A stretch of DNA of 64,000 bases from Lacinutrix venerupis. Its GTDB lineage: Bacteria; Bacteroidota; Bacteroidia; Flavobacteriales; Flavobacteriaceae. Where the stretch lies: contig NZ_RCCH01000005.1 in the NCBI RefSeq assembly GCF_003663945.1, forward strand, positions 248,001 through 312,000, read 5' to 3'. Each line of letters starts with the position of its first letter. Positions within the stretch are counted from its first letter, which is position 1. Made by a program: the position numbers and the translations under genes. Positions 1 through 64,000 of the stretch are shown in pieces. The notes under the pieces were generated by a model. That model was given only the letters and a program-made list of their open reading frames with translations. It was not told the DNA's origin and ran no database searches.

Positions 1-1021
1 AAAACACAGGAAAAGCATCAAAAGTTTCACTATGCGTAACACGTTCAAGATTTTTACCATCAATATCAATTAAATATAGATTAAAAGGGAAACCACGCTC
101 TGCTTCAAAGTTAGAAGAGAATAACACTTTTTCTCCACTTGGATGAAAAAACGGACTCCAATTGGCATTACCTAAATCTGTTAATTGGCGTAAATCGCTT
201 CCATCTGCATTGCAAATATAAAGTTCCATATCTGTTGGTTCTACTAAACCTTCAGCTAATAAATCTTTATAATCTTTAATTTCTTTTTCAGTTTTTGGCC
301 TAGAAGAACGGAAAATAATTTTGGTACCATCTGGAGAGAAAAATGCACCTCCATCGTAACCTAATTCATCTGTAATTTGTTTAACATCACTACCATCAAT
401 ATTCATGGTATATAATTCTAAATCACCACTTCTAGTAGATGTAAATACAATTTTATCTCCTTTTGGAGAAACTGTTGGCTCAGCATCGTAACCTTTTTCA
501 TTGGTTAATTGTTTTACAATATTACCTTCTAAATCAGCAACAAAAATGTCGAAAGTATCGTAAACTGGCCAAATATATTTTCCATTTTTACGTAATGGTG
601 TGTCTGGGCAATTTTCGTTTGCTAAATGTGTAGATGCGTAAATAATATGTTTGTTATCTGGCATAAAATAAGAACAAGTTGTTCTACCTTTTCCTGTGCT
701 TACCATTGGAGGTGCAATACTGTCGAAAGTATCGTTAGCATTCATTAAAAACATTTGGTCACAGCTAACATTCCATTTAGTATAGTTAGATTGAAAAACT
801 AGCTGCTTATCGTCAAAACTCCAATAAGCTTCGGCATTATCGCCACCAAAAGTAACTTGGCGCAAGCTTTTAAAATGAGTTTCTTCAGGATATATTAAAG
901 GATTGTTTGATTCTGCTTTTTCTAATACAGTTTCTGTTTTTTCAGTTTCATTTTTCACTTCATTTTTACAAGAAAAAAAAAGTATTGAGGTAAGTAATAA
1001 ATAGAATATAGGTGTTTTCAT
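1..1021 (-). CDS. PD40/TolB-like beta-propeller lipoprotein (3' end cut off by window edge)
   Basis: The reading frame is open from an ATG at 1021 to the window edge, so about 340 codons are visible and the C-terminus is missing. It starts MKTPIFYLLLTSILFFSC, a lipoprotein signal peptide with the lipobox cysteine at residue 18, so the product should be an envelope lipoprotein. After a Glu/Lys-rich linker come repeats of the WD40-like PD40 type (for example EPTVSPKGDKIVFTSTR, GAFFSPDGTKIIFRSS and SPFFHPSGEKVLFSSN), as in TolB propellers and in the N-terminal propeller of S9/DPP peptidases. A missing C-terminal peptidase domain cannot be excluded. It diverges from the M28 peptidase lipoprotein, so the two may be co-regulated. 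The propeller assignment is firm; the molecular function is unknown. Confidence 0.8.
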   Translation of the reverse strand, partial: MKTPIFYLLLTSILFFSCKNEVKNETEKTETVLEKAESNNPLIYPEETHFKSLRQVTFGGDNAEAYWSFDDKQLVFQSNYTKWNVSCDQMFLMNANDTFDSIAPPMVSTGKGRTTCSYFMPDNKHIIYASTHLANENCPDTPLRKNGKYIWPVYDTFDIFVADLEGNIVKQLTNEKGYDAEPTVSPKGDKIVFTSTRSGDLELYTMNIDGSDVKQITDELGYDGGAFFSPDGTKIIFRSSRPKTEKEIKDYKDLLAEGLVEPTDMELYICNADGSDLRQLTDLGNANWSPFFHPSGEKVLFSSNFEAERGFPFNLYLIDIDGKNLERVTHSETFDAFPVF

Positions 1022-1051
1022 CCTTTGCTTTAATAAATGGTATTTAATGCC

Positions 1052-1069
1052 TAATTTTGTACAAAACTA
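1052..1069. promoter_or_regulatory. Face-to-face divergent -7 elements
   Basis: TAATTTTG (1052-1059, plus) and TAGTTTTG (1069-1062, minus) both fit the Bacteroidota -7 consensus TAnnTTTG and form one imperfect palindrome. They would serve the M28 gene at 1081 and the PD40 gene at 1021 respectively. No good TTTG -33 box is seen at the ideal 19-21 bp spacing on either side (a TTTG lies at 1024-1027, 24 bp upstream of the plus box). Confidence 0.5.
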
Positions 1070-1080
1070 ATATTCTTATT

Positions 1081-2313
1081 ATGAAATACATAATCACTTC
1101 ACTTTTTTTAATGTCTTTAATGGCTTGTAAAACAGAAACAGATGAAAGTATTAAAACAATTTCAATAAAAGATGATGTTACTTTTTTGGCTTCCGATGCT
1201 TTAGAAGGTAGACAAACTGGAAGTAATGGAGAACAAAAAGCAGCGGCTTACATTGCAGAAAGATTTAAAAATATAGGATTACAAGAGAAAGGTACAGAAG
1301 GCTATTTTCAGTCATTTTCATTTCGCCCAAAAACAGATCCACACCAAGAAGTTAATTATACTGTAAAAGATGGTGATAGTACAATAACAGGAACAAATGT
1401 TATTGGCTTTATAGATAACAATGCAGAGAATACAATTATAATTGGTGCACATTACGACCACTTAGGTTTAGGCGCAGAAGGTTCTTTACATAGAGGAGAA
1501 ACAGCTATACACAATGGAGCAGATGATAATGCGAGTGGAGTTGCAGTACTTTTAAATTTAGCCAATAGATTAAAAGGAAAAAATATAAATAACAATTATT
1601 TATTTATGGCTTTCTCTGGAGAGGAAATGGGATTATTAGGTTCTAATTATTTTGTAAAAAATCCAACTATCGATACTAAAAAAATAGATTACATGATTAA
1701 TATGGATATGGTAGGACGCCTAAAAGCAGATAGCACATTAGCTGTGTATGGTGTTGGCACGTCTCCTATTTTAAAACAAACAATTACTTCTAACAATTCT
1801 AATTTTAAATTGGTAGTTAAAGAGTCTGGTGTTGGACCAAGTGATCATACTTCTTTTTATAACGCAGAAATCCCTGTACTTCATTTTTTTACAGGTCAGC
1901 ATGAAGATTACCATAAGCCAAGTGATGATACCGAGAAGTTAAATTATGAAGGTATGCAAACCATTTCAAATTATATTTTTGAAATAATAACAGACCTAGA
2001 CAATAACGGAAAATTACCTTTTAGAGAAACTAAAAATGAAAGTAGTGAGGTTCCAAAATTTGAAGTAGGTTTAGGTGTTACACCAGACTATTTGTACGAT
2101 GGTAAAGGTATGCGTATAGATGGTACAAGATCTAATACTCCAGCTACAAATGCAGGAATTAAAAAAGGAGATATTGTAATTAAAATTGGAGATAACGATA
2201 TTACAGACATGATGAGTTATATGAAAGCTTTATCGACTTTTAAAAAAGGAAACACTACGAAAGTAACCGTAAAAAGAGGTGAAGAATTAATAGAAACAGA
2301 AGTTACGTTTTAA
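1081..2313 (+). CDS. M28 family zinc aminopeptidase lipoprotein with C-terminal PDZ domain
   Basis: The ATG at 1081 is chosen over an upstream TTG at 1057 because it gives a clean lipoprotein signal, MKYIITSLFLMSLMAC, with the lipid-modified Cys at about residue 16. The M28 fold shows the metal ligands in order: GAHYDHLG (His about 124), GADDNASG (Asp about 148), FSGEEMGLLGS (general base Glu and ligand Glu about 181-182), INMDMVGR, and a distal His in VLHFFTGQHEDYHKPSD. The last 80 or so residues are a PDZ domain (GLGVTPDYLYDGKGMRI through NTPATNAGIKKGDIVIKI), common in flavobacterial M28 peptidases. It probably trims peptides at the outer membrane or in the periplasm. Substrate unknown. It converges on the small membrane protein gene at 2355. 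Confidence 0.9.
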   Translation: MKYIITSLFLMSLMACKTETDESIKTISIKDDVTFLASDALEGRQTGSNGEQKAAAYIAERFKNIGLQEKGTEGYFQSFSFRPKTDPHQEVNYTVKDGDSTITGTNVIGFIDNNAENTIIIGAHYDHLGLGAEGSLHRGETAIHNGADDNASGVAVLLNLANRLKGKNINNNYLFMAFSGEEMGLLGSNYFVKNPTIDTKKIDYMINMDMVGRLKADSTLAVYGVGTSPILKQTITSNNSNFKLVVKESGVGPSDHTSFYNAEIPVLHFFTGQHEDYHKPSDDTEKLNYEGMQTISNYIFEIITDLDNNGKLPFRETKNESSEVPKFEVGLGVTPDYLYDGKGMRIDGTRSNTPATNAGIKKGDIVIKIGDNDITDMMSYMKALSTFKKGNTTKVTVKRGEELIETEVTF

Positions 2314-2354
2314 TGTGTGGCTTTATTTTTTAGTTTTTTAAAGTATTTTGAATT

Positions 2355-2567
2355 TTATACCATTATACTTCCACAAATTCCTAAACTTACAAGTACATAA
2401 ACTACAGCAAGAATAAATAGTACTTTTGCTGCTTTTTTATTCTTTTTTAAAACAATAAGACCAATAATAGCAAGTAAAATAGCTGGCCCAAACATTATGG
2501 CAATTATTAAAATTATAATTCCTTCGTAACCTCCACCACTGGTTGCTTCCAACAAAAATGTTTTCAT
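2355..2567 (-). CDS. Small two-helix membrane protein, third gene of the Lgt-like/radical SAM cluster
   Basis: This 70-residue protein has a short N-terminal stretch with GGGYEG, a first hydrophobic helix (about residues 16-40), a KKNKKAAK basic turn, and a second helix (about 48-68). The start follows the stop of the radical SAM gene by only 2 bases, so it is very probably co-transcribed and translationally coupled. I recognise no family. The basic turn predicts a hairpin with both termini on the same, outer side. Size and position suggest a membrane subunit or adaptor for the upstream enzymes, but that is inference from context only. Confidence 0.75.
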   Translation of the reverse strand: MKTFLLEATSGGGYEGIIILIIAIMFGPAILLAIIGLIVLKKNKKAAKVLFILAVVYVLVSLGICGSIMV

Positions 2568-2569
2568 AA

Positions 2570-3961
2570 TTATATTTCGTTTCTAAGTTCTTCTAATCGT
2601 TCTTTTTTATCATCGCGATAAAATAAATTCATAGTTTCAAAAGGAATTATTTTATTGTCTTTATCTACAATGTGTACACACGATTTTTTTATAGCGCGAA
2701 CATCAAAATTATAAGCGTCTATAAATTGCATAATAATAACTCTAAATAAGTTGTCGTAACCTAAGTTAGGCGCATCAATATTAGGTAAACAACACATAAT
2801 AGATTTTAAATTTTCTTCGGCAACTTCTACAGAGTTTCCTGTACTAAAGAGTTCTATCATTTTATCTTGTAGCTGCTCGTCTTGCTCATAAATAATAGTG
2901 TTTTTACTGTTATCTAGTAAATCTGTTGGGTTTATATAGCGTGTTAAAGGAAACACTTCTTCACCTAATTTAAGTGCATAACCCATAACTAAAGCATCCG
3001 GATTACATGGTACAGGAATAAGGTCGTCGCTATTAAAAATTGAGGTTTGTTCCATTATTTTTCGCCTAACCTCGGTAAGTGTCATTCGGTCTGTTTCGGG
3101 ATTAAAATTATCTAATCTTCCTGCAATTTGTGTTGGTTGTAGTGTAACACCACGACAACATTTTTGTTTTAAAGCATAATCAATAATTTTTCCAATTTCG
3201 TTATCATTTAATCCTTTTTGAAGCGTTACAACTAATGTTGTTGAGAGGTTAACAGAGTTTAAATTTTTAATCGCTTGTTTACGTATAGTATTTAAATCGG
3301 CACCACGAAGTTCTCTAAGTACACTGTTTTCAAACGAATCAAACTGTAAATAAATTTCAAAATCTGGAGCGTAGGTTTTTAGTCTTTCCGCGAAAGCGAG
3401 ATCTTTTGCAATTTTTATACCGTTTGTATTAAGCATTAAATGCCTTATTGGTAAGGATTTTGCATAATCCATAATTTCCCAAAATTGTGGATGTATTGTT
3501 GGCTCTCCGCCAGAAATTTGCACAACGTCTGGTTCTTTTTCATTAGCTACAATGGTATCAAGCATAGCTTTAATTTCGTCTAAAGTTCTATGTCTTCCAT
3601 AAGTAGGTGAGGAACCTGCATAGCAAGTTGGGCAAGTTAAATTACAACGGTCTGTAACCTCTACAACGGTTAAGCAAGAATGTTGTTCGTGGTCTGGACA
3701 CAAACCACAATCGTAAGGGCAACCATAATGTGTTTTGGTATTAAACTTGTAAGGTGTTTCGCTTGGTTTATTATAGTTTCTTATGTTTTTATAGTACTCA
3801 ATATCGTCTGCAATAAGTACTTTGCTATTGCCGTGCTCATTACAGCGTTTTAACATATAAACATTACCGTTTTCAAACACTATTTTGGCATCAACACGGC
3901 GTAAACATTCTGGGCATAAGCTTAATGTAAAATCGTAATACGTATATTTTCTAACCGGCAT
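2570..3961 (-). CDS. Radical SAM enzyme of the Tes/MJ0619-like type
   Basis: The protein (463 aa) carries three cysteine groups. An N-terminal zinc- or rubredoxin-like CPEC (Cys16, Cys19) is followed by KRCNEHG (Cys40). Then comes CPYDCGLC with a further Cys (81, 85, 88, 96). The radical SAM triad is CNLTCPTC (Cys106, 110, 113), and SGGEP near residue 150 is the SAM-binding GGE motif. This order is the hallmark of archaeal MJ0619 and the tetraether lipid synthase Tes, which use auxiliary [4Fe-4S] clusters to functionalise lipid alkyl chains. The start overlaps the end of the upstream Lgt-like gene by 11 bases, so the two are translationally coupled. Radical SAM chemistry is certain; a lipid substrate is an inference from family and neighbour. 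Residues FAER near 3390 coincide with a short repeat also found near 35.9 kb. Confidence 0.88.
   Translation of the reverse strand: MPVRKYTYYDFTLSLCPECLRRVDAKIVFENGNVYMLKRCNEHGNSKVLIADDIEYYKNIRNYNKPSETPYKFNTKTHYGCPYDCGLCPDHEQHSCLTVVEVTDRCNLTCPTCYAGSSPTYGRHRTLDEIKAMLDTIVANEKEPDVVQISGGEPTIHPQFWEIMDYAKSLPIRHLMLNTNGIKIAKDLAFAERLKTYAPDFEIYLQFDSFENSVLRELRGADLNTIRKQAIKNLNSVNLSTTLVVTLQKGLNDNEIGKIIDYALKQKCCRGVTLQPTQIAGRLDNFNPETDRMTLTEVRRKIMEQTSIFNSDDLIPVPCNPDALVMGYALKLGEEVFPLTRYINPTDLLDNSKNTIIYEQDEQLQDKMIELFSTGNSVEVAEENLKSIMCCLPNIDAPNLGYDNLFRVIIMQFIDAYNFDVRAIKKSCVHIVDKDNKIIPFETMNLFYRDDKKERLEELRNEI
3385..3399. repeat. Short GCGAAAGC-core repeat, copy 1 (inside radical SAM gene)
   Basis: TTTCCGCGAAAGCGA is GC-rich against the local background and matches TTTCCGCGTAAGCGA at 35900-35914 in 14 of 15 bases. 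It resembles the core of the common REP-like element with the form ATTCCTGCGAAAGCAGGAAT, of which a diverged copy lies at 53678. Here it is in frame within a gene. Confidence 0.45.
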
Positions 3962-4694
3962 TTTTTATTTTTTGAAAGATGAATTTATAATAATACAACC
4001 AACAAATTACACATAAAATTTGAATGCTACTTAGTCCTAATACATAAAACACATTTGGTTTTAAAAACTCAATACAAAAGCGGAAGCCAAAATAACTTAA
4101 CATGAAAACTTTAAACAAGTCTCCATTTTTTAAAGTAGCCTTTTTTTGAAGGTATTTTATAAAAACAAATAAGAGTATTAAAAAAAACAATTCGTATAAA
4201 GAAGTTGGATGGCGTAGTAAACCATCTCCTAAATTCATACCGAAAATAGATGAGGTTTCTTTACCATAAGTAAACTCTTTTACGCCAGATAAAAAGCAAC
4301 CAATACGACCAATAAAAATGCCTAATAGTATAGGAAAAACAAATAAATCTCCAGAAGAATGTGTTTCGCCAATGTACTTTTTAGCTAATTCAACACCAAG
4401 TAATCCGCCAAACAATCCGCCCATTATGGTTTTTGTATTAAGAAGATTTAAAATATTTGCTTGAGTCCAATTTACAAATGGATTTTCAAGTAAACCAATC
4501 AAACGAGAACCAATTAAAGCACCAATTGCAGCACCTAATATTATAGACAACCTGTTGCCTCCAGAAATAACATCAATACTATGTTTTCTTAAATAAACAT
4601 AATAGCGAAAAGCAATAAAAAAAGCCAAGTACTCTAAAACAAGATGTATATTTATGTTGTAACCTAAAATTACGGGTTCAAATGGAATTTGCAA
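3951..4694 (-). CDS. Lgt-like (prolipoprotein diacylglyceryl transferase family) membrane protein, divergent
   Basis: This 247-residue polytopic protein keeps the Lgt layout: a GGLFGGLLG loop (about 92-100), GRIGCFLSG (about 129-137), RHPTSLYE (about 161-168) and a late FRFCIEF segment, with about seven hydrophobic helices. It differs from true Lgt at important places. By memory alignment, the position of essential His103 (E. coli FHGGLIG) is Phe95 in LFGGLLG, Asn146 of GRxGNF is Cys133, and a few residues are added before the YG that follows. The two arginines of GR and RF-x-x-EF are kept. It may therefore act on a glycerolipid headgroup other than the usual Lgt reaction. It is the first gene of a coupled trio with the radical SAM enzyme (11-base overlap). 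Family membership is solid; Lgt activity is doubtful. Confidence 0.82.
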   Translation of the reverse strand: MQIPFEPVILGYNINIHLVLEYLAFFIAFRYYVYLRKHSIDVISGGNRLSIILGAAIGALIGSRLIGLLENPFVNWTQANILNLLNTKTIMGGLFGGLLGVELAKKYIGETHSSGDLFVFPILLGIFIGRIGCFLSGVKEFTYGKETSSIFGMNLGDGLLRHPTSLYELFFLILLFVFIKYLQKKATLKNGDLFKVFMLSYFGFRFCIEFLKPNVFYVLGLSSIQILCVICWLYYYKFIFQKIKNAG

Positions 4695-4736
4695 GATTAT
4701 TTTTTTTATAAATATATTAGAAATTTTATTTCAAAG

Positions 4737-4760
4737 CTTATAGTTTTTAAAACCTATAAG
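4737..4760. promoter_or_regulatory. Inverted repeat between Lgt-like operon and dusB
   Basis: CTTATAG (4737-4743) and CTATAAG (4754-4760) form 7-bp perfect arms around a 10-base T/A loop. It lies 43 bases upstream of the Lgt-like start and 47 upstream of dusB. Operator or chance in AT-rich DNA; weak call. Confidence 0.3.
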
Positions 4761-4790
4761 GTCTTTTATAAAGAATTAGAGAAAAAGCAT

Positions 4791-4798
4791 TAATTTTG
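4791..4798 (+). promoter_or_regulatory. -7 element directly before dusB
   Basis: TAATTTTG fits TAnnTTTG exactly. Transcription would begin at about 4803-4806, leaving almost no leader before the TTG start at 4807. No -33 TTTG is obvious at the expected distance. Confidence 0.5.
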
Positions 4799-4806
4799 CC
4801 ACAAAA

Positions 4807-5811
4807 TTGAACACTTTGGTAAAAATAGATAACATAGAACTTCCAGATTTTCCATTGCTTTTAGCACCAATGGAAGATGTAAGCGATCCACCATTTCGAG
4901 CATTATGCAAAGAGCAAGGTGCAGATGTTGTTTATACCGAATTTGTAAGTAGTGAAGGTTTAATACGTAATGCTGCAAAAAGCGTTATGAAGCTTGACAT
5001 TTACGAAAAAGAAAGACCTGTTGGTATTCAAATTTTTGGTGCTAATATGGATAGTATGCTAGAAACTATAGATATTGTTTCTGCATCTAAACCAGATATT
5101 ATAGATATTAATTTTGGTTGTCCAGTAAAAAAGGTTGTAAGTAAAGGTGCAGGAGCAGGTATTTTAAAAGATGTCTGTTTAATGGAGAAACTTACTGCCG
5201 AAATGGTTAAACGTACCAATATTCCTATTACTGTTAAAACCCGTTTAGGTTGGGATCACGATTCTATTAAAATTGTTGAGGTTGCCGAACGTTTACAAGA
5301 CGTAGGCTGTAAAGCTATTGCAATTCACGGTAGAACTAGAGCTCAAATGTATAAAGGTGAAGCCGATTGGAAACCTATTGCTCAAGTAAAAAACAATCCA
5401 AGAATGCATATTCCTGTATTTGGTAATGGCGATGTTACTTCTCCAGAACGCGCAATGGAAATGCGAGACGATTACGGTTTAGATGGTTGTATGATTGGTA
5501 GAGCTACAATTGGGAATCCATGGTTTTTTAAACAAGTAAAACACTTTTTCGAAACAGGAGAGCATTATAGACCAATTACTATGCAAGAACGCGTAGAAGC
5601 AGCCAGAAGGCATTTACAAATGTCTATAGATTGGAAAGGTGAAGTACTTGGTGTTTTTGAAACCAGAAGGCATTACACAAACTATTTTAAGGGAATTCCA
5701 CATTTTAAAGAATATCGCATGAAAATGGTAACAAGTGACGACTCAAAAGATGTGTTTGCTGCTTTTGATGAGGTTTTAGAAAAATTTGGCGATTTTCAAT
5801 TTACAGAATAA
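4807..5811 (+). CDS. dusB: tRNA-dihydrouridine synthase, DusB type
   Basis: The enzyme reduces uridines in the tRNA D-loop to dihydrouridine with FMN and NADPH. The N-terminal LLLAPMEDVSDPPFRALC, FMN-barrel INFGCPVKKV with the catalytic Cys region GAGAGIL, the TVKTRLGWD strand, AIHGRTRAQMYKGEADW and the phosphate-binding GNGDV / GCMIGRATIGNPWFF are all textbook Dus motifs. At 334 aa it is full length. The first in-frame ATG falls inside the conserved APMEDVSD motif, so a TTG at 4807 (or the next TTG, 4816) must be the start. A -7 box ends only 8 bases before 4807. It diverges from the Lgt-like operon. Confidence 0.95.
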   Translation: MNTLVKIDNIELPDFPLLLAPMEDVSDPPFRALCKEQGADVVYTEFVSSEGLIRNAAKSVMKLDIYEKERPVGIQIFGANMDSMLETIDIVSASKPDIIDINFGCPVKKVVSKGAGAGILKDVCLMEKLTAEMVKRTNIPITVKTRLGWDHDSIKIVEVAERLQDVGCKAIAIHGRTRAQMYKGEADWKPIAQVKNNPRMHIPVFGNGDVTSPERAMEMRDDYGLDGCMIGRATIGNPWFFKQVKHFFETGEHYRPITMQERVEAARRHLQMSIDWKGEVLGVFETRRHYTNYFKGIPHFKEYRMKMVTSDDSKDVFAAFDEVLEKFGDFQFTE

Positions 5812-5859
5812 TGACTTCTAATTACTCTTTTTAATTAAAACTAAAAATATGTGCGCTTC

Positions 5860-5894
5860 AAAAAGGATTAAATGGTGTGTTTATTTTCCTTTTT
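5860..5894. terminator. Possible weak terminator between dusB and permease gene
   Basis: AAAAAGGA (5860-5867) can pair with TCCTTTTT (5887-5894) over a 19-base loop in the gap between two convergent genes. The stem is AU-rich and the loop long, so this is a weak candidate. Confidence 0.3.
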
Positions 5895-5950
5895 AAGTTA
5901 GTAGAGAAATATTTTAATGAGTTTAATAATTAGGCGAGTCTCTTAAAATA

Positions 5951-7165
5951 CTATCCTGTTTTAACCATATTTTTAGAAATTCTAGTAGAAGCTATTTTTG
6001 ATGCTATTAAACCTAAAACAGTAATAGTAACAAAAACAATAAGCATGTTTTCTAATTTTATAGAAAGAGGATACGGTAAGGTTTGTGTAATGTAAACTTT
6101 TAAATACTCTGGACCATATACTTGGTTTAATGAAACTAAATAGCCAAGAAATAAACCTATTAAAGATCCAATAATTGTCATTGCTGCACCTTGTATAAAA
6201 AATATTCTTCTAATATCCTTTAGTGTTGCTCCTATACTATAAAGTGTAGTTAGTGTTTTTTTCTTATCTAAAATCATCATTATTATTGAGCCAATAACAT
6301 TAAATATTAAAATAATAGAGACTAACGTCAATAATAAATACACTAGAAGATTTTCGGTATTTAACATTTTGTTTAACGCATCGTTTAACTGCGCTGTATT
6401 TTTTAATGTAATATTATCTCCTAAAACAGATTGAATTTGGGTTTTTATACTGTCTTCGTTTGCTCCTTTTTTTAACCTAAATTCAATGTTTGTAATTTGA
6501 TTATTATTAAAACTAAGCAATTGTTGTGCAGCTTCTAAACTTGAAAAAATATAAGAACCGTCTAATTGTTCATTTACAGTAAACACACCAACATTTACAG
6601 TTTCTATTTGATTAAAAGCCTGGTTTAACGAGGTAATTTGTCCTTTTCCTGGTTTAGGTACTAATAAAGTAATACGTTTTCCATAATCTAATAAACCTAT
6701 ATTTAAACTATTAGAAACACCATAACCTACTACAACTTGATTTGTTTTATCTGTTAACCAGCTGCCTTTCCATAAAATAGAATCTAAAACATAAACTTTA
6801 TTATAATTTGCATCAACACCTTTAATAATTAAAGGTTGTTTTTTATCATCAAAAGAAGAGATAACACGTTCTTCTATAACTTTAGAGAAACTTGCTATAC
6901 CTTGAATGTCTTGAAGCTGTTTTTCTTGAATAGAATCTAAAACAAAGGATTTGCCAATGGTAGCTTCGGCTTTTAAATCTGGATCAATTACTGTTGTAAA
7001 TTCAAGAGTAAAATCTCTAAGGCCAGCAAAACCAGATAACACTACAAATAAAGATGCAGAACCTATTATAATACCGGCAATAGCAATATATGTTATAAAA
7101 TTTATAGCATTATTAGTGCTTTTAGAGCGTAAATAACGTTTTGCTATATAAAGAGAAAAGCTCAA
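5951..7165 (-). CDS. FtsX-like ABC permease, LolC/LolE type
   Basis: The 404-residue protein has the LolC/E architecture: an N-terminal cytoplasmic amphipathic segment (FSLYIAKRYLRSKS), one membrane helix (ITYIAIAGIIIGSASLFVVLSGF), a periplasmic domain of about 220 residues, then three helices in the FtsX domain (VYLLLTLVSIILIFNVIGSI, FIQGAAMTIIGSLIGLFLGYLV and MLIVFVTITVLGLIA). LolCDE-type systems release lipoproteins from the inner membrane. No LolD ATPase lies next to it; Bacteroidota commonly encode it elsewhere. It follows rbfA by 7 bases, a common flavobacterial pairing, so they form one transcription unit. Role in lipoprotein release is inferred from the family. Confidence 0.85.
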   Translation of the reverse strand: MSFSLYIAKRYLRSKSTNNAINFITYIAIAGIIIGSASLFVVLSGFAGLRDFTLEFTTVIDPDLKAEATIGKSFVLDSIQEKQLQDIQGIASFSKVIEERVISSFDDKKQPLIIKGVDANYNKVYVLDSILWKGSWLTDKTNQVVVGYGVSNSLNIGLLDYGKRITLLVPKPGKGQITSLNQAFNQIETVNVGVFTVNEQLDGSYIFSSLEAAQQLLSFNNNQITNIEFRLKKGANEDSIKTQIQSVLGDNITLKNTAQLNDALNKMLNTENLLVYLLLTLVSIILIFNVIGSIIMMILDKKKTLTTLYSIGATLKDIRRIFFIQGAAMTIIGSLIGLFLGYLVSLNQVYGPEYLKVYITQTLPYPLSIKLENMLIVFVTITVLGLIASKIASTRISKNMVKTG

Positions 7166-7172
7166 AAGAATT

Positions 7173-7574
7173 TTAAGATTTTTTACGTTTTCCTAGAAGA
7201 TCAGGATCTTTTAAAGGATTATCAATTCCTTTTAAAGACTGTTCAATTTTATCAATATGCTCCAAAGAGTCATCCACAAAAAAGTAAAGTTGTGGCATTC
7301 TACGTAATTGGTTTTTTGTACGTTGAGCTAACTCATGACGAATAAAAGGTTGGTTAGATTTTATACCTTCAACCAATTCCTTTGCTTTATCATTAGGAAA
7401 AATACTTAAATATACTTTTGCTACAGATAAATCTACAGTTACCGAAACTTTTGATACCGATATTATAACACCACGCATACCGCCTTGAGTAGCTGCCGTT
7501 TGTAATATATCTACTAGATCACGTTGTAAAACCGATCCTATTTTTTTTTGTCTTTGACTTTCTTCTGTTTTCAT
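7173..7574 (-). CDS. rbfA: Ribosome-binding factor A
   Basis: RbfA binds the 30S subunit late in maturation and helps process the 5' end of 16S rRNA. The 133-residue KH-like protein shows family features: SQRQKKIGSVLQRDLVDIL at the start, VTVDLSVAKVYLSIF in the central strand, FIRHELAQRTKNQLRRMPQLYFFVDDSLEH with the Ala-kink region, and a C-terminal I-DKIEQSL helix. Length is normal. It is the first gene of a two-gene unit with the LolC/E-type permease. A hairpin lies in its 5' leader (7587-7613), which is worth noting because rbfA is a cold-shock gene in other bacteria. Confidence 0.95.
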   Translation of the reverse strand: MKTEESQRQKKIGSVLQRDLVDILQTAATQGGMRGVIISVSKVSVTVDLSVAKVYLSIFPNDKAKELVEGIKSNQPFIRHELAQRTKNQLRRMPQLYFFVDDSLEHIDKIEQSLKGIDNPLKDPDLLGKRKKS

Positions 7575-7586
7575 CTGTTGTATTAA

Positions 7587-7613
7587 TTCAAAGCTTTATT
7601 AAATTGCTTTGAA
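7587..7613 (-). promoter_or_regulatory. Hairpin in the rbfA 5' leader
   Basis: TTCAAAGC (7587-7594) and GCTTTGAA (7606-7613) are perfect 8-bp arms around an 11-base AT loop. The structure ends 12 bases before the rbfA ATG, close enough to affect ribosome loading. There is no U-tract, so it is not a terminator. Whether it acts is unknown. Confidence 0.4.
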
Positions 7614-7709
7614 ATGCAAAAATACGCTTTTTAAATATTATAGTATTTTTGAAAGCAAAATTTGTACCTTTTTAAGTATAAATTACATAATATCTTTAAA
7701 ATATAAAAT

Positions 7710-8111
7710 ATGAATAAAATAGAACATATAGGTATTGCCGTAAAAAGTTTAAAAAATTCAAACGAATTATTTAATAAACTCTTTGGAAAACCACATTATA
7801 AAATTGAAGAAGTAAAATCTGAAGGTGTAAATACATCTTTTTTTCAAGTAGGAGAAAATAAAATTGAATTGTTAGAAGCAACTAAAAATGACAGTCCAAT
7901 TGCTAAATTTATAGAAAAAAAAGGAGAAGGAATCCACCATATCGCTTTTGATGTTGATGATATTGTTGCTGAAATTGAAAGACTTAAGTCCGAAGGTTTC
8001 ATTGTTTTAAATGAAAAACCAAAAAAAGGAGCAGATAATAAATTAGTTGCTTTTTTACACCCTAAATCGTCTAATGGAGTGCTTATTGAGCTCTGTCAAG
8101 AAATAAAATAA
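7710..8111 (+). CDS. mce: Methylmalonyl-CoA epimerase
   Basis: This VOC-fold enzyme interconverts (R)- and (S)-methylmalonyl-CoA, linking the B12-dependent mutase to propionate metabolism. At 133 aa it has the expected two beta-alpha-beta-beta-beta modules. Visible metal ligands are His in MNKIEHIGIAV, Glu in FFQVGENKIELLEA, His in GEGIHHIAFDVDDI and the terminal Glu in GVLIELCQ. The C-terminal LIELCQ is typical of the epimerase as opposed to glyoxalase I. A TATTTTTG box at 7644-7651 could be its -7 element. The partner mutase genes are not in the window. Confidence 0.92.
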   Translation: MNKIEHIGIAVKSLKNSNELFNKLFGKPHYKIEEVKSEGVNTSFFQVGENKIELLEATKNDSPIAKFIEKKGEGIHHIAFDVDDIVAEIERLKSEGFIVLNEKPKKGADNKLVAFLHPKSSNGVLIELCQEIK

Positions 8112-8173
8112 GAAATAAAGAAATAAATTCTTGTGGTCTTTTAAAAATAATATTAGATTTGCAGACCAATTTT

Positions 8174-8247
8174 GGTCCCATAGCTCAGTTGGTTAGAGCA
8201 CCTGACTCATAATCAGGTGGTCCTTGGTTCGAGCCCAAGTGGGACCA
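8174..8247 (+). tRNA. tRNA with CAU anticodon (elongator Met or lysidine-dependent Ile2)
   Basis: A full cloverleaf is readable: acceptor GGTCCCA pairs with TGGGACC; D-arm GCTC/GAGC with AGTTGGTTA loop; anticodon stem CCTGA/TCAGG with loop CTCATAA (anticodon CAT); T-arm CTTGG/CCAAG with TTCGAGC loop; discriminator A. It lacks the C1-A72 mismatch of an initiator tRNA. Sequence alone does not let me separate elongator Met from the Ile2 that TilS modifies. CCA is not encoded. A strong terminator follows 13 bases later. Confidence 0.97.
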
Positions 8248-8260
8248 CTTAAAAATTGTA

Positions 8261-8296
8261 AAGCCTTTCAAGAGATTGAAAGGCTTTTTTGTTTTT
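8261..8296 (+). terminator. Rho-independent terminator after the CAU tRNA
   Basis: AAGCCTTTCA (8261-8270) pairs perfectly with TGAAAGGCTT (8277-8286) around a 6-base loop, followed by a T-rich run interrupted by one G. Confidence 0.92.
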
Positions 8297-8370
8297 AAAA
8301 CTGTATTCTTTTTTTAAACAGATAATACCTTATATTTAGAGCTTAAATACTAACTAAATATATTTTTAAA

Positions 8371-9750
8371 ATGAAAAAAGGAGTTTTTTTACTGCTAATA
8401 GCTGCCGTCTCTGCCTTAGGAGGTTTACTATTTGGATACGACACAGGTGTAATTAATGGAGCACAGTTTTATTTAACAGAATACTTTAATTTAAGTGATG
8501 CTCTAAAAGGATGGGTTGTTGGTAGTGCTCTTTTAGGTTGTTTTATTGGCGCTATTATAGCCGGTCCATTAAGTATAAAAATTGGAAGAAAATGGTCGTT
8601 AATAATTTCAGCTATATTTTTCTCTCTATCTGCTTATGGTTCTGGCTTACCAGAAATATTCCCTCAGTCTGTAAGCATGTTAGTATTTTTTAGAATAATA
8701 GGAGGCTTAGGTATTGGTGTAGCATCAATGAATGCGCCAATGTACATTGCAGAAATTGCACCGTCAAATATTAGAGGACGAATGGTTACTTATTACCAGT
8801 TAGCAATCGTAATTGGTTTTTTTGTTGTATTTCTTGCAACATACTACATAGGAAAAGATTTAACAATAGAAGAGAATATAGCTTTTGGTTGGCGCCAAAT
8901 GTTTTGGTCAGAGTTAGTGCCAAGTTTAATGTTTTTAATTTTATTATTCTTTGTGCCAAAAAGTCCAAGGTGGCTGGCTTTAAAAGGAAATGATGATGAA
9001 GCATTGGTTGTTTTAAAAAAAATAAATGAAGATGAAAAAGATGCTTTAAAAGAAATAGACCTTATTAAAAAATCTATAAATGAAGATAATGATGGCGTTA
9101 AGGTAAGTTACTTCTCTAAAGCTATTTTTGTAATAATAGCAATTGGTACAGTACTTTCAATGCTTCAACAGTTTACAGGTATTAATGCTGTATTATACTA
9201 TGGAGCAGATATTTTTGAAAAAGCATTAGGTTTTGGTAAAGAAGATGTGTTAGCGCAACAAATATTATTAGCATTTGTAAATTTAGTTTTCACATTTGTA
9301 GCGATGTTTACAGTAGATAAATTTGGAAGAAAACCTTTACTTTATATAGGTTCTATAGGAATGATAGTTGGATTTTTACTCTTAGGAGTTAGTTTACAGC
9401 AAGAAAATGTTGGTATGGTTTCATTAATTGGTGTACTTATGTTTATCGCTTCATTTGCACTATCTATGGGTCCTGTAGTTTGGGTTTTACTATCAGAAAT
9501 GTTTCCAAATAAAATACGAAGCGTAGCTATGTCTGTAGCTGTTGCTGCACAATGGGCAGCAAACTATATAGTATCACAATCTTTTCCTGTAGTAATGGGA
9601 AGTGAAACTAATAATAGTGCTCCTTGGAATGGTTCGTTACCGTACTTTATATTTATTGCTTTTATATTAATTATTGTATTTGTAACCTACAAATTTATAC
9701 CAGAAACAAAAGGCAAATCTCTTGAAGAGATTGAAGGTTTTTGGAAATAA
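8371..9750 (+). CDS. MFS sugar porter (XylE/GalP-like)
   Basis: This 459-residue protein is a 12-helix major facilitator of the sugar porter family. Diagnostic motifs are GGLLFGYDTGVINGA in helix 1, the GRK motif after helix 2 (KIGRKWS), RIIGGLGIGVASMNAPMYIAE-type helix 4 residues, the PKSPRWLALKG linker after helix 6, QQFTGINAVLYYG in helix 7 (sugar-binding QQ and N), DKFGRKPLL, and the terminal PETKGKSLEEIE. These proteins bring in hexoses or pentoses with H+ or Na+. The exact sugar is not readable and there is no catabolic gene next door. It is monocistronic: a tRNA terminator precedes it and its own terminator follows. Confidence 0.92.
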   Translation: MKKGVFLLLIAAVSALGGLLFGYDTGVINGAQFYLTEYFNLSDALKGWVVGSALLGCFIGAIIAGPLSIKIGRKWSLIISAIFFSLSAYGSGLPEIFPQSVSMLVFFRIIGGLGIGVASMNAPMYIAEIAPSNIRGRMVTYYQLAIVIGFFVVFLATYYIGKDLTIEENIAFGWRQMFWSELVPSLMFLILLFFVPKSPRWLALKGNDDEALVVLKKINEDEKDALKEIDLIKKSINEDNDGVKVSYFSKAIFVIIAIGTVLSMLQQFTGINAVLYYGADIFEKALGFGKEDVLAQQILLAFVNLVFTFVAMFTVDKFGRKPLLYIGSIGMIVGFLLLGVSLQQENVGMVSLIGVLMFIASFALSMGPVVWVLLSEMFPNKIRSVAMSVAVAAQWAANYIVSQSFPVVMGSETNNSAPWNGSLPYFIFIAFILIIVFVTYKFIPETKGKSLEEIEGFWK

Positions 9751-9762
9751 AAAACTAAATAG

Positions 9763-9803
9763 AACCCAAAAGATTTTTTAATTAAAAACTTTTGGGTTTT
9801 GTT
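9763..9803 (+). terminator. Terminator after the sugar porter
   Basis: AACCCAAAAG (9763-9772) pairs with CTTTTGGGTT (9789-9798) around a 16-base AT loop, followed by TTGTTCT. The stem is good; the T-tract is interrupted. Confidence 0.8.
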
Positions 9804-9950
9804 CTCTTTCCTTTTTTATTAAACTGTTAAACTATCCTTTTTTAAGCATTTTATCGAAAAAAAACACCGTTTATAGATAATTTTTTAATCGAATATATAG
9901 TCAAAAATTTTGTTTAGAAGGTTTTTTTTATACATTTACAGCCTGAAATT

Positions 9951-10157
9951 ATGATACAAGATAAAAAAACAATTGCCTCAACCTTATTTGTATTAATAAG
10001 TTTTGTATGCTCAGCCCAAACACCTCCGCCTCCGCCATCAGGTCCAGGACCGGTTGGTTTACCATTACCTATCGATAATGGAATACTTGTATTATTAGGA
10101 GCTGGCTTAATATTTGGTATTTATAAAATATACCATCTTAGAAAAAAGCATATTTAA
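9951..10157 (+). CDS. Minimal PID-CTERM-like sorting-tag protein
   Basis: This 68-residue protein has a signal peptide (to about residue 22, VCSAQ), a proline-rich stretch (PPPPPSGPGPVGLPLPID), one membrane helix (GILVLLGAGLIFGIYKIYH) and a basic tail RKKHI. The order Pro/Gly-rich spacer, PID motif, helix, basic end is that of PID-CTERM-type protein-sorting tags, which parallel PEP-CTERM/exosortase substrates. Almost nothing remains between signal peptide and tag, so the processed product would be a peptide of roughly 20 residues. It converges on ribE with a 1-base gap. No sortase-like gene is in the window. The tag likeness is clear; processing is inferred. Confidence 0.75.
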   Translation: MIQDKKTIASTLFVLISFVCSAQTPPPPPSGPGPVGLPLPIDNGILVLLGAGLIFGIYKIYHLRKKHI

Positions 10158-10158
10158 A

Positions 10159-10749
10159 TTATTTATTTAATGCGTTTAATCTAGAAACGTATTTTCCAAT
10201 AACATCAAATTCTAAATTTACAGTAGAGCCAATTTTAAAATTTTTAAAATTAGTATGCTCATGTGTGTATGGTATTATTGCTACACTAAACTCACTTCTT
10301 TTAGAATTTACAACTGTTAAGCTAACACCGTTTACGGTTATAGAGCCTTTTTCTATAGTAATATTATTAAGCAAAGAGTCATATTTAAAAGTATATAACC
10401 AACTCCCATTAGTTTCTTTTATATTAGTGCATTCTGCAGTTTGGTCAACATGTCCTTGTACAATATGTCCATCTAGTCTATCTCCCAATTTCATAGCGCG
10501 CTCTAAATTTATAACATCGCCAATATTTAATTTTCCAATATTAGTTTTGTTTAGAGTTTCTTTAATAGCTGTAACAGTGTAGCAATCGTCTATAATTTCA
10601 ATTACTGTTAAACAAACACCATTATGTGCAACGCTTTGATCTATCTTTAGCTCCTTAGAGATATTACTTTTTACAGTAATATTTAAATTTTCTAATTCAT
10701 AATTAAGATTTGTAACATAACCTAAGGTTTCAATAATTCCTGTAAACAT
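10159..10749 (-). CDS. ribE: Riboflavin synthase, alpha subunit
   Basis: The enzyme dismutates two 6,7-dimethyl-8-ribityllumazine molecules to riboflavin. The protein (196 aa, normal length) starts with the invariant MFTGIIE and shows two tandem lumazine-binding barrels: NGVCLTV and GDVINLERAMKLGDRLDGHIVQGHVD in the first, ITVNGVSLTVV and GSTVNLEFDVIGKYVSR in the second. The internal duplication is complete. It diverges from pdxA with 66 bases between starts. No FMN riboswitch is seen upstream; the leader is too short for one. Confidence 0.97.
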   Translation of the reverse strand: MFTGIIETLGYVTNLNYELENLNITVKSNISKELKIDQSVAHNGVCLTVIEIIDDCYTVTAIKETLNKTNIGKLNIGDVINLERAMKLGDRLDGHIVQGHVDQTAECTNIKETNGSWLYTFKYDSLLNNITIEKGSITVNGVSLTVVNSKRSEFSVAIIPYTHEHTNFKNFKIGSTVNLEFDVIGKYVSRLNALNK

Positions 10750-10771
10750 ACTTTTTACTATATTATTTGGT

Positions 10772-10779
10772 TAAATTTG
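10772..10779 (+). promoter_or_regulatory. -7 element for pdxA
   Basis: TAAATTTG matches TAnnTTTG and sits 36 bases before the pdxA ATG. On the other strand TAATTTTA near 10785-10792 is one base off the consensus and may serve ribE. Confidence 0.5.
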
Positions 10780-10815
10780 CGAGTGTAAAATTACGAACAA
10801 TAGTTAGCATTATTA

Positions 10816-11895
10816 ATGAAGAGAGAAGAAAAAATAATAGTAGGTATCTCTATAGGAGATTTAAACGGTATAGGTTCTGAAATTGTATTAAAAATATTTG
10901 AAGACAATAGAATGTTGGATTTTTTTACTCCAGTTATTTTTGCCTCTACCAAAACAATGTCTTTTGTTAAAAACCATTTTAAATTAAATATAAATTTAAA
11001 TGGAATTAACAATGTAAAAGAAATTATACATGGAAAGGTAAATATTGTTAATTGCTGGAAAGAGAACGTACATATTAATTTTGGTAAACAAGATGTAAAA
11101 ATAGGTGAATATGCAATAAAATCTTTAGAAGCAGCAACCCAATCTTTAAAGGAAGGTACTATAGATGTATTAGTTACAGCACCAATTAATAAAAGCAATA
11201 TACAATCTGAAACTTTTAAATTTCCTGGCCATACAGATTATTTGGCAAAAGAATTAGAAGGAGATAGTTTAATGTTTATGGTAACAAACACATTAAGAGT
11301 TGGTTTATTAACAGACCATGTGCCTGTAAAAGATGTGTCTAGTCATATATCTTCAGAATTAATTACAAAAAAAATAGAAACAGTATATAACTCGTTAAAA
11401 AAAGATTTTAGAATAAATAAACCAAGAATTGCTGTTTTAGGAATTAATCCTCATAATGGTGATAATGGAGTTATAGGAAACGAAGATGATGTTGTAATGC
11501 GTCCAACCTTGCAAAAAATTAAAGAAAGCGGCAAGCTAGTTTTTGGACCATATGCAGCAGATAGTTTTTTTGGTAGCGATAATTATAAAAATTTCGATGC
11601 AATAATAGCCTCTTATCACGATCAAGGTCTAATACCATTTAAAACCTTATCTTTTGGGCAAGGAGTAAATTTTACAGCAGGATTAAATAAAGTAAGAACC
11701 TCTCCAGATCATGGAACAGCCTATGAAATAGCAGGAAAAGGTGAAGCAGATACAAGTTCTTTTAAAGAAGCAATATTTACAGCTGTAAGTATTTTTAATA
11801 ATAGAAATGAATTTATAGAGCTAAATAAAAATCCGCTTGCTATTAGTAAAAGAAAGAGATTTGACGAGAGAAAGTACGAATCTAAAAAGAAGTAA
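10816..11895 (+). CDS. pdxA: 4-hydroxythreonine-4-phosphate dehydrogenase
   Basis: PdxA oxidises 4-phosphohydroxy-L-threonine in the DXP-dependent route to pyridoxal phosphate. The 359-residue protein shows GISIGDLNGIGSEIVLK at the N-terminus, VTAPINKSN, the metal-binding His in FPGHTDYLA, the second metal His in DHVPVKDVSSH, ALGINPHNGDNG-type residues (VLGINPHNGDNGVIG), and the third metal His in ASYHDQGLIPFK followed by TSPDHGTAYEIAGKG. All key histidines are present. Length is slightly above the E. coli enzyme because of an added stretch near residues 40-75, usual in Bacteroidota. The next gene, yceD, has its own -7 box, but read-through is likely as no terminator is seen. Confidence 0.96.
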   Translation: MKREEKIIVGISIGDLNGIGSEIVLKIFEDNRMLDFFTPVIFASTKTMSFVKNHFKLNINLNGINNVKEIIHGKVNIVNCWKENVHINFGKQDVKIGEYAIKSLEAATQSLKEGTIDVLVTAPINKSNIQSETFKFPGHTDYLAKELEGDSLMFMVTNTLRVGLLTDHVPVKDVSSHISSELITKKIETVYNSLKKDFRINKPRIAVLGINPHNGDNGVIGNEDDVVMRPTLQKIKESGKLVFGPYAADSFFGSDNYKNFDAIIASYHDQGLIPFKTLSFGQGVNFTAGLNKVRTSPDHGTAYEIAGKGEADTSSFKEAIFTAVSIFNNRNEFIELNKNPLAISKRKRFDERKYESKKK

Positions 11896-11937
11896 ACAAA
11901 AAATTGTTAATAAGTCTGTTCAATAAATAAATATTTG

Positions 11938-11945
11938 TATATTTG
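11938..11945 (+). promoter_or_regulatory. -7 element for the yceD-rpmF unit
   Basis: TATATTTG fits TAnnTTTG exactly and lies 22 bases before the yceD ATG at 11968. No convincing -33 TTTG at 19-21 bp. Confidence 0.55.
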
Positions 11946-11967
11946 CAGGCTCAAAAGAGATGTGATA

Positions 11968-12507
11968 ATGAAGCCATTGAAAGAGTTTACAATACCATTT
12001 GTAGGACTAAAAGTAGGAAAACATCATTTTGATTACGAAATTGACAATAAGTTCTTTGAGTATTTTGAGTATGATGACTTTAATAGTAGTAATTTAAAAG
12101 TAGATGTTGAATTAGAAAAGAAAACAACACTTTTAGAACTACATTTTGAAGTTTCTGGTACAGTTAATATAAATTGTGACGTAACAAACGAACCTTATAA
12201 TCAACCATTAAACAATGAGTTTGATTTAGTTGTTAAGTTTGGAGAGGAATATAATGATGAAAATATAGATATATTAATCATTCCTCATGGAGAATACGAA
12301 ATTAATATACAACAATATGTATACGAATTAATTGTATTAGCAATGCCAACAAAAAGAGTTCATCCAGGAGTTGAAGATGGAACATTAGATTCAGACATAC
12401 TTAAAAAATTAGAAGAATTAAGTCCTAAAGAAAAGGATATAAAAGAAGACCAAGAGGAAATAGATCCTCGGTGGAATACATTAAAGAAACTATTAACGGA
12501 TAAATAA
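11968..12507 (+). CDS. YceD/DUF177 family protein
   Basis: The ATG at 11968 is chosen because the family begins MKPLKEFTIPF; an upstream TTG frame lies inside the promoter. The 179-residue acidic protein has the YceD pattern of LELHFEVSGTVNINCDVTNE (a Cys remains where other members have a zinc CxxC pair), a central YELIVLAMPTKRVHP, and the C-terminal DPRWNTLKKLL motif that closes nearly every member. YceD proteins lie immediately upstream of rpmF across bacteria and plants and have been tied to 23S rRNA accumulation. Here the gap to rpmF is 9 bases, so the pair is co-expressed. Biochemical role is not established by the sequence. Confidence 0.9.
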   Translation: MKPLKEFTIPFVGLKVGKHHFDYEIDNKFFEYFEYDDFNSSNLKVDVELEKKTTLLELHFEVSGTVNINCDVTNEPYNQPLNNEFDLVVKFGEEYNDENIDILIIPHGEYEINIQQYVYELIVLAMPTKRVHPGVEDGTLDSDILKKLEELSPKEKDIKEDQEEIDPRWNTLKKLLTDK

Positions 12508-12516
12508 AAAAATAAA

Positions 12517-12720
12517 ATGGCACATCCAAAAAGAAAAATCTCGAAAACAAGAAGAGATAAGAGAAGAACACATTATAAAGCAACTGCGCCACAGGTTGCA
12601 ACTTGCCCAACAACAGGTGAGCCGCATTTATACCATAGAGCACATTGGTTTGAAGGTAAACTTTACTATAGAGGTCAAGTTTTAATTGACAATGCAGTAG
12701 CAGAAGAAAATATCGCATAA
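12517..12720 (+). CDS. rpmF: 50S ribosomal protein L32
   Basis: The product is 67 residues and starts [19 protein letters not shown], the classical basic L32 N-terminus. The usual zinc-binding CxxC is broken ([14 protein letters not shown] keeps one Cys), so this is a zinc-free (C-minus) type. It forms a unit with yceD and is followed by its own strong terminator, separating it from fabH. The plsX gene often found between rpmF and fabH is absent. Confidence 0.97.
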
Positions 12721-12740
12721 TTTATTATGCGTGCATACAG

Positions 12741-12768
12741 AAAACGCTCCCTCGTGAGCGTTTTTTTT
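12741..12768 (+). terminator. Terminator after rpmF
   Basis: AAAACGCTC (12741-12749) pairs with GAGCGTTTT (12756-12764) around a 6-base loop, followed by an uninterrupted T run to about 12768. Confidence 0.93.
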
Positions 12769-12819
12769 ATGATATATTTTTCTTTAAGTTAAAAACAACT
12801 TAATTTGCACTTAATTAAC

Positions 12820-12836
12820 CAAAATTTCCTATTTTG
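12820..12836. promoter_or_regulatory. Inverted repeat upstream of fabH
   Basis: CAAAAT-N5-ATTTTG (12820-12836) lies 61 bases before fabH, in the only regulatory gap of the fatty-acid module. Size and symmetry would suit a dimeric repressor of lipid synthesis genes, but no regulator is identified and AT-rich DNA gives such repeats by chance. Confidence 0.3.
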
Positions 12837-12897
12837 ATTAAAATTATGCCAAAATTAGGTGTTTTTAGTCATTTTTTGGTCAAATTAACTTAAAAAT

Positions 12898-13893
12898 ATG
12901 AGTAAAATCTCTGCGGCAATTACAGCTGTAGGCGCTTATGTGCCAGAATACGTATTAACCAATAAGATTTTAGAATCTATGGTCGATACCAACGACGAAT
13001 GGATAACCTCAAGAACAGGTATCAAGGAGCGTCGTATCTTAAAAGGAGAAGGTAAAGGAACTTCCTATATGGCTATAAAAGCCGCGCAAAACCTTCTTGA
13101 AAAATCTAACGTTAATCCTGAAAACATAGAATTGGTAATTGTAGCAACAGCTACTCCAGATATGCAAGCAGCATCAACAGCAGCTTATACAGCAACCGAA
13201 ATAGGAGCCGTAAACGCTTTTTCTTACGATTTGGAAGCAGCATGTTCAAGCTTTTTATTCGGAATGTCTACAGCAGCCAAGTATATAGAATCAGGACGTT
13301 ATAAAAATGTATTACTTATTGGAGCAGACAAAAACTCTTCAATGATAAACTATGAAGACAGAGCAACATGCATCATTTTTGGAGATGGAGCAGGAGCCGT
13401 TTTATTTCAGCCAAATGAAGAAGGATTAGGATTGCAAGACGAATACTTGAGAAGTAATGGTGCTGGAAGAGAGTTTCTTCAAGTAAAATCAAGTGGTTCT
13501 TCTTATCCTGTTACAGCAGAAACTTTAGAAAGAAAAGAAAATTTTGTTTTTCAAGACGGGAAAACAGTATTTAAAAACGCTGTATTTAATATGGCAGATG
13601 TAGCAGTTAAAATTCTAGAAAGAAATAATTTAAATAAAGACGATATAGCTTGGTTAGCAGCACATCAAGCAAACAAGCGCATTATAGATGCAACAGCAAA
13701 TCGTATAGAATTAGATAGTGAAAAAGTAATGATGAATATAGATAAGTATGGAAATACTACTTCTGCCACATTACCTTTATTATTAAACGACTACGAATCG
13801 CAACTAAAAAAAGGAGATAATATTATTTTTGCTGCCTTTGGAGGCGGCTTTACTTGGGGCTCAATATATTTAAAGTGGGCCTATAATTCTTAA
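12898..13893 (+). CDS. fabH: 3-oxoacyl-ACP synthase III (FabH)
   Basis: FabH condenses acyl-CoA with malonyl-ACP to start fatty acid synthesis. The 331-residue protein carries the catalytic triad in context: Cys116 in DLEAACSSFLFGM, His in WLAAHQANKRI and Asn in KYGNTTSATLPL. The TNDEWITSRTGIKERR segment and the C-terminal GGGFTWGSIYLKW are also typical. Next to accB (33-base gap) and accC, it supplies the first condensation while they supply malonyl-CoA. Bacteroidota with branched iso-fatty acids rely on such FabH enzymes to accept branched primers; primer preference cannot be read here. Confidence 0.96.
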   Translation: MSKISAAITAVGAYVPEYVLTNKILESMVDTNDEWITSRTGIKERRILKGEGKGTSYMAIKAAQNLLEKSNVNPENIELVIVATATPDMQAASTAAYTATEIGAVNAFSYDLEAACSSFLFGMSTAAKYIESGRYKNVLLIGADKNSSMINYEDRATCIIFGDGAGAVLFQPNEEGLGLQDEYLRSNGAGREFLQVKSSGSSYPVTAETLERKENFVFQDGKTVFKNAVFNMADVAVKILERNNLNKDDIAWLAAHQANKRIIDATANRIELDSEKVMMNIDKYGNTTSATLPLLLNDYESQLKKGDNIIFAAFGGGFTWGSIYLKWAYNS

Positions 13894-13926
13894 AAACTAA
13901 CAAAAACACTTAATAACTCTTATATT

Positions 13927-14409
13927 ATGGATTTAAAGGACATTCAAAACTTAATTAAATTTGTAGCAAAATCTGGTGCAAGTGAGGTTAAATTAGAAAC
14001 AGAAGACGTTAAGATTACAATAAAAACAGGATCTGAAGAAACAACAATTGTACAGCAAATGCCAATGGCACAAATGCCACAAATGCCAATGCAAGCTGCA
14101 CCTCCATCAGCGCCAGCGCCAGTAGCAAGTGAGGCTCCAGCAGCACCAGCAGCAGACGATAATTCTAAATATATAACTGTAAAATCTCCAATTATTGGAA
14201 CGTTTTATAGAAAACCATCTCCAGATAAACCATTATTTGTTGAGGTAGGACAATCTATTGCAGTAGGAGATGTACTATGTATAATTGAAGCTATGAAATT
14301 ATTTAACGAAATAGAATCTGAAGTTTCAGGAAAAATAGTTAAAGTTTTAGTGGACGACTCTTCTCCAGTAGAGTTCGATCAACCATTATTTTTGGTAGAC
14401 CCATCATAA
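13927..14409 (+). CDS. accB: Biotin carboxyl carrier protein of acetyl-CoA carboxylase
   Basis: The protein has an N-terminal helical part ([20 protein letters not shown]), a flexible linker rich in Met, Pro and Ala (about residues 43-77, with repeated QMPM units), and the C-terminal biotinyl domain. The biotinylated lysine is Lys124 in [10 protein letters not shown]. Length (160 aa) is normal. It lies between fabH and accC in one orientation with no terminator, so co-transcription is expected. Confidence 0.97.
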
Positions 14410-14501
14410 TCTGAAGTTTAAAGTTTAAATTTTAAAGCTCTTACATTACTAATTAGAGCAATAAACAAGTAAACCTATAAACTTATAAACTCAAAAGAAT
14501 T

Positions 14502-15854
14502 ATGTTTAAAAAAATATTAATTGCCAATAGAGGAGAAATAGCACTACGTGTTATTAGAACCTGTAAAGAAATGGGCATTAAAACAGTAGCAGTATACTCT
14601 ACTGCAGATGCAGATAGTCTTCATGTAAAATTTGCAGATGAAGCTGTTTGTATTGGTCCAGCACCAAGTAGCGAATCATATTTAAAAATGTCTAACATAA
14701 TAGCAGCTGCAGAAATTACTAATGCAGATGCTATACATCCAGGTTATGGATTTTTATCAGAAAATGCTAAATTTTCTAAAATTTGTACCGAACATGATAT
14801 CAAATTTATTGGAGCCTCTCCAGAAATGATTGATAGAATGGGAGACAAGGCAAATGCAAAATCAACAATGATTGCTGCAGGAGTACCATGTGTACCAGGT
14901 AGTGAAGGAGTAATAGAGAATTTTGAAGATTGTAAAAAAGTAGCTAAAGAAACAGGCTATCCAGTTATGCTAAAAGCTTCTGCCGGTGGTGGTGGAAAAG
15001 GTATGCGTGCCGTTTGGAAAGAAGAAGATCTGCAAGAGGCATGGGAATCTGCAAGACAAGAATCTAAAGCAGCTTTTGGAAATGATGATATGTATATGGA
15101 AAAGCTTATTGAAGAGCCTCGCCATATTGAAATTCAAATTGTAGGAGATTCTAATGGTAAAGCATGTCATTTATCAGAAAGAGACTGTTCTGTACAACGT
15201 CGTCATCAAAAACTTACAGAAGAAGTTCCTTCTCCATTCATGACCAAAGCTTTACGTAAAAAAATGGGTGAAGCAGCCGTAAAAGCTGCAGAATATATTA
15301 AATACGAAGGAGCAGGAACAGTAGAATTTTTGGTAGATAAACACCGTAACTTCTACTTTATGGAAATGAATACACGTATTCAAGTAGAACACCCAATTAC
15401 AGAGCAAGTAATTGATTTCGATTTAATACGTGAACAAATCCTTGTTGCTGCTGGAGTTCCTATTTCTGGAAAACATTATTTACCACAACTACACTCTATA
15501 GAATGTAGAATTAATGCTGAAGATCCATATAACGATTTTAGACCTTCACCAGGTAAAATTACAACTTTACATGCACCAGGAGGACACGGCGTTCGTTTAG
15601 ATACTCACGTATATGCAGGATATTCTATCCCGCCAAATTACGATTCAATGATTGCTAAGTTAATTACAACTGCTCAAACAAGAGAAGAAGCTATAAATAA
15701 AATGAAACGTGCCTTAGATGAATTTGTAATAGAAGGCATTAAAACAACAATACCATTCCATAGACAATTAATGGATCATCCAGATTATCTATCAGGGAAT
15801 TATACTACAAAATTTATGGAAGATTTTGTAATGCAAAAACCAATTGAAGATTAA
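14502..15854 (+). CDS. accC: Biotin carboxylase of acetyl-CoA carboxylase
   Basis: AccC carboxylates biotin on AccB with ATP and bicarbonate. The 450-residue protein has the full ATP-grasp layout: [34 protein letters not shown], the glycine-rich ATP loop [42 protein letters not shown] with the metal ligands and the catalytic region, and RINAEDP with the C-terminal barrel. Length matches the E. coli enzyme. The 92-base gap from accB holds only AT-rich direct repeats of AAGTTTAAA form. A perfect palindromic terminator follows. Confidence 0.98.
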
Positions 15855-15856
15855 AA

Positions 15857-15890
15857 AAAACAGCGACTTAAATATTTAAGTCGCTGTTTT
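15857..15890 (+). terminator. Terminator after accC
   Basis: A perfect 34-base palindrome: the 5' arm ACAGCGACTTAAAT (ending at 15873) mirrors the 3' arm beginning ATTTAAGTCGCTG at 15874, flanked by A and T runs. It works in both directions. Confidence 0.92.
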
Positions 15891-16114
15891 AGTTTTAAAA
15901 ATACTTATTGCTAAAAATTAATTTTTTTTATTTAGTAGTTTATACTATTTTTTAATTGACTAAAAAAATTATATCCTTAAAAGAAAGGAAATATCTTAAA
16001 ATTATAATTATATACTGCTTTTAGTAGCATATTCATAAATTTTAACTTCAAATAGTTGCCCATTCTTCATTATCAGCATATATTTAAGCACATTTATTAA
16101 AATAAAAAATAATC

Positions 16115-18877
16115 ATGAAAAAACTTTACTTTAACTGGTTTTTTACTTTAGTACTTTCAGTACTATTAACACTACCAGCATTTTCCCAAAATGGGAAATC
16201 TTTTTGGACTAAAACGTCTTACAGCAAAGCATCTAATAACGAATTAGTTTATAGAAAAACAGAACCAAATAAAGCAGAATTTTATCAGTTAGATATTAAC
16301 GCTTTAAAGCAACAATTACAGAACGCTCCAAATAGAAATAATTTTGCTGGAACGTCTAATGTTATAGTAGATTTTCCAACAGCAGAAGGAACGTTTGAAT
16401 CTTATAGAGTGAAGGAAGCACCAGTAATGGAAGAAGCACTTCAAAACAAATATCCACAATTAAGAACATATATAGGAGAAAGTGTTAATACTCCAGGAAC
16501 TGTAATTCGATTTAGTATTACTCCTCAAGGACTACACACAATGTCTATGTCTAACAATAATGGAACTCAATTTATTGATCCATATTCAAAAAACAATAAT
16601 GACTATATAGTATACTCTAAAAAAGATTTACCTATGCTTAATGAGCCATGGGAATGTGGAGTAATTGAAGGAGAAGAAATTTATGAAAATAGAGCTTCTA
16701 ATAGTGCAGCACAAATGAATGCTAATGACGGTTTATTAAGAAATTTCAGATTAGCTATAGCTACAACTATTGAATATTCTTCTTTTCACTGGATGGCTGC
16801 AGGACTTGCAGCTGGAGATACTGAAGCTTCAAAAAAAGTTGCAGTTATGGCAGCGATTGTTGTTACAATAAATAGAAACAATCAAATTTATGAAAGAGAT
16901 TTATCTATAACAATGACGCTTGTTGCAAATAATGATACAATTGTATTTATCAATTCAGATAATTTTAACAATGATAATGCAGGAACATTAATAAACCAAA
17001 GTCAAACAGTAATCGATGGTGCTATAGGTACTGCAAATTATGATATTGGTCACACCTTTAGTACAGGTGGTGGAGGTTTAGCACAGTTAAATTCTCCTTG
17101 TACAGGAAACAAAGCAAGAGGTATTACAGGTTTACCAGCGCCAGTTGGCGATGCTTACGATGTAGATTTTGTTGCTCATGAATTAGGACACCAATTTGGA
17201 GCACCACATACATTTAATGGAAACACAGGTAATTGTGCTGGAAGTAATAGAGAAGCTACTAACGCTTACGAGCCAGGAAGTGGTACTACAATTATGGCAT
17301 ATGCAGGTATTTGTGCACCACAAAACGTTCAAAGTAATAGTGATGCTTATTTCCATCAAAAAAGTTTACAAATGATTTGGGATAATGTATTTTCTGGAAA
17401 CAGTCAATGTGCAACAACAACTCCAACAGGAAACAGTGCTCCAACATCAAATGCAGGATCAAATTATACTATTCCAAAATCTACACCATATATGTTAACT
17501 GGATCATCAACAGATACTGACGGAACAGCTACGCATACTTACACATGGGAACAGTACGATTTAGGACCAGCAGGATTACCAGAAGAAACTAACTTTACAG
17601 GACCAATGGTAAGATCGTTTGAAGGAACATCAAGTCCTACAAGAGTTATACCTCAATTAGCAAGTGTTGTAGCTAACGGAGGTGTTTCTACAACTTGGGA
17701 AAAACTTGCTTCTGTAGCAAGATCTCAAAATTTCAGATTAACAGTTAGAGATAACGATGCTACTGGAGGACAGACTGCTGTAGATGAAATGACAGTTAAT
17801 GTAAATGCAGTTGCTGGACCATTTATAGTTACTTCGCAAGATACAGATCAAATAGTATGGACGCCAGGAAGTACAGAAACTATTACTTGGGATGTTGCAG
17901 GAACTACAGGAAATGGTATAAATGAATCAAGCGTAGATATTTTATTATCTACATCTCAAACTCAAGATGCAGAAGATTTTGATGTAGTTTTAGCTACTAA
18001 TGTACCAAATACAGGATCTTATAATATTACTGTACCTAGTAATATTAGTGCACCATATTGTAGAATTATGGTTAAGGCTTCTAACAATATATTCTTTAAT
18101 GTTAATGATGAATATTTTGCAGTAGGTAATTATACTTACGGACCAGGAGATGTTTGCCAAGATTACTTTTTTGCAGCAAATACGCTTTTAGAAGAAAACG
18201 ATGCAACCTTTGGAGGATTTATTTTAACAGTAAACGACTCTAAAACTATTTCAGATTTAAATATAAGCGTAGATGTTACTACTACAAATAATGCTGAATT
18301 AGCAATGGCTATAAGAGGCCCTTTTGGAGATCAAACAAATTTACATTTCTTACAATCTGGTACTAATAATGGATGTGCTGGATTACCAGATGCATTAATA
18401 ACTTACGATGACGAAGGTATTCCAAATGCATGTACAAGTACAAGTACTAACCTTTCTCTTCAACCTCTAGAACCTTTAAGTTTTGCAGACGGAGAAAATT
18501 CTTTAGGTGACTGGATTTTTAATATTGGAGATATTATAGTAGATGGAAATAGAGCTACTTGGAATAGCTTAACTTTAACTATTTGCGAAACAGGTAATAT
18601 TCCAATTTTAGGAACAACAGATTTTGATTTAGAAAATTCATTCTCAGTTTTTCCAAACCCAAACAACGGAGAGTTTAATATTAAATTTAACTCAGTATCT
18701 AATGATATAGCTATTTCTATATTTGATGTTAGAGGTCGTTCGGTTTATAATAAATCTTACACAACTTCAGGAGCATTTAATGAAGCTATTAACTTAGGAG
18801 ATGTTCAATCTGGAATGTATTTATTAAATGTAAAAGACGGAGATAGAACAATAACTAAAAAGATTATTGTAGAATAA
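16115..18877 (+). CDS. Secreted zinc metalloprotease (reprolysin-like) with P-domain and T9SS type A sorting domain
   Basis: A signal peptide (MKKLYFNWF through LPAFSQ) starts a 920-residue exoenzyme. An N-terminal propeptide-like region leads to the catalytic site HELGHQFGAPH (His355, Glu356, His359, His365), the HExxHxxGxxH metzincin motif, with the Met-turn in GTTIMAYAGIC. Then come a PKD/cadherin-like stretch (SNAGSNYTIPKSTPYMLTG), an Ig-like segment, and a proprotein-convertase P-domain (from about residue 685, DLNISVDVTTTNNAELAMAI onward). The last 80 residues (FSVFPNPNNGEFNIKF through SGMYLLNVKDG) are a type A T9SS sorting domain, so the enzyme crosses the outer membrane and is cell-anchored or released. 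Probable role: digestion of extracellular protein. Substrate not readable. Confidence 0.93.
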   Translation: MKKLYFNWFFTLVLSVLLTLPAFSQNGKSFWTKTSYSKASNNELVYRKTEPNKAEFYQLDINALKQQLQNAPNRNNFAGTSNVIVDFPTAEGTFESYRVKEAPVMEEALQNKYPQLRTYIGESVNTPGTVIRFSITPQGLHTMSMSNNNGTQFIDPYSKNNNDYIVYSKKDLPMLNEPWECGVIEGEEIYENRASNSAAQMNANDGLLRNFRLAIATTIEYSSFHWMAAGLAAGDTEASKKVAVMAAIVVTINRNNQIYERDLSITMTLVANNDTIVFINSDNFNNDNAGTLINQSQTVIDGAIGTANYDIGHTFSTGGGGLAQLNSPCTGNKARGITGLPAPVGDAYDVDFVAHELGHQFGAPHTFNGNTGNCAGSNREATNAYEPGSGTTIMAYAGICAPQNVQSNSDAYFHQKSLQMIWDNVFSGNSQCATTTPTGNSAPTSNAGSNYTIPKSTPYMLTGSSTDTDGTATHTYTWEQYDLGPAGLPEETNFTGPMVRSFEGTSSPTRVIPQLASVVANGGVSTTWEKLASVARSQNFRLTVRDNDATGGQTAVDEMTVNVNAVAGPFIVTSQDTDQIVWTPGSTETITWDVAGTTGNGINESSVDILLSTSQTQDAEDFDVVLATNVPNTGSYNITVPSNISAPYCRIMVKASNNIFFNVNDEYFAVGNYTYGPGDVCQDYFFAANTLLEENDATFGGFILTVNDSKTISDLNISVDVTTTNNAELAMAIRGPFGDQTNLHFLQSGTNNGCAGLPDALITYDDEGIPNACTSTSTNLSLQPLEPLSFADGENSLGDWIFNIGDIIVDGNRATWNSLTLTICETGNIPILGTTDFDLENSFSVFPNPNNGEFNIKFNSVSNDIAISIFDVRGRSVYNKSYTTSGAFNEAINLGDVQSGMYLLNVKDGDRTITKKIIVE

Positions 18878-18900
18878 TTTTCTACTTTTAAATAAATTAA

Positions 18901-18932
18901 AAACTCCGAAAGCAATTTCGGAGTTTTTTTAT
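18901..18932 (+). terminator. Terminator after the secreted protease
   Basis: AAACTCCGAAA (18901-18911) pairs with TTTCGGAGTTT (18916-18926) around GCAA, followed by T's. A strong intrinsic terminator. Confidence 0.93.
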
Positions 18933-18969
18933 TTTATAATAGTTTAAATATTTAAGCTATTTTCGTTTT

Positions 18970-20085
18970 ATGGAGATGTCTTTTTGGGAAATAAAAACAT
19001 GGTTAAGCAATGTAGATTATACAATAGTAGGAAGTGGTATTGTGGGACTAAACTGTGCTTTGCAATTAAAAGAGAGATTTCCAAAAGCCAATATTTTAAT
19101 TCTTGAAAAAGGTATTTTACCGCAAGGAGCAAGTACAAAAAATGCAGGATTTGCATGTTTTGGTAGTTTAAGCGAAATACTAGCCGATTTAAAGCAACAT
19201 TCTAACGAAGAGGTTTTAGATTTAGTAAAACAGAGACAAGATGGCTTAAAACAACTAAGAGAAACTTTAGGAGACAAGGTAATAGATTATAAACCATTGG
19301 GCGGCTACGAATTGTTTTCAAAAAAAAATAATGTATTATTTGAAGACTGCTTATCTAAAAAAGAAAGCATTAATAAATTTTTAAAACCATTATTTAAAGC
19401 AGATGTTTTTAGTATAAAACCAAATAACTTTCAATTTAAAAATATTAAGCCAAAGATTGTTTTTAACCAATTTGAAGGCCAAATAGATACCGGTAAAATG
19501 ATGTTATCATTAACACAATTGGTATTAAGTAAAGGAGTTAAAATACTAAACAATACGGTTGTTGAATCTTTTATAGATATTGGAGAATCCGTTAAAGTTA
19601 AAACTAATCAGTTTGAATTTACTACATCTAAACTTTTAATTGCAACTAACGGTTTTGCTTCACAGTTAATTAAAGAAAAAGTAAAGCCAGCAAGAGCACA
19701 AGTATTAATTACCAAACCAATTAAAAATTTACAAATAAAAGGTACTTTTCATTTAGAAGAAGGCTATTACTATTTTAGAAACATAAATAATAGAATACTC
19801 TTAGGTGGTGGTAGGCATCTAGATTTTAAAACCGAAGAAACTACTACAATGGCTTTAACTAATATTATTCAAAATAAATTAGAAGAGTTGCTTAAATCTA
19901 CTATTTTACCAAATACAGCTTTTGAAATAGAACATCGCTGGAGTGGTATTATGGGTGTAGGAAGCCAAAAAAAACCAATTATAAAGCAATTGAGTAATAA
20001 TGTGTTTTGTGGAGTTAGATTAGGAGGAATGGGAGTTGCTATTGGAAGTAATATTGGTAAACAATTAGCAGATTTTTTAAAATAA
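18970..20085 (+). CDS. FAD-dependent oxidoreductase of the DAO (glycine/D-amino acid oxidase) family
   Basis: The FAD dinucleotide-binding motif IVGSGIVGLNCALQL is at about residues 20-34, followed by LILEKG at the end of the second strand, as in DAO-fold enzymes. STKNAGFACFGSLSE resembles the flavin-contact loop, and GVGSQKKPII with the C-terminal GVRLGGMGVAIGSNIGKQLAD is the second FAD-contacting region. Length 371 is normal. Substrate is probably an amine or amino acid but cannot be named. It is the first gene of a unit with mtgA (3-base gap) and the GreA-C-like gene, with no evident functional link to them. Confidence 0.88.
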   Translation: MEMSFWEIKTWLSNVDYTIVGSGIVGLNCALQLKERFPKANILILEKGILPQGASTKNAGFACFGSLSEILADLKQHSNEEVLDLVKQRQDGLKQLRETLGDKVIDYKPLGGYELFSKKNNVLFEDCLSKKESINKFLKPLFKADVFSIKPNNFQFKNIKPKIVFNQFEGQIDTGKMMLSLTQLVLSKGVKILNNTVVESFIDIGESVKVKTNQFEFTTSKLLIATNGFASQLIKEKVKPARAQVLITKPIKNLQIKGTFHLEEGYYYFRNINNRILLGGGRHLDFKTEETTTMALTNIIQNKLEELLKSTILPNTAFEIEHRWSGIMGVGSQKKPIIKQLSNNVFCGVRLGGMGVAIGSNIGKQLADFLK

Positions 20086-20088
20086 TTT

Positions 20089-20769
20089 ATGAAGAAACTG
20101 TTTAGATTTATAGTTAAATTATTTTTTTGGAGTGTTGTACTTTCAATAGGATTAGTTGTGGTTTTTAAATTTGTACCTGTTCCTGTAACGCCATTAATGG
20201 TAATTCGCTATTTTGAAAACCCATCAGAAAAAAAACTATGGAAACATAATTGGATTCCCATTGAGGAAATGTCTAAGAACATACAATTAGCAGTTATTTG
20301 TAGTGAAGATCAAAAATTTGTTTCACATAATGGATTTGATATTGAAGCTATTGAAAAAGCTTACGAGCATAATAAGAAAGGAAAACGTATAAAAGGAGGA
20401 AGTACCATAAGCCAACAAACGGCAAAAAATGTGTTTTTATGGCCAAAAAGAAGTTGGTTTAGAAAAGGTTTAGAAACTTATTTTACATTTTTAATTGAAA
20501 AAATTTGGACTAAAGAGCGTATTCTAGAAGTCTATTTAAATAGTATAGAAATGGGAGATAATGTTTATGGAATTGAAGCAGCGTCACAATTTTGGTTTAA
20601 TAAACCTGCAATTAAATTAACAAGTTATGAAGCAGCTGCAATAGCTTCTATATTACCCAACCCTAGAAAATATAAAGCAAACCCAGCTTCTTCTTTTATT
20701 CAACAAAGAAAACAATGGATTGTAAAGCAAATGCAATTTTATGGTACTTTAAACTTAAAAACTAAATAA
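20089..20769 (+). CDS. mtgA: Monofunctional peptidoglycan glycosyltransferase
   Basis: MtgA polymerises lipid II into glycan strands outside the inner membrane. The 226-residue protein has one N-terminal membrane anchor (FFWSVVLSIGLVVVFKFVP) and the GT51 motifs: ICSEDQKFVSHNGFD with catalytic Glu73, KGGSTISQQTAKNVFLW, EIIWTKERILEVYLN-type helix (IEKIWTKERILEVYLNSIE) and YGIEAASQFWFNKPA with the second Glu. No transpeptidase domain follows. Its stop overlaps the next start (TAATG). Confidence 0.95.
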   Translation: MKKLFRFIVKLFFWSVVLSIGLVVVFKFVPVPVTPLMVIRYFENPSEKKLWKHNWIPIEEMSKNIQLAVICSEDQKFVSHNGFDIEAIEKAYEHNKKGKRIKGGSTISQQTAKNVFLWPKRSWFRKGLETYFTFLIEKIWTKERILEVYLNSIEMGDNVYGIEAASQFWFNKPAIKLTSYEAAAIASILPNPRKYKANPASSFIQQRKQWIVKQMQFYGTLNLKTK

Positions 20770-21218
20770 TGACAGTAAAAGAAAAGTTATATAACTTGTG
20801 TTTAAATGCCATAGATAATCGTTTGTTAACAGTTAAAGCTACAATGAATGAAATACAAGAATCTCTACTTTCCGAAACAAAAAGCAGTGCAGGAGACAAA
20901 CATGAAACAGGCAGAGCAATGTTACAATTAGAGAGAGAAAAAGCAGGAAATCAACTTGCAGAAATTATAAAAATTAAAACAAATTTATCTAAAATTGATA
21001 TTACTAATCAGTCTAAAATAATAAAACCCGGAAGTGTAGTTTATACTAATAAAGCAAATTACTTTATTAGTATTAGTGCTGGTGAACTAGAGGTTGATAA
21101 TATTAAATTTTATGCAATCTCACCTAATACACCAATAGGTCTTTTATTAGTTTCTAAAACAGTTGGCGATACAGTAGTTTTTAGAGATACTAAATTTGTT
21201 ATTAGTGAGGTTTTTTAA
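20769..21218 (+). CDS. GreA/GreB C-domain-like protein of Bacteroidota
   Basis: The 149-residue protein begins with a coiled-coil-prone helical half (to about residue 72, with SSAGDKHETGRAMLQLEREK). It ends in a beta domain that resembles the GreA/GreB C-terminal FKBP-like fold: PGSVVYTNKANYF, FYAISPNTPIGLLLVSKTVGDTVVF, compare the 'SP-hG-aLlGk-vGD-v' signature of Gre factors. Homologues in this phylum are often labelled 3-oxoacyl-ACP synthase, which the sequence does not support. It may bind RNA polymerase in the secondary channel as Gre, Rnk or CarD-like proteins do, but the acidic tip residues of GreA are not apparent. Start overlaps the mtgA stop; its 3' end overlaps the convergent ABC gene by 17 bases. 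Confidence 0.72.
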   Translation: MTVKEKLYNLCLNAIDNRLLTVKATMNEIQESLLSETKSSAGDKHETGRAMLQLEREKAGNQLAEIIKIKTNLSKIDITNQSKIIKPGSVVYTNKANYFISISAGELEVDNIKFYAISPNTPIGLLLVSKTVGDTVVFRDTKFVISEVF

Positions 21219-22122
21219 TTTTCTTTAAATAAATAATAGTACCTTTTTCTAGGTTTTTACTGTTTTTAAAAAATACATTTTCTCCATTTAAATTAGCTTC
21301 AATTAAATAATAATGTCCTTTAAAATAATTGTTTTTTACGATTGCTTTTAAGTTGGAACTATCTACTATTTTTAATTGATGTGCATAAATAATATCATTA
21401 TTTATAATATTAAATTCTCCAAAAAAAGAAGCAACTAAAGCAGTCTTTGGGTCTTTATATAATTGTTTAGGAGTGTTGTAAGCTTCAATTTTGTTATTGT
21501 TTAAAACAAGCATGTTATCTGCAAAACCTAAAACATCTTCTTTGTCATGGGTAGCAACAATACAAGTAATATTTTTATCCTTTAAATATTTAAAAATACT
21601 GCGCCTTAGCGATTGTTTTTTAAAATTATCTATATGGCTAAAAGGCTCATCTAATAATAAAATTTCTGGAGCTTTTGCTAAGGCTCGTGCTAATGCAACA
21701 CGTTGTTTTTGTCCACCACTTAATAGCTTTACCTTAGTTGTTGCTACAGCAGTAAGCTCTACAACTTGTAGAAGTTCTGCAATGCGTTCTTTTTTTTCTT
21801 CTTTGTAAAAGTTTGAAAGATGTTGTCCTATATTTTCTGCAACCGAAATAAAAGGTTCTAACTCAAATTCTTGAGCAACATATTTCATAAAATCATAACC
21901 AATTACTAAATTATGTTTTGGACCAAGAATTTGTTCTTTTTTCCAGAATACAGTTCCGTTATTTAAGTCGTATTCACCACGAAGTACTTTTAAAAGTGTG
22001 CTTTTTCCAGAACCACTTTCGCCAATTATAGCAAGGTATTCTCCTGGTTTTACATTAAAAGAAAGTGCTTTTAATATTGGAGATTTATTATAATTAAATG
22101 ATAGGTTATTTACTTTTAACAT
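21202..22122 (-). CDS. ABC transporter ATP-binding protein (FbpC/PotA-like, with short C-terminal TOBE-like part)
   Basis: The 306-residue protein has Walker A GESGSGKST, the Q-loop in VAQEFELEPF, signature LSGGQKQRVALARAL, Walker B ILLLDEPFSHID and the switch His in IVATHDKED. Residues after about 225 (FFGEFNIINNDIIYAHQ and on) look like the TOBE-type regulatory extension of the iron/polyamine/molybdate importer class. No permease or binding-protein gene is adjacent, so its partner is encoded elsewhere. It lies 67 bases downstream of the prolyl oligopeptidase gene with a hairpin between. ATPase assignment is firm; substrate unknown. Confidence 0.9.
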   Translation of the reverse strand: MLKVNNLSFNYNKSPILKALSFNVKPGEYLAIIGESGSGKSTLLKVLRGEYDLNNGTVFWKKEQILGPKHNLVIGYDFMKYVAQEFELEPFISVAENIGQHLSNFYKEEKKERIAELLQVVELTAVATTKVKLLSGGQKQRVALARALAKAPEILLLDEPFSHIDNFKKQSLRRSIFKYLKDKNITCIVATHDKEDVLGFADNMLVLNNNKIEAYNTPKQLYKDPKTALVASFFGEFNIINNDIIYAHQLKIVDSSNLKAIVKNNYFKGHYYLIEANLNGENVFFKNSKNLEKGTIIYLKKIKKPH

Positions 22123-22139
22123 ATTGTATAAATATAATT

Positions 22140-22171
22140 AGACCTTAAAGTCTATAAAGATTTTAAGGTCT
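22140..22171 (-). terminator. Hairpin between prolyl oligopeptidase and ABC ATPase genes
   Basis: AGACCTTAAA (22140-22149) pairs with TTTAAGGTCT (22162-22171) around a 12-base loop. On the minus strand only a poor T-tract follows, so this may be a weak terminator or attenuator. Confidence 0.45.
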
Positions 22172-22189
22172 AAAATATATTATAAATTT

Positions 22190-24355
22190 CTAGTCTTTAA
22201 ATTCATCTTTCGTTTTACTAGGCAATACGTTATAACCCATGTTATAAAGTGTAAATCCAAAAACATCTGCAGCTTGTTCTATAGTTTTACTTACAGGAGT
22301 TCCTGCACCATGACCTGCATCTGTTTCTATTCTAATTAATGTTGGATTATCTCCAGATTGTTTTGCTTGTAATTCTGCCGCAAATTTAAAACTGTGTGCT
22401 GGTACAACTCTATCATCATGATCGCCTGTGGTTATTAAAGTTGCAGGATATTGTGTTCCTTCTTTTACATTATGTACAGGAGAATAGTTTTTTAAATATT
22501 CGAACATTTCTTTGTTATCCTCAGCTGTTCCATAATCGTATGCCCAGCCAGCGCCAGCTGTAAATGTATGATAACGTAACATATCTAAAACGCCAACAGC
22601 AGGTAAAGCAACTTTCATTAAATCTGGTCTTTGTGTCATAGTAGCACCAACTAGTAGTCCTCCGTTAGATCCTCCTTTTATTGCTAAATATTCTGATGTG
22701 GTATAATTTTTTGTTATTAAATATTCTGCTGCAGCAATAAAATCATCAAAAACATTTTGTTTTTTTAATTGTGTTCCTGCATCGTGCCATTCTTTTCCGT
22801 ATTCTCCACCACCTCTTAAATTTGCAACAGCATAAATACCACCTTGCTCCATCCAAACAGCATTTACAATACTAAAACTTGGCGTTAAACTAATATTAAA
22901 ACCTCCATAACCATAAAGAATTGTTGGGTTTTTTCCGTTAAGCTCAATACCTTTTTTATGTGTAATTATCATTGGAATTTTTGTACCATCTTTTGAAGAA
23001 TAAAAAACTTGTGTGCTTTCATAATCATCATAATTAAAATCTATACTCGATTTTTTATATAGTTCTGAAGTTCCATTTTCAATATTATATTTATAAATAT
23101 TATTAGGTGTTACATAGTTTGTAAATGAGTAGTATAATTCCTTGTCTTCTTTTTTAGCTCCAAAACCTCCAGCAGTTCCAATACTTGGTAGTTTTACTTC
23201 TCTAACTAATTTTCCAGAGTAATCGTATTGAAAAATTTGAGAAACGGCATCTACCATATAATTAGTAAAAATATAACCACCTGCTGTAGAAGGACTCAAA
23301 ACATTTTTAGTTTCTGGTATAAAATCAACCCAATTTTCTGGAGTAGGATTTGATGCATCTACTGTAACAATTTTTTGATTTGGTGCATTTAAATTTGTTA
23401 CTAGGTAAAGTTTAGAGCCTACATTTTCTAATAAATAAGTATCACTATCTGTATTTCCAATAACTTCTATTAAAGGAGCGTTGGTTTTAGTTAAATCTTT
23501 TATGTAAAGTTTGTTTCCAGAAGTAGATGTACGAGGTGATATTAATAGGTAGTTATTATCTTCTGTTACACTTGCATAAATATATCTGTGTTTTTCTTCT
23601 GGAGTTGCACCATAAATAACTTTATCATCTTTTTGAGAAGTACCTAGTTTATGGTAATACACTTTATGTTGATCTGTTTTTGCAGAAAGTTCACTTCCTT
23701 TTGGTTTGTCGTAACTAGAATAATAGAAACCTTCATTCTTGTACCAAGACATGCCACTAAATTTTACATCTACTATGGTGTCTTCAATAATTTCTTTTGT
23801 TTCTGTATTCATTATTAATATTTTCCTCCAGTCGCTTCCACCTTCAGAAATTGCGTAGGCTAGTATTTTTCCATCTTTAGAAAAACTAGTACCACCCAAT
23901 GAGGTTGTACCATCATCACTAAAACTATTTGGATCTAAAAATACAGTTGCAGTTTTTGGGTCTTCTCCTGTTTTATATCTATAAATTACATATTGATTTT
24001 GAAGTCCTGTGTTTTTAGAAAAATAAGTGTAATCTCCTTCTTTAAAAGGCGCTCCAATTTTCTCGTAGTTCCATAATTTTGTTAATCTATCCTTTAATTC
24101 ATTTCTAAATGGAATGTTGTCTAAATAGCCGTATGTAGTTTTATTTTGTGCTTTTACCCAAGCCATAGTTTCCTCACTTCTATCATCTTCTAGCCATCTG
24201 TATGGGTCTTTAACTTCTGTTCCAAAGTATGTGTCTACAGTATCTGTTTTTTGTGTTTCTGGATAGTTAAGTGTAATTTCTTTTTTACTTTTTTGCTCTT
24301 CTTTACAAGACATAATAATTGAAAGTGTTATTAAGCAAATTGCTAATTTTTTCAT
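22190..24355 (-). CDS. Prolyl oligopeptidase (S9A) lipoprotein
   Basis: The enzyme cuts short peptides after proline. [17 protein letters not shown] is a lipoprotein signal peptide, so it is an envelope protein, as flavobacterial prolyl endopeptidases are. The order is N-terminal [22 protein letters not shown], a seven-bladed propeller, then the alpha/beta hydrolase domain. The catalytic triad is Ser in [13 protein letters not shown], Asp in [12 protein letters not shown] and His in [10 protein letters not shown]. At 721 aa it is full length. It stands alone between terminators on the upstream side (24392-24423) and a hairpin downstream. Confidence 0.96.
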
Positions 24356-24391
24356 GGCTACTAAATTTTATAGAGTATAAAAATAAACAAA

Positions 24392-24423
24392 AAAAGCGCT
24401 TCCTTATAATTGAAAGCGCTTTT
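24392..24423 (-). terminator. Terminator after asd
   Basis: AAAAGCGCTT (24392-24401) pairs with AAGCGCTTTT (24414-24423). Read on the minus strand it follows asd and ends in a T-rich run. Confidence 0.85.
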
Positions 24424-24515
24424 AAAGACTAAAATGATTTACTATTAATTTTTAAATTAAAAGTAATTTAGGTTTTTAATAAGTGTGTTTAAATCTGTTT
24501 TTAACAATATTATAA

Positions 24516-25505
24516 TTACACTAAATTATTTTTTACTAAATATTCTGCTATTTGTACAGTATTTGTTGCGGCACCTTTTCTAAGATTATCACTTACTACC
24601 CAAAGATTTAAAGTATTAGGTTGTGAACCATCTCTACGAATTCTACCTACAAAAACATCATCTTTACCATTAGCGTATAGCGGCATTGGATAGGTGTTTG
24701 TGTCTAAATTATCTTGTAATGTTACTCCATCTGTTTCAGTTAATAATTGCTTTACATCTGCAATATTAAAATCGTTTTCAAATTCTACATTTACAGCTTC
24801 GCTATGTCCTCCTGAAGTAGGAATTCTAACAGCTGTTGCAGTTACGGCAATAGTTTTATCGTTAAGAATTTTTTGCGTTTCACGCACTAATTTCATTTCT
24901 TCTTTAGTATATCCGTTTTCTTCAAAAACATCGCAATGCGGAATTGCATTTTTATGAATAGGATAATGGTAAGCCATATCACCATCTATACCAGCCATTT
25001 CATTTTCTAACTGTTGTACTGCTTTTACACCAGTTCCAGAAATAGATTGATATGTAGATACTACAATTCTCTTTATTTTATATTTTTTATGAAGTGGTGC
25101 TAAAGCCATTACCATTTGTATGGTAGAACAATTAGGGTTAGCAATAATTTTATCGCTTTTTGATAGCTCGCTTGCATTAATTTCTGGAACTATTAATTTT
25201 TTAGAATGATCCATTCTCCATGCCGAAGAATTATCAATTACTGTTGTACCAACTTCTGCAAATTTTGGAGCCCATTCTAAAGATGTGTTTCCGCCTGCCG
25301 AAAATAAAGCTACGTCAGGTTTCATTGCAACTGCATCTGCCAAACTTACAATTGTAAACTCTTTGTTTTTAAAATTTATTTTTTTTCCTACAGAACGTTC
25401 TGAAGCAACAGGAATAAATTCTGTAATTTTAAAATTTCGTTCTTCTAGTACTGTGCGCATAACTTCACCAACCATGCCTGTAACACCAATAACTGCTAAT
25501 TTCAT
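24516..25505 (-). CDS. asd: Aspartate-semialdehyde dehydrogenase
   Basis: Asd reduces aspartyl phosphate to the semialdehyde that feeds lysine/diaminopimelate, threonine and methionine synthesis. The 329-residue protein has the Rossmann GVTGMVGEVMRTVLEER, the active-site Cys in IIANPNCSTIQMV, STYQSISGTGVKAV, the substrate-binding region RIPTSGGHSEAVNVEFE with the catalytic His, and VGRIRRDGSQPNTLNLWVVSDN at the end. It is flanked by terminators on both sides and so is monocistronic. Confidence 0.97.
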   Translation of the reverse strand: MKLAVIGVTGMVGEVMRTVLEERNFKITEFIPVASERSVGKKINFKNKEFTIVSLADAVAMKPDVALFSAGGNTSLEWAPKFAEVGTTVIDNSSAWRMDHSKKLIVPEINASELSKSDKIIANPNCSTIQMVMALAPLHKKYKIKRIVVSTYQSISGTGVKAVQQLENEMAGIDGDMAYHYPIHKNAIPHCDVFEENGYTKEEMKLVRETQKILNDKTIAVTATAVRIPTSGGHSEAVNVEFENDFNIADVKQLLTETDGVTLQDNLDTNTYPMPLYANGKDDVFVGRIRRDGSQPNTLNLWVVSDNLRKGAATNTVQIAEYLVKNNLV

Positions 25506-25610
25506 AACTTAATATTTTATTCTAAATTAAAATAGAATTACAAAGCTATTGTATTTGTAATAGTTAGTGTAAAAAAAATAATTATTTTTTTCGTAAAAAT
25601 ACAGCATAAA

Positions 25611-25650
25611 AAAAATCGGTTTTGCAATACAAAACCGATTTTTATAAAAT
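25611..25650 (-). terminator. Bidirectional terminator between mscL and asd
   Basis: AAAAATCGGTTTTG (25611-25624) pairs perfectly with CAAAACCGATTTTT (25630-25643) around a 5-base loop. It lies 25 bases beyond the mscL stop and is flanked by A- and T-runs on both sides. Confidence 0.92.
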
Positions 25651-25667
25651 ATTTTAAAAAAATTAAA

Positions 25668-26069
25668 TTACTTTTTTAAAGCATCTCTAATTTCTTTTAA
25701 TATGTCTAACTCAGATGGTCCTGCTGGAGCAGCTGGAGCCGGAGGAGTTTTTGTTTTATTATAAGCTTTAACAATCATAAATAATACAAATCCAACAATA
25801 ATTAAGTTTATTATTGAGTTTATCCATTTACCATACATAATAGCATTTTCTGGTTTTGTAACAACTCCATCCGCACCTATTGTAGCTGGAGATAATACAT
25901 ATTTTAAATCGGCAAAATCTACACCGCCAGCAAAATTACCAACAATTGGCATCATAATGTCCGATACGAAGCCGTTTACTACCATTCCTACAGCTCCAGC
26001 AAGAATAACTGCTACAGCTAAATCTATGACATTTCCTGTCATAATAAAATCCTTAAATTCTTTAAGCAT
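25668..26069 (-). CDS. mscL: Large-conductance mechanosensitive channel
   Basis: MscL opens under membrane tension to release solutes in osmotic downshock. The 133-residue protein shows the amphipathic N-terminus MLKEFKDFIMTGNVIDLAVAV, pore helix TM1 with the gating glycines (VILAGAVGMVVNGFVSDIMMP), a periplasmic loop, TM2 (INLIIVGFVLFMIVKAYN) and the cytoplasmic helix SELDILKEIRDALKK. A Pro/Ala hinge (TPPAPAAPAGP) replaces the usual charged linker. Length is typical. Confidence 0.97.
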   Translation of the reverse strand: MLKEFKDFIMTGNVIDLAVAVILAGAVGMVVNGFVSDIMMPIVGNFAGGVDFADLKYVLSPATIGADGVVTKPENAIMYGKWINSIINLIIVGFVLFMIVKAYNKTKTPPAPAAPAGPSELDILKEIRDALKK

Positions 26070-26168
26070 AATTTTAATTTTTAATATTAGTTGAATTATT
26101 AATTATAAAATTAAATTTAGCTTAATTTTTTAAAAAATCATAAGGTCGTAATGTAAAAGCTTATATAG

Positions 26169-27275
26169 TTATCGATAAAACGTGCGTTTAACACGTTGAG
26201 ATACGGATGTTAGCAATTCGTAAGAAATAGAATTTATACTTTCTGCTAAATCTTCTGCCGAATGTTGTGGACCAAAAACAATAACTTCGTCACTTTCTTG
26301 ACATGCAATGTTTGTAACATCTACCATAATCATGTCCATACAAACATTTCCTATAATTGGTGCTTTTTGGTTATTTATGTAAACAAATCCTTTTCCATTA
26401 CCAAAGAGGCGATTTATACCATCTGCATGACCAATAGGTAAAGTAGCCGTTTTTGTGGTTTCTTTTGCAATAAAAGCGCGGTTGTAACCCAAACTATCTC
26501 CTTTTTTTATAGTGTGTATTTGCGAAATACTTGTTTTTAAAGTTGCAATAGGTTTAAGTTTTTTATTAATTTCTTTATCATTTCCAAAACCATATAGCCC
26601 AATACCACTTCTTACCATATTAAAATGCGCTTGAGGATAATTTAATATTCCAGAAGTATTACATTGATGTAGAATAGATTGATAGCCTAAAAGATCTATT
26701 ATTTTTTTTGAAATATTTTTGAAACTTTCAATTTGGTTTAAGGTAAACTTCTCTTCATTTTTATCCTCACTTGCTGCTAAATGAGAGAAAATAGATTTTA
26801 CTTTAATAGCTTGTGTTTCTTGTAGTTTATTAGCAATAGTGGTAATCTCATTTTCAGCAAAACCTAATCTATTTAAACCTGTATTAAATTTTAAATGAAT
26901 AGGATAATTGTTTTGTTTTAGTTCTTTAGATGTTGTTATAAAGTTATTTAAAACTCTTTGAGAGTAAATATTAGGCTCTAAGCGGTATTCTACAATATCT
27001 TTAAAATTTATAGGAAGTGGATGTAATACTAAAATTGGTGTATTTACACCTGCGTTTCTAAGAGCTATGCCTTCGTCTGTATAAGCAACAGCAAAATAAT
27101 CTACATTTAAAGTTTCTAAATATTTTGCTATTTCAATAGCATCGCTGCCATAAGCAAATGCTTTAACTACAGCTAAAAACTTTGTGTTGCTTTTAAGTTT
27201 AGATTTAATAAAAGTAACATTGTGTTTTAAAGCGTTTAAGTCTATTTCCAGAACGGTTTCTTGACCTTTAGGCAT
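26169..27275 (-). CDS. alr: Alanine racemase
   Basis: Alr makes D-alanine for peptidoglycan using pyridoxal phosphate. The PLP lysine is Lys38 in [13 protein letters not shown]; the second catalytic base is Tyr in [22 protein letters not shown] and the terminal [11 protein letters not shown] are also typical. At 368 aa it is a stand-alone Alr, without the MurF fusion seen in many Bacteroidota. Its start overlaps the end of tdk by 8 bases, so translation is coupled to thymidine kinase. Confidence 0.97.
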
Positions 27276-27909
27276 CTTTATCTTTAGATTTTAACTCTTG
27301 AGCATCATTAACATTTAAAGCTTTTATTTTTTCTCTTGTTACTGCTTTGTAATATGCTGCACGACTTAAAGGTTCATACTCTTCGGTTTCACCTAATAAT
27401 ACAAGATCCTCACTTTTATTTTTACGGTAGCTAAATTGAGCTAAATTTCCTGTTCTTGTGCAAACGGCATGTACTTTAGTAACATATTCTGCAGTTGCCA
27501 TTAAATTTGGCATAGGACCAAATGGATTACCTTTAAAATCCATATCTAAGCCAGCAACAATTACTCGAATACCTTTATTTGCTAAATCGTTGCAAATGCG
27601 TACAATCTCGTCATCAAAAAATTGAGCTTCATCTATACCAACTACATCACAACCGTCTGCTAAAATAGGAATATTAGCTGCAGCAGGTACTGGTGTAGAG
27701 CGTATTTCGTTTGCATCGTGAGAGACCACCATTTCGTCGTCATAACGAACATCTATTGCAGGTTTAAAAATCTCAACTTTTTGTTTTGCAAATTGAGCAC
27801 GTTTTAGTCTGCGAATTAGTTCTTCGGTTTTTCCAGAGAACATAGATCCGCAAATAACTTCAATCCAACCAAATTGTTCTTTTTGATTTACTGTATTTTC
27901 AAGAAACAT
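27268..27909 (-). CDS. tdk: Thymidine kinase, type II
   Basis: Tdk phosphorylates thymidine in salvage. The 213-residue protein has the P-loop [16 protein letters not shown], the DEAQFFDD Walker B-like motif with catalytic Glu, the [19 protein letters not shown] loop and the lasso [19 protein letters not shown]. The structural zinc site of the family (two CxxC/CxxH pairs) is mostly gone: HAVCTRTGN keeps one Cys, and the second pair is absent from [10 protein letters not shown]. It is first in a unit with alr. An inverted repeat lies in its upstream region (27929-27948). Confidence 0.95.
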
Positions 27910-27928
27910 TTCGTAATTTTATCAAACA

Positions 27929-27948
27929 AACGAGATAAATTTCTCGTT
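27929..27948. promoter_or_regulatory. Inverted repeat upstream of tdk-alr
   Basis: AACGAGA-N6-TCTCGTT: perfect 7-bp arms, centre AT-rich, 20 bases before the tdk start. No T-tract follows. Operator or leader hairpin. Confidence 0.4.
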
Positions 27949-28028
27949 GCTATAAAGGTGGCTCAAATTTATTAAAAATCTAAGGCCTAAATTGTATAAA
28001 TTTCAATAATTATAAAAAATTTAATTTT

Positions 28029-28757
28029 ATGAAGAAGAAATTAGAATCCGAATTAATGAGTATTGCTCATAAGATTCTTAAACTAAAAGGAAAAGAGGAT
28101 GTAAATAAAATGCATACAGAAGTGGCTGCTTTATACGAAAAACTTACAGTTTTAAAATTTGCACAAGAGAATTTTGAGGAAGATTTGCCAACTATAGGCA
28201 ACGACTCTTCGTTCTTTGGTATGTTAGATACCGCATTTAACAATACGGTAAGCGATAATATTGAGGTTGGAAATAAAACCTATGTTAATGTAGATGAGCG
28301 CGATGACGAAGAAATAATGGAGCCTTTAATGGAGAAAATTAAAGACATGGTTGCGCAAATGCCACAAGAAACGCAACAGGTTGATGATGTTTTTGAAGCT
28401 ATTAAACCTAAATACCATAAAAATGATTTTGAAGAAATAACAGCAGATTTCGATAAAATACCTGTATTCGATAAAGTTAGTGATGTTAAACCTCCAGAAA
28501 AGAAATCTTTAAACGATAAATTAAAATCACGTGGTTTAAGTATAGGTTTAAATGATAAATTAGCTTTTATTAAACATTTGTTTGATGGGAAAAATGTGGA
28601 ATACGATCGTGTTATTTCGCAATTAAACACAATGACTAGTTTTAATGAAGCTAAAAATTTTATTGAAACTACTGTAAAACCAGATTATGAGTCTTGGGAA
28701 TCTAAAGAGGAATATACGGAGCGTTTTATGGAGATTATTGAGGCTAGATTTAATTAA
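28029..28757 (+). CDS. Conserved cytoplasmic protein of unknown function
   Basis: I do not recognise a named domain. The 242-residue protein has no signal peptide or membrane segment and is strongly charged. The N-terminal 50 residues (KKKLESELMSIAHKILKLKGK and on) look like a helical hairpin. An acidic, low-complexity middle (about 80-170) follows. The C-terminal 80 residues, from KSLNDKLKSRGLSIGLNDK through the FIKHLFDG and EEYTERFMEIIEARF segments, look like a compact helical domain and are the part I would expect to be most conserved. It is 8 bases ahead of a DoxX-like gene, so the two are likely co-transcribed. It diverges from tdk. Confidence 0.8.
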   Translation: MKKKLESELMSIAHKILKLKGKEDVNKMHTEVAALYEKLTVLKFAQENFEEDLPTIGNDSSFFGMLDTAFNNTVSDNIEVGNKTYVNVDERDDEEIMEPLMEKIKDMVAQMPQETQQVDDVFEAIKPKYHKNDFEEITADFDKIPVFDKVSDVKPPEKKSLNDKLKSRGLSIGLNDKLAFIKHLFDGKNVEYDRVISQLNTMTSFNEAKNFIETTVKPDYESWESKEEYTERFMEIIEARFN

Positions 28758-28765
28758 ATTTTAGA

Positions 28766-29134
28766 ATGAAAATTCAAAAAATAATTTATTGGGTTTCTAC
28801 ACTCTTTGTTTGTGGTGTTTTTTTATTTTCTGCAACTATGTACTTTACCAAATACAGTATGGTAGAAGGTTTTTTTAAGGCACTTAACCATCCTACGTAT
28901 TTAATCTATCCTTTAGCTAGCTTAAAAATTATTGGTGTAATAGTAATTTTATTACGTAAAAATAATTGGTTAACAGAATGGGCGTATGCAGGATTCTTTT
29001 TTAATGCTATTTTAGCAAGTGCCGCACATTTTAATGCAAACCATGATATTGGTTTATCTTATTTTGTTATTCCTTTTATTTTAGTCTCTTATTTTTTAGG
29101 TAAAAAAGTAAGAGGTAATGTAATTAATAATTAA
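28766..29134 (+). CDS. DoxX-like four-helix membrane protein
   Basis: The 122-residue protein has four hydrophobic helices (about 7-26, 43-62, 72-90 and 95-113). The pattern FSATMYFTKYSMVEGFFKALNHPTYLIYPLASLKIIGV and NAILASAAHFNA is that of the DoxX-like family in Bacteroidota, which is loosely tied to redox or thiosulfate metabolism. Function here is unknown. Its stop region overlaps the convergent DUF11 gene by 11 bases. Confidence 0.8.
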   Translation: MKIQKIIYWVSTLFVCGVFLFSATMYFTKYSMVEGFFKALNHPTYLIYPLASLKIIGVIVILLRKNNWLTEWAYAGFFFNAILASAAHFNANHDIGLSYFVIPFILVSYFLGKKVRGNVINN

Positions 29135-32100
29135 GGTATAACCAGCCAACAAAAGGTCTATTTATTGTGTCTATAGTAATACTATAATAGTAAGTTCCTA
29201 CTGGTAGTAAATTACCTGAATTTGGAGAGCCAGTATTAGCAATACCATTCCAATTATTTTTATAGTTATTGGTTTCGAATACTAACTTACCGTAGCGATT
29301 AAAAATTTTCACATTATTTTCAGGATAATCTTCAATACAATTTATAGTAAACATTTCGTTATCTCCATCATTATTTGGCGATATACCTTGAGAAATTTTT
29401 AAACAATCATTTACAGTTACTTCTGCAGAATCTTCATTGTTTGTCTCATCTCTATCAATTTCTGTTACACCAGATAAAGAAGCTATATTCAGCAAGTTGT
29501 TAGATGAAATTACCTGTGCTGTTATATTTAATGTTTCAGATTGATTAGCTATTAAGTTAGGTAAACTCCAGAGAAAAGTATTACTGTTATATGTACCATA
29601 TGAAGTATTAAAACTTGAAATAATATAACCGCTTGGAATACTTTCTAATATTGAAACATCTGTAGCATTAGTTGTACCTACATTTGTTGCAGTAATTGTA
29701 AATGTTACAGTCTCTCCAATACTTACAAGTTGTGGAGATACAGATTTTAAAACTTCAATATCTACATCGGTTTCTAAAATAATTACTTCGGCTGTGTCTT
29801 CATTATTTGTAAGGTCTCTATCTGTTTGTGTAACACTGTTTAAACTAGCAACATTTAATAAGTTATTATCTGCTACAATCTGGGCAACAATAGTTAACGT
29901 TTCAGTTTGGTTAGGTAATAAATTATTTAAACTCCATAAATACGTTGTGCTATCATAACTTCCTGTACTAACAGAAGCCGATATAAACTGATAACCGCTA
30001 GGTAAATTTTCTAATATTGAAATGTTTGTGGCTTCAGAAGTTCCAAGGTTCGAAGCATTAATGGTAAAGGTTACATTTTCTCCTACAAAAGCTTGTGTTG
30101 GCAATACAGATTTTAATACTTCAATATCCACATTTGTATTATCTGCAATAACATCTAAACTTGCGCTAGCTAAAGAGGAATCAATATTGTTTTGATCTGT
30201 AAAATTATCGTTATTATTTAAATAATTACCAATAATAGTCGAGGTTACCGGTACCGCAAATGTACAAGTTGCTACACCACTAGGAAATATTAAATCGTTT
30301 ACCATTATACTTGTATCACCACTATTTCCAGAAAAAGTAGCAGTACAACCATTGCTTTGTGTCCAAGTTATTGGACCGGAAATAGTTAATCCGTTAGGGA
30401 GATTATCGGTAAAATCTATATTATTTTGTGCGGGATTTCCAGCTAAATTATTAACCGTAAATTCTAATATACTTTCTTGCCCAACAATAATTTGGTTAGG
30501 TGTAAAAGATTTTACAACGCTAGGAGCAATAACCTGTACATTACTAATAGAAATATTAGTTTCAATAGTTAATTCTTGATTATCACTTGGGTTTGGTATT
30601 GCTTGTGCATTATTAGAAAAAGCACCACCATAACTTGGAGCGGTAACAGGAATTATAATTTGTATTGTTGATGCGGCATCCATATTAGGTATTACTCCTG
30701 TTATAGTATTTCCTGACGTTGTAAATGTGGTACAACTTGCATTACCATTAGTAACAGCGCAAGTAGGTGTACCATTAATTGTAAATTCACTTCCTATAAT
30801 ATCTTGAAAATCTATGTTAATAGCATTAGAACTTGTATTACTGTTTGTAATGTCTATAATCCAATTAAAATTTTGGTTTACAACAACTTGAGTAAACTGT
30901 GGATACGTTTGTACTATTAAATCTACACATGGTGCAAAATAAGTTACCACACTTTGTTGGTTATTAGTTAGGTTAGAATCTTGTATGCTATCAACACTAT
31001 TAATTCTAGCTCCATTTGTTACAGGTATTGCATTATTAGAACATTCTGGTTGCCAGTCTACAACTACTTCAAAAGTAATTGAGCTTTGGGCAGGTAAAGT
31101 ATAATTGTCTTCAGGAGCAATGCTCCAAAACACATCTTCTAATCCGCCTTGAGGAAGTCCATCCATTTCAATACCAATATTTGCGTTATTAATTGTAGGA
31201 CATGTTGCTGTGCCAGTTGTGGAGATGCAATTTACAGATACTAAAGCAGCTGTTGCAAGTGTATTAGCTCCAACAGGCATATAGTCTATAATTTCTACTA
31301 TTGCATCTGTATCTGTATTTGGATTAGTAGCAGTAATCTCGTAGGTAACAGGTTGCCAGCCCACAGTATTAGTATTATCACTTCCTAATGGTAAAATTGG
31401 GTTTGTTTGTGTTTTTGTAATTTGTAAGTCTACTATATCTTCAGGATCACAAATTGATAGAGGTGGCAAAATCACAAAATCGCTTTCAGCATTATTTGCA
31501 GTATTACTTTCTAGAACATTGGTATCTAAAAGGTTAGCACCACTTCTTACATGTCCTTCCGAAGCTATTGGAGTACCTGTAGAACAATTGTCTGGTTCCA
31601 AGAATTTTACAACTGTAGTAAAAGTTATAGTTGTATTTGCGGGTACAATAAAATTGCTTGTAGTCCAAAAAATATCTTGATCTGTAATAGTAAAATCGTT
31701 ACAAGTTATGGGTCCAGTAGTAGCATCGCAGGTAACAGACACTATGTCCCACTCTATATTTACAGATAAATTTTGAAGAAAAAACCGACCAAAGCCATCT
31801 AGTGGTCCATTATTACAAGCAATGGTTTCAAAAGTAATTTCTTCATCCCAATTTACCATTTGTGTTGGTAAAGGTGTTATTTGTGTAGTTTCAATACATA
31901 AATCTGTTGTTGCACAAACAGAGGTCTCGATAAGTTGTGTAAAAACAGTGTTAGAGTTGTTAGACGATTGGTTAGCATGAGGAATTTCAATATGAATATA
32001 ACTATCTATTGCCAAAGGCGCAATATCTATACTGCAGGCAGGTTCTAAATATTTATATACTACCTCAAAACTTAAAGAGCTATTAGCATTAAACAAAATA

Positions 32101-32900
32101 GGATCATCATAAAGAAAAAGTGAAGTGTATTGAGGGCTAGCGGTAGAAACAAGAGTAGTTAATTGTGGTAAACTAGAAACATCTGGACATATGGTGCCAT
32201 TGGTTCCATTTAAGCAAGATATAGACTCAAACTGCACGTTTGGAACTCCAAAATTTATAGCATTAGCTAGTTGTAATCTGCCAGAAAAACTATCTAAAGG
32301 AAACGCAATACTACTGTTATTAGTTATAGTAAATTGATAGGTAACCGTATCATCCCAATTAGAAATACCTGTACCTTCAGGTGGTGAAACTTGAGAATAG
32401 ACAACAGAAAAATCAATAGGCAAATCATTAACATCTATAGATATTATAGATTGGTTGTTAGAGTTGTTGTTATCTGTAGTGCCACTTGGTGGAAAAACAG
32501 TAACATTAGTTGCAATCCCACCTGGAGAAATAGGAGCACGAACGTTTACTAACACCTCTACACTAGAGTTACTTGGCATATTTGCAATAGTTCCTGTAAG
32601 TGTATTACCAGCAAAAACCAAATTCGATACATCACTTGCACCTCCATTTTGGTTTTGTCCCATAGCTGTAAAATAACTAACATTTGTACTTAGCGTTTGA
32701 GAAAATGTAGCATTGCTTACTGCGTTTCCAGAATTTAAAATAGTTATTAAATATTGAAAATCTTGAAAGATATTAACTTGCGAAACAGAAGTATTAGATA
32801 AATTCTGGGCTTCTACCACAATAGATAAATCTGTAGTTTGTGCTTTTACACTAAAAAATGAAAAATAAAATAATAGTAAGCAAATAGCGATTTTTTGCAT
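29124..32900 (-). CDS. Large DUF11-repeat surface protein with CHU_C (T9SS type B) C-terminus
   Basis: A signal peptide (MQKIAICLLLFYFSFFSVKAQ) begins a 1258-residue beta-rich protein made of serial DUF11/Ig-like modules with the recurring pattern 'D-tNTV-Y-i-vtN-Gt-a-nv-i-dnLP-g'. The last two modules are clear tandem copies of about 120 residues, each with DVDIEVLKSV, a G(E)xVTFTI strand and LLN-ASL. The C-terminal 90 residues (ISPNNDGDNEMFTI, FNRYGKLVFE, PVGTYYYSI and a final WLYLNY) are the gliding motility-associated CHU_C domain used by T9SS for type B cargo. Probably an adhesin or sheath protein on the cell surface. Ligand unknown. Confidence 0.92.
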   Translation of the reverse strand: MQKIAICLLLFYFSFFSVKAQTTDLSIVVEAQNLSNTSVSQVNIFQDFQYLITILNSGNAVSNATFSQTLSTNVSYFTAMGQNQNGGASDVSNLVFAGNTLTGTIANMPSNSSVEVLVNVRAPISPGGIATNVTVFPPSGTTDNNNSNNQSIISIDVNDLPIDFSVVYSQVSPPEGTGISNWDDTVTYQFTITNNSSIAFPLDSFSGRLQLANAINFGVPNVQFESISCLNGTNGTICPDVSSLPQLTTLVSTASPQYTSLFLYDDPILFNANSSLSFEVVYKYLEPACSIDIAPLAIDSYIHIEIPHANQSSNNSNTVFTQLIETSVCATTDLCIETTQITPLPTQMVNWDEEITFETIACNNGPLDGFGRFFLQNLSVNIEWDIVSVTCDATTGPITCNDFTITDQDIFWTTSNFIVPANTTITFTTVVKFLEPDNCSTGTPIASEGHVRSGANLLDTNVLESNTANNAESDFVILPPLSICDPEDIVDLQITKTQTNPILPLGSDNTNTVGWQPVTYEITATNPNTDTDAIVEIIDYMPVGANTLATAALVSVNCISTTGTATCPTINNANIGIEMDGLPQGGLEDVFWSIAPEDNYTLPAQSSITFEVVVDWQPECSNNAIPVTNGARINSVDSIQDSNLTNNQQSVVTYFAPCVDLIVQTYPQFTQVVVNQNFNWIIDITNSNTSSNAINIDFQDIIGSEFTINGTPTCAVTNGNASCTTFTTSGNTITGVIPNMDAASTIQIIIPVTAPSYGGAFSNNAQAIPNPSDNQELTIETNISISNVQVIAPSVVKSFTPNQIIVGQESILEFTVNNLAGNPAQNNIDFTDNLPNGLTISGPITWTQSNGCTATFSGNSGDTSIMVNDLIFPSGVATCTFAVPVTSTIIGNYLNNNDNFTDQNNIDSSLASASLDVIADNTNVDIEVLKSVLPTQAFVGENVTFTINASNLGTSEATNISILENLPSGYQFISASVSTGSYDSTTYLWSLNNLLPNQTETLTIVAQIVADNNLLNVASLNSVTQTDRDLTNNEDTAEVIILETDVDIEVLKSVSPQLVSIGETVTFTITATNVGTTNATDVSILESIPSGYIISSFNTSYGTYNSNTFLWSLPNLIANQSETLNITAQVISSNNLLNIASLSGVTEIDRDETNNEDSAEVTVNDCLKISQGISPNNDGDNEMFTINCIEDYPENNVKIFNRYGKLVFETNNYKNNWNGIANTGSPNSGNLLPVGTYYYSITIDTINRPFVGWLYLNY
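29410..30150 (-). repeat. Two tandem DUF11 coding modules
   Basis: The segments at about 29780-30150 and 29410-29780 encode two adjacent modules of about 120 residues with matching landmarks (DIEVLKSV, NLGT/NVGT, LPSGY/IPSGY, SLNNLLPNQTETL/SLPNLIANQSETL, TNNEDTAEV/TNNEDSAEV). The boundaries are approximate. Confidence 0.75.
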
Positions 32901-32964
32901 TGGTTGGTTTTATTAGTAGATGACAATTTAATAAAAGGTTGCGTATAAAACATATAAAAGATTG

Positions 32965-32972
32965 TAAATTTG
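32965..32972 (+). promoter_or_regulatory. -7 element for rsmI
   Basis: TAAATTTG fits TAnnTTTG; a GTTG at 32938-32941 is 23 bp upstream, slightly too far for an ideal -33. The ATG is 20 bases downstream. Confidence 0.5.
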
Positions 32973-32991
32973 AAATTATAAGCAAGTAATA

Positions 32992-33663
32992 ATGAGTAAA
33001 CTCTATATAGTACCAACACCTATTGGAAACCTTGAAGATATTACCTTTAGAGCGGTTTCGGTTTTAAAATCTTCAGATTCAATTTTAGCCGAAGACACTA
33101 GAACTTCAGGTAAATTATTAAAACATTTTGAGATTAAAACACCAATGCAAAGTCACCACATGCATAACGAGCATAAAATGGTAGAGCGTTTGGTAGAGCG
33201 TATTAAAAACGGAGAAACTATTGCGCTTATTAGCGACGCAGGAACACCAGCCATTAGCGATCCTGGTTTTTTGCTAACACGAGCTTGTGTAGAAAATGGA
33301 ATTGAAGTAGACTGTTTGCCTGGCGCTACAGCCTTTGTACCTGCATTAGTAAATTCTGGTTTGCCAAACGATAAGTTTGTTTTCGAAGGTTTTTTACCTG
33401 TAAAAAAAGGAAGGCAAACACGCTTAAAATTACTAGCCGAAGAATCCCGAACCATTATTTTTTACGAGAGCCCACATAAACTCATAAAAACACTTGGACA
33501 TTTTTGTGAATATTTTGGAGAAGATAGGCCAGTTTCTGTATCAAGAGAACTCACCAAGCTGTTCGAAGAAACCATTAGAGGTACTGCCAAAGATGTTTTA
33601 ACACATTACACAAACAAGCCACCAAAAGGAGAAATTGTAATTGTAGTTGGTGGGAAAAAGTAA
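32992..33663 (+). CDS. rsmI: 16S rRNA (cytidine-1402-2'-O)-methyltransferase
   Basis: RsmI methylates the ribose of C1402 in the ribosomal decoding centre. The 223-residue SAM-dependent tetrapyrrole-methylase fold protein shows the family signatures LYIVPTPIGNLEDITFRAV, ILAEDTRTSGKLLKH, LISDAGTPAISDPGFLL, PGATAFVPALVNSGL, FEGFLP, and FYESPHK, plus VSRELTKLFEET. It is shorter than the E. coli enzyme because it lacks the extra C-terminal helical domain, usual in Bacteroidota. It diverges from the DUF11 gene. Confidence 0.96.
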   Translation: MSKLYIVPTPIGNLEDITFRAVSVLKSSDSILAEDTRTSGKLLKHFEIKTPMQSHHMHNEHKMVERLVERIKNGETIALISDAGTPAISDPGFLLTRACVENGIEVDCLPGATAFVPALVNSGLPNDKFVFEGFLPVKKGRQTRLKLLAEESRTIIFYESPHKLIKTLGHFCEYFGEDRPVSVSRELTKLFEETIRGTAKDVLTHYTNKPPKGEIVIVVGGKK

Positions 33664-33717
33664 TAACATCAAAACTTTAAGCTATAATTAATATAAAATA
33701 AAAATTGCTTTTATAAC

Positions 33718-33735
33718 TTCAGTTTCTAAACTGAA
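33718..33735. promoter_or_regulatory. 18-bp palindrome abutting the start of the disulfide oxidoreductase gene
   Basis: TTCAGTTT-CT-AAACTGAA has perfect 8-bp arms and ends 4 bases before the ATG at 33740. As DNA it could be an operator; as RNA a hairpin would cover the ribosome-binding region. Confidence 0.5.
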
Positions 33736-33739
33736 AATT

Positions 33740-35032
33740 ATGAAAACCAAACATTATAACGTCTTCGTTATTGGTTCCGGAATTGCTGGACAAACTGTTG
33801 CAAAAGCATGTGTAAAACAAAAATTAACCGTTGCTATTGCCGATAATCGAGAGTTTGGTGGTACTTGCGCCAATAGAGGTTGTGATCCTAAAAAAATAGT
33901 CATTCAGTTTTCTGCATTATTAGAACAGTCTCAACGCTTAGAAAAAATAGGTGTTTCAAAACTCCCAAAAATAAGTTGGAAAAAAGTACAGCAATTTAAA
34001 ACACAGTTTGTTGAAGATATTCCGGTAGAAACTGAAGAGAGTTTTAAAAAATTAAATATAGATTTATATCACCAATCACCAGAATTTATTAATGAAAATG
34101 AAATTTTGGTTGAAGGGAAAACTATTACAGCAGATTACTTTGTAATTGCCACAGGCAGAACACCAAGAGTATTACCTATAAAAGGAAGTAAACATCTAGA
34201 AACTAGCGATGCTATTCTTAATCTTAAAAAAATTCCTAAAACAGCAAGTTTTATTGGCTCTGGCTACGTAGGTATGGAATTTGCAACAATGCTAGCTATA
34301 TTAGGTTGCAAGGTTACTATTTTTGAACAAGGAGATAAAGCGCTTTCAAATTTCGATCAATTTTTAGTAGAAAAATTAAATAAAAATATAAAAATTAAAT
34401 ACGCTTTAAATGGAGAAAAGATGCGTCATAAAAGCCGAAAAGTTTTTAATACAGCAGGAAGAATACCTTCTGTAAAAGATTTAAAATTAGACAATGCAAA
34501 TATAAAATTAGACGAAACAGGAATTGTAGTAAACGATTTTCTTCAAAGTACAACCAATAAAAAAGTCTATGCTTGTGGCGATGTATCTAGTTTATCTTTA
34601 CCGCTAACACCACTTTCCGGTTTGCAAGGCTATATAGTTGGAGAAAATATAATAAATAATAATAAAAAGGAATTTCAATTTCCTGTGGTTCCATCAACTG
34701 TATTTACTCAACCTAATTTATCTAGTATTGGTTTGCAGGAAGATGAAGCAAAAAAACGCTATAAAAACATTTTAGTTTTTAAAGGAGAAGCAACAGATTG
34801 GTTTAATGCCAAAAAATCCAATCAAAATACATACGCTTATAAAATAATAGTAAATAAACGTACTCAAGAGATTGTGGGTGCACATATCTTAAGTGAACGT
34901 GCTAATGAAAATATTAACTTGTTTTCTATGGCAATTTCTAATAAAATGACTGTTTCAGAATTTAAAAGACTCATTTTCACTTATCCATCTTATAGTAATG
35001 ATTTAAAGGCTATGTTGGCTGACGAAGATTAA
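33740..35032 (+). CDS. Pyridine nucleotide-disulfide oxidoreductase-like flavoprotein, atypical
   Basis: The 430-residue protein has the FAD motif VIGSGIAGQTVAKAC, the redox disulfide GGTCANRGCDPKK (CxxxxC), the ATGRTPRVLP hinge and the NAD(P)-binding GSGYVGMEFATMLAILG, as in glutathione reductase, mercuric reductase and lipoamide dehydrogenase. Two features are odd. The stretch between the second Rossmann motif and NTAGRIPSV is roughly 20 residues short of E. coli Gor by memory alignment. At the C-terminus the usual HPTxSE, carrying the active-site His-Glu pair, reads YPSYSND. The electron acceptor is therefore probably not a standard disulfide substrate, or the enzyme is a plain NAD(P)H oxidoreductase. 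A palindrome directly precedes the start, and a strong terminator follows the gene. Confidence 0.85.
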   Translation: MKTKHYNVFVIGSGIAGQTVAKACVKQKLTVAIADNREFGGTCANRGCDPKKIVIQFSALLEQSQRLEKIGVSKLPKISWKKVQQFKTQFVEDIPVETEESFKKLNIDLYHQSPEFINENEILVEGKTITADYFVIATGRTPRVLPIKGSKHLETSDAILNLKKIPKTASFIGSGYVGMEFATMLAILGCKVTIFEQGDKALSNFDQFLVEKLNKNIKIKYALNGEKMRHKSRKVFNTAGRIPSVKDLKLDNANIKLDETGIVVNDFLQSTTNKKVYACGDVSSLSLPLTPLSGLQGYIVGENIINNNKKEFQFPVVPSTVFTQPNLSSIGLQEDEAKKRYKNILVFKGEATDWFNAKKSNQNTYAYKIIVNKRTQEIVGAHILSERANENINLFSMAISNKMTVSEFKRLIFTYPSYSNDLKAMLADED

Positions 35033-35065
35033 GAAAGAAAAAAATTATTAGTATTAAATATTTTC

Positions 35066-35095
35066 AAGCCATTTCTATACGAAATGGCTTTTTTA
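35066..35095 (+). terminator. Terminator after the disulfide oxidoreductase gene
   Basis: AAGCCATTTC (35066-35075) pairs with GAAATGGCTT (35081-35090) around a 5-base loop and is followed by TTTT. Confidence 0.92.
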
Positions 35096-35129
35096 TTTCA
35101 TAAATTTAAGCCACAATAAAAACAAAACA

Positions 35130-35831
35130 ATGATTAACAAAAAAGTAAACTCGGTTAACGATGCTACGAAAGGTATAAGTGATAACATGACGTTTATGCT
35201 TGGAGGTTTTGGCTTATCTGGAATTCCAGAAAATGCCATAAAAGCATTAGTTGATAGTGGAATAAAAGGTTTAACCTGTATTTCTAATAATGCAGGAGTA
35301 GATGATTTTGGATTAGGCTTATTATTACAAAAAAAGCAAATAAAAAAAATGGTGTCTTCTTACGTTGGTGAGAATGATGAGTTCGAACGCCAAATGCTTT
35401 CTGGAGAGTTAGATGTAGAATTAATTCCACAAGGTACTTTAGCCGAAAGATGTCGAGCAGCACAAGCTGGTTTTCCAGCTATTTATACACCTGCAGGTTA
35501 TGGAACAGAAGTTGCCGAAGGCAAAGAAACTAGAGAGTTCGATGGTAAAATGTATGTTTTAGAACACGCATTTAAAGCCGATTTTGCTTTTGTAAAAGCT
35601 TGGAAAGGTGATGCAGCCGGAAACTTAATATTTAAAGGTACAGCTAGAAACTTTAATCCAGTAATGTGCGGAGCCGCAAAAATTACAGTAGCCGAAGTAG
35701 AAGAGTTAGTACCAGTTGGAGAATTAGATCCTAACCAAATACATATTCCAGGCATATTTGTGCAACGTATTTTTAAAGGTGAAAATTACGAGAAACGTAT
35801 AGAACAAAGAACGGTAAGACAAAAAGAGTAA
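35130..35831 (+). CDS. scoA: 3-oxoacid CoA-transferase, subunit A
   Basis: The subunit forms, with ScoB, succinyl-CoA:3-ketoacid CoA-transferase, which moves CoA from succinyl-CoA to acetoacetate or related acids. The 233-residue protein starts [22 protein letters not shown]-like and has the [13 protein letters not shown] glycine loop (GGFGLxGIPE is diagnostic for subunit A), [45 protein letters not shown] split over conserved strands, and [18 protein letters not shown]. Full length. It is followed by scoB in the same direction at a 102-base gap. Confidence 0.95.
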
Positions 35832-35899
35832 ATGTAGTTTCAATTTATTCGTATTTAAGCATGTAAAACATATTATATGCTTAAAGTAATTAATGAAAT

Positions 35900-35914
35900 T
35901 TTCCGCGTAAGCGA
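35900..35914. repeat. Short GCGAAAGC-core repeat, copy 2 (in scoA-scoB gap)
   Basis: TTTCCGCGTAAGCGA differs by one base from copy 1 at 3385-3399. It lies 20 bases before the scoB ATG. Confidence 0.45.
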
Positions 35915-35933
35915 AGACAAAAAACAAAATATT

Positions 35934-36587
35934 ATGCTTGACAAAACAGGAATAGCAAAACGTATAGCAAAAGAAGTGCAGGATGGTTACTATGTAAATT
36001 TAGGAATTGGTATTCCTACTTTAGTAGCAAATTATGTGCGAGAGGATATAGAAGTAGAATTTCAAAGTGAAAATGGTGTACTTGGTATGGGACCATTTCC
36101 TTTTGAAGGCGAAGAAGATGCCGATATTATTAATGCAGGAAAACAAACCATTACCACATTACCAGGCGCTAGTTTTTTTGATAGCGCTATGAGTTTCTCG
36201 ATGATTCGTGGTCAACATGTAGATCTAACTATTTTAGGAGCTATGGAAGTTGCAGAAAATGGAGACATAGCAAACTGGAAAATACCAGGAAAAATGGTAA
36301 AAGGTATGGGTGGAGCTATGGATTTAGTTGCAAGTGCAGAAAATATTATAGTGGCAATGATGCATACTAATAGAGCTGGAGCATCAAAATTGCTAAAAAA
36401 ATGCTCTTTGCCATTAACAGGTGTTGGTTGTGTTAAAAAAATAGTAACTAATCTTGCGGTTATAGAAGTAACAGATAAGGGTTTTAAATTATTAGAACGC
36501 GCACCAGGAGTTTCTGTAGATGAGATTAAAAAAGCTACAGAAGGTAATTTAATTGTTGAGGGAGAAATACCAGAAATGAATATTTAA
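35934..36587 (+). CDS. scoB: 3-oxoacid CoA-transferase, subunit B
   Basis: The ATG at 35934 (MLDKTGIAKRIAKEV) matches the family start; an in-frame ATG at 35877 would add 19 unrelated residues encoded by the intergenic repeat. The catalytic glutamate is in FQSENGVLGMGPFP; other family marks are YVNLGIGIPTLVANYV, GASFFDSAMSFSMIRGQHVD, TILGAMEV, WKIPGKMVKGMGGAMDLV and LPLTGVGCV. The chain (217 aa) is normal for a separate B subunit. Together with scoA it makes the functional heterotetramer. Confidence 0.96.
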   Translation: MLDKTGIAKRIAKEVQDGYYVNLGIGIPTLVANYVREDIEVEFQSENGVLGMGPFPFEGEEDADIINAGKQTITTLPGASFFDSAMSFSMIRGQHVDLTILGAMEVAENGDIANWKIPGKMVKGMGGAMDLVASAENIIVAMMHTNRAGASKLLKKCSLPLTGVGCVKKIVTNLAVIEVTDKGFKLLERAPGVSVDEIKKATEGNLIVEGEIPEMNI

Positions 36588-36894
36588 TATAGTAAAAATT
36601 TATTAAATGTTAAAGTTTTATGCGTTTCGTCGAATAATTATGCTTTTTGACTGATAAATATGAAAATCTAATATATATTAGCAGTCCCAAACCTATCGAA
36701 AATTATATAGCCAAATGTACCATAGCTTAATTGCTTTGTTATGCAAAATATAAGCTTTATAATTTGACTCAAATTTATCATAAACTGCCTACGTTATGAA
36801 TTCAGATTTATTTCTTTTAAACCAATATAAAAAAGTAAAGAAAACTTTTAAACTTATAGGAAATATAATGTATTTAACTAAAAAAGTATTTATG
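36588..36894. other. 307-base gap without a convincing gene
   Basis: This AT-rich stretch lies between two convergent genes. It holds a perfect palindrome CTAATATATATTAG (36668-36681) and a 34-codon plus-strand frame starting at 36796 and ending inside the next gene at 36900, with no family likeness. I see no terminator with a GC stem, RNA gene or mobile-element end. It could be a decayed remnant. Confidence 0.5.
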
Positions 36895-38580
36895 TTATAA
36901 TCCTTTAGGTATAGCATTTATTAACTTTTTTGTGTATTCTTTTTTTGGTGAGTTATAAATAATATCAGCATCATCTAATTCTTCAATTTTCCCTTTATTC
37001 ATAACCAATAATTGGTCACTCATATATTTTACCACGGCAAGGTCGTGAGAGATAAATACATAAGTAAAATTAAATTTCTCTTTCAATTCGTTTAATAAAT
37101 TTAATACTTGCGCTTGAACAGAGATATCTAAAGCAGAAACAGATTCGTCACAAATTATTAATTTAGGTTGTAATGCAACAGTTCTAGCAATGCCTATTCT
37201 TTGTCTTTGTCCTCCAGAAAATTCGTGTGGATATCTGTTAAAATGAGAAGCATCAAGACCTACACGTTCTAAAATTTCAATAGCCTTGTCTCGTCTTTCA
37301 TTAGTATTATTATATAAATTATGAACAACCATAGGTTCTATAATAGCCTCACCTACAGTTAACCTAGGATTTAAAGAAGAATAGGGATCCTGGAAAATTA
37401 TTTGAATATCTTTTCTTAGCTTTTTAACTTCAGAAGCCGATAAGTTAACAATGTCTTTACCTTTAAACAAAACATGTCCTTTAGTAGGTTTATCTAAAAG
37501 TAAAATAGCATTTCCTAATGTAGATTTTCCACAGCCAGATTCTCCTACTAAACCTAGTGTTTCTCCTTCATATAATTTAAAACTAACATTATTAACAGCT
37601 TTAAAATTCTCTGCTTTAGAAAACAATCCAGATTTTGAAATATATTCTTTTTCAAGATTAACAACTTCTAATAAGGGTGTCTTACTATATATTTTTTCAT
37701 GATTTTTAGCTCTTATTTCAGAAGTTATTTCTTCGTTTAATACATTGCCATTCATAACGTCATTAATAGTTGGTAGTCTTTTTAACCTTGTGGTTAAGGA
37801 TGGTCTAGAGTTTATTAATGCTTTAGTATAGTCGTGTTTTGGATTTTTAAATATAGCTTCAACCGTATTTTGTTCTACAATTTTACCTTTATACATAACT
37901 AAAACACGATTTGCAATTTGAGAAATCAACGATAAATCATGAGTTATAAAAATAATACTCATTTTAGTTTCAGTTTGCAATTCTTTTAAAAGAGCTATTA
38001 TATCATTTTGTACAGTAACATCTAAAGCTGTTGTTGGTTCATCTGCAATTAAAATTTGTGGTTTGCAAGCAATAGCCATAGCTATCATTACACGTTGTTT
38101 TTGACCACCAGAAATTTCATGTGGATAAGAATTATAAACACGAAAAGGATCTGGTAGTTTTACTTTTTCAAACAATAAGAGTGTTTCTGCTTTAATATTT
38201 TTTTTAGATAATTTTGTATGCTGAAACAATATTTCTTCAACTTGTTTACCACAAGTCATAGATGGATTTAAAGAGCTCATTGGCTCTTGAAAAATCATGG
38301 CTATTTTTTTTCCTCTTATAAACTGAAAAGCTTTTGGTGTTAGTGTGGTTAAATCATTTTCTTCAAAAAGAATACTTCCAGAAGTTATTTTTGAAATCTT
38401 TTTAGGAAGCAGCCCTAAAATAGCCAATGAAGATACCGATTTTCCAGAACCAGACTCGCCAACAATGCCTAGTATTTCGTTAGTTTTTAAATAATATGAA
38501 ATGTTATGAATGATTCTGTTTTCTTTCTTATTAGAAAAAAATGAAACAGATAAATTGTTTATAGAAAGTAAGTGATTCAT
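36895..38580 (-). CDS. Fused double-ATPase component of an oligopeptide/dipeptide ABC transporter (DppD-DppF type)
   Basis: The start is set at the ATG at 38580 (MNHLLSINNLSVSF); an upstream TTG frame adds unrelated residues. Two complete ATPase domains are fused. The first has GESGSGKSVSS, ISGGQKQRVMIAMAI, ILIADEPTTALD and ITHDLSLIS. The second has GESGCGKSTLG, FSGGQRQRIGIARTV and IICDESVSALD with ISHDLAVV. Each is followed by the oligopeptide-type C-terminal iron-sulfur-free linker (HDYTKALINSRPSL; KEYTKKLINAIPKG). Such fusions energise peptide, nickel or murein-peptide importers or the YejF class. The permeases are not nearby. An inverted repeat lies just upstream. Confidence 0.93.
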   Translation of the reverse strand: MNHLLSINNLSVSFFSNKKENRIIHNISYYLKTNEILGIVGESGSGKSVSSLAILGLLPKKISKITSGSILFEENDLTTLTPKAFQFIRGKKIAMIFQEPMSSLNPSMTCGKQVEEILFQHTKLSKKNIKAETLLLFEKVKLPDPFRVYNSYPHEISGGQKQRVMIAMAIACKPQILIADEPTTALDVTVQNDIIALLKELQTETKMSIIFITHDLSLISQIANRVLVMYKGKIVEQNTVEAIFKNPKHDYTKALINSRPSLTTRLKRLPTINDVMNGNVLNEEITSEIRAKNHEKIYSKTPLLEVVNLEKEYISKSGLFSKAENFKAVNNVSFKLYEGETLGLVGESGCGKSTLGNAILLLDKPTKGHVLFKGKDIVNLSASEVKKLRKDIQIIFQDPYSSLNPRLTVGEAIIEPMVVHNLYNNTNERRDKAIEILERVGLDASHFNRYPHEFSGGQRQRIGIARTVALQPKLIICDESVSALDISVQAQVLNLLNELKEKFNFTYVFISHDLAVVKYMSDQLLVMNKGKIEELDDADIIYNSPKKEYTKKLINAIPKGL

Positions 38581-38611
38581 GTTTAGTAAAAATAGAATTT
38601 TTACACGAAAA

Positions 38612-38631
38612 ATTACGGTAAATGCCGTAAT
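38612..38631. promoter_or_regulatory. Inverted repeat upstream of the double-ATPase gene
   Basis: ATTACGG-N6-CCGTAAT: 7-bp arms with two GC pairs each, 32 bases before the start at 38580. Candidate operator or leader hairpin. Confidence 0.4.
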
Positions 38632-38761
38632 CAATTGCAAATGTTAAAAAAATTAACAGTTTTTTAGCTAAAAAACCGAAAATTAAATATGTATTCTATT
38701 TTATTTTAATACATTTCTTATCGATTTAATAAAATTTTGATTAATATTTTAAACATTTCAC

Positions 38762-41179
38762 ATGAAAAAAACAATTACATTATCAATTATGAGTTTTTTA
38801 TTTGCGTTTTGTGCTTTTGCACAAGTGGATAGAGAATGTGCTACAATGAAAAATTTGGAGTATAGAAAACAAAATGATCCTCAGCTTGCTCAACGCATGG
38901 AAGACATTGAAACGTTTACAAGACAGAAACTACAACAAATGGATAGTAATAGCCAAAATAAAGTAGTAGGAGATATAATAACATTGCCGGTTGTAATACA
39001 TGTACTGTATAGAAATGCTACCGAGAATATTAGCGTAGCACAAATACAGTCTCAATTAGATGTTTTAAACGAAGATTTTAGAAGAACTAATCCAGATGCA
39101 GATAATACATGGTCACAAGCAGCAGACACTCAAATAGAGTTTTGTCTTGCAACTGTAGATCCTAATGGAAATGCTACTACTGGAATAACAAGAAAATCTA
39201 CAACACGTCGTGATTGGGGAACTAGTGACGACATGAAACGATCTTCTACAGGAGGAATAGATCCTTGGGATACTAGTCAGTATTTAAATATGTGGGTTGT
39301 ACCACAAATGTTAAGTAATGGTGGTACTATTTTGGGTTATGCTCAATTTCCAGGTGGAAGTGCAGCAACAGATGGTGTTGTAATGGGTTATAACTATTTT
39401 GGAAGAGTGGGCGCAGTAAGTGCTCCTTTTGATGGAGGTAGAACAACAACTCACGAAGTAGGTCATTTTTTAAATCTTCGTCATATTTGGGGAGATAGCA
39501 ACTGTGGAAACGATTTTGTAAGCGATACACCAACTCATCAAACCTCTAATGGAGGTTGTCCTGTTGGTCAAGTTTCTTGTGGTTCTACAGATATGGTTCA
39601 AAATTATATGGATTATACTAATGATTCTTGTATGAACTTGTTTACTACAGGACAAAAAAATAGAATGCGTGCAGTATTAGAAGCCGGAGGAGTTAGACGT
39701 TCTTTAGCATTATCAGATAAATGTGGAGCAGTAGCACAACCAACGTGTACAGACGGTATACAAAACGGAGATGAAACTGGAGTAGATTGTGGTGGTTCTT
39801 GTACTCCATGTCAAACAGGTACACAATATTGTGCATCTCAAGGTAATAGTGTAAACGATGAGTATATTTCAAGAGTGCAAGTAGGAAGTATTAATAAATC
39901 TTCTGGAGCACAATTATATTCAGATTTCACAAGTACTTCTACAGATTTAAGTAAAGGTTCAAGTTACACAATTACGGTAACACCAACCTGGACAGGAACA
40001 ACATATAGCGAAGGTTACGCAGCATGGATAGATTATAACAACGATGGAGATTTTACAGATTCTGGAGAACAAATTTTCTCTCTTGCAGCAACGCAGTCTT
40101 CTCCAGTTAGTGGGACATTTACAGTGCCAGCAGGAACTGCAAGTGGAGATAAGCGTTTACGTGTATCTATGAAATATAATGGTATACCAACATCTTGCGA
40201 AACATTCTCGTATGGAGAGGTAGAGGATTATACTGTAAATATAACATCTGGAGGATCAAATCCACCAACAGGATGTACAGGAGCAATTTCATCTTTCCCA
40301 TATAGTGAAAGTTTCGAGTCTAATTTTGGATTATGGACTCAAGGATCTGGAGACGATTTTAATTGGACAAGACAATCTGGGTCTACGCCTTCAAGCAATA
40401 CTGGGCCATCAAGTGCAGCAGCAGGCTCTCAATATGTTTATATGGAATCTTCTTCGCCTAATTATTCTACTAAACGAGCTATTTTAGTTTCTCCATGTTT
40501 TGATTTAACAGGACAAAACCAAGCAACATTTAGTTTTAAATATCACATGTATGGTGCGTCATCAATGGGAAGCTTAAATGTGGCAATAAGCACAAATAAC
40601 GGTTCAACTTGGAGTACTATTTGGACTAGATCTGGAAACCAAGGGAATTCTTGGCAAGATGCTAGTATAGATTTATCTTCTTACGAAGGTAATAATGTTA
40701 GTTTAAGATTTGACGGAACTACAGGAACAACATGGCAAGGAGACATGGCTATAGATGCTATTGGTTTAAGTAATGGAGCTGCCTCGTCTGATAAATGTGC
40801 TGGTGTTTCTCCTTATGTTTCAGGTCAATCATACTCGGTTGGAGACCAAGTAACTTATCAAGGCAGTTTATACGAAAGAACTTCATCTGGATGGATTAAT
40901 TTAGGTGCTTGTGGAACTGCAAGAACAACAGACGAAGGTTTTGTAGAATATTTAGGAGTTAATATTTCAGTCTATCCAAATCCAGTAAAAGGAAACATAC
41001 TGTTTGTTAAATCTAATATAGAAAACTTACCATTTACTATTGTGAATATGTTAGGTCAACAAGTAGCAAAAGGAACTTCGGCTCAAGGTGTTAATGTTGC
41101 AAATCTTGAATCAGGAATGTACATGATTCAGTTTAATGTGAACAATACAACCGAAACAAGAAAGTTTATTAAGCAATAA
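38762..41179 (+). CDS. Secreted M43 (cytophagalysin-like) metalloprotease with GEVED, MAM-like and T9SS sorting domains
   Basis: The 805-residue exoenzyme has a signal peptide (MKKTITLSIMSFLFAFCAFAQ). Its catalytic motif HEVGHFLNLRH (His231, Glu232, His235, His241), followed by WGD and the Met-turn region QNYMDYTNDSCM, places it with the pappalysin/cytophagalysin family. Downstream are a Cys-rich CTDGIQNGDETGVDCGG-type segment, a GEVED domain (ending SYGEVEDYTVN), a MAM-like jelly roll (YSESFESNFGLW, DMAIDAIGLS), and a short module rich in aromatic residues (YSVGDQVTYQGSLYERTSSG) similar to carbohydrate-binding CBM5/12 units. The tail (ISVYPNPVKGN and LESGMYMIQF) is the T9SS type A signal. 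Likely function: extracellular protein breakdown on polysaccharide-rich particles. Confidence 0.93.
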   Translation: MKKTITLSIMSFLFAFCAFAQVDRECATMKNLEYRKQNDPQLAQRMEDIETFTRQKLQQMDSNSQNKVVGDIITLPVVIHVLYRNATENISVAQIQSQLDVLNEDFRRTNPDADNTWSQAADTQIEFCLATVDPNGNATTGITRKSTTRRDWGTSDDMKRSSTGGIDPWDTSQYLNMWVVPQMLSNGGTILGYAQFPGGSAATDGVVMGYNYFGRVGAVSAPFDGGRTTTHEVGHFLNLRHIWGDSNCGNDFVSDTPTHQTSNGGCPVGQVSCGSTDMVQNYMDYTNDSCMNLFTTGQKNRMRAVLEAGGVRRSLALSDKCGAVAQPTCTDGIQNGDETGVDCGGSCTPCQTGTQYCASQGNSVNDEYISRVQVGSINKSSGAQLYSDFTSTSTDLSKGSSYTITVTPTWTGTTYSEGYAAWIDYNNDGDFTDSGEQIFSLAATQSSPVSGTFTVPAGTASGDKRLRVSMKYNGIPTSCETFSYGEVEDYTVNITSGGSNPPTGCTGAISSFPYSESFESNFGLWTQGSGDDFNWTRQSGSTPSSNTGPSSAAAGSQYVYMESSSPNYSTKRAILVSPCFDLTGQNQATFSFKYHMYGASSMGSLNVAISTNNGSTWSTIWTRSGNQGNSWQDASIDLSSYEGNNVSLRFDGTTGTTWQGDMAIDAIGLSNGAASSDKCAGVSPYVSGQSYSVGDQVTYQGSLYERTSSGWINLGACGTARTTDEGFVEYLGVNISVYPNPVKGNILFVKSNIENLPFTIVNMLGQQVAKGTSAQGVNVANLESGMYMIQFNVNNTTETRKFIKQ

Positions 41180-41202
41180 GTTTAAGACTTGTTATTAAAA
41201 AT

Positions 41203-41234
41203 AAAAGCCCAAACTAATGTTTGGGCTTTTTTAA
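41203..41234 (+). terminator. Terminator after the M43 protease
   Basis: AAAAGCCCAAAC (41203-41214) pairs with GTTTGGGCTTTT (41219-41230) around TAAT. Flanking A and T runs let it serve both strands, including the convergent VOC gene. Confidence 0.95.
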
Positions 41235-41272
41235 TTTACACTATTTATTTTTTATAAAATCAAGCTATAATA

Positions 41273-41785
41273 TTATTTTGAATAAGCGCCAGAAGAATAG
41301 GTTAACTCATAACTATGTGTATAAATCTCGAAAACAATTCCAAAAGGATCTTCTACATAGCACATTTTAAATGGCTTATCATTTGGATAATATTCTCTAA
41401 TTGGCATTCTCTGTTTTCCTCCGTAAGATATTATTTTTTCAATAAGCGACTCAATATTAGGATCTTGTATGCAGAAATGAAAAAGTCCAGTATTAAAAGG
41501 ATTAAATTCAGGAGCTTCTTTAATTCCGTTTGGAAAAGAAAATAATTCAATTCCAATACCATCTGAGGTTGCTAAATGAGCAATTTCAAATTCTGTCCAA
41601 TCATCACCAAAAACATCAATACACATTTGGCCAATAGCAGTATCTGTTTCCTTCTTTACTTTTGATGGCTCCATAATTACATACCAACCCATTACTTCAG
41701 AATAGAATTTTACAGCCTCTTCTATATTTGGTACAGTTAAACCAATATGTGAAAATGATTTTGGATAATTTTTATTTGTTGTCAT
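41273..41785 (-). CDS. VOC-family (glyoxalase/bleomycin resistance/dioxygenase) protein
   Basis: The 170-residue protein has two VOC modules. Possible metal ligands are His in SHIGLTVPNIEEAV, Glu/His in FEIAHLATSDGIGIELFSF, His in TGLFHFCIQDPNIE and Glu in DPFGIVFEIYTHSYE. Members include glyoxalases, dioxygenases and drug-binding proteins; the sequence does not choose among them. It is divergent from an HxlR regulator, and the two share overlapping promoters. That layout suggests an enzyme induced by a reactive electrophile or aldehyde and controlled by that regulator. Confidence 0.87.
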   Translation of the reverse strand: MTTNKNYPKSFSHIGLTVPNIEEAVKFYSEVMGWYVIMEPSKVKKETDTAIGQMCIDVFGDDWTEFEIAHLATSDGIGIELFSFPNGIKEAPEFNPFNTGLFHFCIQDPNIESLIEKIISYGGKQRMPIREYYPNDKPFKMCYVEDPFGIVFEIYTHSYELTYSSGAYSK

Positions 41786-41803
41786 AATTTATATTTTAGA
41801 TTA

Positions 41804-41834
41804 CAAAATTAATTTATATTTGTCTTATTAGCAA
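41804..41834 (-). promoter_or_regulatory. Promoter of the VOC gene
   Basis: On the minus strand a TTG (41834-41832) is followed after exactly 20 bases by TAATTTTG (41811-41804), a full match to the Bacteroidota TTTG-N19-21-TAnnTTTG consensus save for the first T of the -33 box. The start codon is 19 bases further on. Confidence 0.7.
41815..41822 (+). promoter_or_regulatory. -7 element for the HxlR gene
   Basis: TATATTTG lies only 3 bp from the minus-strand -7 box of the VOC gene; transcription would begin at about 41828, giving a leader of about 80 bases. Confidence 0.55.
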
Positions 41835-41906
41835 TAACTTACCTAAAAGTACTATAGTTGCTTAAACGTGTAAAATAATGATAATCAATAATATAAAGTT
41901 TAAAAT

Positions 41907-42218
41907 TTGAATAAAGAAAATAGTTGTCCATTAAATTATACAATGAATTTAATAGGTACAAAATGGAAGCCTTTAATTTTATTTCATTTGTTAGAAGGAA
42001 GTTTACGTTCTGGAGTATTACAAAAGAAAATTCCTGGTATTTCCAATAAAATGTTTACGCAAACAGTTAGAGATTTAGAAAAAGACGGACTTATTTATAG
42101 AAAAGTTTTTCCTGTAGTTCCTCCTAAAGTTGAATATAGTTTGAGTAAAAGAGGTCAATCTCTGGAAGCTATTTTAAGAAGTTTAGATAATTGGGGACTT
42201 GAAGATTGTAAGAGGTAA
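41907..42218 (+). CDS. HxlR-family winged-helix transcriptional regulator
   Basis: The 103-residue protein reads NKENSCPLNYTMNLIGTKWKPLILFHL, then RSGVLQKKIPGISNKMFTQTVRDLEKDGLIYRKVF and VEYSLSKRGQSLEAILRSLDNW, the full HxlR/DUF24 winged helix. The Cys near residue 7 matches the redox-sensing Cys of YodB, HypR and QorR. The first ATG is inside the conserved fold, so translation must begin at the TTG at 41907. Such regulators usually repress the neighbouring divergent gene until quinones, aldehydes or disulfide stress appear. Confidence 0.92.
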   Translation: MNKENSCPLNYTMNLIGTKWKPLILFHLLEGSLRSGVLQKKIPGISNKMFTQTVRDLEKDGLIYRKVFPVVPPKVEYSLSKRGQSLEAILRSLDNWGLEDCKR

Positions 42219-42229
42219 TTAAGTTGAGA

Positions 42230-42943
42230 TTATACGTGAATAATTTCATCATCGCTTAAAATGCTTTCACCTCGTAACCTTAAAAAAATCTGAGCTACTG
42301 CAATGGTATCTTTTTCGCAATAGATAATTATACGGTCAATATCTTTGTCTTTATAGTAGGTTTTATATACTTCGCTACCATCAATATCGTCTTTTGGAGA
42401 TGGTATACCTAAAACGTTTGTCATTAATTTTAGCGAAGTGTATGTTTTATAGTCTCCAAACTTCCATAATTCTAAAGTATCGAGATGAGGTACTTCCCAA
42501 GGTTTTTTTCCAAAGAGATTAAGTTTATATGGTAACTCAATATTATTTATAATCATACGTCTGGCAATGTATGGAAAATCAAACTCCTTACCATTGTGAG
42601 CGCACAATAAATGTTTAGCTTGGCTAAAATGAGAAATTATTAAATTTTTAAACTCTTTTAAAAGTGTAGCTTCTTCGCCATAAAAAGAAGTTGTACGAAA
42701 CAGTCGTGTATCTCCTTGAATTGTAAAATAACCTACCGAAATGCAAATAATTTTACCAAACTCTGCCCAAATACCAGCACGGTCGTAAAACTCTTCTGGA
42801 GAAAATTCTTCTTTACGTTGGTATCGCGACTTAGCTTCCCATAGCTCTTGCTTGGTTTGGTCTAATTCAGAAAAATTTTCAGTTTCTGGAACTGTTTCAA
42901 TATCTAAAAATAAAATATTTTCTAAGTTGAGTTTAGAAATCAT
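42230..42943 (-). CDS. DnaQ-like 3'-5' exonuclease (family B polymerase-type exonuclease domain)
   Basis: The 237-residue protein is a DEDD exonuclease of the group annotated as 3'-5' exonuclease related to polymerase B. Exo I is FLDIETVPE (Asp and Glu), Exo II is LCAHNGKEFDFPYIARR (Asp), and Exo III is IIYCEKDTIAVAQIF (Asp, with a Tyr four residues before). SVGYFTIQGD and HLDTLELWKFGDYKTYTSLKLM are typical interior segments. No polymerase domain is attached. Likely a DNA repair or RNA trimming nuclease acting in the cytosol. It precedes a beta-lactamase-fold gene in the opposite reading order but with 31 bases between, so co-transcription is possible. Confidence 0.9.
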   Translation of the reverse strand: MISKLNLENILFLDIETVPETENFSELDQTKQELWEAKSRYQRKEEFSPEEFYDRAGIWAEFGKIICISVGYFTIQGDTRLFRTTSFYGEEATLLKEFKNLIISHFSQAKHLLCAHNGKEFDFPYIARRMIINNIELPYKLNLFGKKPWEVPHLDTLELWKFGDYKTYTSLKLMTNVLGIPSPKDDIDGSEVYKTYYKDKDIDRIIIYCEKDTIAVAQIFLRLRGESILSDDEIIHV

Positions 42944-42974
42944 AGCATACTATACAAAAACAAATGTTTTAAAA

Positions 42975-44129
42975 TTAGTTTTTATTTTGGTTTAACATCT
43001 TATAAGCCTCATCAATATAAAGTGAAATATCTTTTGTATAATGTCCAATACCAGCGTCTGGAGATTTTTGGTGTCCTAAACGAACAATGATTATATTATC
43101 TTCTGGCTGCACTATAACGTATTGTCCTAAGTGTCCACGCATCATTTTAAAATCTTTTCCATTATGGTTTTTAAGCCACCAACCGTAACCATAAACAGGA
43201 TCAAATTTTGGTGTTAAAGATTTTGCAACAAAAGCAGAGTCTAAAACCTGTTTTCCATTCCATTTTCCATGATCTTTATATAGTTTACCAAAACGCGCAA
43301 AATCTTTAGCATTGCTGGCAATGCAACAATACGCTTTTACTAAATCATGATCGTCACTATCTACCTGCCATAATGTTTGGTTTTCGCTACCTAAAGGTTT
43401 CCAAAAGCTTTCTTCTAAATACGTGTATAATTTTTTACCTGTAGCTTTTTCAATTACCATTGCTAACATTTGTGTATCGCCACTAGCGTATTTAAAAGCT
43501 TTTCCTGGTTCTTCTACTACTTTTAAACCATTCATAACTTTAGCTAAATCATCATCAAAATAAGCGCGTGTTGTTATAGATAGTGGTGAGTAGTATGCTT
43601 CATCCCAATTAGTACCAGAACTCATTGTAGATAAATCTCCAACCGTCATTTTTGCCGCTAAGCCATCACAAAATTCTGGTAGAAAATCGCATACTGGTTG
43701 GTCTTCACTTTTTATGTAGCCTTCCATTATTGCTTTTCCCATTAGTCCAGATACATAACTTTTTGCCATTGAAAACGAATTAGATTTTGAGTTTTCATTG
43801 TAACCATCATAATAGTTCTCAAACCAAATACTATCGTTTTTAATAATTACATAAGCTATAGTTCCCCAATCTTTATTGGCTTTATTTAAAGTTTCAGTTT
43901 CTGTAGCGGTATTATAATTTTTATGGTTTGGCCAAGGTTGAGGTGTACCAATATCTATGGTGCGGTTATCGAATTTTTTGTAGTCGTCTAAGAAGGCTGT
44001 TGTGTAACCTCGCATATAAATGGTGCGAACGGCTTTTATTAAATAATCTGTATCTGTAATGTAAAGTATGGCAATAAGTAAGCCAAATAGTACTACAAGT
44101 ACTTTTAAGAGGTTTTTTAGAAATTTCAT
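42975..44129 (-). CDS. Serine beta-lactamase-like hydrolase (class C / NylB-like)
   Basis: The 384-residue protein has an N-terminal membrane helix (FLKNLLKVLVVLFGLLIAILYIT) that works as an anchor or signal. The serine motif is SFSMAKSYVSG (SxxK), the second motif is YASGDTQMLA (YxS/N type), and GHLGQYVIV near the end replaces KTG. The overall layout matches 6-aminohexanoate-dimer hydrolase/EstB-type beta-lactamase-fold enzymes more than true AmpC. Likely activity: ester or amide hydrolysis in the periplasm; resistance is not implied. It is in a minus-strand run with the DUF4442, ogt and CNNM genes. Confidence 0.9.
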   Translation of the reverse strand: MKFLKNLLKVLVVLFGLLIAILYITDTDYLIKAVRTIYMRGYTTAFLDDYKKFDNRTIDIGTPQPWPNHKNYNTATETETLNKANKDWGTIAYVIIKNDSIWFENYYDGYNENSKSNSFSMAKSYVSGLMGKAIMEGYIKSEDQPVCDFLPEFCDGLAAKMTVGDLSTMSSGTNWDEAYYSPLSITTRAYFDDDLAKVMNGLKVVEEPGKAFKYASGDTQMLAMVIEKATGKKLYTYLEESFWKPLGSENQTLWQVDSDDHDLVKAYCCIASNAKDFARFGKLYKDHGKWNGKQVLDSAFVAKSLTPKFDPVYGYGWWLKNHNGKDFKMMRGHLGQYVIVQPEDNIIIVRLGHQKSPDAGIGHYTKDISLYIDEAYKMLNQNKN

Positions 44130-44168
44130 TTAGTTAATTTAATTTGAAAATAAGATACTAATAATTTT

Positions 44169-44702
44169 TTATTGCGCAGTATTTTGTTTTTGTTTTCTTT
44201 GTTTTAGTTTTTGTTTATAGTGAGACTTTGTTGCGGCATACATAGTCTTTTCAATTTCAGCAAATACTATGTTGTCTGTATTTTTTAAAGTTAATTTCTT
44301 GGTGATATTAACTTCGTTTTTAAGTTTTATCTCACTTTTTATAGCTTCAATTTCTTCATCTAAAAAAATAAACTCTGCATAAATAGTTTCTTTTGCAGGT
44401 CGTTTATATTTTATACTTGCTGCTTTATCCCAAACAACAAAGTCATCACCAAGTATTTGTATAAGTTGTATCATATAAATGGGATCTGTTGCACTTAGCA
44501 TGGAGCCTCCAAAAATAGAGCCCGCATAATTACGGTTTTTCCAACTGGGTTTTAACCTGATTTTTACGTACTGTAAATTATCACTAACCTGGATTAATTT
44601 TGCTGTACTTCGTTTATACATTGGAGACCAATTAAAACCGTATTTATAAATAGTAGACGTTTTAAAAAAACGTTTTAAAAAGTTGGTTATAATTTTGTAC
44701 AT
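44169..44702 (-). CDS. DUF4442 hotdog-fold protein (putative thioesterase)
   Basis: The 177-residue protein has the DUF4442 hotdog pattern: FNWSPMYKRSTAKLIQVS, KIRLKPSWKNRNYAGSIFGGSMLSATDPIYMIQLIQILG, VWDKAASIKYKRPAK and a final helix rich in Lys and Gln (HYKQKLKQRKQKQN). GGSMLSATDPIYMI lies where hotdog thioesterases have their helix and catalytic acid. Probably acts on an acyl-CoA or acyl-ACP. It ends within the start codon zone of the gene order with ogt (shared base 44702), so translation is coupled. Confidence 0.85.
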   Translation of the reverse strand: MYKIITNFLKRFFKTSTIYKYGFNWSPMYKRSTAKLIQVSDNLQYVKIRLKPSWKNRNYAGSIFGGSMLSATDPIYMIQLIQILGDDFVVWDKAASIKYKRPAKETIYAEFIFLDEEIEAIKSEIKLKNEVNITKKLTLKNTDNIVFAEIEKTMYAATKSHYKQKLKQRKQKQNTAQ

Positions 44703-45181
44703 TAAAATAAACGTTGTTGTTTATAAGGGCTTTCGTGTTCTAATAGCCATTGTTTTCTATGTAAGCCACCAGCGTAACCTGTTAAGCTACCATCGCTACC
44801 AATAACACGATGACATGGCACAATTATCCAAAGTGGATTTTTACCATTGGCATTTGCAACGGCTCTAATGGCTTTTTCGTCTCCTAGCTGTCTTGATAAT
44901 TGTAAGTATGATGTTGTTTTTCCGTAAGGAATAGTTTGTAAAGCAGCCCAAACGCGTTCTTGAAAGATGGTTCCTTTTGGATTTAATTTTAAGCTAAATA
45001 TCTCGCGCTCTCCTTGAAAGTATTCTTTTAATTGAAGTACACAATCCTCTAAAACTTCAGGAATAATATCGGATACTTTTTCGTTGTTATTTAGTACAGA
45101 AACCGAAGCAATACCATCTTGATCACCAACAATTTTAGTGATGCCTAAAGGTGAATTGATATAGCAGGTTTCTTGTTCCAT
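44702..45181 (-). CDS. ogt: Methylated-DNA-protein cysteine methyltransferase
   Basis: The suicide enzyme removes methyl groups from O6-alkylguanine in DNA. The 159-residue protein shows FQERVWAALQTIPYGKTTSYLQLS (recognition helix region), ARG-like AIRAVANANGKNPLWIIVPCHRVIGSDGSLTGYAGG with the acceptor Cys in PCHRV, and the KQWLLEHE end. It is the Ogt/C-Ada type without the AraC half of Ada. It lies one base after the CNNM gene and one base overlaps the DUF4442 gene, forming a compact run. Confidence 0.96.
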   Translation of the reverse strand: MEQETCYINSPLGITKIVGDQDGIASVSVLNNNEKVSDIIPEVLEDCVLQLKEYFQGEREIFSLKLNPKGTIFQERVWAALQTIPYGKTTSYLQLSRQLGDEKAIRAVANANGKNPLWIIVPCHRVIGSDGSLTGYAGGLHRKQWLLEHESPYKQQRLF

Positions 45182-46258
45182 TTATTGATTTTCCTCTATG
45201 TTTTCTATAATACCCAGCTTTTTGGCTCTTGCCTCCCAGTTTTTTCTGGCTTGATGTTGTAAGTCGCTAACATTATCGCTTTCGTCCATTATTTCTAAAC
45301 CAAGAAGCGTTTCTATAACATCTTCCATAGTTACCAAACCACTAACAGTTCCATACTCATCTACTACTGAGGCAAGGTGATTTCTACCTTCTACAAGTTT
45401 TTCGAATAAGGTTGGAATAGGTGTTTCACGATCTACATGTACAATGTTTCTTTTTAATTCGGAAAGTTTTTTAGAACCATTACCTAAAGCCATTTCTTTA
45501 AATATTTCATCTTTTAAAACAAGACCTTTTATATTGTCTTCGGTATCTTGAAAAACAGGAATACGAGAAAAACGCACATTCATATTTTTATTAAAAAAAT
45601 CTTCAACTGTTGTAGTTTCGTTTTCTATTTTCATAACAGTTCTTGGTGTCATGATATCTTTAACAAGTACTTCTTTAAATGTTAAAAGGTTTTTAATTAT
45701 TTTACTTTCATTATCAACAAAAACGCCTTCTTCATGTGCCATATCTGCCATAACTAAAAAGCCTTCTCTACTTAAAACACTACCATGACCTTTACCTCCA
45801 ATTAGTTTTGTTGTAAGTTGCATTAGCCATAACAAACCTGTCCATTTTAAAGGGAAAATTAAAATATTAAGTGCTTTGGTTGTAAAATTAGCTAAGCTTT
45901 TCCAATAGGTTGCACCAATGGTTTTTGGGATAATTTCTGAAGCTACTAAAATTAAAATTGTCATTACTGCCGAAACAATAAACACGCCGTAACCATCACC
46001 ATTTCCATATAAACCTTCTGCTTCTTTACCTACTAAAATTGCACCAACAGTGTGCGCAATTGTATTTAAGGTAAGTATAGCTATTAAAGGTCTGTCTACA
46101 TCTTTTTTTAAAGCTTCTAATGCTAAAGCATAGCTTTTGCCTTCCTGTTTTTTAACGTTTATAAATGTTGGTGTTACACTTAGAAGTACAGCTTCTAAAA
46201 TAGAACATAAAAAAGAGAAAAATATGGAGATAACTCCGTAAAATATTAATAATCCCAT
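45182..46258 (-). CDS. CNNM/CorC-type membrane protein with CBS pair
   Basis: The 358-residue protein has an N-terminal DUF21 (CNNM) domain with three to four membrane helices (LLIFYGVISIFFSFLCSILEAVLLSV, AILTLNTIAHTVGAILVG, GVFIVSAVMTILILVASEIIPKTIG) and a tandem CBS domain pair (KDIMTPRTVMKIENETT and FEKLVEGRNHLASVVDEYGTVSGLVTMEDVIETLLG). SEIIPKTIGA is the conserved CNNM motif. The C-terminal CorC_HlyC domain of the longer members is missing. Relatives export Mg2+ or Co2+; the GldE subgroup of gliding bacteria is longer. Role in Mg2+ handling is inferred. Confidence 0.92.
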   Translation of the reverse strand: MGLLIFYGVISIFFSFLCSILEAVLLSVTPTFINVKKQEGKSYALALEALKKDVDRPLIAILTLNTIAHTVGAILVGKEAEGLYGNGDGYGVFIVSAVMTILILVASEIIPKTIGATYWKSLANFTTKALNILIFPLKWTGLLWLMQLTTKLIGGKGHGSVLSREGFLVMADMAHEEGVFVDNESKIIKNLLTFKEVLVKDIMTPRTVMKIENETTTVEDFFNKNMNVRFSRIPVFQDTEDNIKGLVLKDEIFKEMALGNGSKKLSELKRNIVHVDRETPIPTLFEKLVEGRNHLASVVDEYGTVSGLVTMEDVIETLLGLEIMDESDNVSDLQHQARKNWEARAKKLGIIENIEENQ

Positions 46259-46287
46259 GGACTTTTTAAATTAATGTTGTTGCTAAT

Positions 46288-47277
46288 TTACGATATTAAT
46301 TTTACAACATCCTTAGCAAAATAACTAGCAATTATATCTGCGCCGGCGCGTTTAATAGCGGTAACCTGTTCCATCATTACAGCGTCGTGGTTAAGCCAAC
46401 CTTTTTCGGCAGCTGCTTTTAGCATAGCATATTCTCCAGAAACTTGATATACTGCAACAGGAACATCGACTTCGTTTTTAATTTCTCGAACAATATCTAA
46501 ATAGCATAAACCTGGTTTAACCATGACGATGTCTGCGCCTTCATCTATATCCATTTCGGTTTCACGAATGGCTTCAAAACGGTTAGCATAATCCATCTGA
46601 TACGTTTTTTTGTCTTTTGGTATTTCTTGTGCATCTACAGGAGCAGAATCTAACGCATCACGAAATGGGCCATAAAAAGCTGATGCATATTTTGCCGAAT
46701 AACTCATGATGCCGGTATCTATAAATCCTTCGTCTTCTAAGGTTTCTCTAATTGCAAGAATTCGCCCATCCATCATATCGCTTGGAGCAACAAAATCTGC
46801 TCCAGCTTGAGCATGAGATAAGCTCATTTCGGCTAAAACTTCAACGGTATCATCATTTACAATTTTACCATTTTCAATAATACCATCATGCCCAAAAGAT
46901 GAATATGGGTCAAGTGCAACATCCGTCATCACCAACATATCTGGACATACGTTTTTAACTGTTTTAATAGCACGTTGCATTAATCCATCTGGATTTAAAG
47001 CTTCGGTTCCTTTATTATCTTTTAAATTATCAGGAACTTTTACAAACAATAAAACCGATTTTAAACCTAGTTTCCAAAGTTCTTTTACTTCAGCTTCTAA
47101 TAAATCTAAACTATAGCGATAATAATTTGGCATAGAGGCAATTTCTTCTTTTATGCCTTTACCTTCAACCACAAAAAGTGGTACTAAAAAATCGTTTGGT
47201 GAAATAATAGTTTCTCTGACTAAACTTCTAATAGCTTTATTTGTTCTTAAGCGTCTGTTTCTTCTAATTGGATACAT
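46288..47277 (-). CDS. hemB: Delta-aminolevulinic acid dehydratase (porphobilinogen synthase)
   Basis: HemB joins two 5-aminolevulinates into porphobilinogen. The start is set at the ATG at 47277 (MYPIRRNRRLRTN); a TTG 9 codons upstream adds unlikely residues. The active-site lysines are in SYSAKYASAFYGPF and DIVMVKPGLCYLD. The zinc-site cysteines of the yeast/E. coli type are replaced: TDVALDPYSSFGHDGI has Ala and Asp, the signature of the Mg2+-dependent class. It starts 55 bases from the divergent helicase gene. First gene met on the minus strand of the tetrapyrrole block; separated from hemF by the helicase. Confidence 0.97.
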   Translation of the reverse strand: MYPIRRNRRLRTNKAIRSLVRETIISPNDFLVPLFVVEGKGIKEEIASMPNYYRYSLDLLEAEVKELWKLGLKSVLLFVKVPDNLKDNKGTEALNPDGLMQRAIKTVKNVCPDMLVMTDVALDPYSSFGHDGIIENGKIVNDDTVEVLAEMSLSHAQAGADFVAPSDMMDGRILAIRETLEDEGFIDTGIMSYSAKYASAFYGPFRDALDSAPVDAQEIPKDKKTYQMDYANRFEAIRETEMDIDEGADIVMVKPGLCYLDIVREIKNEVDVPVAVYQVSGEYAMLKAAAEKGWLNHDAVMMEQVTAIKRAGADIIASYFAKDVVKLIS

Positions 47278-47332
47278 AGTTTTTATTACTTTTATCGAAT
47301 ACAAAGTTAAACATTAAAACCCATTTTTAGAA

Positions 47333-49963
47333 TTGATTGAATCCTTAGATGCTTTAAAATTTATTTTTCCTTGGAGAAGCTACCAGGCAAAACTGCTAAA
47401 GCATTTTGAAAGCCATATGGCAGACAATCATTTTCATGTAATTGCTCCTCCAGGCTCTGGAAAAACTATTTTAGGAATTGAGATTTTTAAACGTTTAGGA
47501 AAGAAAACACTAGTATTGGCACCAACATTAACCATTAGAAATCAATGGAAAGATAGGTTGCAAACTTTTTTTTCTGAAAACAAAAAATTTAATAGTTTTT
47601 CTTTTGATATTAAAGCACCAAGTGACGTTACATTTTCTACCTACCAATCGCTACATGCTTTTTATAAAACATTTGAAGATAAAAAAGATTACTACCAATT
47701 TTTTAAAACCTATGAAATTGAAACGCTTGTTTTAGACGAAGCACACCATTTAAAAAATGCTTGGTGGACGTGCTTAATGGATTTAAAAAATAATAGTGAT
47801 TTCTATATGGTATCGTTAACAGCAACACCGCCTTACGATAGTAGTAGAGCAGAAGTTTCTAAATATTTTACACTTTGTGGCGAGGTAGATGATGAAATTG
47901 CTGTGCCGGATTTGGTTAAAGAAGGCGATTTATGCGCGCACCAAGATTATGTTTATTTTTCTAAACCAGAAGCTGTTGAAATAAATTTTATAGTTGAATT
48001 TAGACAAAAAATAGCCGATTTTAAAGATCAGCTTTTAAAAGATGACAATTTTATAAACTTTCTACAAAATCACCGATATTATAAAAACCCTAATTGGCAT
48101 TTAGATGAGTTGTACGCAAATACCGAGTACTTATCATCTATATTTATAACATTAAATGCTTATGGTTTAACTATTAATGAAAAGAAATTGGAGATTCTTG
48201 GTTTCGAAAAAAATGAAGAGATTAAATTTCCAAATCTTGAATTAGACTGGTTAGAAATTTTGTTTCAGAATATATTAGTTGAAGACAGAGAGCAATTATT
48301 CGAACATGAAACATATTTAAAAAAGCTAGAAAAGCAACTTAGGCTTTTACATGTTTTCGATAAAAAAAAGGTAGACTTTGTAGGTAAAGATTTAATTTAT
48401 AAGTCACTAGCCAATAGTCCAAGAAAACTAAAAAGTATTGTAAGTATTATAAATTCTGAAAGCACTTATTTAAAAGAAAATTTAAGCTGTGTTATTCTTA
48501 CAGATTACATTAGAAAAGAATTTTTAACAACTAAAGATATCACTACTATAAATAAAATAGGAGTGATATCTATTTTCCAATATGTGCGTTGTTATTGTGA
48601 AAATAATAAATCGTTAGCAGTGCTTTCTGGAAGCATTGTTATAATTCATGAATCTGTTTTAGAATGTTTATTTGAAATAGAAAGAAGAGAAGATTTTTTA
48701 ATAAAACCTTTAGAGGTCGATAATTCTTTTGTGCAAATTACACCAAATACAAGTGCTAAAAAATCGATAGTTAGTAGTATTACCAAATTATTTGAAAATG
48801 GTAAAATTAAAGTACTCGTAGGAACAAAATCTTTATTGGGTGAAGGTTGGGATGCGCCTTCTATAAACAGTTTAATTTTGGCATCTTTTGTTGGCTCGTT
48901 TGTATCGTCTAATCAAATGCGAGGTAGAGCAATTAGAACAAATGCTAATATGCCAAATAAAACAGGAAATATATGGCATTTGGCAAGCATAGATCCCACA
49001 CAAACGGATGGAGGAAGAGAGGTTGAAATATTAAAACGCCGTTTTGAAGTCTTTGTTGGTGTTACAGAAAACGATATTCCGTTTATTTCTAATGGCTTTG
49101 AACGTTTATATTTTCCAGACAATATTCTACCAGAACAGATTGATGGATTAAATAAGCATACTCTAAATCAAGCAAAGCAAAGAAATAATGTTATTGCTAA
49201 ATGGGAAAACAGTATTGGAAGCGGCACAAAATTAACGAGACAATTAAAATTATTTCATTTTGGTAAAATGCCTTTTAAAAAGCAAAAACAGATATATTAT
49301 TTTGATGCATTACGCTTTTTTATAGCAGAAATTATTATTGCATTTATGTTGTTTTATGTAGAATTTGTGGTTTATAGTTTTAAACTTATTTTACAAAAAG
49401 GTGCTCTTTATTTTATTTATTCTCTACTAGTAGCTCTTTTTTTAACCTTTGGCTATAAGTTATACAAAGCATTTAAGTTGTATTTACGTTATGGTTTTCT
49501 ATATAAAAAAATTAAAAAAATGGGACAGACGGTTTTAGATACTTTAAACGATTTAAAACTTCTTAACACTAACATTAATAATGTTTATGTAACCTCTCAG
49601 ATTTATGGCAGAGGCGATGTTGTTTGTAATTTAGTAGGAGCAAACGCTTTAGAAAATTCTATTTTTAATAAAGCACTTACTCAGCTATTAGAACCTATAA
49701 ATTCTCCACGCTATTTAATTGTGAAAACAAATTTATTTAGAAAAAAATTAGATGTAGAAAGTTTTTATTCTGTTCCAGATGTTTTTGGAGATAAAAAAGA
49801 AAATGCATTATTATTTCAAAAAAACTGGAGAAAATATCTAGGTCGAAATAAGCTAATTTACACGAGACGATTTGATGGTAGAAAACTCTTATTAAAAGCA
49901 AGATTGTATAATGTTTATAATGCTTTTACTAAGAAAACTAAAGAGGTTTTAGTTTGGAAGTAG
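47333..49963 (+). CDS. DEAH-box superfamily II helicase with C-terminal membrane helices
   Basis: The 876-residue protein has a Q-motif-like FPWRSYQAKLL, Walker A APPGSGKT (residues 39-46), LVLAPTLTIRNQWKDRL (Ia), LVLDEAHHLKN (DEAH 135-138), SLTATPP (161-167), a VLVGTKSLLGEGWDAPSIN segment (V) and QMRGRAIRT (528-536, VI), so both RecA lobes are complete. After about residue 655 it carries two hydrophobic helices (AEIIIAFMLFYVEFVVY; FIYSLLVALFLTFGYKL) and a C-terminal region of about 150 residues that I do not recognise. The layout resembles the ResIII class found in defence and repair, but no methyltransferase or nuclease domain is seen. Translation must start at the TTG at 47333, because the first ATG is after the Q motif. 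Confidence 0.88.
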   Translation: MIESLDALKFIFPWRSYQAKLLKHFESHMADNHFHVIAPPGSGKTILGIEIFKRLGKKTLVLAPTLTIRNQWKDRLQTFFSENKKFNSFSFDIKAPSDVTFSTYQSLHAFYKTFEDKKDYYQFFKTYEIETLVLDEAHHLKNAWWTCLMDLKNNSDFYMVSLTATPPYDSSRAEVSKYFTLCGEVDDEIAVPDLVKEGDLCAHQDYVYFSKPEAVEINFIVEFRQKIADFKDQLLKDDNFINFLQNHRYYKNPNWHLDELYANTEYLSSIFITLNAYGLTINEKKLEILGFEKNEEIKFPNLELDWLEILFQNILVEDREQLFEHETYLKKLEKQLRLLHVFDKKKVDFVGKDLIYKSLANSPRKLKSIVSIINSESTYLKENLSCVILTDYIRKEFLTTKDITTINKIGVISIFQYVRCYCENNKSLAVLSGSIVIIHESVLECLFEIERREDFLIKPLEVDNSFVQITPNTSAKKSIVSSITKLFENGKIKVLVGTKSLLGEGWDAPSINSLILASFVGSFVSSNQMRGRAIRTNANMPNKTGNIWHLASIDPTQTDGGREVEILKRRFEVFVGVTENDIPFISNGFERLYFPDNILPEQIDGLNKHTLNQAKQRNNVIAKWENSIGSGTKLTRQLKLFHFGKMPFKKQKQIYYFDALRFFIAEIIIAFMLFYVEFVVYSFKLILQKGALYFIYSLLVALFLTFGYKLYKAFKLYLRYGFLYKKIKKMGQTVLDTLNDLKLLNTNINNVYVTSQIYGRGDVVCNLVGANALENSIFNKALTQLLEPINSPRYLIVKTNLFRKKLDVESFYSVPDVFGDKKENALLFQKNWRKYLGRNKLIYTRRFDGRKLLLKARLYNVYNAFTKKTKEVLVWK

Positions 49964-49965
49964 CT

Positions 49966-50349
49966 TTAAGCAAAACCTAAGTAATACCATTGCTTATCTT
50001 CTTTTACAAAAGCAGATTTTTCATGTATAACATCTACTTTTCCATTTTCGTAAAAATAAGCATTAAAGGTAACGGTACCTTTGTTGTGGCTTTTTAAACC
50101 TGTTGTTGTATCTAGAATTTCTAATTTAATCCATTGCACAGATTTTGCCCATTTTACAATGGCTTGCTTTTCTTTTATAGGTCTTGTAGATTTATGGTGC
50201 GTTTGCATTAAATAATCGCCATTTGCTAATACAAAAGCACTGTAACGAGACCGCATTAATTGTTCGGCAGTTTCGGTTTTTCCATTATTTAAATGAAATA
50301 CTTCGCAGCAAGCTTTATAGCTTTTATTATTTCCGCAGTAGCAATTCAT
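49966..50349 (-). CDS. YchJ/UPF0225 protein with SEC-C zinc motif
   Basis: The 127-residue protein begins CYCGNNKSYKACCEVFH, the SEC-C zinc-binding motif (CxCGxxxxxxxCC), followed by an NTF2-like half with ETAEQLMRSRYSAFVLANGDYLMQTHHKSTRP and WYYLGFA at the end. The whole is the YchJ family. Function unknown, though SEC-C motifs contact SecB in SecA. Its start abuts hemF: only one base separates the two. Confidence 0.93.
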   Translation of the reverse strand: MNCYCGNNKSYKACCEVFHLNNGKTETAEQLMRSRYSAFVLANGDYLMQTHHKSTRPIKEKQAIVKWAKSVQWIKLEILDTTTGLKSHNKGTVTFNAYFYENGKVDVIHEKSAFVKEDKQWYYLGFA

Positions 50350-50350
50350 A

Positions 50351-51253
50351 TTACACCCAATCTACAGGATTTTTTAATACTTTAATTAGTTTTTCTTCTT
50401 CGCTACCAGGTTCTGGATTATGGTCGTAAACCCATTGAACGTGCGGAGGCAAACTCATTAAAATACTTTCTATTCTACCATTTGTTTTTAAACCGAAAAG
50501 CGTGCCTTTGTCGTGTACCAAATTAAATTCTACATAGCGACCACGACGAATTTCTTGCCAGTCGCGTTGTGATTTGGTGAATGGTAAATCTTTTCTTTTT
50601 TCCATTATAGGAAGATATGCCGAAATGAAACTGTTACCAACTTCTGTTACAAAATCGTACCAGTTTTGCATGTTCATATCATTTGAAGCTTTACAATAAT
50701 CGAAAAATAAACCACCAACACCGCGACCTTCGTTTCTATGAGTATTATAAAAATACTCGTCGCAACGTGCTTTGTATTTAGGGTAGAATTCTGGATTGTG
50801 TTTGTCGCACGCTGTTTTACAGGTTTGGTGAAAGTGTTTCGCATCTTCTTCAAACAGATAGTAAGGTGTTAAATCTTGACCGCCACCAAACCATTGGTCT
50901 ACAATATTACCGTCTTGATCATACATTTCGAAATAACGCCAATTTGCATGAACGGTTGGAACCATTGGATTTTTTGGGTGTATAACTAAACTTAATCCGC
51001 AGGCAAAAAAATTGGCATCTTCTACACCAAAATATTTTTGCATAGAGTCTGGCAATTTACCATGTACACCAGAGATATTTACACCACCTTTTTCTATAAC
51101 ATTACCGTTTTCAATTACTCTGGTTCTTCCGCCACCACCTTCAGGACGTTTCCAAATATCTTCTTGAAATTTGGCTTTACCGTCTATGGTTTCAAAAGCG
51201 GCAGTAATAGTGTCTTGTAATTCGTGTATGTAGTTAAAGAATTTATCTTTCAT
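50351..51253 (-). CDS. hemF: Oxygen-dependent coproporphyrinogen III oxidase
   Basis: HemF decarboxylates two propionates of coproporphyrinogen III to vinyl groups using O2. The 300-residue protein shows the family sequence: EDIWKRPEGGGGRTRVIENGNV split by a loop, VHPKNPMVPTVHANWRYFEM, WFGGGQDLTPYYLFEEDAKHFH, and GRGVGGLFFDYCKAS, then RRGRYVEFNLVHDKGTLFGLKTNGRIESILMSLPP. All conserved residues are present. An O2-dependent enzyme indicates an aerobic lifestyle. It lies in a tight minus-strand run with YchJ, GNAT and EI24 genes. Confidence 0.98.
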   Translation of the reverse strand: MKDKFFNYIHELQDTITAAFETIDGKAKFQEDIWKRPEGGGGRTRVIENGNVIEKGGVNISGVHGKLPDSMQKYFGVEDANFFACGLSLVIHPKNPMVPTVHANWRYFEMYDQDGNIVDQWFGGGQDLTPYYLFEEDAKHFHQTCKTACDKHNPEFYPKYKARCDEYFYNTHRNEGRGVGGLFFDYCKASNDMNMQNWYDFVTEVGNSFISAYLPIMEKRKDLPFTKSQRDWQEIRRGRYVEFNLVHDKGTLFGLKTNGRIESILMSLPPHVQWVYDHNPEPGSEEEKLIKVLKNPVDWV

Positions 51254-51255
51254 AT

Positions 51256-51792
51256 CTATATTTTATATAATTCAAATAACTCCATGTCTAAAGGTTTTTC
51301 ACCTATAGGAGTGTATTCTTTTGGTAATGTTTTTTGCCAAATAAATCCGTTGTTTAAAGCTACTTTAATACTAGATTTATTGTCTTTATAAGCTATTATT
51401 TGAAGTGTTTCAAGGCCTAAATGGTTGAATGCATGGTTTGATAAATAACCTATGGCTTTAGAGGTTAAACCTTGTCCTTCAAAATTATAATCTATACAGT
51501 AAGCAAATTCGCCTTGTTTTTTTATCCAATTCAACTCTTTAATGTAAATAATTGCTGCGAGCTTTCTGGTTTCGGTATGTTTTAGCGTAAATAAAAATTC
51601 CTCTTTTTTATTAAACTGTTTTACTTTGGTTTCTACAAATAATTGCGATAATGTAGGATTTAAGTTTTGCTCTAAAGTTTTTGGGAAATAACGTTTAAAA
51701 CGATCTTGATTTGTAACCATAAAATCACAAATTTTCCAAGCATCACCTTCGTGAATTGGGTTTATTTCGAAACCATTAAATGCTTGAATCAT
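51256..51792 (-). CDS. GNAT acetyltransferase (RimJ/RimL-like)
   Basis: The 178-residue protein has the GNAT layout of the ribosomal-protein-serine acetyltransferase group: FEINPIHEGDAWKICDFM, TRKLAAIIYIKELNWIKKQGEFAYCIDYNFEGQGLTSKAIGYLSNHAFNHLGLE, and NKSSIKVALNNGFIWQ, with the acetyl-CoA loop in FEGQGLTSKA (Q/RxxGxG/A equivalent). Substrate is unknown. Two bases separate it from hemF and one base from the EI24 gene, so it travels with the hem operon. Confidence 0.9.
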   Translation of the reverse strand: MIQAFNGFEINPIHEGDAWKICDFMVTNQDRFKRYFPKTLEQNLNPTLSQLFVETKVKQFNKKEEFLFTLKHTETRKLAAIIYIKELNWIKKQGEFAYCIDYNFEGQGLTSKAIGYLSNHAFNHLGLETLQIIAYKDNKSSIKVALNNGFIWQKTLPKEYTPIGEKPLDMELFELYKI

Positions 51793-51793
51793 A

Positions 51794-52558
51794 TTATGCG
51801 TTATCTGCTTTTATAAGTTCGTTTTCATTTCGAATACGTTCTACTGTTTGCGTAGTTGCTGCAGTAACCGAAAGTGGTAAAACTATTATAATTCCAATAA
51901 AAGGGATTAATAGAAACAACATAAATACTATGCCGTTTCCTATGGCAAAGCCTCTGTTTTTTCTTACAAATGCAATACTTTCGTTGTATTTAAAATGACG
52001 CTCTAGTGTGTAATCTATATTCCCAAAACCGGCATAAAAAGCTTGTACTAAGAATATTAAAATGGTAGAAACAAAGCCAATTACAGGAATAAAACTTATT
52101 AAAATTAAAGGAATTGTAAATAGGATTTCTTTAAATAGATTACGAACGTTAATACGAATGCCTCTCCATAATTGTTCTTTAAACGATGTTATTCTATGTT
52201 CATGCTTGTGTTTGCCCGTAAGATGCGTTTCAATTTTTTCTGAAACCGGGCTCATAAATGGCGCAGAAAGCGCCATTACAATATGTTTATAAAGTATAAA
52301 GCCTAAAATAATTATTATTGCAGCTCCAAGAAAGCTTGAAATAGAAGTAAAGGTTTCTATGCCTTTTTCCCAAGGCCATATTTTGGCTATAAATCTCCCA
52401 ATATTGTCAGACAAACTATATGCTGTAAGACCTATAATTGTTGCTGTAATAACACTTATAATAATGGGAACTAAAAAAAACTTCCAAAGTTTTAATTTTG
52501 AAATTAACGAGAAAGCTCCAGTGTATGCTTTAATACCCTTAATTATATTTTTAATCAT
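51794..52558 (-). CDS. EI24/CysZ-like polytopic membrane protein
   Basis: The 254-residue protein has four hydrophobic segments (KLWKFFLVPIIISVITATIIGLTAYSL, SISSFLGAAIIIILGFILYKHIVMAL, ILFTIPLILISFIPVIGFVSTILIFLVQAFYAGF and GIVFMLFLLIPFIGIIIVLPLSVTAAT). Motifs such as APFMSPVSEKIETHLTG, RNLFKEILFTIPLILI and FGNIDYTLERHFKYNESIAFVRKNRGFAIG fit the EI24/CysZ family. E. coli CysZ imports sulfate, but most members are uncharacterised. No sulfate gene is near. Confidence 0.88.
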   Translation of the reverse strand: MIKNIIKGIKAYTGAFSLISKLKLWKFFLVPIIISVITATIIGLTAYSLSDNIGRFIAKIWPWEKGIETFTSISSFLGAAIIIILGFILYKHIVMALSAPFMSPVSEKIETHLTGKHKHEHRITSFKEQLWRGIRINVRNLFKEILFTIPLILISFIPVIGFVSTILIFLVQAFYAGFGNIDYTLERHFKYNESIAFVRKNRGFAIGNGIVFMLFLLIPFIGIIIVLPLSVTAATTQTVERIRNENELIKADNA

Positions 52559-52642
52559 TTTTGGTTTTAAGTTGAATAACTTAGTAGACGAAAATTTGAC
52601 TTACCTGTTACAAATTGAACAACCAAAATAAGCATTTATATG

Positions 52643-53668
52643 TTATGCTTTATACTCTTTTACAGCATCAATAAACGCTTTAGCATTTTCTAATGGAATG
52701 TTTGGTAAAATACCATGACCAAGGTTTACTATGTATTTATCTTTACCAAATTCATTAATCATCTGGTGTACTTGTTTTTTTATTTCTGCTGGAGGTGAAA
52801 ATAAACGTGTAGGATCAAAATTACCTTGTAATGTAATGTTTCCTCCGGTTAAATAACGTGCGTTACGTGCAGAACACGTCCAGTCTACACCTAAAGCCGA
52901 TGCTCCAGATTTTGCCATTTCACCAAGTGCGAACCAACAACCTTTACCAAAAGCAATTACTGGTGTTTCGTCTTTTAAGGCATCGATAATTTGTTGTATA
53001 TATTTCCAAGAGAATTCTTGATAATCTACTGGCGATAACATGCCTCCCCAAGAATCGAATACTTGTACAGCGTTAACTCCTGCTTTTACTTTTTCTTTTA
53101 AGTAAGCAATGGTTGTGTCTGTTATTTTTTGAAGTAATTGGTGTGCTGCTACAGGATTTGTAAAACAAAACTCTTTTGCTTTATCAAAGTTTTTGCTGCC
53201 TTGGCCTTGTACGCAATAACATAAAATTGTCCATGGTGAACCTGCAAAACCAATTAACGGAATCTCGTTGTTTAGTTTTTCTTTAGTCATTTTAATAGCA
53301 TCGTAAACGTAGCTTAAGCTTTCTTTTACGTCTGGTACAATTACATTGTCAACATCTTTTTGAGTACGAACAGGATTTGGTAAATAAGGTCCAAAATTAG
53401 GTTTCATTTGTACTTCAATATTCATTGCTTGTGGTATTACTAAAATATCACAAAATAATATTGCAGCATCCATACCATATCTGCGTATTGGTTGTACGGT
53501 GATTTCGCTTGCTAATTCTGGTGTCTGGCAACGTGTAAAGAAATCGTATTTAGCTTTAATTTCCATAAATTCTGGAAGATAACGTCCTGCTTGACGCATC
53601 ATCCAAACTGGTGGACGTTCTACTGTTTCTCCTTTTAATGCTCTTAAAAATAAATCGTTTTTAATCAT
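52643..53668 (-). CDS. hemE: Uroporphyrinogen III decarboxylase
   Basis: HemE removes four acetate carboxyls from uroporphyrinogen III to give coproporphyrinogen. The 341-residue protein has [21 protein letters not shown] (the substrate-binding PVWxMRQAGR signature), [17 protein letters not shown] with catalytic Asp, [56 protein letters not shown] and [18 protein letters not shown]. Full length. A REP-like palindrome lies 10 bases upstream of its start, and tRNA-Ser and hemCD follow upstream in the same direction. Confidence 0.98.
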
Positions 53669-53677
53669 ACTTCTGTC

Positions 53678-53697
53678 ATTCCTGAGAATTCAGGAAT
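53678..53697. repeat. REP-like palindrome upstream of hemE
   Basis: ATTCCTGA-GAAT-TCAGGAAT has perfect 8-bp arms and matches the general form of the widespread short element ATTCCTGCG-AAAGCAGGAAT. It lies in the tRNA-Ser/hemE gap and would form a hairpin in the processed hemE leader. Confidence 0.55.
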
Positions 53698-53743
53698 ATT
53701 TTTAATGGTATTATTTCTTTTAAACCTAATTTAGGTTTTTTTG

Positions 53744-53830
53744 CAGAGAGTAAGGGATTCGAACCCTTGGTACCTTTGCAAGTACACTACCTTTCCAAGG
53801 TAGCACAATCGGCCACTCTGTCAACTCTCT
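53744..53830 (-). tRNA. tRNA-Ser (GGA)
   Basis: On the minus strand: acceptor AGAGAGT/ACTCTCT, discriminator G; anticodon stem CTACC/GGTAG with loop TTGGAAA (anticodon GGA, serine UCC/UCU); long variable arm GTACTTGCAAAGGTAC, which forms the class II stem; T-arm AAGGG/CCCTT with loop TTCGAAT. No CCA is encoded. The gene lies between hemCD and hemE in the same direction, so it is probably cut from a hem transcript or has its own promoter. Confidence 0.97.
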
Positions 53831-53838
53831 ATTAAATT

Positions 53839-55422
53839 CTATATATAATATTCGTTTACCAACTCAATAACACTTTCTAAGGTTGGAACTTTTGCTACTC
53901 TAACGTCTTTAAAGTAAAGCTTCGCTTCTTTTGCTGTAGAGTCTCCAATACAAAAAGCAATCATGTTATCTTTTACTGTGTTTTCTTGTTTAAAACTTTT
54001 TATTGTAGATGGACTGTAAAACATTACACCTTCTACAGAATCGCTAATTTTAACACTGTCTAATTTTGTTTGGTAAGCTTCAATTTCTTTTACATTAATA
54101 TTGTTTTCATTAAGTATGTTTGGTAAATCGTCTAACCTTAAATCGCTACAGAAATACGTAGCTTCTGTACCATCCATAAACTCAACTAAATATTCTGCTA
54201 ATTTTTTAGCATTATTCTCGCTATGTTTTACCTTACCAATTCTTTTTTCTACCATGCGTTTTGTTCTACGTCCAACACAGTAAATGTTTTTAAATTGTAA
54301 TTCTATAGGAGAAAAGTTAGTAAGTAGTGCCTCAACAGCATTTTTACTTGTAATTATTACGTTTTCTATTTCGTTTTTTAATAGTCTTGGAGCTATTCTG
54401 TTTAAACTTATTTTTACAAAATCACTGCTGTCTGAATTTACTTTTTCGTTAAACAACAAGCGTTGATCTTCTGTAAATGATTTTGTAGAATAAACATTTA
54501 TTGGTTTGGTAGATTGTTTAATGTTATCCATTAAACGTTTTCCGCCTTTTTCTATAACATAATCTGCACACCATTGTGCCATGTCGCTATGCTGCCCTAA
54601 TGGCTTAACACGTTGAACGCTTATTTTTTTAGTTCCGTTTGGGCTTAATAAAACACCTTCAAAATTTACTTCGTCGTCTTTTATGTAGCATAAAGCGCCA
54701 ATAGGAGCTGTGCAACCACCTTCTAATCGGTTTAAAAATTCACGTTCTATTTGTACGCAAATTTGTGTTTCTTCATGATTAATTTCTGCTAAAATAGCTC
54801 TTGTTTCTTCATCTTCTTCAAGAGCAACAGTTATTATAGCACCTTGTCCTGGAGCAGGAACCATCCATTCTAAATTGTCTGAATTTTCAGGACGAACATT
54901 TAAACGGCCAAGTCCAGCTGCTGCAAAAATGGCTCCATTCCAATGTTTTGTTTCTTCTAATTTCTGTAAGCGAGTTGCTACATTTCCACGAATATCTTCG
55001 ATAGTATGTGTAGGGTAGCGGTTTAACCATTGTGCTTTTCGGCGTAAACTACTTGTTGCTAATACTGCATTTTTTGCGCCTAAAAACTCTTCGGTACCTT
55101 TAAATACTAAAGTGTCTCGAACGTTTCCTCGTTTCATAACTGCAGCTTGTACAATTCCTTTTGGTAAAACGGTTGGTACATCTTTTAAAGAATGTACGGC
55201 AATGTCTATATCTCCATTAAGCATTGCAATATCTAAAGTTCTGGTAAAAATTCCAGTAATACCAAGCTCGTATAATGGTTTGTCTAAAACAATATCACCT
55301 GTAGATTTTATTGGAACAATTACTGCTTTATGTCCTAAATGTTCTAATTGTTGTTTTACAGCGTTGGCTTGATATAGCGCTAACTCACTTTCGCGAGTTC
55401 CAATTCTTATAATTTTAGACAT
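53839..55422 (-). CDS. hemC: Fused hydroxymethylbilane synthase/uroporphyrinogen-III synthase (HemC-HemD)
   Basis: The 527-residue protein joins two consecutive enzymes. Residues 1 to about 300 are HemC: MSKIIRIGTRESELALYQA, HSLKDVPT, TSSLRRKAQW and RLEGGCTAPIGALC, whose Cys237 carries the dipyrromethane cofactor. Residues from about 310 are HemD: INVYSTKSFTEDQRLLF, NRIAPRLLKNEIENVIITSKNAVEAL, GEATYFCSDLRLDDL-like strands (TEATYFCSDLRLDDLPN) and VEGVMFYSPSTIKSF. There is no linker stop, so the unstable hydroxymethylbilane can be handed from site to site. Bacteroidota hemD is often fused or hard to annotate. The start overlaps hemA by 8 bases. Confidence 0.96.
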   Translation of the reverse strand: MSKIIRIGTRESELALYQANAVKQQLEHLGHKAVIVPIKSTGDIVLDKPLYELGITGIFTRTLDIAMLNGDIDIAVHSLKDVPTVLPKGIVQAAVMKRGNVRDTLVFKGTEEFLGAKNAVLATSSLRRKAQWLNRYPTHTIEDIRGNVATRLQKLEETKHWNGAIFAAAGLGRLNVRPENSDNLEWMVPAPGQGAIITVALEEDEETRAILAEINHEETQICVQIEREFLNRLEGGCTAPIGALCYIKDDEVNFEGVLLSPNGTKKISVQRVKPLGQHSDMAQWCADYVIEKGGKRLMDNIKQSTKPINVYSTKSFTEDQRLLFNEKVNSDSSDFVKISLNRIAPRLLKNEIENVIITSKNAVEALLTNFSPIELQFKNIYCVGRRTKRMVEKRIGKVKHSENNAKKLAEYLVEFMDGTEATYFCSDLRLDDLPNILNENNINVKEIEAYQTKLDSVKISDSVEGVMFYSPSTIKSFKQENTVKDNMIAFCIGDSTAKEAKLYFKDVRVAKVPTLESVIELVNEYYI

Positions 55423-56674
55423 TTTTTATAGGTTCTAACTGAAATACTTTTTGAATAAGTTCCAGGCTATCGTTTGTGGATATGGCTTCGTCTTTTAAAT
55501 GATGAGCGAAGTGATTTGTTATTTTTTGAATTAATTTATTGCTAATTAATTCGGCTTGTTCTTCGTTAAAATCTGCAATTTTTTTGCGTTGTGTATCTAA
55601 TTCAGATTTTTTAAAATCGTGTAGCTTTACTTTTAAAGCTTTAATTGTAGGTGCAAATTTTCTTGTTTCAAGCCAATTGTTGAATTCTAATTTTACTTCT
55701 TCAATAATACTTTCTGCTAAAGGAATGTGTTGCTTTCTGTTAGCTAAAGTTTCATCGGTAATTTGCGATAAGTCATCTAAATGTATAAGTTTAACGTTGT
55801 CTAATTCTTGAACGTTATTATTTACATTTTTAGGAATTGATAAATCTAAAATTAATAAGTCTTTTTTAGACTGAATAATATGTTTATCTATTGTTGGATT
55901 TTGAGCTCCTGTTGCAACAATTAATATATCTGAAGCATTGATTTCTTCTTGAAGATTTGCATAATCTTTAACAACTAAGTTAAATTTACCGGCAACAGCT
56001 TCTGCTTTATCTTTAGTTCTGTTTATTAGTGTAATTTGCTCGTTTTTAGTATGTTTTACTAAATTTTCACAGGTGTTTCTTCCTATTTTTCCAGTTCCAA
56101 ATAATAAAATGTTTTTATTTGAAACGTTTTCAACGTGTTTCATTATATATTGAACCGATGCAAATGATACAGATGTTGCACCAGAAGAAATATCGGTTTC
56201 ATTTTTTATACGCTTACTAGCTTGAATAACAGAGTTTACTAAACGCTCAATAAAATGATTTAATAATTGATGTTTTCTAGATATTCTCGCAGCTGTTTTT
56301 AATTGACTTATAATCTCGAAGTCGCCTAAAATCTGGCTATCTAACCCGGATCCAACACGAAACATATGAGAAATAGCATCTTTATTTTTATAAACATATG
56401 CTACTTTTTGAAACTCTTCTACAGTTCCTTTTGTGTTTTCACAAAGTAATTGAATAAGTTGAAAAGGATGTTCTGCAAAACCAAATATTTCGGTTCTATT
56501 GCAAGTAGAAGTTACTATTAGGCTTTCAATACCATTATTTTTTGCTTGATTAAGCAAATTAATTTTAGCGTCATCACTTAAACTAAAATGACCACGAATT
56601 TCGGCATCAGCTTTTTTGTAGCTTAAGCCAATGGCGTAAAATGTAGAACCTTTTGAAATGTGATATTGCTTCAT
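55415..56674 (-). CDS. hemA: Glutamyl-tRNA reductase
   Basis: HemA reduces glutamyl-tRNA to glutamate-1-semialdehyde, the entry and usual control step of C5 tetrapyrrole synthesis. The start is set at the ATG at 56674 (MKQYHISKG); the longer frame begins with unrelated residues. Motifs: nucleophile Cys58 in IVTSTCNRTEIFG, FRVGSGLDSQILGDFEIISQLKTA (tRNA and substrate recognition), ILLFGTGKIGRNTCENL (NADPH), and SDILIVATGAQNPTI with a C-terminal dimerisation helix. It opens the minus-strand hem run. An inverted repeat lies in the 5' leader and ends only a few bases from the start codon. Confidence 0.97.
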   Translation of the reverse strand: MKQYHISKGSTFYAIGLSYKKADAEIRGHFSLSDDAKINLLNQAKNNGIESLIVTSTCNRTEIFGFAEHPFQLIQLLCENTKGTVEEFQKVAYVYKNKDAISHMFRVGSGLDSQILGDFEIISQLKTAARISRKHQLLNHFIERLVNSVIQASKRIKNETDISSGATSVSFASVQYIMKHVENVSNKNILLFGTGKIGRNTCENLVKHTKNEQITLINRTKDKAEAVAGKFNLVVKDYANLQEEINASDILIVATGAQNPTIDKHIIQSKKDLLILDLSIPKNVNNNVQELDNVKLIHLDDLSQITDETLANRKQHIPLAESIIEEVKLEFNNWLETRKFAPTIKALKVKLHDFKKSELDTQRKKIADFNEEQAELISNKLIQKITNHFAHHLKDEAISTNDSLELIQKVFQLEPIKNV

Positions 56675-56679
56675 AATGT

Positions 56680-56761
56680 AACGACAGCAAAAATAATATC
56701 TCAATAGGTGATAAAACAACGCTAAAAGAACTAATAGTGTCGCTAGTGGTTTTTTGTCGTT
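56680..56761 (-). promoter_or_regulatory. Long-range inverted repeat over the hemA leader
   Basis: In the hemA transcript the 5' segment AACGACAAAAAA (56761-56750) can pair with TTTTTGCTGTCGTT (56693-56680) across about 56 bases, with a small bulge. The 3' arm ends 5 bases before the hemA ATG at 56674, over the ribosome-binding region. Only the 7-bp AACGACA/TGTCGTT core is exact. Confidence 0.4.
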
Positions 56762-56789
56762 GTTTTTAATGATAAATCTTGAAAAGTAC

Positions 56790-56797
56790 TATATTTG
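56790..56797 (+). promoter_or_regulatory. -7 element for the AraC gene
   Basis: TATATTTG fits TAnnTTTG and precedes the AraC ATG by 63 bases. The near-match TACTTTTC on the minus strand nearby (about 56791-56784) may serve hemA, so the two promoters would overlap. Confidence 0.5.
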
Positions 56798-56860
56798 CTA
56801 TAATTACGAGCGTTATTTGTTTTGTAGTTTAGAACAAATCTAAATAGAGTTATAATATAT

Positions 56861-57754
56861 ATGGAAAATAAAAATAGTAAAAGTATCGCTAAAGGTTTTT
56901 TTGTAGAAACACGTGCCGATGATGGTGTTTTTATTTTAACACATCAAAATGATACACAGGAAGTTAAAATAATAGAGCGTGAAATAGATAGTAGTTTTAT
57001 ACAGTTTCATTTTTGCTTAAAAGGAGAGAGTCTATTTTTATTTAATAATGGAAATTACACCTTAAATGTTGCAGAGGAGACTTCTCTTTTACTTTATAAC
57101 CCTGAGCGTGATTTACCAATTCATTTAGAAGTAAAACCAAATTCTTGGTTGGTATCGGTTATTATTTCTATTAAAAAATTTCATGGTTTATTTTCTCAAG
57201 AAGCAGACTATATTACATTTTTAAGTAAGGATAATCGCGACAAAAAGTATTATAAAGATGGTAAAATTTCTCCATCTATGGCAATAGCGTTAAACCAATT
57301 GGTTAATTATAATTTAAATGCTTCAATTAAAAATATTTATTTTAAAGCCAAAGCTTATGAAATATTGAGCTTATATTTTAATAGAAGTGAAGATGCAGAT
57401 ATTGAACAGTGTCCTTTTCTTGTAGATGAAGCTAATGTTTTAAAAATTAGAAAAGCAAAAGATATTGTTATTTCCAGAATGGCAGAGCCGCCAAGTTTAC
57501 AGGAGTTGGCAGACGAAATAGGTTTAACACTTAAAAAACTAAAGGAAGGCTTTAAGCAAATTTATGGTGATAGTGTTTTTAGTTTTTTGTTAGATTATAA
57601 AATGGAGGTAGCTAGAAAACTACTAGAATCTGGAACACATAATGTTAACGAGGTTGGTTTGCGTGTTGGTTATAGTACGTCGAGCCATTTTATTGCTGCT
57701 TTTAAGAAAAAATATGGAACAACGCCTAAAAAATATGTGCAGTCTGTTGGCTAG
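56861..57754 (+). CDS. AraC-family transcriptional regulator divergent from hemA
   Basis: The 297-residue protein has an N-terminal cupin-like sensory half (FIQFHFCLKGESLFLFNNGNY; PIHLEVKPNSWLVSVIIS) and a C-terminal double helix-turn-helix (from about residue 195, LQELADEIGLTLKKLKEGFKQIYGDSVFSFLLDYKMEVARKLLE, then NVNEVGLRVGYSTSSHFIAAFKKKYGTTPKKYV). The arrangement next to hemA suggests control of heme synthesis, perhaps by iron or heme status, but the ligand is unknown. It resembles siderophore/iron regulators such as PchR in its Gly-Tyr-Ser recognition helix; that likeness is from memory only. Confidence 0.9.
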   Translation: MENKNSKSIAKGFFVETRADDGVFILTHQNDTQEVKIIEREIDSSFIQFHFCLKGESLFLFNNGNYTLNVAEETSLLLYNPERDLPIHLEVKPNSWLVSVIISIKKFHGLFSQEADYITFLSKDNRDKKYYKDGKISPSMAIALNQLVNYNLNASIKNIYFKAKAYEILSLYFNRSEDADIEQCPFLVDEANVLKIRKAKDIVISRMAEPPSLQELADEIGLTLKKLKEGFKQIYGDSVFSFLLDYKMEVARKLLESGTHNVNEVGLRVGYSTSSHFIAAFKKKYGTTPKKYVQSVG

Positions 57755-57773
57755 ATTTATTGAGTGATTTAAA

Positions 57774-60700
57774 CTAATTATAAATTGAATTAATTCTTTT
57801 TCTATTTTTATATTTTACTAATTTTAGAACGTTTTCAATAACTTCTTCTTCTTTTTCACTAATATAAGTTCCATTGTAATTAGATTGAAAATAAACTTCT
57901 GTGGCTAGTTCGTTTTCTTTTTTTGTTTCTAAAAAAGCAACGTAATACATTTTTTTAGAGTCTCCATATTCACTTTTAGAGTCGAGCTTAAAGAAATAAA
58001 TTGTTCCTTTTTTGCCTTTATCTGTTTCAAAATCTTTTTGTGTTACAAAAGAAATAAAGTCTATTCCGGTTTCAATATTTACATTGCTAAATAGGTAAGA
58101 TTTTGCATATTTAAGCTGCGAAATTTCTTTAGTTAAATAAGGTTTTTTTAAGCTTAACGCATATAGCTTATCGACTAACAAGGCTTGATTTTTATACTCG
58201 TCTAAAGTTTTGTTTTTAAGTTTTGCAGGAATAGGCTCTTTTGCTTTTTCTAATAATGCGTAGTATGTTGTTAAGGCTTCTGCATTTTCACTGTCTAGTA
58301 GTTTTTGGAAAAAGCTTTCTGCGGCAGATTCTTTTCTAAAAGGGAAAATTAATTTAACATAACTATATAATGCACTTTTTCTAGATTGGTAGCCAGATTT
58401 TTCGCTTAAACTGCGTTTTATTTCCATTTTACCATCATTAATAATAGTTTTTTTGTACTTTTTATAATCTTTAGTTTTTATTAAACTGCTATCTTTTAAT
58501 TTGGCTAAAATATTATAAATAGGTTCTTTGTATTCTTGAATACTTGTGTATTCTAAAAGTTCCGGAAATAATTCTTTTTTAAGTTCTAGAGAGTCTTTAT
58601 ACGTATAAAAAAGTGATTGTACTGCGTATTTTTCTAATGGTAAATCCTTTTGCATTAAGTTTAGTACCTCTTTATAATATTTTTTATTTTTTTTGTTTAA
58701 AAGCGCTTTTAAAATGGTTGATTGAATTTTTGGATTAGAATATGAGTTAACATAAAGCGTCTTTAAAAAAGGTAAAGATTTTGCAGCGTCTAACTCTATT
58801 AATTCACTTATAAAATTAATTTTTATGTCTTCTTTATTTTCTGGAAAATCGAAATTTTTAACTAATTCAATAATAGTATTTGTATGCGATTTATTGAATT
58901 TTAATAAATGATAAGTATCTATCACTAAGCTATCGTCTTCTTTTAGTGCATTAAAAAAACGTTGTGTTTTATCTTTAAAAATAGTTTCTCCCATAATAGT
59001 ATCTATGGGTTTAAAGGTCTTGTAAAAATTAGTAATAAAAGCAGATGGTTTATCTATTGAATCGTTTAAAGATTTAATAGTAAATAATACGCCTTTTTTT
59101 ACAATGTGCTTTACGCGTATTGCTTTTGCACTTAGAGAATCGGTTAAGGTATAACTATAGGTATATATGTTGTTTTTTTGTGTTTTCTTTTTGTTATTTA
59201 TTTGAAGTACTTTATTATCCTCATTTTTAAATTTAGGTAGTCTAGAATCTTCTATTTCTTGCCATAAACTATCAATGTTGTTATACATTTCAAGATCGTG
59301 AAACTTAGTTCTAATTACCGATATTTGCTCGTTAGCTTTAGAGTAATAAGTAGCTTGTTTTGTGTTTTCTTCGTAATCCTTTTTGTTATTATTTTTATAA
59401 CGATTATATCTAGGAATTACTGGTTTTGTATTTGTTAATACAGTAAAATACAGCGAAGTATCTGTAATAGTTTTAAAACCATTATAGTTTGTGTTTTTAA
59501 ACTTAAAAGATTTAAAAAAGGCATCTGCTTTTGTTTTTTCATTTCCTGAATAACCTAAAAGATAATAACTACCATCTTTTACAATAGTTTTAAGATGAAT
59601 TTTTCTGTTTGAAACCGAATCAAAAGCGCCAATAGCTTCGTAGCTTTTGTAGGTTTCATTATTAAATTCGCCAGATATGTTGTTTTTGATTTTTAAATCT
59701 TTAAAAAAGTTTTCTGTTATGTATTTAGCTTCAAAAGCATCTTCTTCAATGTAATAGGTGTCTTGATTTACAGCTTCTTTTATAAAATAAAAATCGTCAC
59801 CAATATTGGCTTGAATAAGTTTATCCCCAGCATTATTAAGGTTGTCTTGTGTGTTAAATTTGGGCAAATGCACTTCATATTTACCAAAAGGAGATTTAAA
59901 ATTTTCTAATTTATTAGAAGGTTTTTTAAATTTTATAGATTCAAAAAGTTCTTTTTCATAATCTAAAACATAGTTTTTAGGTCCTCCAAATTTTATAACA
60001 ATAATTTCTAAAGGTGTTTTATAGATATGATATTTTTGATAGTCGTTTTTCTTGGTTTTATTTAAAATGCTTAAACCAGTGAAAGGAGCCGTTATTTTTT
60101 CTTTTGAAACTATATCACCAGGAATGTCTTCAAATAAAAAATTTTCTAATCGCTCTAAAGTAATTTTCTCTTCGACTGGTAAATAATCGAATATATTAAA
60201 CCTGCTAACAGTTAAAAAAGCACCATTAGTCATGTCTGGAGAAATTGAAAATTTTTGACCGTTGTAAAAATATTCTTTTAAATCACTAAAACTTTTCATG
60301 GTTATAAAACCATCTGAGGTAGCATATTCTTTTAAAACAGGAGGAACTATTAAATTTTCTAATTTTTGTTTTTTTATTTGTCCGTTTTTAGTTTGTGTGC
60401 TAAGTAATGCTTTTACGGTATAACCTCTATCTTGTAGCAATTTTAACATCCCGCGTTCTCCAGGTAAATGTGCAGCGCCAACACCGGCAAAAATTGATTT
60501 TTCTTGCATAACACTATCTAAAACTTTAACCATGTTGTCGTTTCGAGTGTAAAGCATATTTTCTCTAAAATATTGTGTGTTTGAAGCCTCTCCAATAGAG
60601 TCTAAAAGTGCTAAATTGCGTTCACGATAAGTGTTTTCTTGTAATAAATAAGGAGGCTCTTTTTTATAAATTTCGGTTAGCCATGGATCTATTTTTTTCT

Positions 60701-61247
60701 TGTAAGCATTTGTGCGTGCCTTGCTGGTTAAAAACTCTGCTTCATCTAAGTCTTCAAGACTTATAATTGGCTTATTTTTCTTTTTACCTGCTTGATAAAT
60801 AAACATATCGAGGTAGGTTTCTTCTTCAAAATTATCTGTATTCGAGTTTTTTCGGTACAAATAACCATTTAACATACGGTTATCTTGACGAATCGCACTT
60901 CTTATTAATAGTTCGTTTGGTTGCTTTAAACTAAATTTAGAGGAGTAAAAGCCTTCTTTATAGTTGGTGTTTATATTTTGAGGAGCTAAAATAGCAGAAT
61001 CATAACTGTAGTCTAACCAAGTAGAAGGATCGCTCTCAAGAGCAATAGCATCGCTTTTTGCTAATGCTTCAAAAAAAACATCGTCTAATCTAAATGCTAC
61101 TTTTTTGCTAACATGCATGGTGCCGTATATATAAGATGGTTTTTGTAAACCATTACCCGATATTTCCCAAAGTAAACTTTGTTCTTGTGTTTGAGAGAAG
61201 CATACAAAACCAATAAATAGGAAAAGTGTTTTTAGCGTTTTTTGCAT
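57774..61247 (-). CDS. Large secreted protein with N-terminal TraB/GumN domain
   Basis: The 1157-residue protein has a signal peptide (MQKTLKTLFLFIGFVCFSQ) and an N-terminal TraB/GumN domain: SLLWEISGNGLQKPSYIYGTMHV (the GxMH motif), IALESDPS, SIFAGVGAAHLPGERGMLKLLQDRGYTV near residue 265 (the GAxHLxG motif with the second conserved His). The TraB/GumN group is proposed to be membrane-linked hydrolases of the Tiki metalloprotease type. The remaining 850 residues lack named domains; residues about 430-660 hold repeated beta-rich lipocalin-like units (FDSVSNRKIHLKTIVKDG, YKSYEAIGAF) and residues 780-1010 are helical repeats of HEAT type. No sorting domain ends it. It lies between AraC and hemH, without a known role in heme synthesis. 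Confidence 0.82.
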   Translation of the reverse strand: MQKTLKTLFLFIGFVCFSQTQEQSLLWEISGNGLQKPSYIYGTMHVSKKVAFRLDDVFFEALAKSDAIALESDPSTWLDYSYDSAILAPQNINTNYKEGFYSSKFSLKQPNELLIRSAIRQDNRMLNGYLYRKNSNTDNFEEETYLDMFIYQAGKKKNKPIISLEDLDEAEFLTSKARTNAYKKKIDPWLTEIYKKEPPYLLQENTYRERNLALLDSIGEASNTQYFRENMLYTRNDNMVKVLDSVMQEKSIFAGVGAAHLPGERGMLKLLQDRGYTVKALLSTQTKNGQIKKQKLENLIVPPVLKEYATSDGFITMKSFSDLKEYFYNGQKFSISPDMTNGAFLTVSRFNIFDYLPVEEKITLERLENFLFEDIPGDIVSKEKITAPFTGLSILNKTKKNDYQKYHIYKTPLEIIVIKFGGPKNYVLDYEKELFESIKFKKPSNKLENFKSPFGKYEVHLPKFNTQDNLNNAGDKLIQANIGDDFYFIKEAVNQDTYYIEEDAFEAKYITENFFKDLKIKNNISGEFNNETYKSYEAIGAFDSVSNRKIHLKTIVKDGSYYLLGYSGNEKTKADAFFKSFKFKNTNYNGFKTITDTSLYFTVLTNTKPVIPRYNRYKNNNKKDYEENTKQATYYSKANEQISVIRTKFHDLEMYNNIDSLWQEIEDSRLPKFKNEDNKVLQINNKKKTQKNNIYTYSYTLTDSLSAKAIRVKHIVKKGVLFTIKSLNDSIDKPSAFITNFYKTFKPIDTIMGETIFKDKTQRFFNALKEDDSLVIDTYHLLKFNKSHTNTIIELVKNFDFPENKEDIKINFISELIELDAAKSLPFLKTLYVNSYSNPKIQSTILKALLNKKNKKYYKEVLNLMQKDLPLEKYAVQSLFYTYKDSLELKKELFPELLEYTSIQEYKEPIYNILAKLKDSSLIKTKDYKKYKKTIINDGKMEIKRSLSEKSGYQSRKSALYSYVKLIFPFRKESAAESFFQKLLDSENAEALTTYYALLEKAKEPIPAKLKNKTLDEYKNQALLVDKLYALSLKKPYLTKEISQLKYAKSYLFSNVNIETGIDFISFVTQKDFETDKGKKGTIYFFKLDSKSEYGDSKKMYYVAFLETKKENELATEVYFQSNYNGTYISEKEEEVIENVLKLVKYKNRKRINSIYN

Positions 61248-61371
61248 GTATTTAATATTAAGCGAATATAAATATATTTAATTCGTAGTAACTAACTATA
61301 AATTATAGGATTTTAACGTGTTTATAACATAAGCAATGATTTAATATATGGTTTAATATATTATTGTGTTG

Positions 61372-61379
61372 TATTTTTG
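61372..61379 (+). promoter_or_regulatory. -7 element for hemH-hemJ
   Basis: TATTTTTG fits TAnnTTTG; start codon 42 bases downstream. No clear -33. Confidence 0.5.
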
Positions 61380-61420
61380 CATAAACAATAAAAAAGATTT
61401 CTTTTTTCTTAAAAAATTAT

Positions 61421-62449
61421 ATGAAAGGAGCATTACTTGTAAATTTAGGATCACCAGATAGTCCAGAACCTAAAGATGTAAAAAAATATCTTGGCGAATT
61501 TTTAATGGACGAACGTGTAATAGATATTCCATTAGTAGCTAGAACAGCATTAGTAAAAGGAATTATTTTAAATACAAGACCAAAAGCATCTGCGGCGGCT
61601 TACAAGAAAATTTGGTGGGACGAAGGTTCTCCATTAATTGTATTGTCTGAAAGATTAAAAGACAAAGTTCAAGAAGAAACTAATTTGCCAGTAGCTTTAG
61701 CAATGCGTTATGGAAGTATGACCATTAAAAAAGGATTACAAGAATTAGTAGATAAAGGTTGTGACGAGGTATTTTTAATTCCCTTATATCCTCAGTTTGC
61801 TATGGCAACAACAGAGACTATTTTGGTTTTAGCCGAAGAATTACGCGAAGAATTTTTTCCAAATTTAAAAATAGACTCTTTACCACCATTTTATAACAAT
61901 CCAGACTATATTTCTATTTTAGCAAACAGCATAAAAAGCGAGTTAAAAGGTAAAGATTATGAGTATTTATTGTTTTCTTACCACGGTGTTCCAGAACGCC
62001 ATATTAAAAAGAGTGATGTAACACAATCGCACTGTAAAATAGATGGGTCTTGTTGTGCAACACCAAGTAAAGCTCACGAGTTTTGTTATCGTCATCAATG
62101 TTTAGAAGTAACACGTTTGGTGGCAGAATATTTAGAACTAAAACCAGATACATATTCAACATCATTTCAATCGCGTTTAGGATTCGATCCATGGTTACAA
62201 CCATACACAGACAGAACTATTGAGCGTTTAGGAAAAAAAGGAATAAAAACAATGGCGATTGCAACACCAGCATTTGTAAGTGATTGTTTAGAAACTTTAG
62301 AGGAAATTGCTATGGAAGGCGAAGAAATTTTTCATGAAATGGGTGGTAAAGAATTTACAACAATTCCATGCTTAAATACTAATAAAGATTGGGTAACCTT
62401 TTTAGCAAATAAAATAAATAATTGGTCTAAAAATGGTGTTGAAGCATAA
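61421..62449 (+). CDS. hemH: Ferrochelatase
   Basis: HemH inserts Fe2+ into protoporphyrin IX (or coproporphyrin in the other route). The 342-residue protein shows LVNLGSPDSPEPKDVKKYL, the SYHGVPERHIKKSD active-site loop with catalytic His, SFQSRLGFDPWLQPYT, and SDCLETLEEIAMEGEEIF. An inserted Cys-rich stretch (HCKIDGSCCATPSKAHEFCYRHQC) lies after the active-site His; it has five Cys and could hold a [2Fe-2S] cluster, as some bacterial ferrochelatases do. HemJ follows after 3 bases, so the last two steps are co-expressed. The 5' flank has a -7 box at 61372. Confidence 0.97.
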   Translation: MKGALLVNLGSPDSPEPKDVKKYLGEFLMDERVIDIPLVARTALVKGIILNTRPKASAAAYKKIWWDEGSPLIVLSERLKDKVQEETNLPVALAMRYGSMTIKKGLQELVDKGCDEVFLIPLYPQFAMATTETILVLAEELREEFFPNLKIDSLPPFYNNPDYISILANSIKSELKGKDYEYLLFSYHGVPERHIKKSDVTQSHCKIDGSCCATPSKAHEFCYRHQCLEVTRLVAEYLELKPDTYSTSFQSRLGFDPWLQPYTDRTIERLGKKGIKTMAIATPAFVSDCLETLEEIAMEGEEIFHEMGGKEFTTIPCLNTNKDWVTFLANKINNWSKNGVEA

Positions 62450-62452
62450 TTA

Positions 62453-63004
62453 ATGGAAGATTACTATAATTACATAAAAGCGCTACACCTTATTTTTATA
62501 ATAACATGGTTTGCTGGATTGTTTTATATTCCAAGATTATTTGTTTATCAAATAGAAGCTTCCCATAAACCATCTCCAGAAAAGGAAATTTTAGGTAAGC
62601 AATTAGCATTAATGGCAAAGCGATTATGGACTATTATTACATGGCCATCAGCTATTTTAGCTTTTTGTTTTGGGCTAACTTTATTTTATTTAAATCCATA
62701 TTTAATATATCAAGATTGGATGCAAGTAAAACTAGGCTTTGTAGTTTTACTAATTATATACCATTTACAAACACATGTTTTTTTTAAACAATTACAAAAA
62801 GGTATAGTAAAAAAAACATCTAATTTTATGCGTTTGTGGAATGAAGGAGCCACATTTATTTTATTTGCAGTAATCTTTTTGGTGCTTTTAAAAAGTGCTT
62901 TTAATTGGGTTTTTGGAGTAATAGGTATTTTTATTTTAGGCATTTTGTTAATGCTAGGTTTTAAATTATATAAGTCTATTCGGAAAAAAAATCCTGAAGC
63001 CTAG
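62453..63004 (+). CDS. hemJ: Protoporphyrinogen IX oxidase, HemJ type
   Basis: The 183-residue membrane protein has four to five helices. The N-terminal ALHLIFIITWFAGLFYIPRLFVYQ contains the conserved His (LHLI-x-xTWFAGLFYIPRLF) and MQVKLGFVVLLIIYH holds the conserved Lys, both reported as essential in cyanobacterial HemJ. This heme-binding oxidase turns protoporphyrinogen into protoporphyrin. It is 3 bases after hemH, which uses its product. The second helix pair (WTIITWPSAILAFCFGLTLFY; FILFAVIFLVLLKSAF) is typical of the UPF0093 family. Confidence 0.92.
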   Translation: MEDYYNYIKALHLIFIITWFAGLFYIPRLFVYQIEASHKPSPEKEILGKQLALMAKRLWTIITWPSAILAFCFGLTLFYLNPYLIYQDWMQVKLGFVVLLIIYHLQTHVFFKQLQKGIVKKTSNFMRLWNEGATFILFAVIFLVLLKSAFNWVFGVIGIFILGILLMLGFKLYKSIRKKNPEA

Positions 63005-63083
63005 AAAAAAATAGTATTGCTTTTCAAATTTATACACAACAACTTTGGTTTGATTATTGTTATATTTATTGAAATTTAATTTT

Positions 63084-63467
63084 ATGAGGTTTTCATTCTT
63101 TCTAGCAGTAATATCTTTTACATTTAGTGGTGTAAATGCTCAAAATATAAGCTTGCCTTCAAATTTTAAGCAAGGAAAATGTTATGAGCGTTGTTTCTAT
63201 TATGATAAGCCTGTGGAATGGAAAGAAGTAGAATGTAACAAATCTGAAAAAAATAAATTACCAGGAACTAATGTTTTTACTGTAAAGAAAACGGGTAAAG
63301 AGAAAGAAAAATTTATTTCGTACCAAAACCAACTTATAAACCTGGGTTACAATCTAGATGCAAACGGCTATTTAGATGAAAAAACAATAAAAGCACACCA
63401 TAAATACCTAAAATTTAAAGCCAAACAAGCTAAAAAAGCTAAACGTAGAAACAGAAAAAACATATGA
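63084..63467 (+). CDS. Small secreted cysteine-containing protein of unknown function
   Basis: The start is the ATG at 63084 (MRFSFFLAVISFTFSGVNAQ), a signal peptide; the frame opens further upstream only with non-ATG codons. The mature part (about 107 residues) has three Cys (KCYERCFYYDKPVEWKEVEC) and a helical segment FISYQNQLINLGYNLDANGYLDEKTIKAHHKYL that resembles a peptidoglycan-binding repeat (PG_binding_1). It ends in a basic tail (KAKQAKKAKRRNRKN). Its stop overlaps the next start (ATGA), so it is translated together with the membrane sensor gene. Confidence 0.75.
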   Translation: MRFSFFLAVISFTFSGVNAQNISLPSNFKQGKCYERCFYYDKPVEWKEVECNKSEKNKLPGTNVFTVKKTGKEKEKFISYQNQLINLGYNLDANGYLDEKTIKAHHKYLKFKAKQAKKAKRRNRKNI

Positions 63468-64000
63468 AATTAAAAAAACTGTCTTTACGAACCAGAATTT
63501 TTATAGCAATGATTTTACTGGTATTATTATCTTCTATTTTAATAGCAGTAGTTGTAATATATCAATATAACGAAGAAACTCAAGACTATCACAGAGAACG
63601 TTTAATTAGAAAAGAAAAAGCTATTATAACAAGCTTAGACTATGTAATAAAACAAACCTCTTTTGAAGTTATAACGGAAAAAGTACCTGTAATATTTAAA
63701 TCTAAAATATACGAGGTTGCCGAGGTACATAATATTCAAATTAATCTTTACGATTTAGAAGGTTCTTTATTAATATCTTCTAAAAGTGATTTAAAACCAG
63801 AACAAACAACTAAATGTATTAATGCAGAAGTATTAAATAGGTTGTTAAATACAGCAGAGCATCGTGTAGTAGTAAAAAGAGAAGACGAAGATGCTACATA
63901 CAGATCTTCTTATAACTATATAACAGACGCTAAATTTAAACCTTTAGCAATTTTAAACTTACCTTATTTAGAAAAAGACGATTTTCTTGCTAAAGAGCTA
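63464..64000 (+). CDS. Membrane sensor protein, probably a two-component histidine kinase (cut by window end)
   Basis: The ATG at 63464 overlaps the previous stop (ATGA). The first 179 residues are visible. A membrane helix (IFIAMILLVLLSSILIAVVVIYQY, about residues 12-36) follows a basic start (MKLKKLSLRTR), then a periplasmic-type domain with INLYDLEGSLLIS and SYNYITDAKFKPLAILNLPY, a four-strand PAS-like or CACHE-like sensor fold. This is the usual opening of a sensor histidine kinase in this phylum, but the HAMP, HisKA and HATPase parts lie outside the window, so the call is provisional. The coupled secreted protein may be its ligand or a helper. Confidence 0.6.
   Translation, partial: MKLKKLSLRTRIFIAMILLVLLSSILIAVVVIYQYNEETQDYHRERLIRKEKAIITSLDYVIKQTSFEVITEKVPVIFKSKIYEVAEVHNIQINLYDLEGSLLISSKSDLKPEQTTKCINAEVLNRLLNTAEHRVVVKREDEDATYRSSYNYITDAKFKPLAILNLPYLEKDDFLAKEL

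Follow-up and report, generated by a model that had tools for sequence, protein, structure and literature searches.

The window analyzed here, a stretch of 64,000 nucleotides from Lacinutrix venerupis, carries on its forward strand an open reading frame (47333..49963, stop included) that encodes a protein of 876 amino acids and starts with a TTG codon. The frame is open throughout, in a stretch whose opposite strand is rich in stops; its TTG is the position at which aligned relatives begin, and its end is shared with them as well. The gene lies among haem synthesis genes transcribed from the other strand. Upstream is the divergent hemB gene (porphobilinogen synthase; 46288..47304 on the minus strand for the ORF as listed), whose real start is likely the ATG at 47275-47277, approximately 55 bases from the helicase TTG. 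Downstream is a convergent ychJ-like gene (49966..50349, minus strand), followed by hemF (50351-51253, minus strand). Being divergent across the gap at 47278-47332, the helicase gene and hemB may share a short promoter region. Elsewhere in the window, a single ORF with porphobilinogen deaminase and uroporphyrinogen-III synthase domains (53839-55422, minus strand) corresponds to a HemC-HemD fusion, and another (38762-41179, plus strand) resembles a secreted metalloprotease with a type IX secretion sorting tail.

Architecture of the helicase

A scan of genome contigs identified 203 places that encode some relative of this protein, and the best 80 of these were used. Once L023 (whose contig is shared with L015), L056 and L079 (whose frames are broken) and L078 (in which no intact frame was found) had been left out, the alignment consisted of the window protein and 76 intact relatives (77 rows). 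Pfam recognizes ResIII, DEAD and Helicase_C domains in the window protein, and the helicase motifs can be read directly from its sequence: Walker A at residues 38-45 (47444-47467) and DEAH at 135-138 (47735-47746), both within the first RecA lobe on the plus strand, TAT at 163-165, and motif VI, QMRGRAIR, at 528-535 (48914-48937, plus strand), within the second. Residues of these motifs are mostly invariant across the 77 aligned sequences.

AlphaFold2, run on the 77-row alignment, generated a model with a pLDDT of 86.7 and a pTM of 0.82, in which lobe 1, a helical insert (approximately residues 211-384), lobe 2, a linker, two long helices and a folded domain follow one another. RecA lobe 1 (residues 1-210, 47333..47962, plus strand) is delimited by the ResIII/DEAD matches, the invariant motif columns and the model, and RecA lobe 2 (residues 385-600, 48485..49132, plus strand) by Helicase_C and its own invariant columns. 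The insert between them (residues 211-384, 47963..48484, plus strand), whose boundaries are taken from the model, is built of helices between residues 214 and 383 and displays lower identity than the lobes. With a Walker A motif, a DExH box, motif III, the arginines of motif VI and two RecA lobes, the protein is an SF2 helicase. The original prediction, which had described a complete two-lobe DEAH helicase of this superfamily, is thus borne out by the Pfam domains, the near-invariant motifs and the model; the observation on the sequence was right and the family is real. Motor, hairpin and tail in this fixed order are a well-supported description of its members.

The hydrophobic hairpin and the C-terminal domain

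Two hydrophobic helices follow the motor, as had been noticed from the sequence. Helix 1 covers residues 648-682 (49274..49378, plus strand) and helix 2 residues 689-721 (49397..49495, plus strand); both are defined by hydropathy and by the AlphaFold2 model, where they appear as helices of 35 and 33 residues in a region of lower confidence (blocks of approximately 58-73). The most hydrophobic 19-residue segments, with Kyte-Doolittle (KD) maxima of 2.40 and 1.79, start at residues 667 and 691 and are separated by a loop of 5 residues. Mean KD values for the two helices (1.14 and 1.73) are the highest among all segments of the protein and their identity (0.26-0.27, versus 0.55-0.59 for the lobes) is the lowest, indicating that the sequence of the hairpin drifts while its hydrophobicity persists. 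Both segments reach a KD of at least 1.6 in 44 of the 77 family members and at least 1.2 in 68; at least one reaches 1.6 in 70, and one falls below 1.2 in nine. Values of up to 3.2 were measured in Clostridia. No pair of segments at or above 1.6 was found in any of 20 further Helicase_C proteins encoded by this genome, a control set in which seven of the longest proteins were partial, ending at the edges of the fetched stretch. The helicase core itself contains one segment of at least 1.6 in 39 of the 77 members, and it is thus the adjacent pair, rather than a lone hydrophobic segment, that is diagnostic.

Net charges of the window protein are +3 before the hairpin, +1 in the loop and +4 after it, and the family means follow the same order (+1.5, +0.9 and +2.8). 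As read from the sequence, these charges match the positive-inside rule for a hairpin whose two ends would both be cytoplasmic. The hairpin is not indispensable in every lineage, since a relative from Tritonibacter mobilis (L020:11983-14319, 778 amino acids), in which the KD maximum beyond the lobes is 0.73, retains the tail but not the hairpin and represents a natural anchor-free form. The existence of this relative, the low confidence of the model across the hairpin and the single hydrophobic segments found within the cores would also be expected if the two segments were buried helices of a soluble protein. We consider this very improbable: the model places two long helices side by side, their hydrophobicity is kept where identity is at its lowest and reaches a KD of 3.2 in Clostridia, the flanks are positive, and the pair is absent from the 20 control helicases. 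Hydropathy, charge and the model together make a membrane anchor likely in the window protein, though it is not universal in the family.

The C-terminal domain (residues 722-876, 49496..49960, plus strand) is conserved and comprises 155 residues that are folded in the model of the whole protein, so that the estimate of about 150 residues made in the original prediction was correct; modelled alone, the domain reaches a pLDDT of 88.4. Its fold, which had been described as one of no known kind, found no useful match in Pfam, among solved structures or among viral folds. In sequence searches against the PDB there was no match at E 10, and Foldseek searches of the PDB and BFVD gave none at E 0.001. 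The best VIA-align match, to Ohr proteins, has a Z of 4.0 over 65 residues; a kinship with OsmC/Ohr was considered and rejected on these values, which we take to reflect a common arrangement. In the same comparison with solved domains, where a tail of the RIG-I type was also in question, Z 4.0 was the best value, absence from such a list being a weak test. The tail also gave Pfam matches, the best at 0.0039 and GT-D in 2 of 47, which we regard as chance hits. The domain is therefore described by none of the libraries searched here, a statement whose scope is Pfam, PDB and BFVD.

The tail alignment used 47 of the 77 tails. Conserved residues of the domain are E, R, Y, P, T, R, G and R, and cysteines stand out at only two positions of the protein, 201 and 765, the latter in 45 of 77 sequences. 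A profile of the tail matched in 14 of 395 genomes of the phylum, Bacteroidota, in every case (14/14) as the last part of a frame 876-940 amino acids long, and no stand-alone tail domain was seen among these matches. In 398 genomes of the phylum to which the Roseburia relative (L066) belongs there were three matches, one of them weak (E 8e-4, 63 positions, in a frame of 267 amino acids). Even if the role of the helicase turns out to be ordinary, the tail domain merits a family entry.

Every segment of the protein, hairpin and tail included, is under purifying selection. In a Nei-Gojobori comparison of the window protein with L002, dN/dS values were 0.05/1.21 for lobe 1, 0.19/1.23 for the insert, 0.11/1.07 for lobe 2, 0.22/1.20 for the hairpin and 0.14/1.44 for the tail; the silent sites are near saturation, and these ratios are therefore rough.

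Distribution and genomic neighbourhood

Helicases of this shape had been called rare, and the genome counts agree. A full-length copy is present in 8 of 60 related genomes (that of the window included), among them 5 of the 13 from its own genus; this search gave 11 matches in all, and the three others cover lobe 1 only. In Flavobacteriaceae, 26 of 199 genomes hold the gene, one copy being split and one fragmentary, and matches in the remainder of the 48 genomes detected are weak and restricted to lobe 1. Among the best 80 of the 203 places, holders belong to Bacteroidota, Bacillota, Pseudomonadota, Verrucomicrobiota, Planctomycetota, Omnitrophota, Elusimicrobiota and others, as well as to Lokiarchaeota and Thorarchaeota bins. 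The three Asgard bins (L050, L054 and L100) cluster together in the tree with good support, which speaks against an origin from stray contigs.

In a quick tree of the 77 rows, the 11 phylum labels require 12 changes against a minimum of 10, Bacteroidota and Bacillota requiring two each. The tree thus follows phyla and is more orderly than would be expected for a freely exchanged defence gene, with the reservation that bin labels may err and that support is uneven. Phage and plasmid records almost never contain the helicase. Only 7 of 72,556 plasmid records match, three of them over at least 80% of the query, and a plasmid origin was rejected on this count; the sole annotated intact plasmid relative, from Paenibacillus, is labelled 'DEAD/DEAH box helicase family protein'. 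A copy on a Rhodovulum plasmid (L021:8848-11183) is annotated as two separate genes and appears broken. The viral scan gave two matches, both to lobe 1. Full-length copies occur in two records of a phage collection (L104 and L105), but these are UNVERIFIED 'Bacteriophage sp.' faecal scaffolds that look bacterial; they are probably misfiled, since ORFs near the L105 copy read, by eye, as a bacterial ABC transporter. A phage origin was rejected as well. Base composition likewise gave no reason to consider the gene foreign (GC of 0.287, versus 0.309 for the window and a range of 0.277-0.367 for its neighbours).

When the window and 30 other loci were compared, the helicase was located between hemB and hemF in 17 of the 31, and hemF was present within the fetched stretch in 21. 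The 8 kb at hemF were also examined in 18 genomes from the genus and family that do not have the gene; hemB was found there in 17, and a helicase match in none. The gap between the hemB and ychJ matches measures 11-82 bases in seven of the eight own-genus genomes of this kind and approximately 800 in the eighth; relatives thus display a clean empty site in the hem cluster. Over the 17 loci, helicase distances track the combined distances of HemB and HemF (Mantel r 0.77, with none of 2000 permutations as high), while the two trees disagree in places (L025, L029). This pattern fits a gene that has long resided at a single site and was lost repeatedly, and exchange through the conserved flanks is compatible with it as well. 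A link to haem synthesis was considered and rejected: the gene is transcribed from the other strand, close relatives lack it cleanly, and in other lineages it is located elsewhere, with no hem gene recurring beside it. Its position among hem genes had indeed been described as one with no evident link.

Across 90 loci, 52 clusters of neighbours recur in at least three, and the common ones correspond to the Flavobacteriaceae hem locus and, at distances that vary, to general families (ABC ATPases, response regulators and kinases, as named by eye). Outside the hem locus, none of the 90 loci has a recurring neighbour linked to defence or competence, the Pfam families among immediate neighbours are mixed, and at 28 of 65 intact loci neither side has a gene on the same strand within 100 bases. 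The helicase is thus a scarce single gene with no fixed partner.

These data bear on the suggestion that the protein takes part in defence against the entry of phage DNA, as a single-gene system in which a membrane-tethered helicase would sense or block DNA entering the cell. A patchy distribution in genus, family and phylum and a reach as broad as Asgard archaea would suit such a role, and a position at the membrane would be favourable for the interception of entering DNA. It was also proposed that homologues be sought in defence islands. We scanned neighbours with PADLOC 2.0.0, using 125 immediate neighbours (of 131 near genes, 128 were shorter than 900 amino acids, and three of these were apparently spurious overlapping frames) and 96 of 100 distant ones. 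At E 1e-15 the immediate neighbours gave at most 9 matches to 8 models; the distant ones matched 26 models, with GajB models, each matched by one member, accounting for many of these. The figures count matches and models rather than distinct proteins. Distant neighbours are thus at least as rich in PADLOC matches, and no enrichment is visible near the helicase. The window protein itself displays no strong match to a PADLOC 2.0.0 defence model; its matches are weak and of helicase type, the best of them (E 1.7e-4), to HmaA, covering part of lobe 1. With a chromosomal site that is fixed in Flavobacteriaceae, a tree that follows phyla and a near absence from phages and plasmids, neither the defence islands nor the defence role found support, and we regard the latter as unlikely.

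DNA uptake had been proposed too. The protein would then be a helper akin to ComFA, a membrane ATPase pulling transforming DNA inward. Every one of the 26 bacterial holders tested has ComEC, but so do all 10 bacterial controls, and its presence in holders therefore says little. ComEC was absent from the three Asgard holders tested, which makes a duty in transformation only unlikely for the family as a whole; most relatives of the bacterium do not carry the helicase gene, and no competence gene recurs nearby. ComFA carries a conserved metal-binding cysteine motif, whereas a conserved cysteine run is absent from the alignments of the present family, and neither Pfam nor NCBIfam gave a ComFA match for the window protein. 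PMC9005727 describes ComFA as a membrane-associated DNA-dependent ATPase that is absent from Gram-negative species; as a helicase-type ATPase linked to the membrane, ComFA would resemble the family here. Taken together, a role as an uptake helper appears distinctly improbable.

Relation to known helicases and a possible role

The nearest solved relatives by sequence are XPB/RAD25 proteins (E 4e-16). Comparison of the whole model using VIA-align gave a Z of 18.0 with XPB-Bax1-DNA (rmsd 4.0, 369 aligned residues) and of 16.7 with Hef (rmsd 6.4, 396 aligned), and Foldseek ranked LGP2, RIG-I and XPB first, with Hef and FANCM near the top. All five are motors that track along duplexes. XPB/Rad25, as in archaeal XPB-Bax1 and the XPB of TFIIH, is the best PDB match and shares the two-lobe SF2 motor, but the present family differs by its tail, its long helical insert and its membrane hairpin, and scores against NCBIfam models fall well short of the cut-offs (XPB, 53.6 versus 610; rad25, 26.9 versus 328.7). 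The same is true for Hef (32.3 versus 610), and the window protein is far below the cut-off of the UvrB model. A helical insert accompanies the lobes in the motors of Hef/FANCM and RIG-I/LGP2/MDA5, as it does here; in contrast to those proteins, a Pfam scan of the window protein yields neither a CARD nor a nuclease domain. T4 UvsW is also an SF2 motor, to which lobe 1 aligns with a Z of 16.2 (162 residues, rmsd 2.6); a second UvsW entry, 2oca, gave a Z of 15.2 with an rmsd of 19.0 over 331 residues. UvsW is not known to carry a membrane hairpin or a tail of this kind.

The YprA-family helicases of defence systems (DISARM, Dpd, Druantia and ARMADA) are, like the present family, prokaryotic SF2 helicases. 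They differ in that the word 'transmembrane' is absent from the main text of the preprint that deals with them (PMC12458937), and in that the PADLOC matches of the window protein are no more than weak and general. A search of the open-licence literature, which is weak evidence of absence, returned no description of a helicase of this build.

RNA turnover, the third of the roles proposed, would make the protein a membrane-tethered RNA helicase in decay or processing, comparable to the helicases of degradosomes. The RNA-tracking LGP2 and RIG-I are the top Foldseek matches of the whole model, so that RNA could be a substrate; RNA decay is also reported to be linked to the membrane in several bacteria. 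However, the DNA-linked XPB, Hef and UvsW are closest by sequence and by VIA-align Z, and the scarcity of the gene makes a core decay factor unlikely. We judge a role in RNA turnover to be rather unlikely.

Our preferred reading, which we put forward tentatively, is that of a stand-alone, membrane-tethered SF2 duplex translocase of the XPB/Hef type whose tail would bind a substrate or a partner. The two RecA-like lobes would form the motor and would use ATP to travel along, or to open, a nucleic-acid duplex. The two hydrophobic helices would span the inner membrane as a tight hairpin, with the motor and the tail domain both remaining in the cytoplasm. The tail, through its conserved residues, would most likely bind either the substrate (an end, a junction or a phosphate) or a partner in the membrane, which would put the motor where nucleic acid meets the membrane; its role is a guess, since the domain has no known fold relative. 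The most likely function of such a protein would be to maintain, or to clear away, under certain conditions, double-stranded DNA located at the membrane, be it stalled, segregating or newly entered. If a helicase were anchored through membrane helices of its own, a DNA or RNA motor would be fixed to the inner surface of the cell, a site where DNA that enters, leaves or segregates is handled, as is much of RNA decay.

A bolder version of this translocase would be a prokaryotic duplex sensor fixed to the inner membrane, RIG-I/FANCM-like in outline, whose tail of new fold would read ends or junctions of entering or resident nucleic acid; we hold it to be distinctly doubtful. As the family spans bacteria and Asgard archaea, carries a tail that has not been described, and includes variants with and without the anchor, its role is directly testable.
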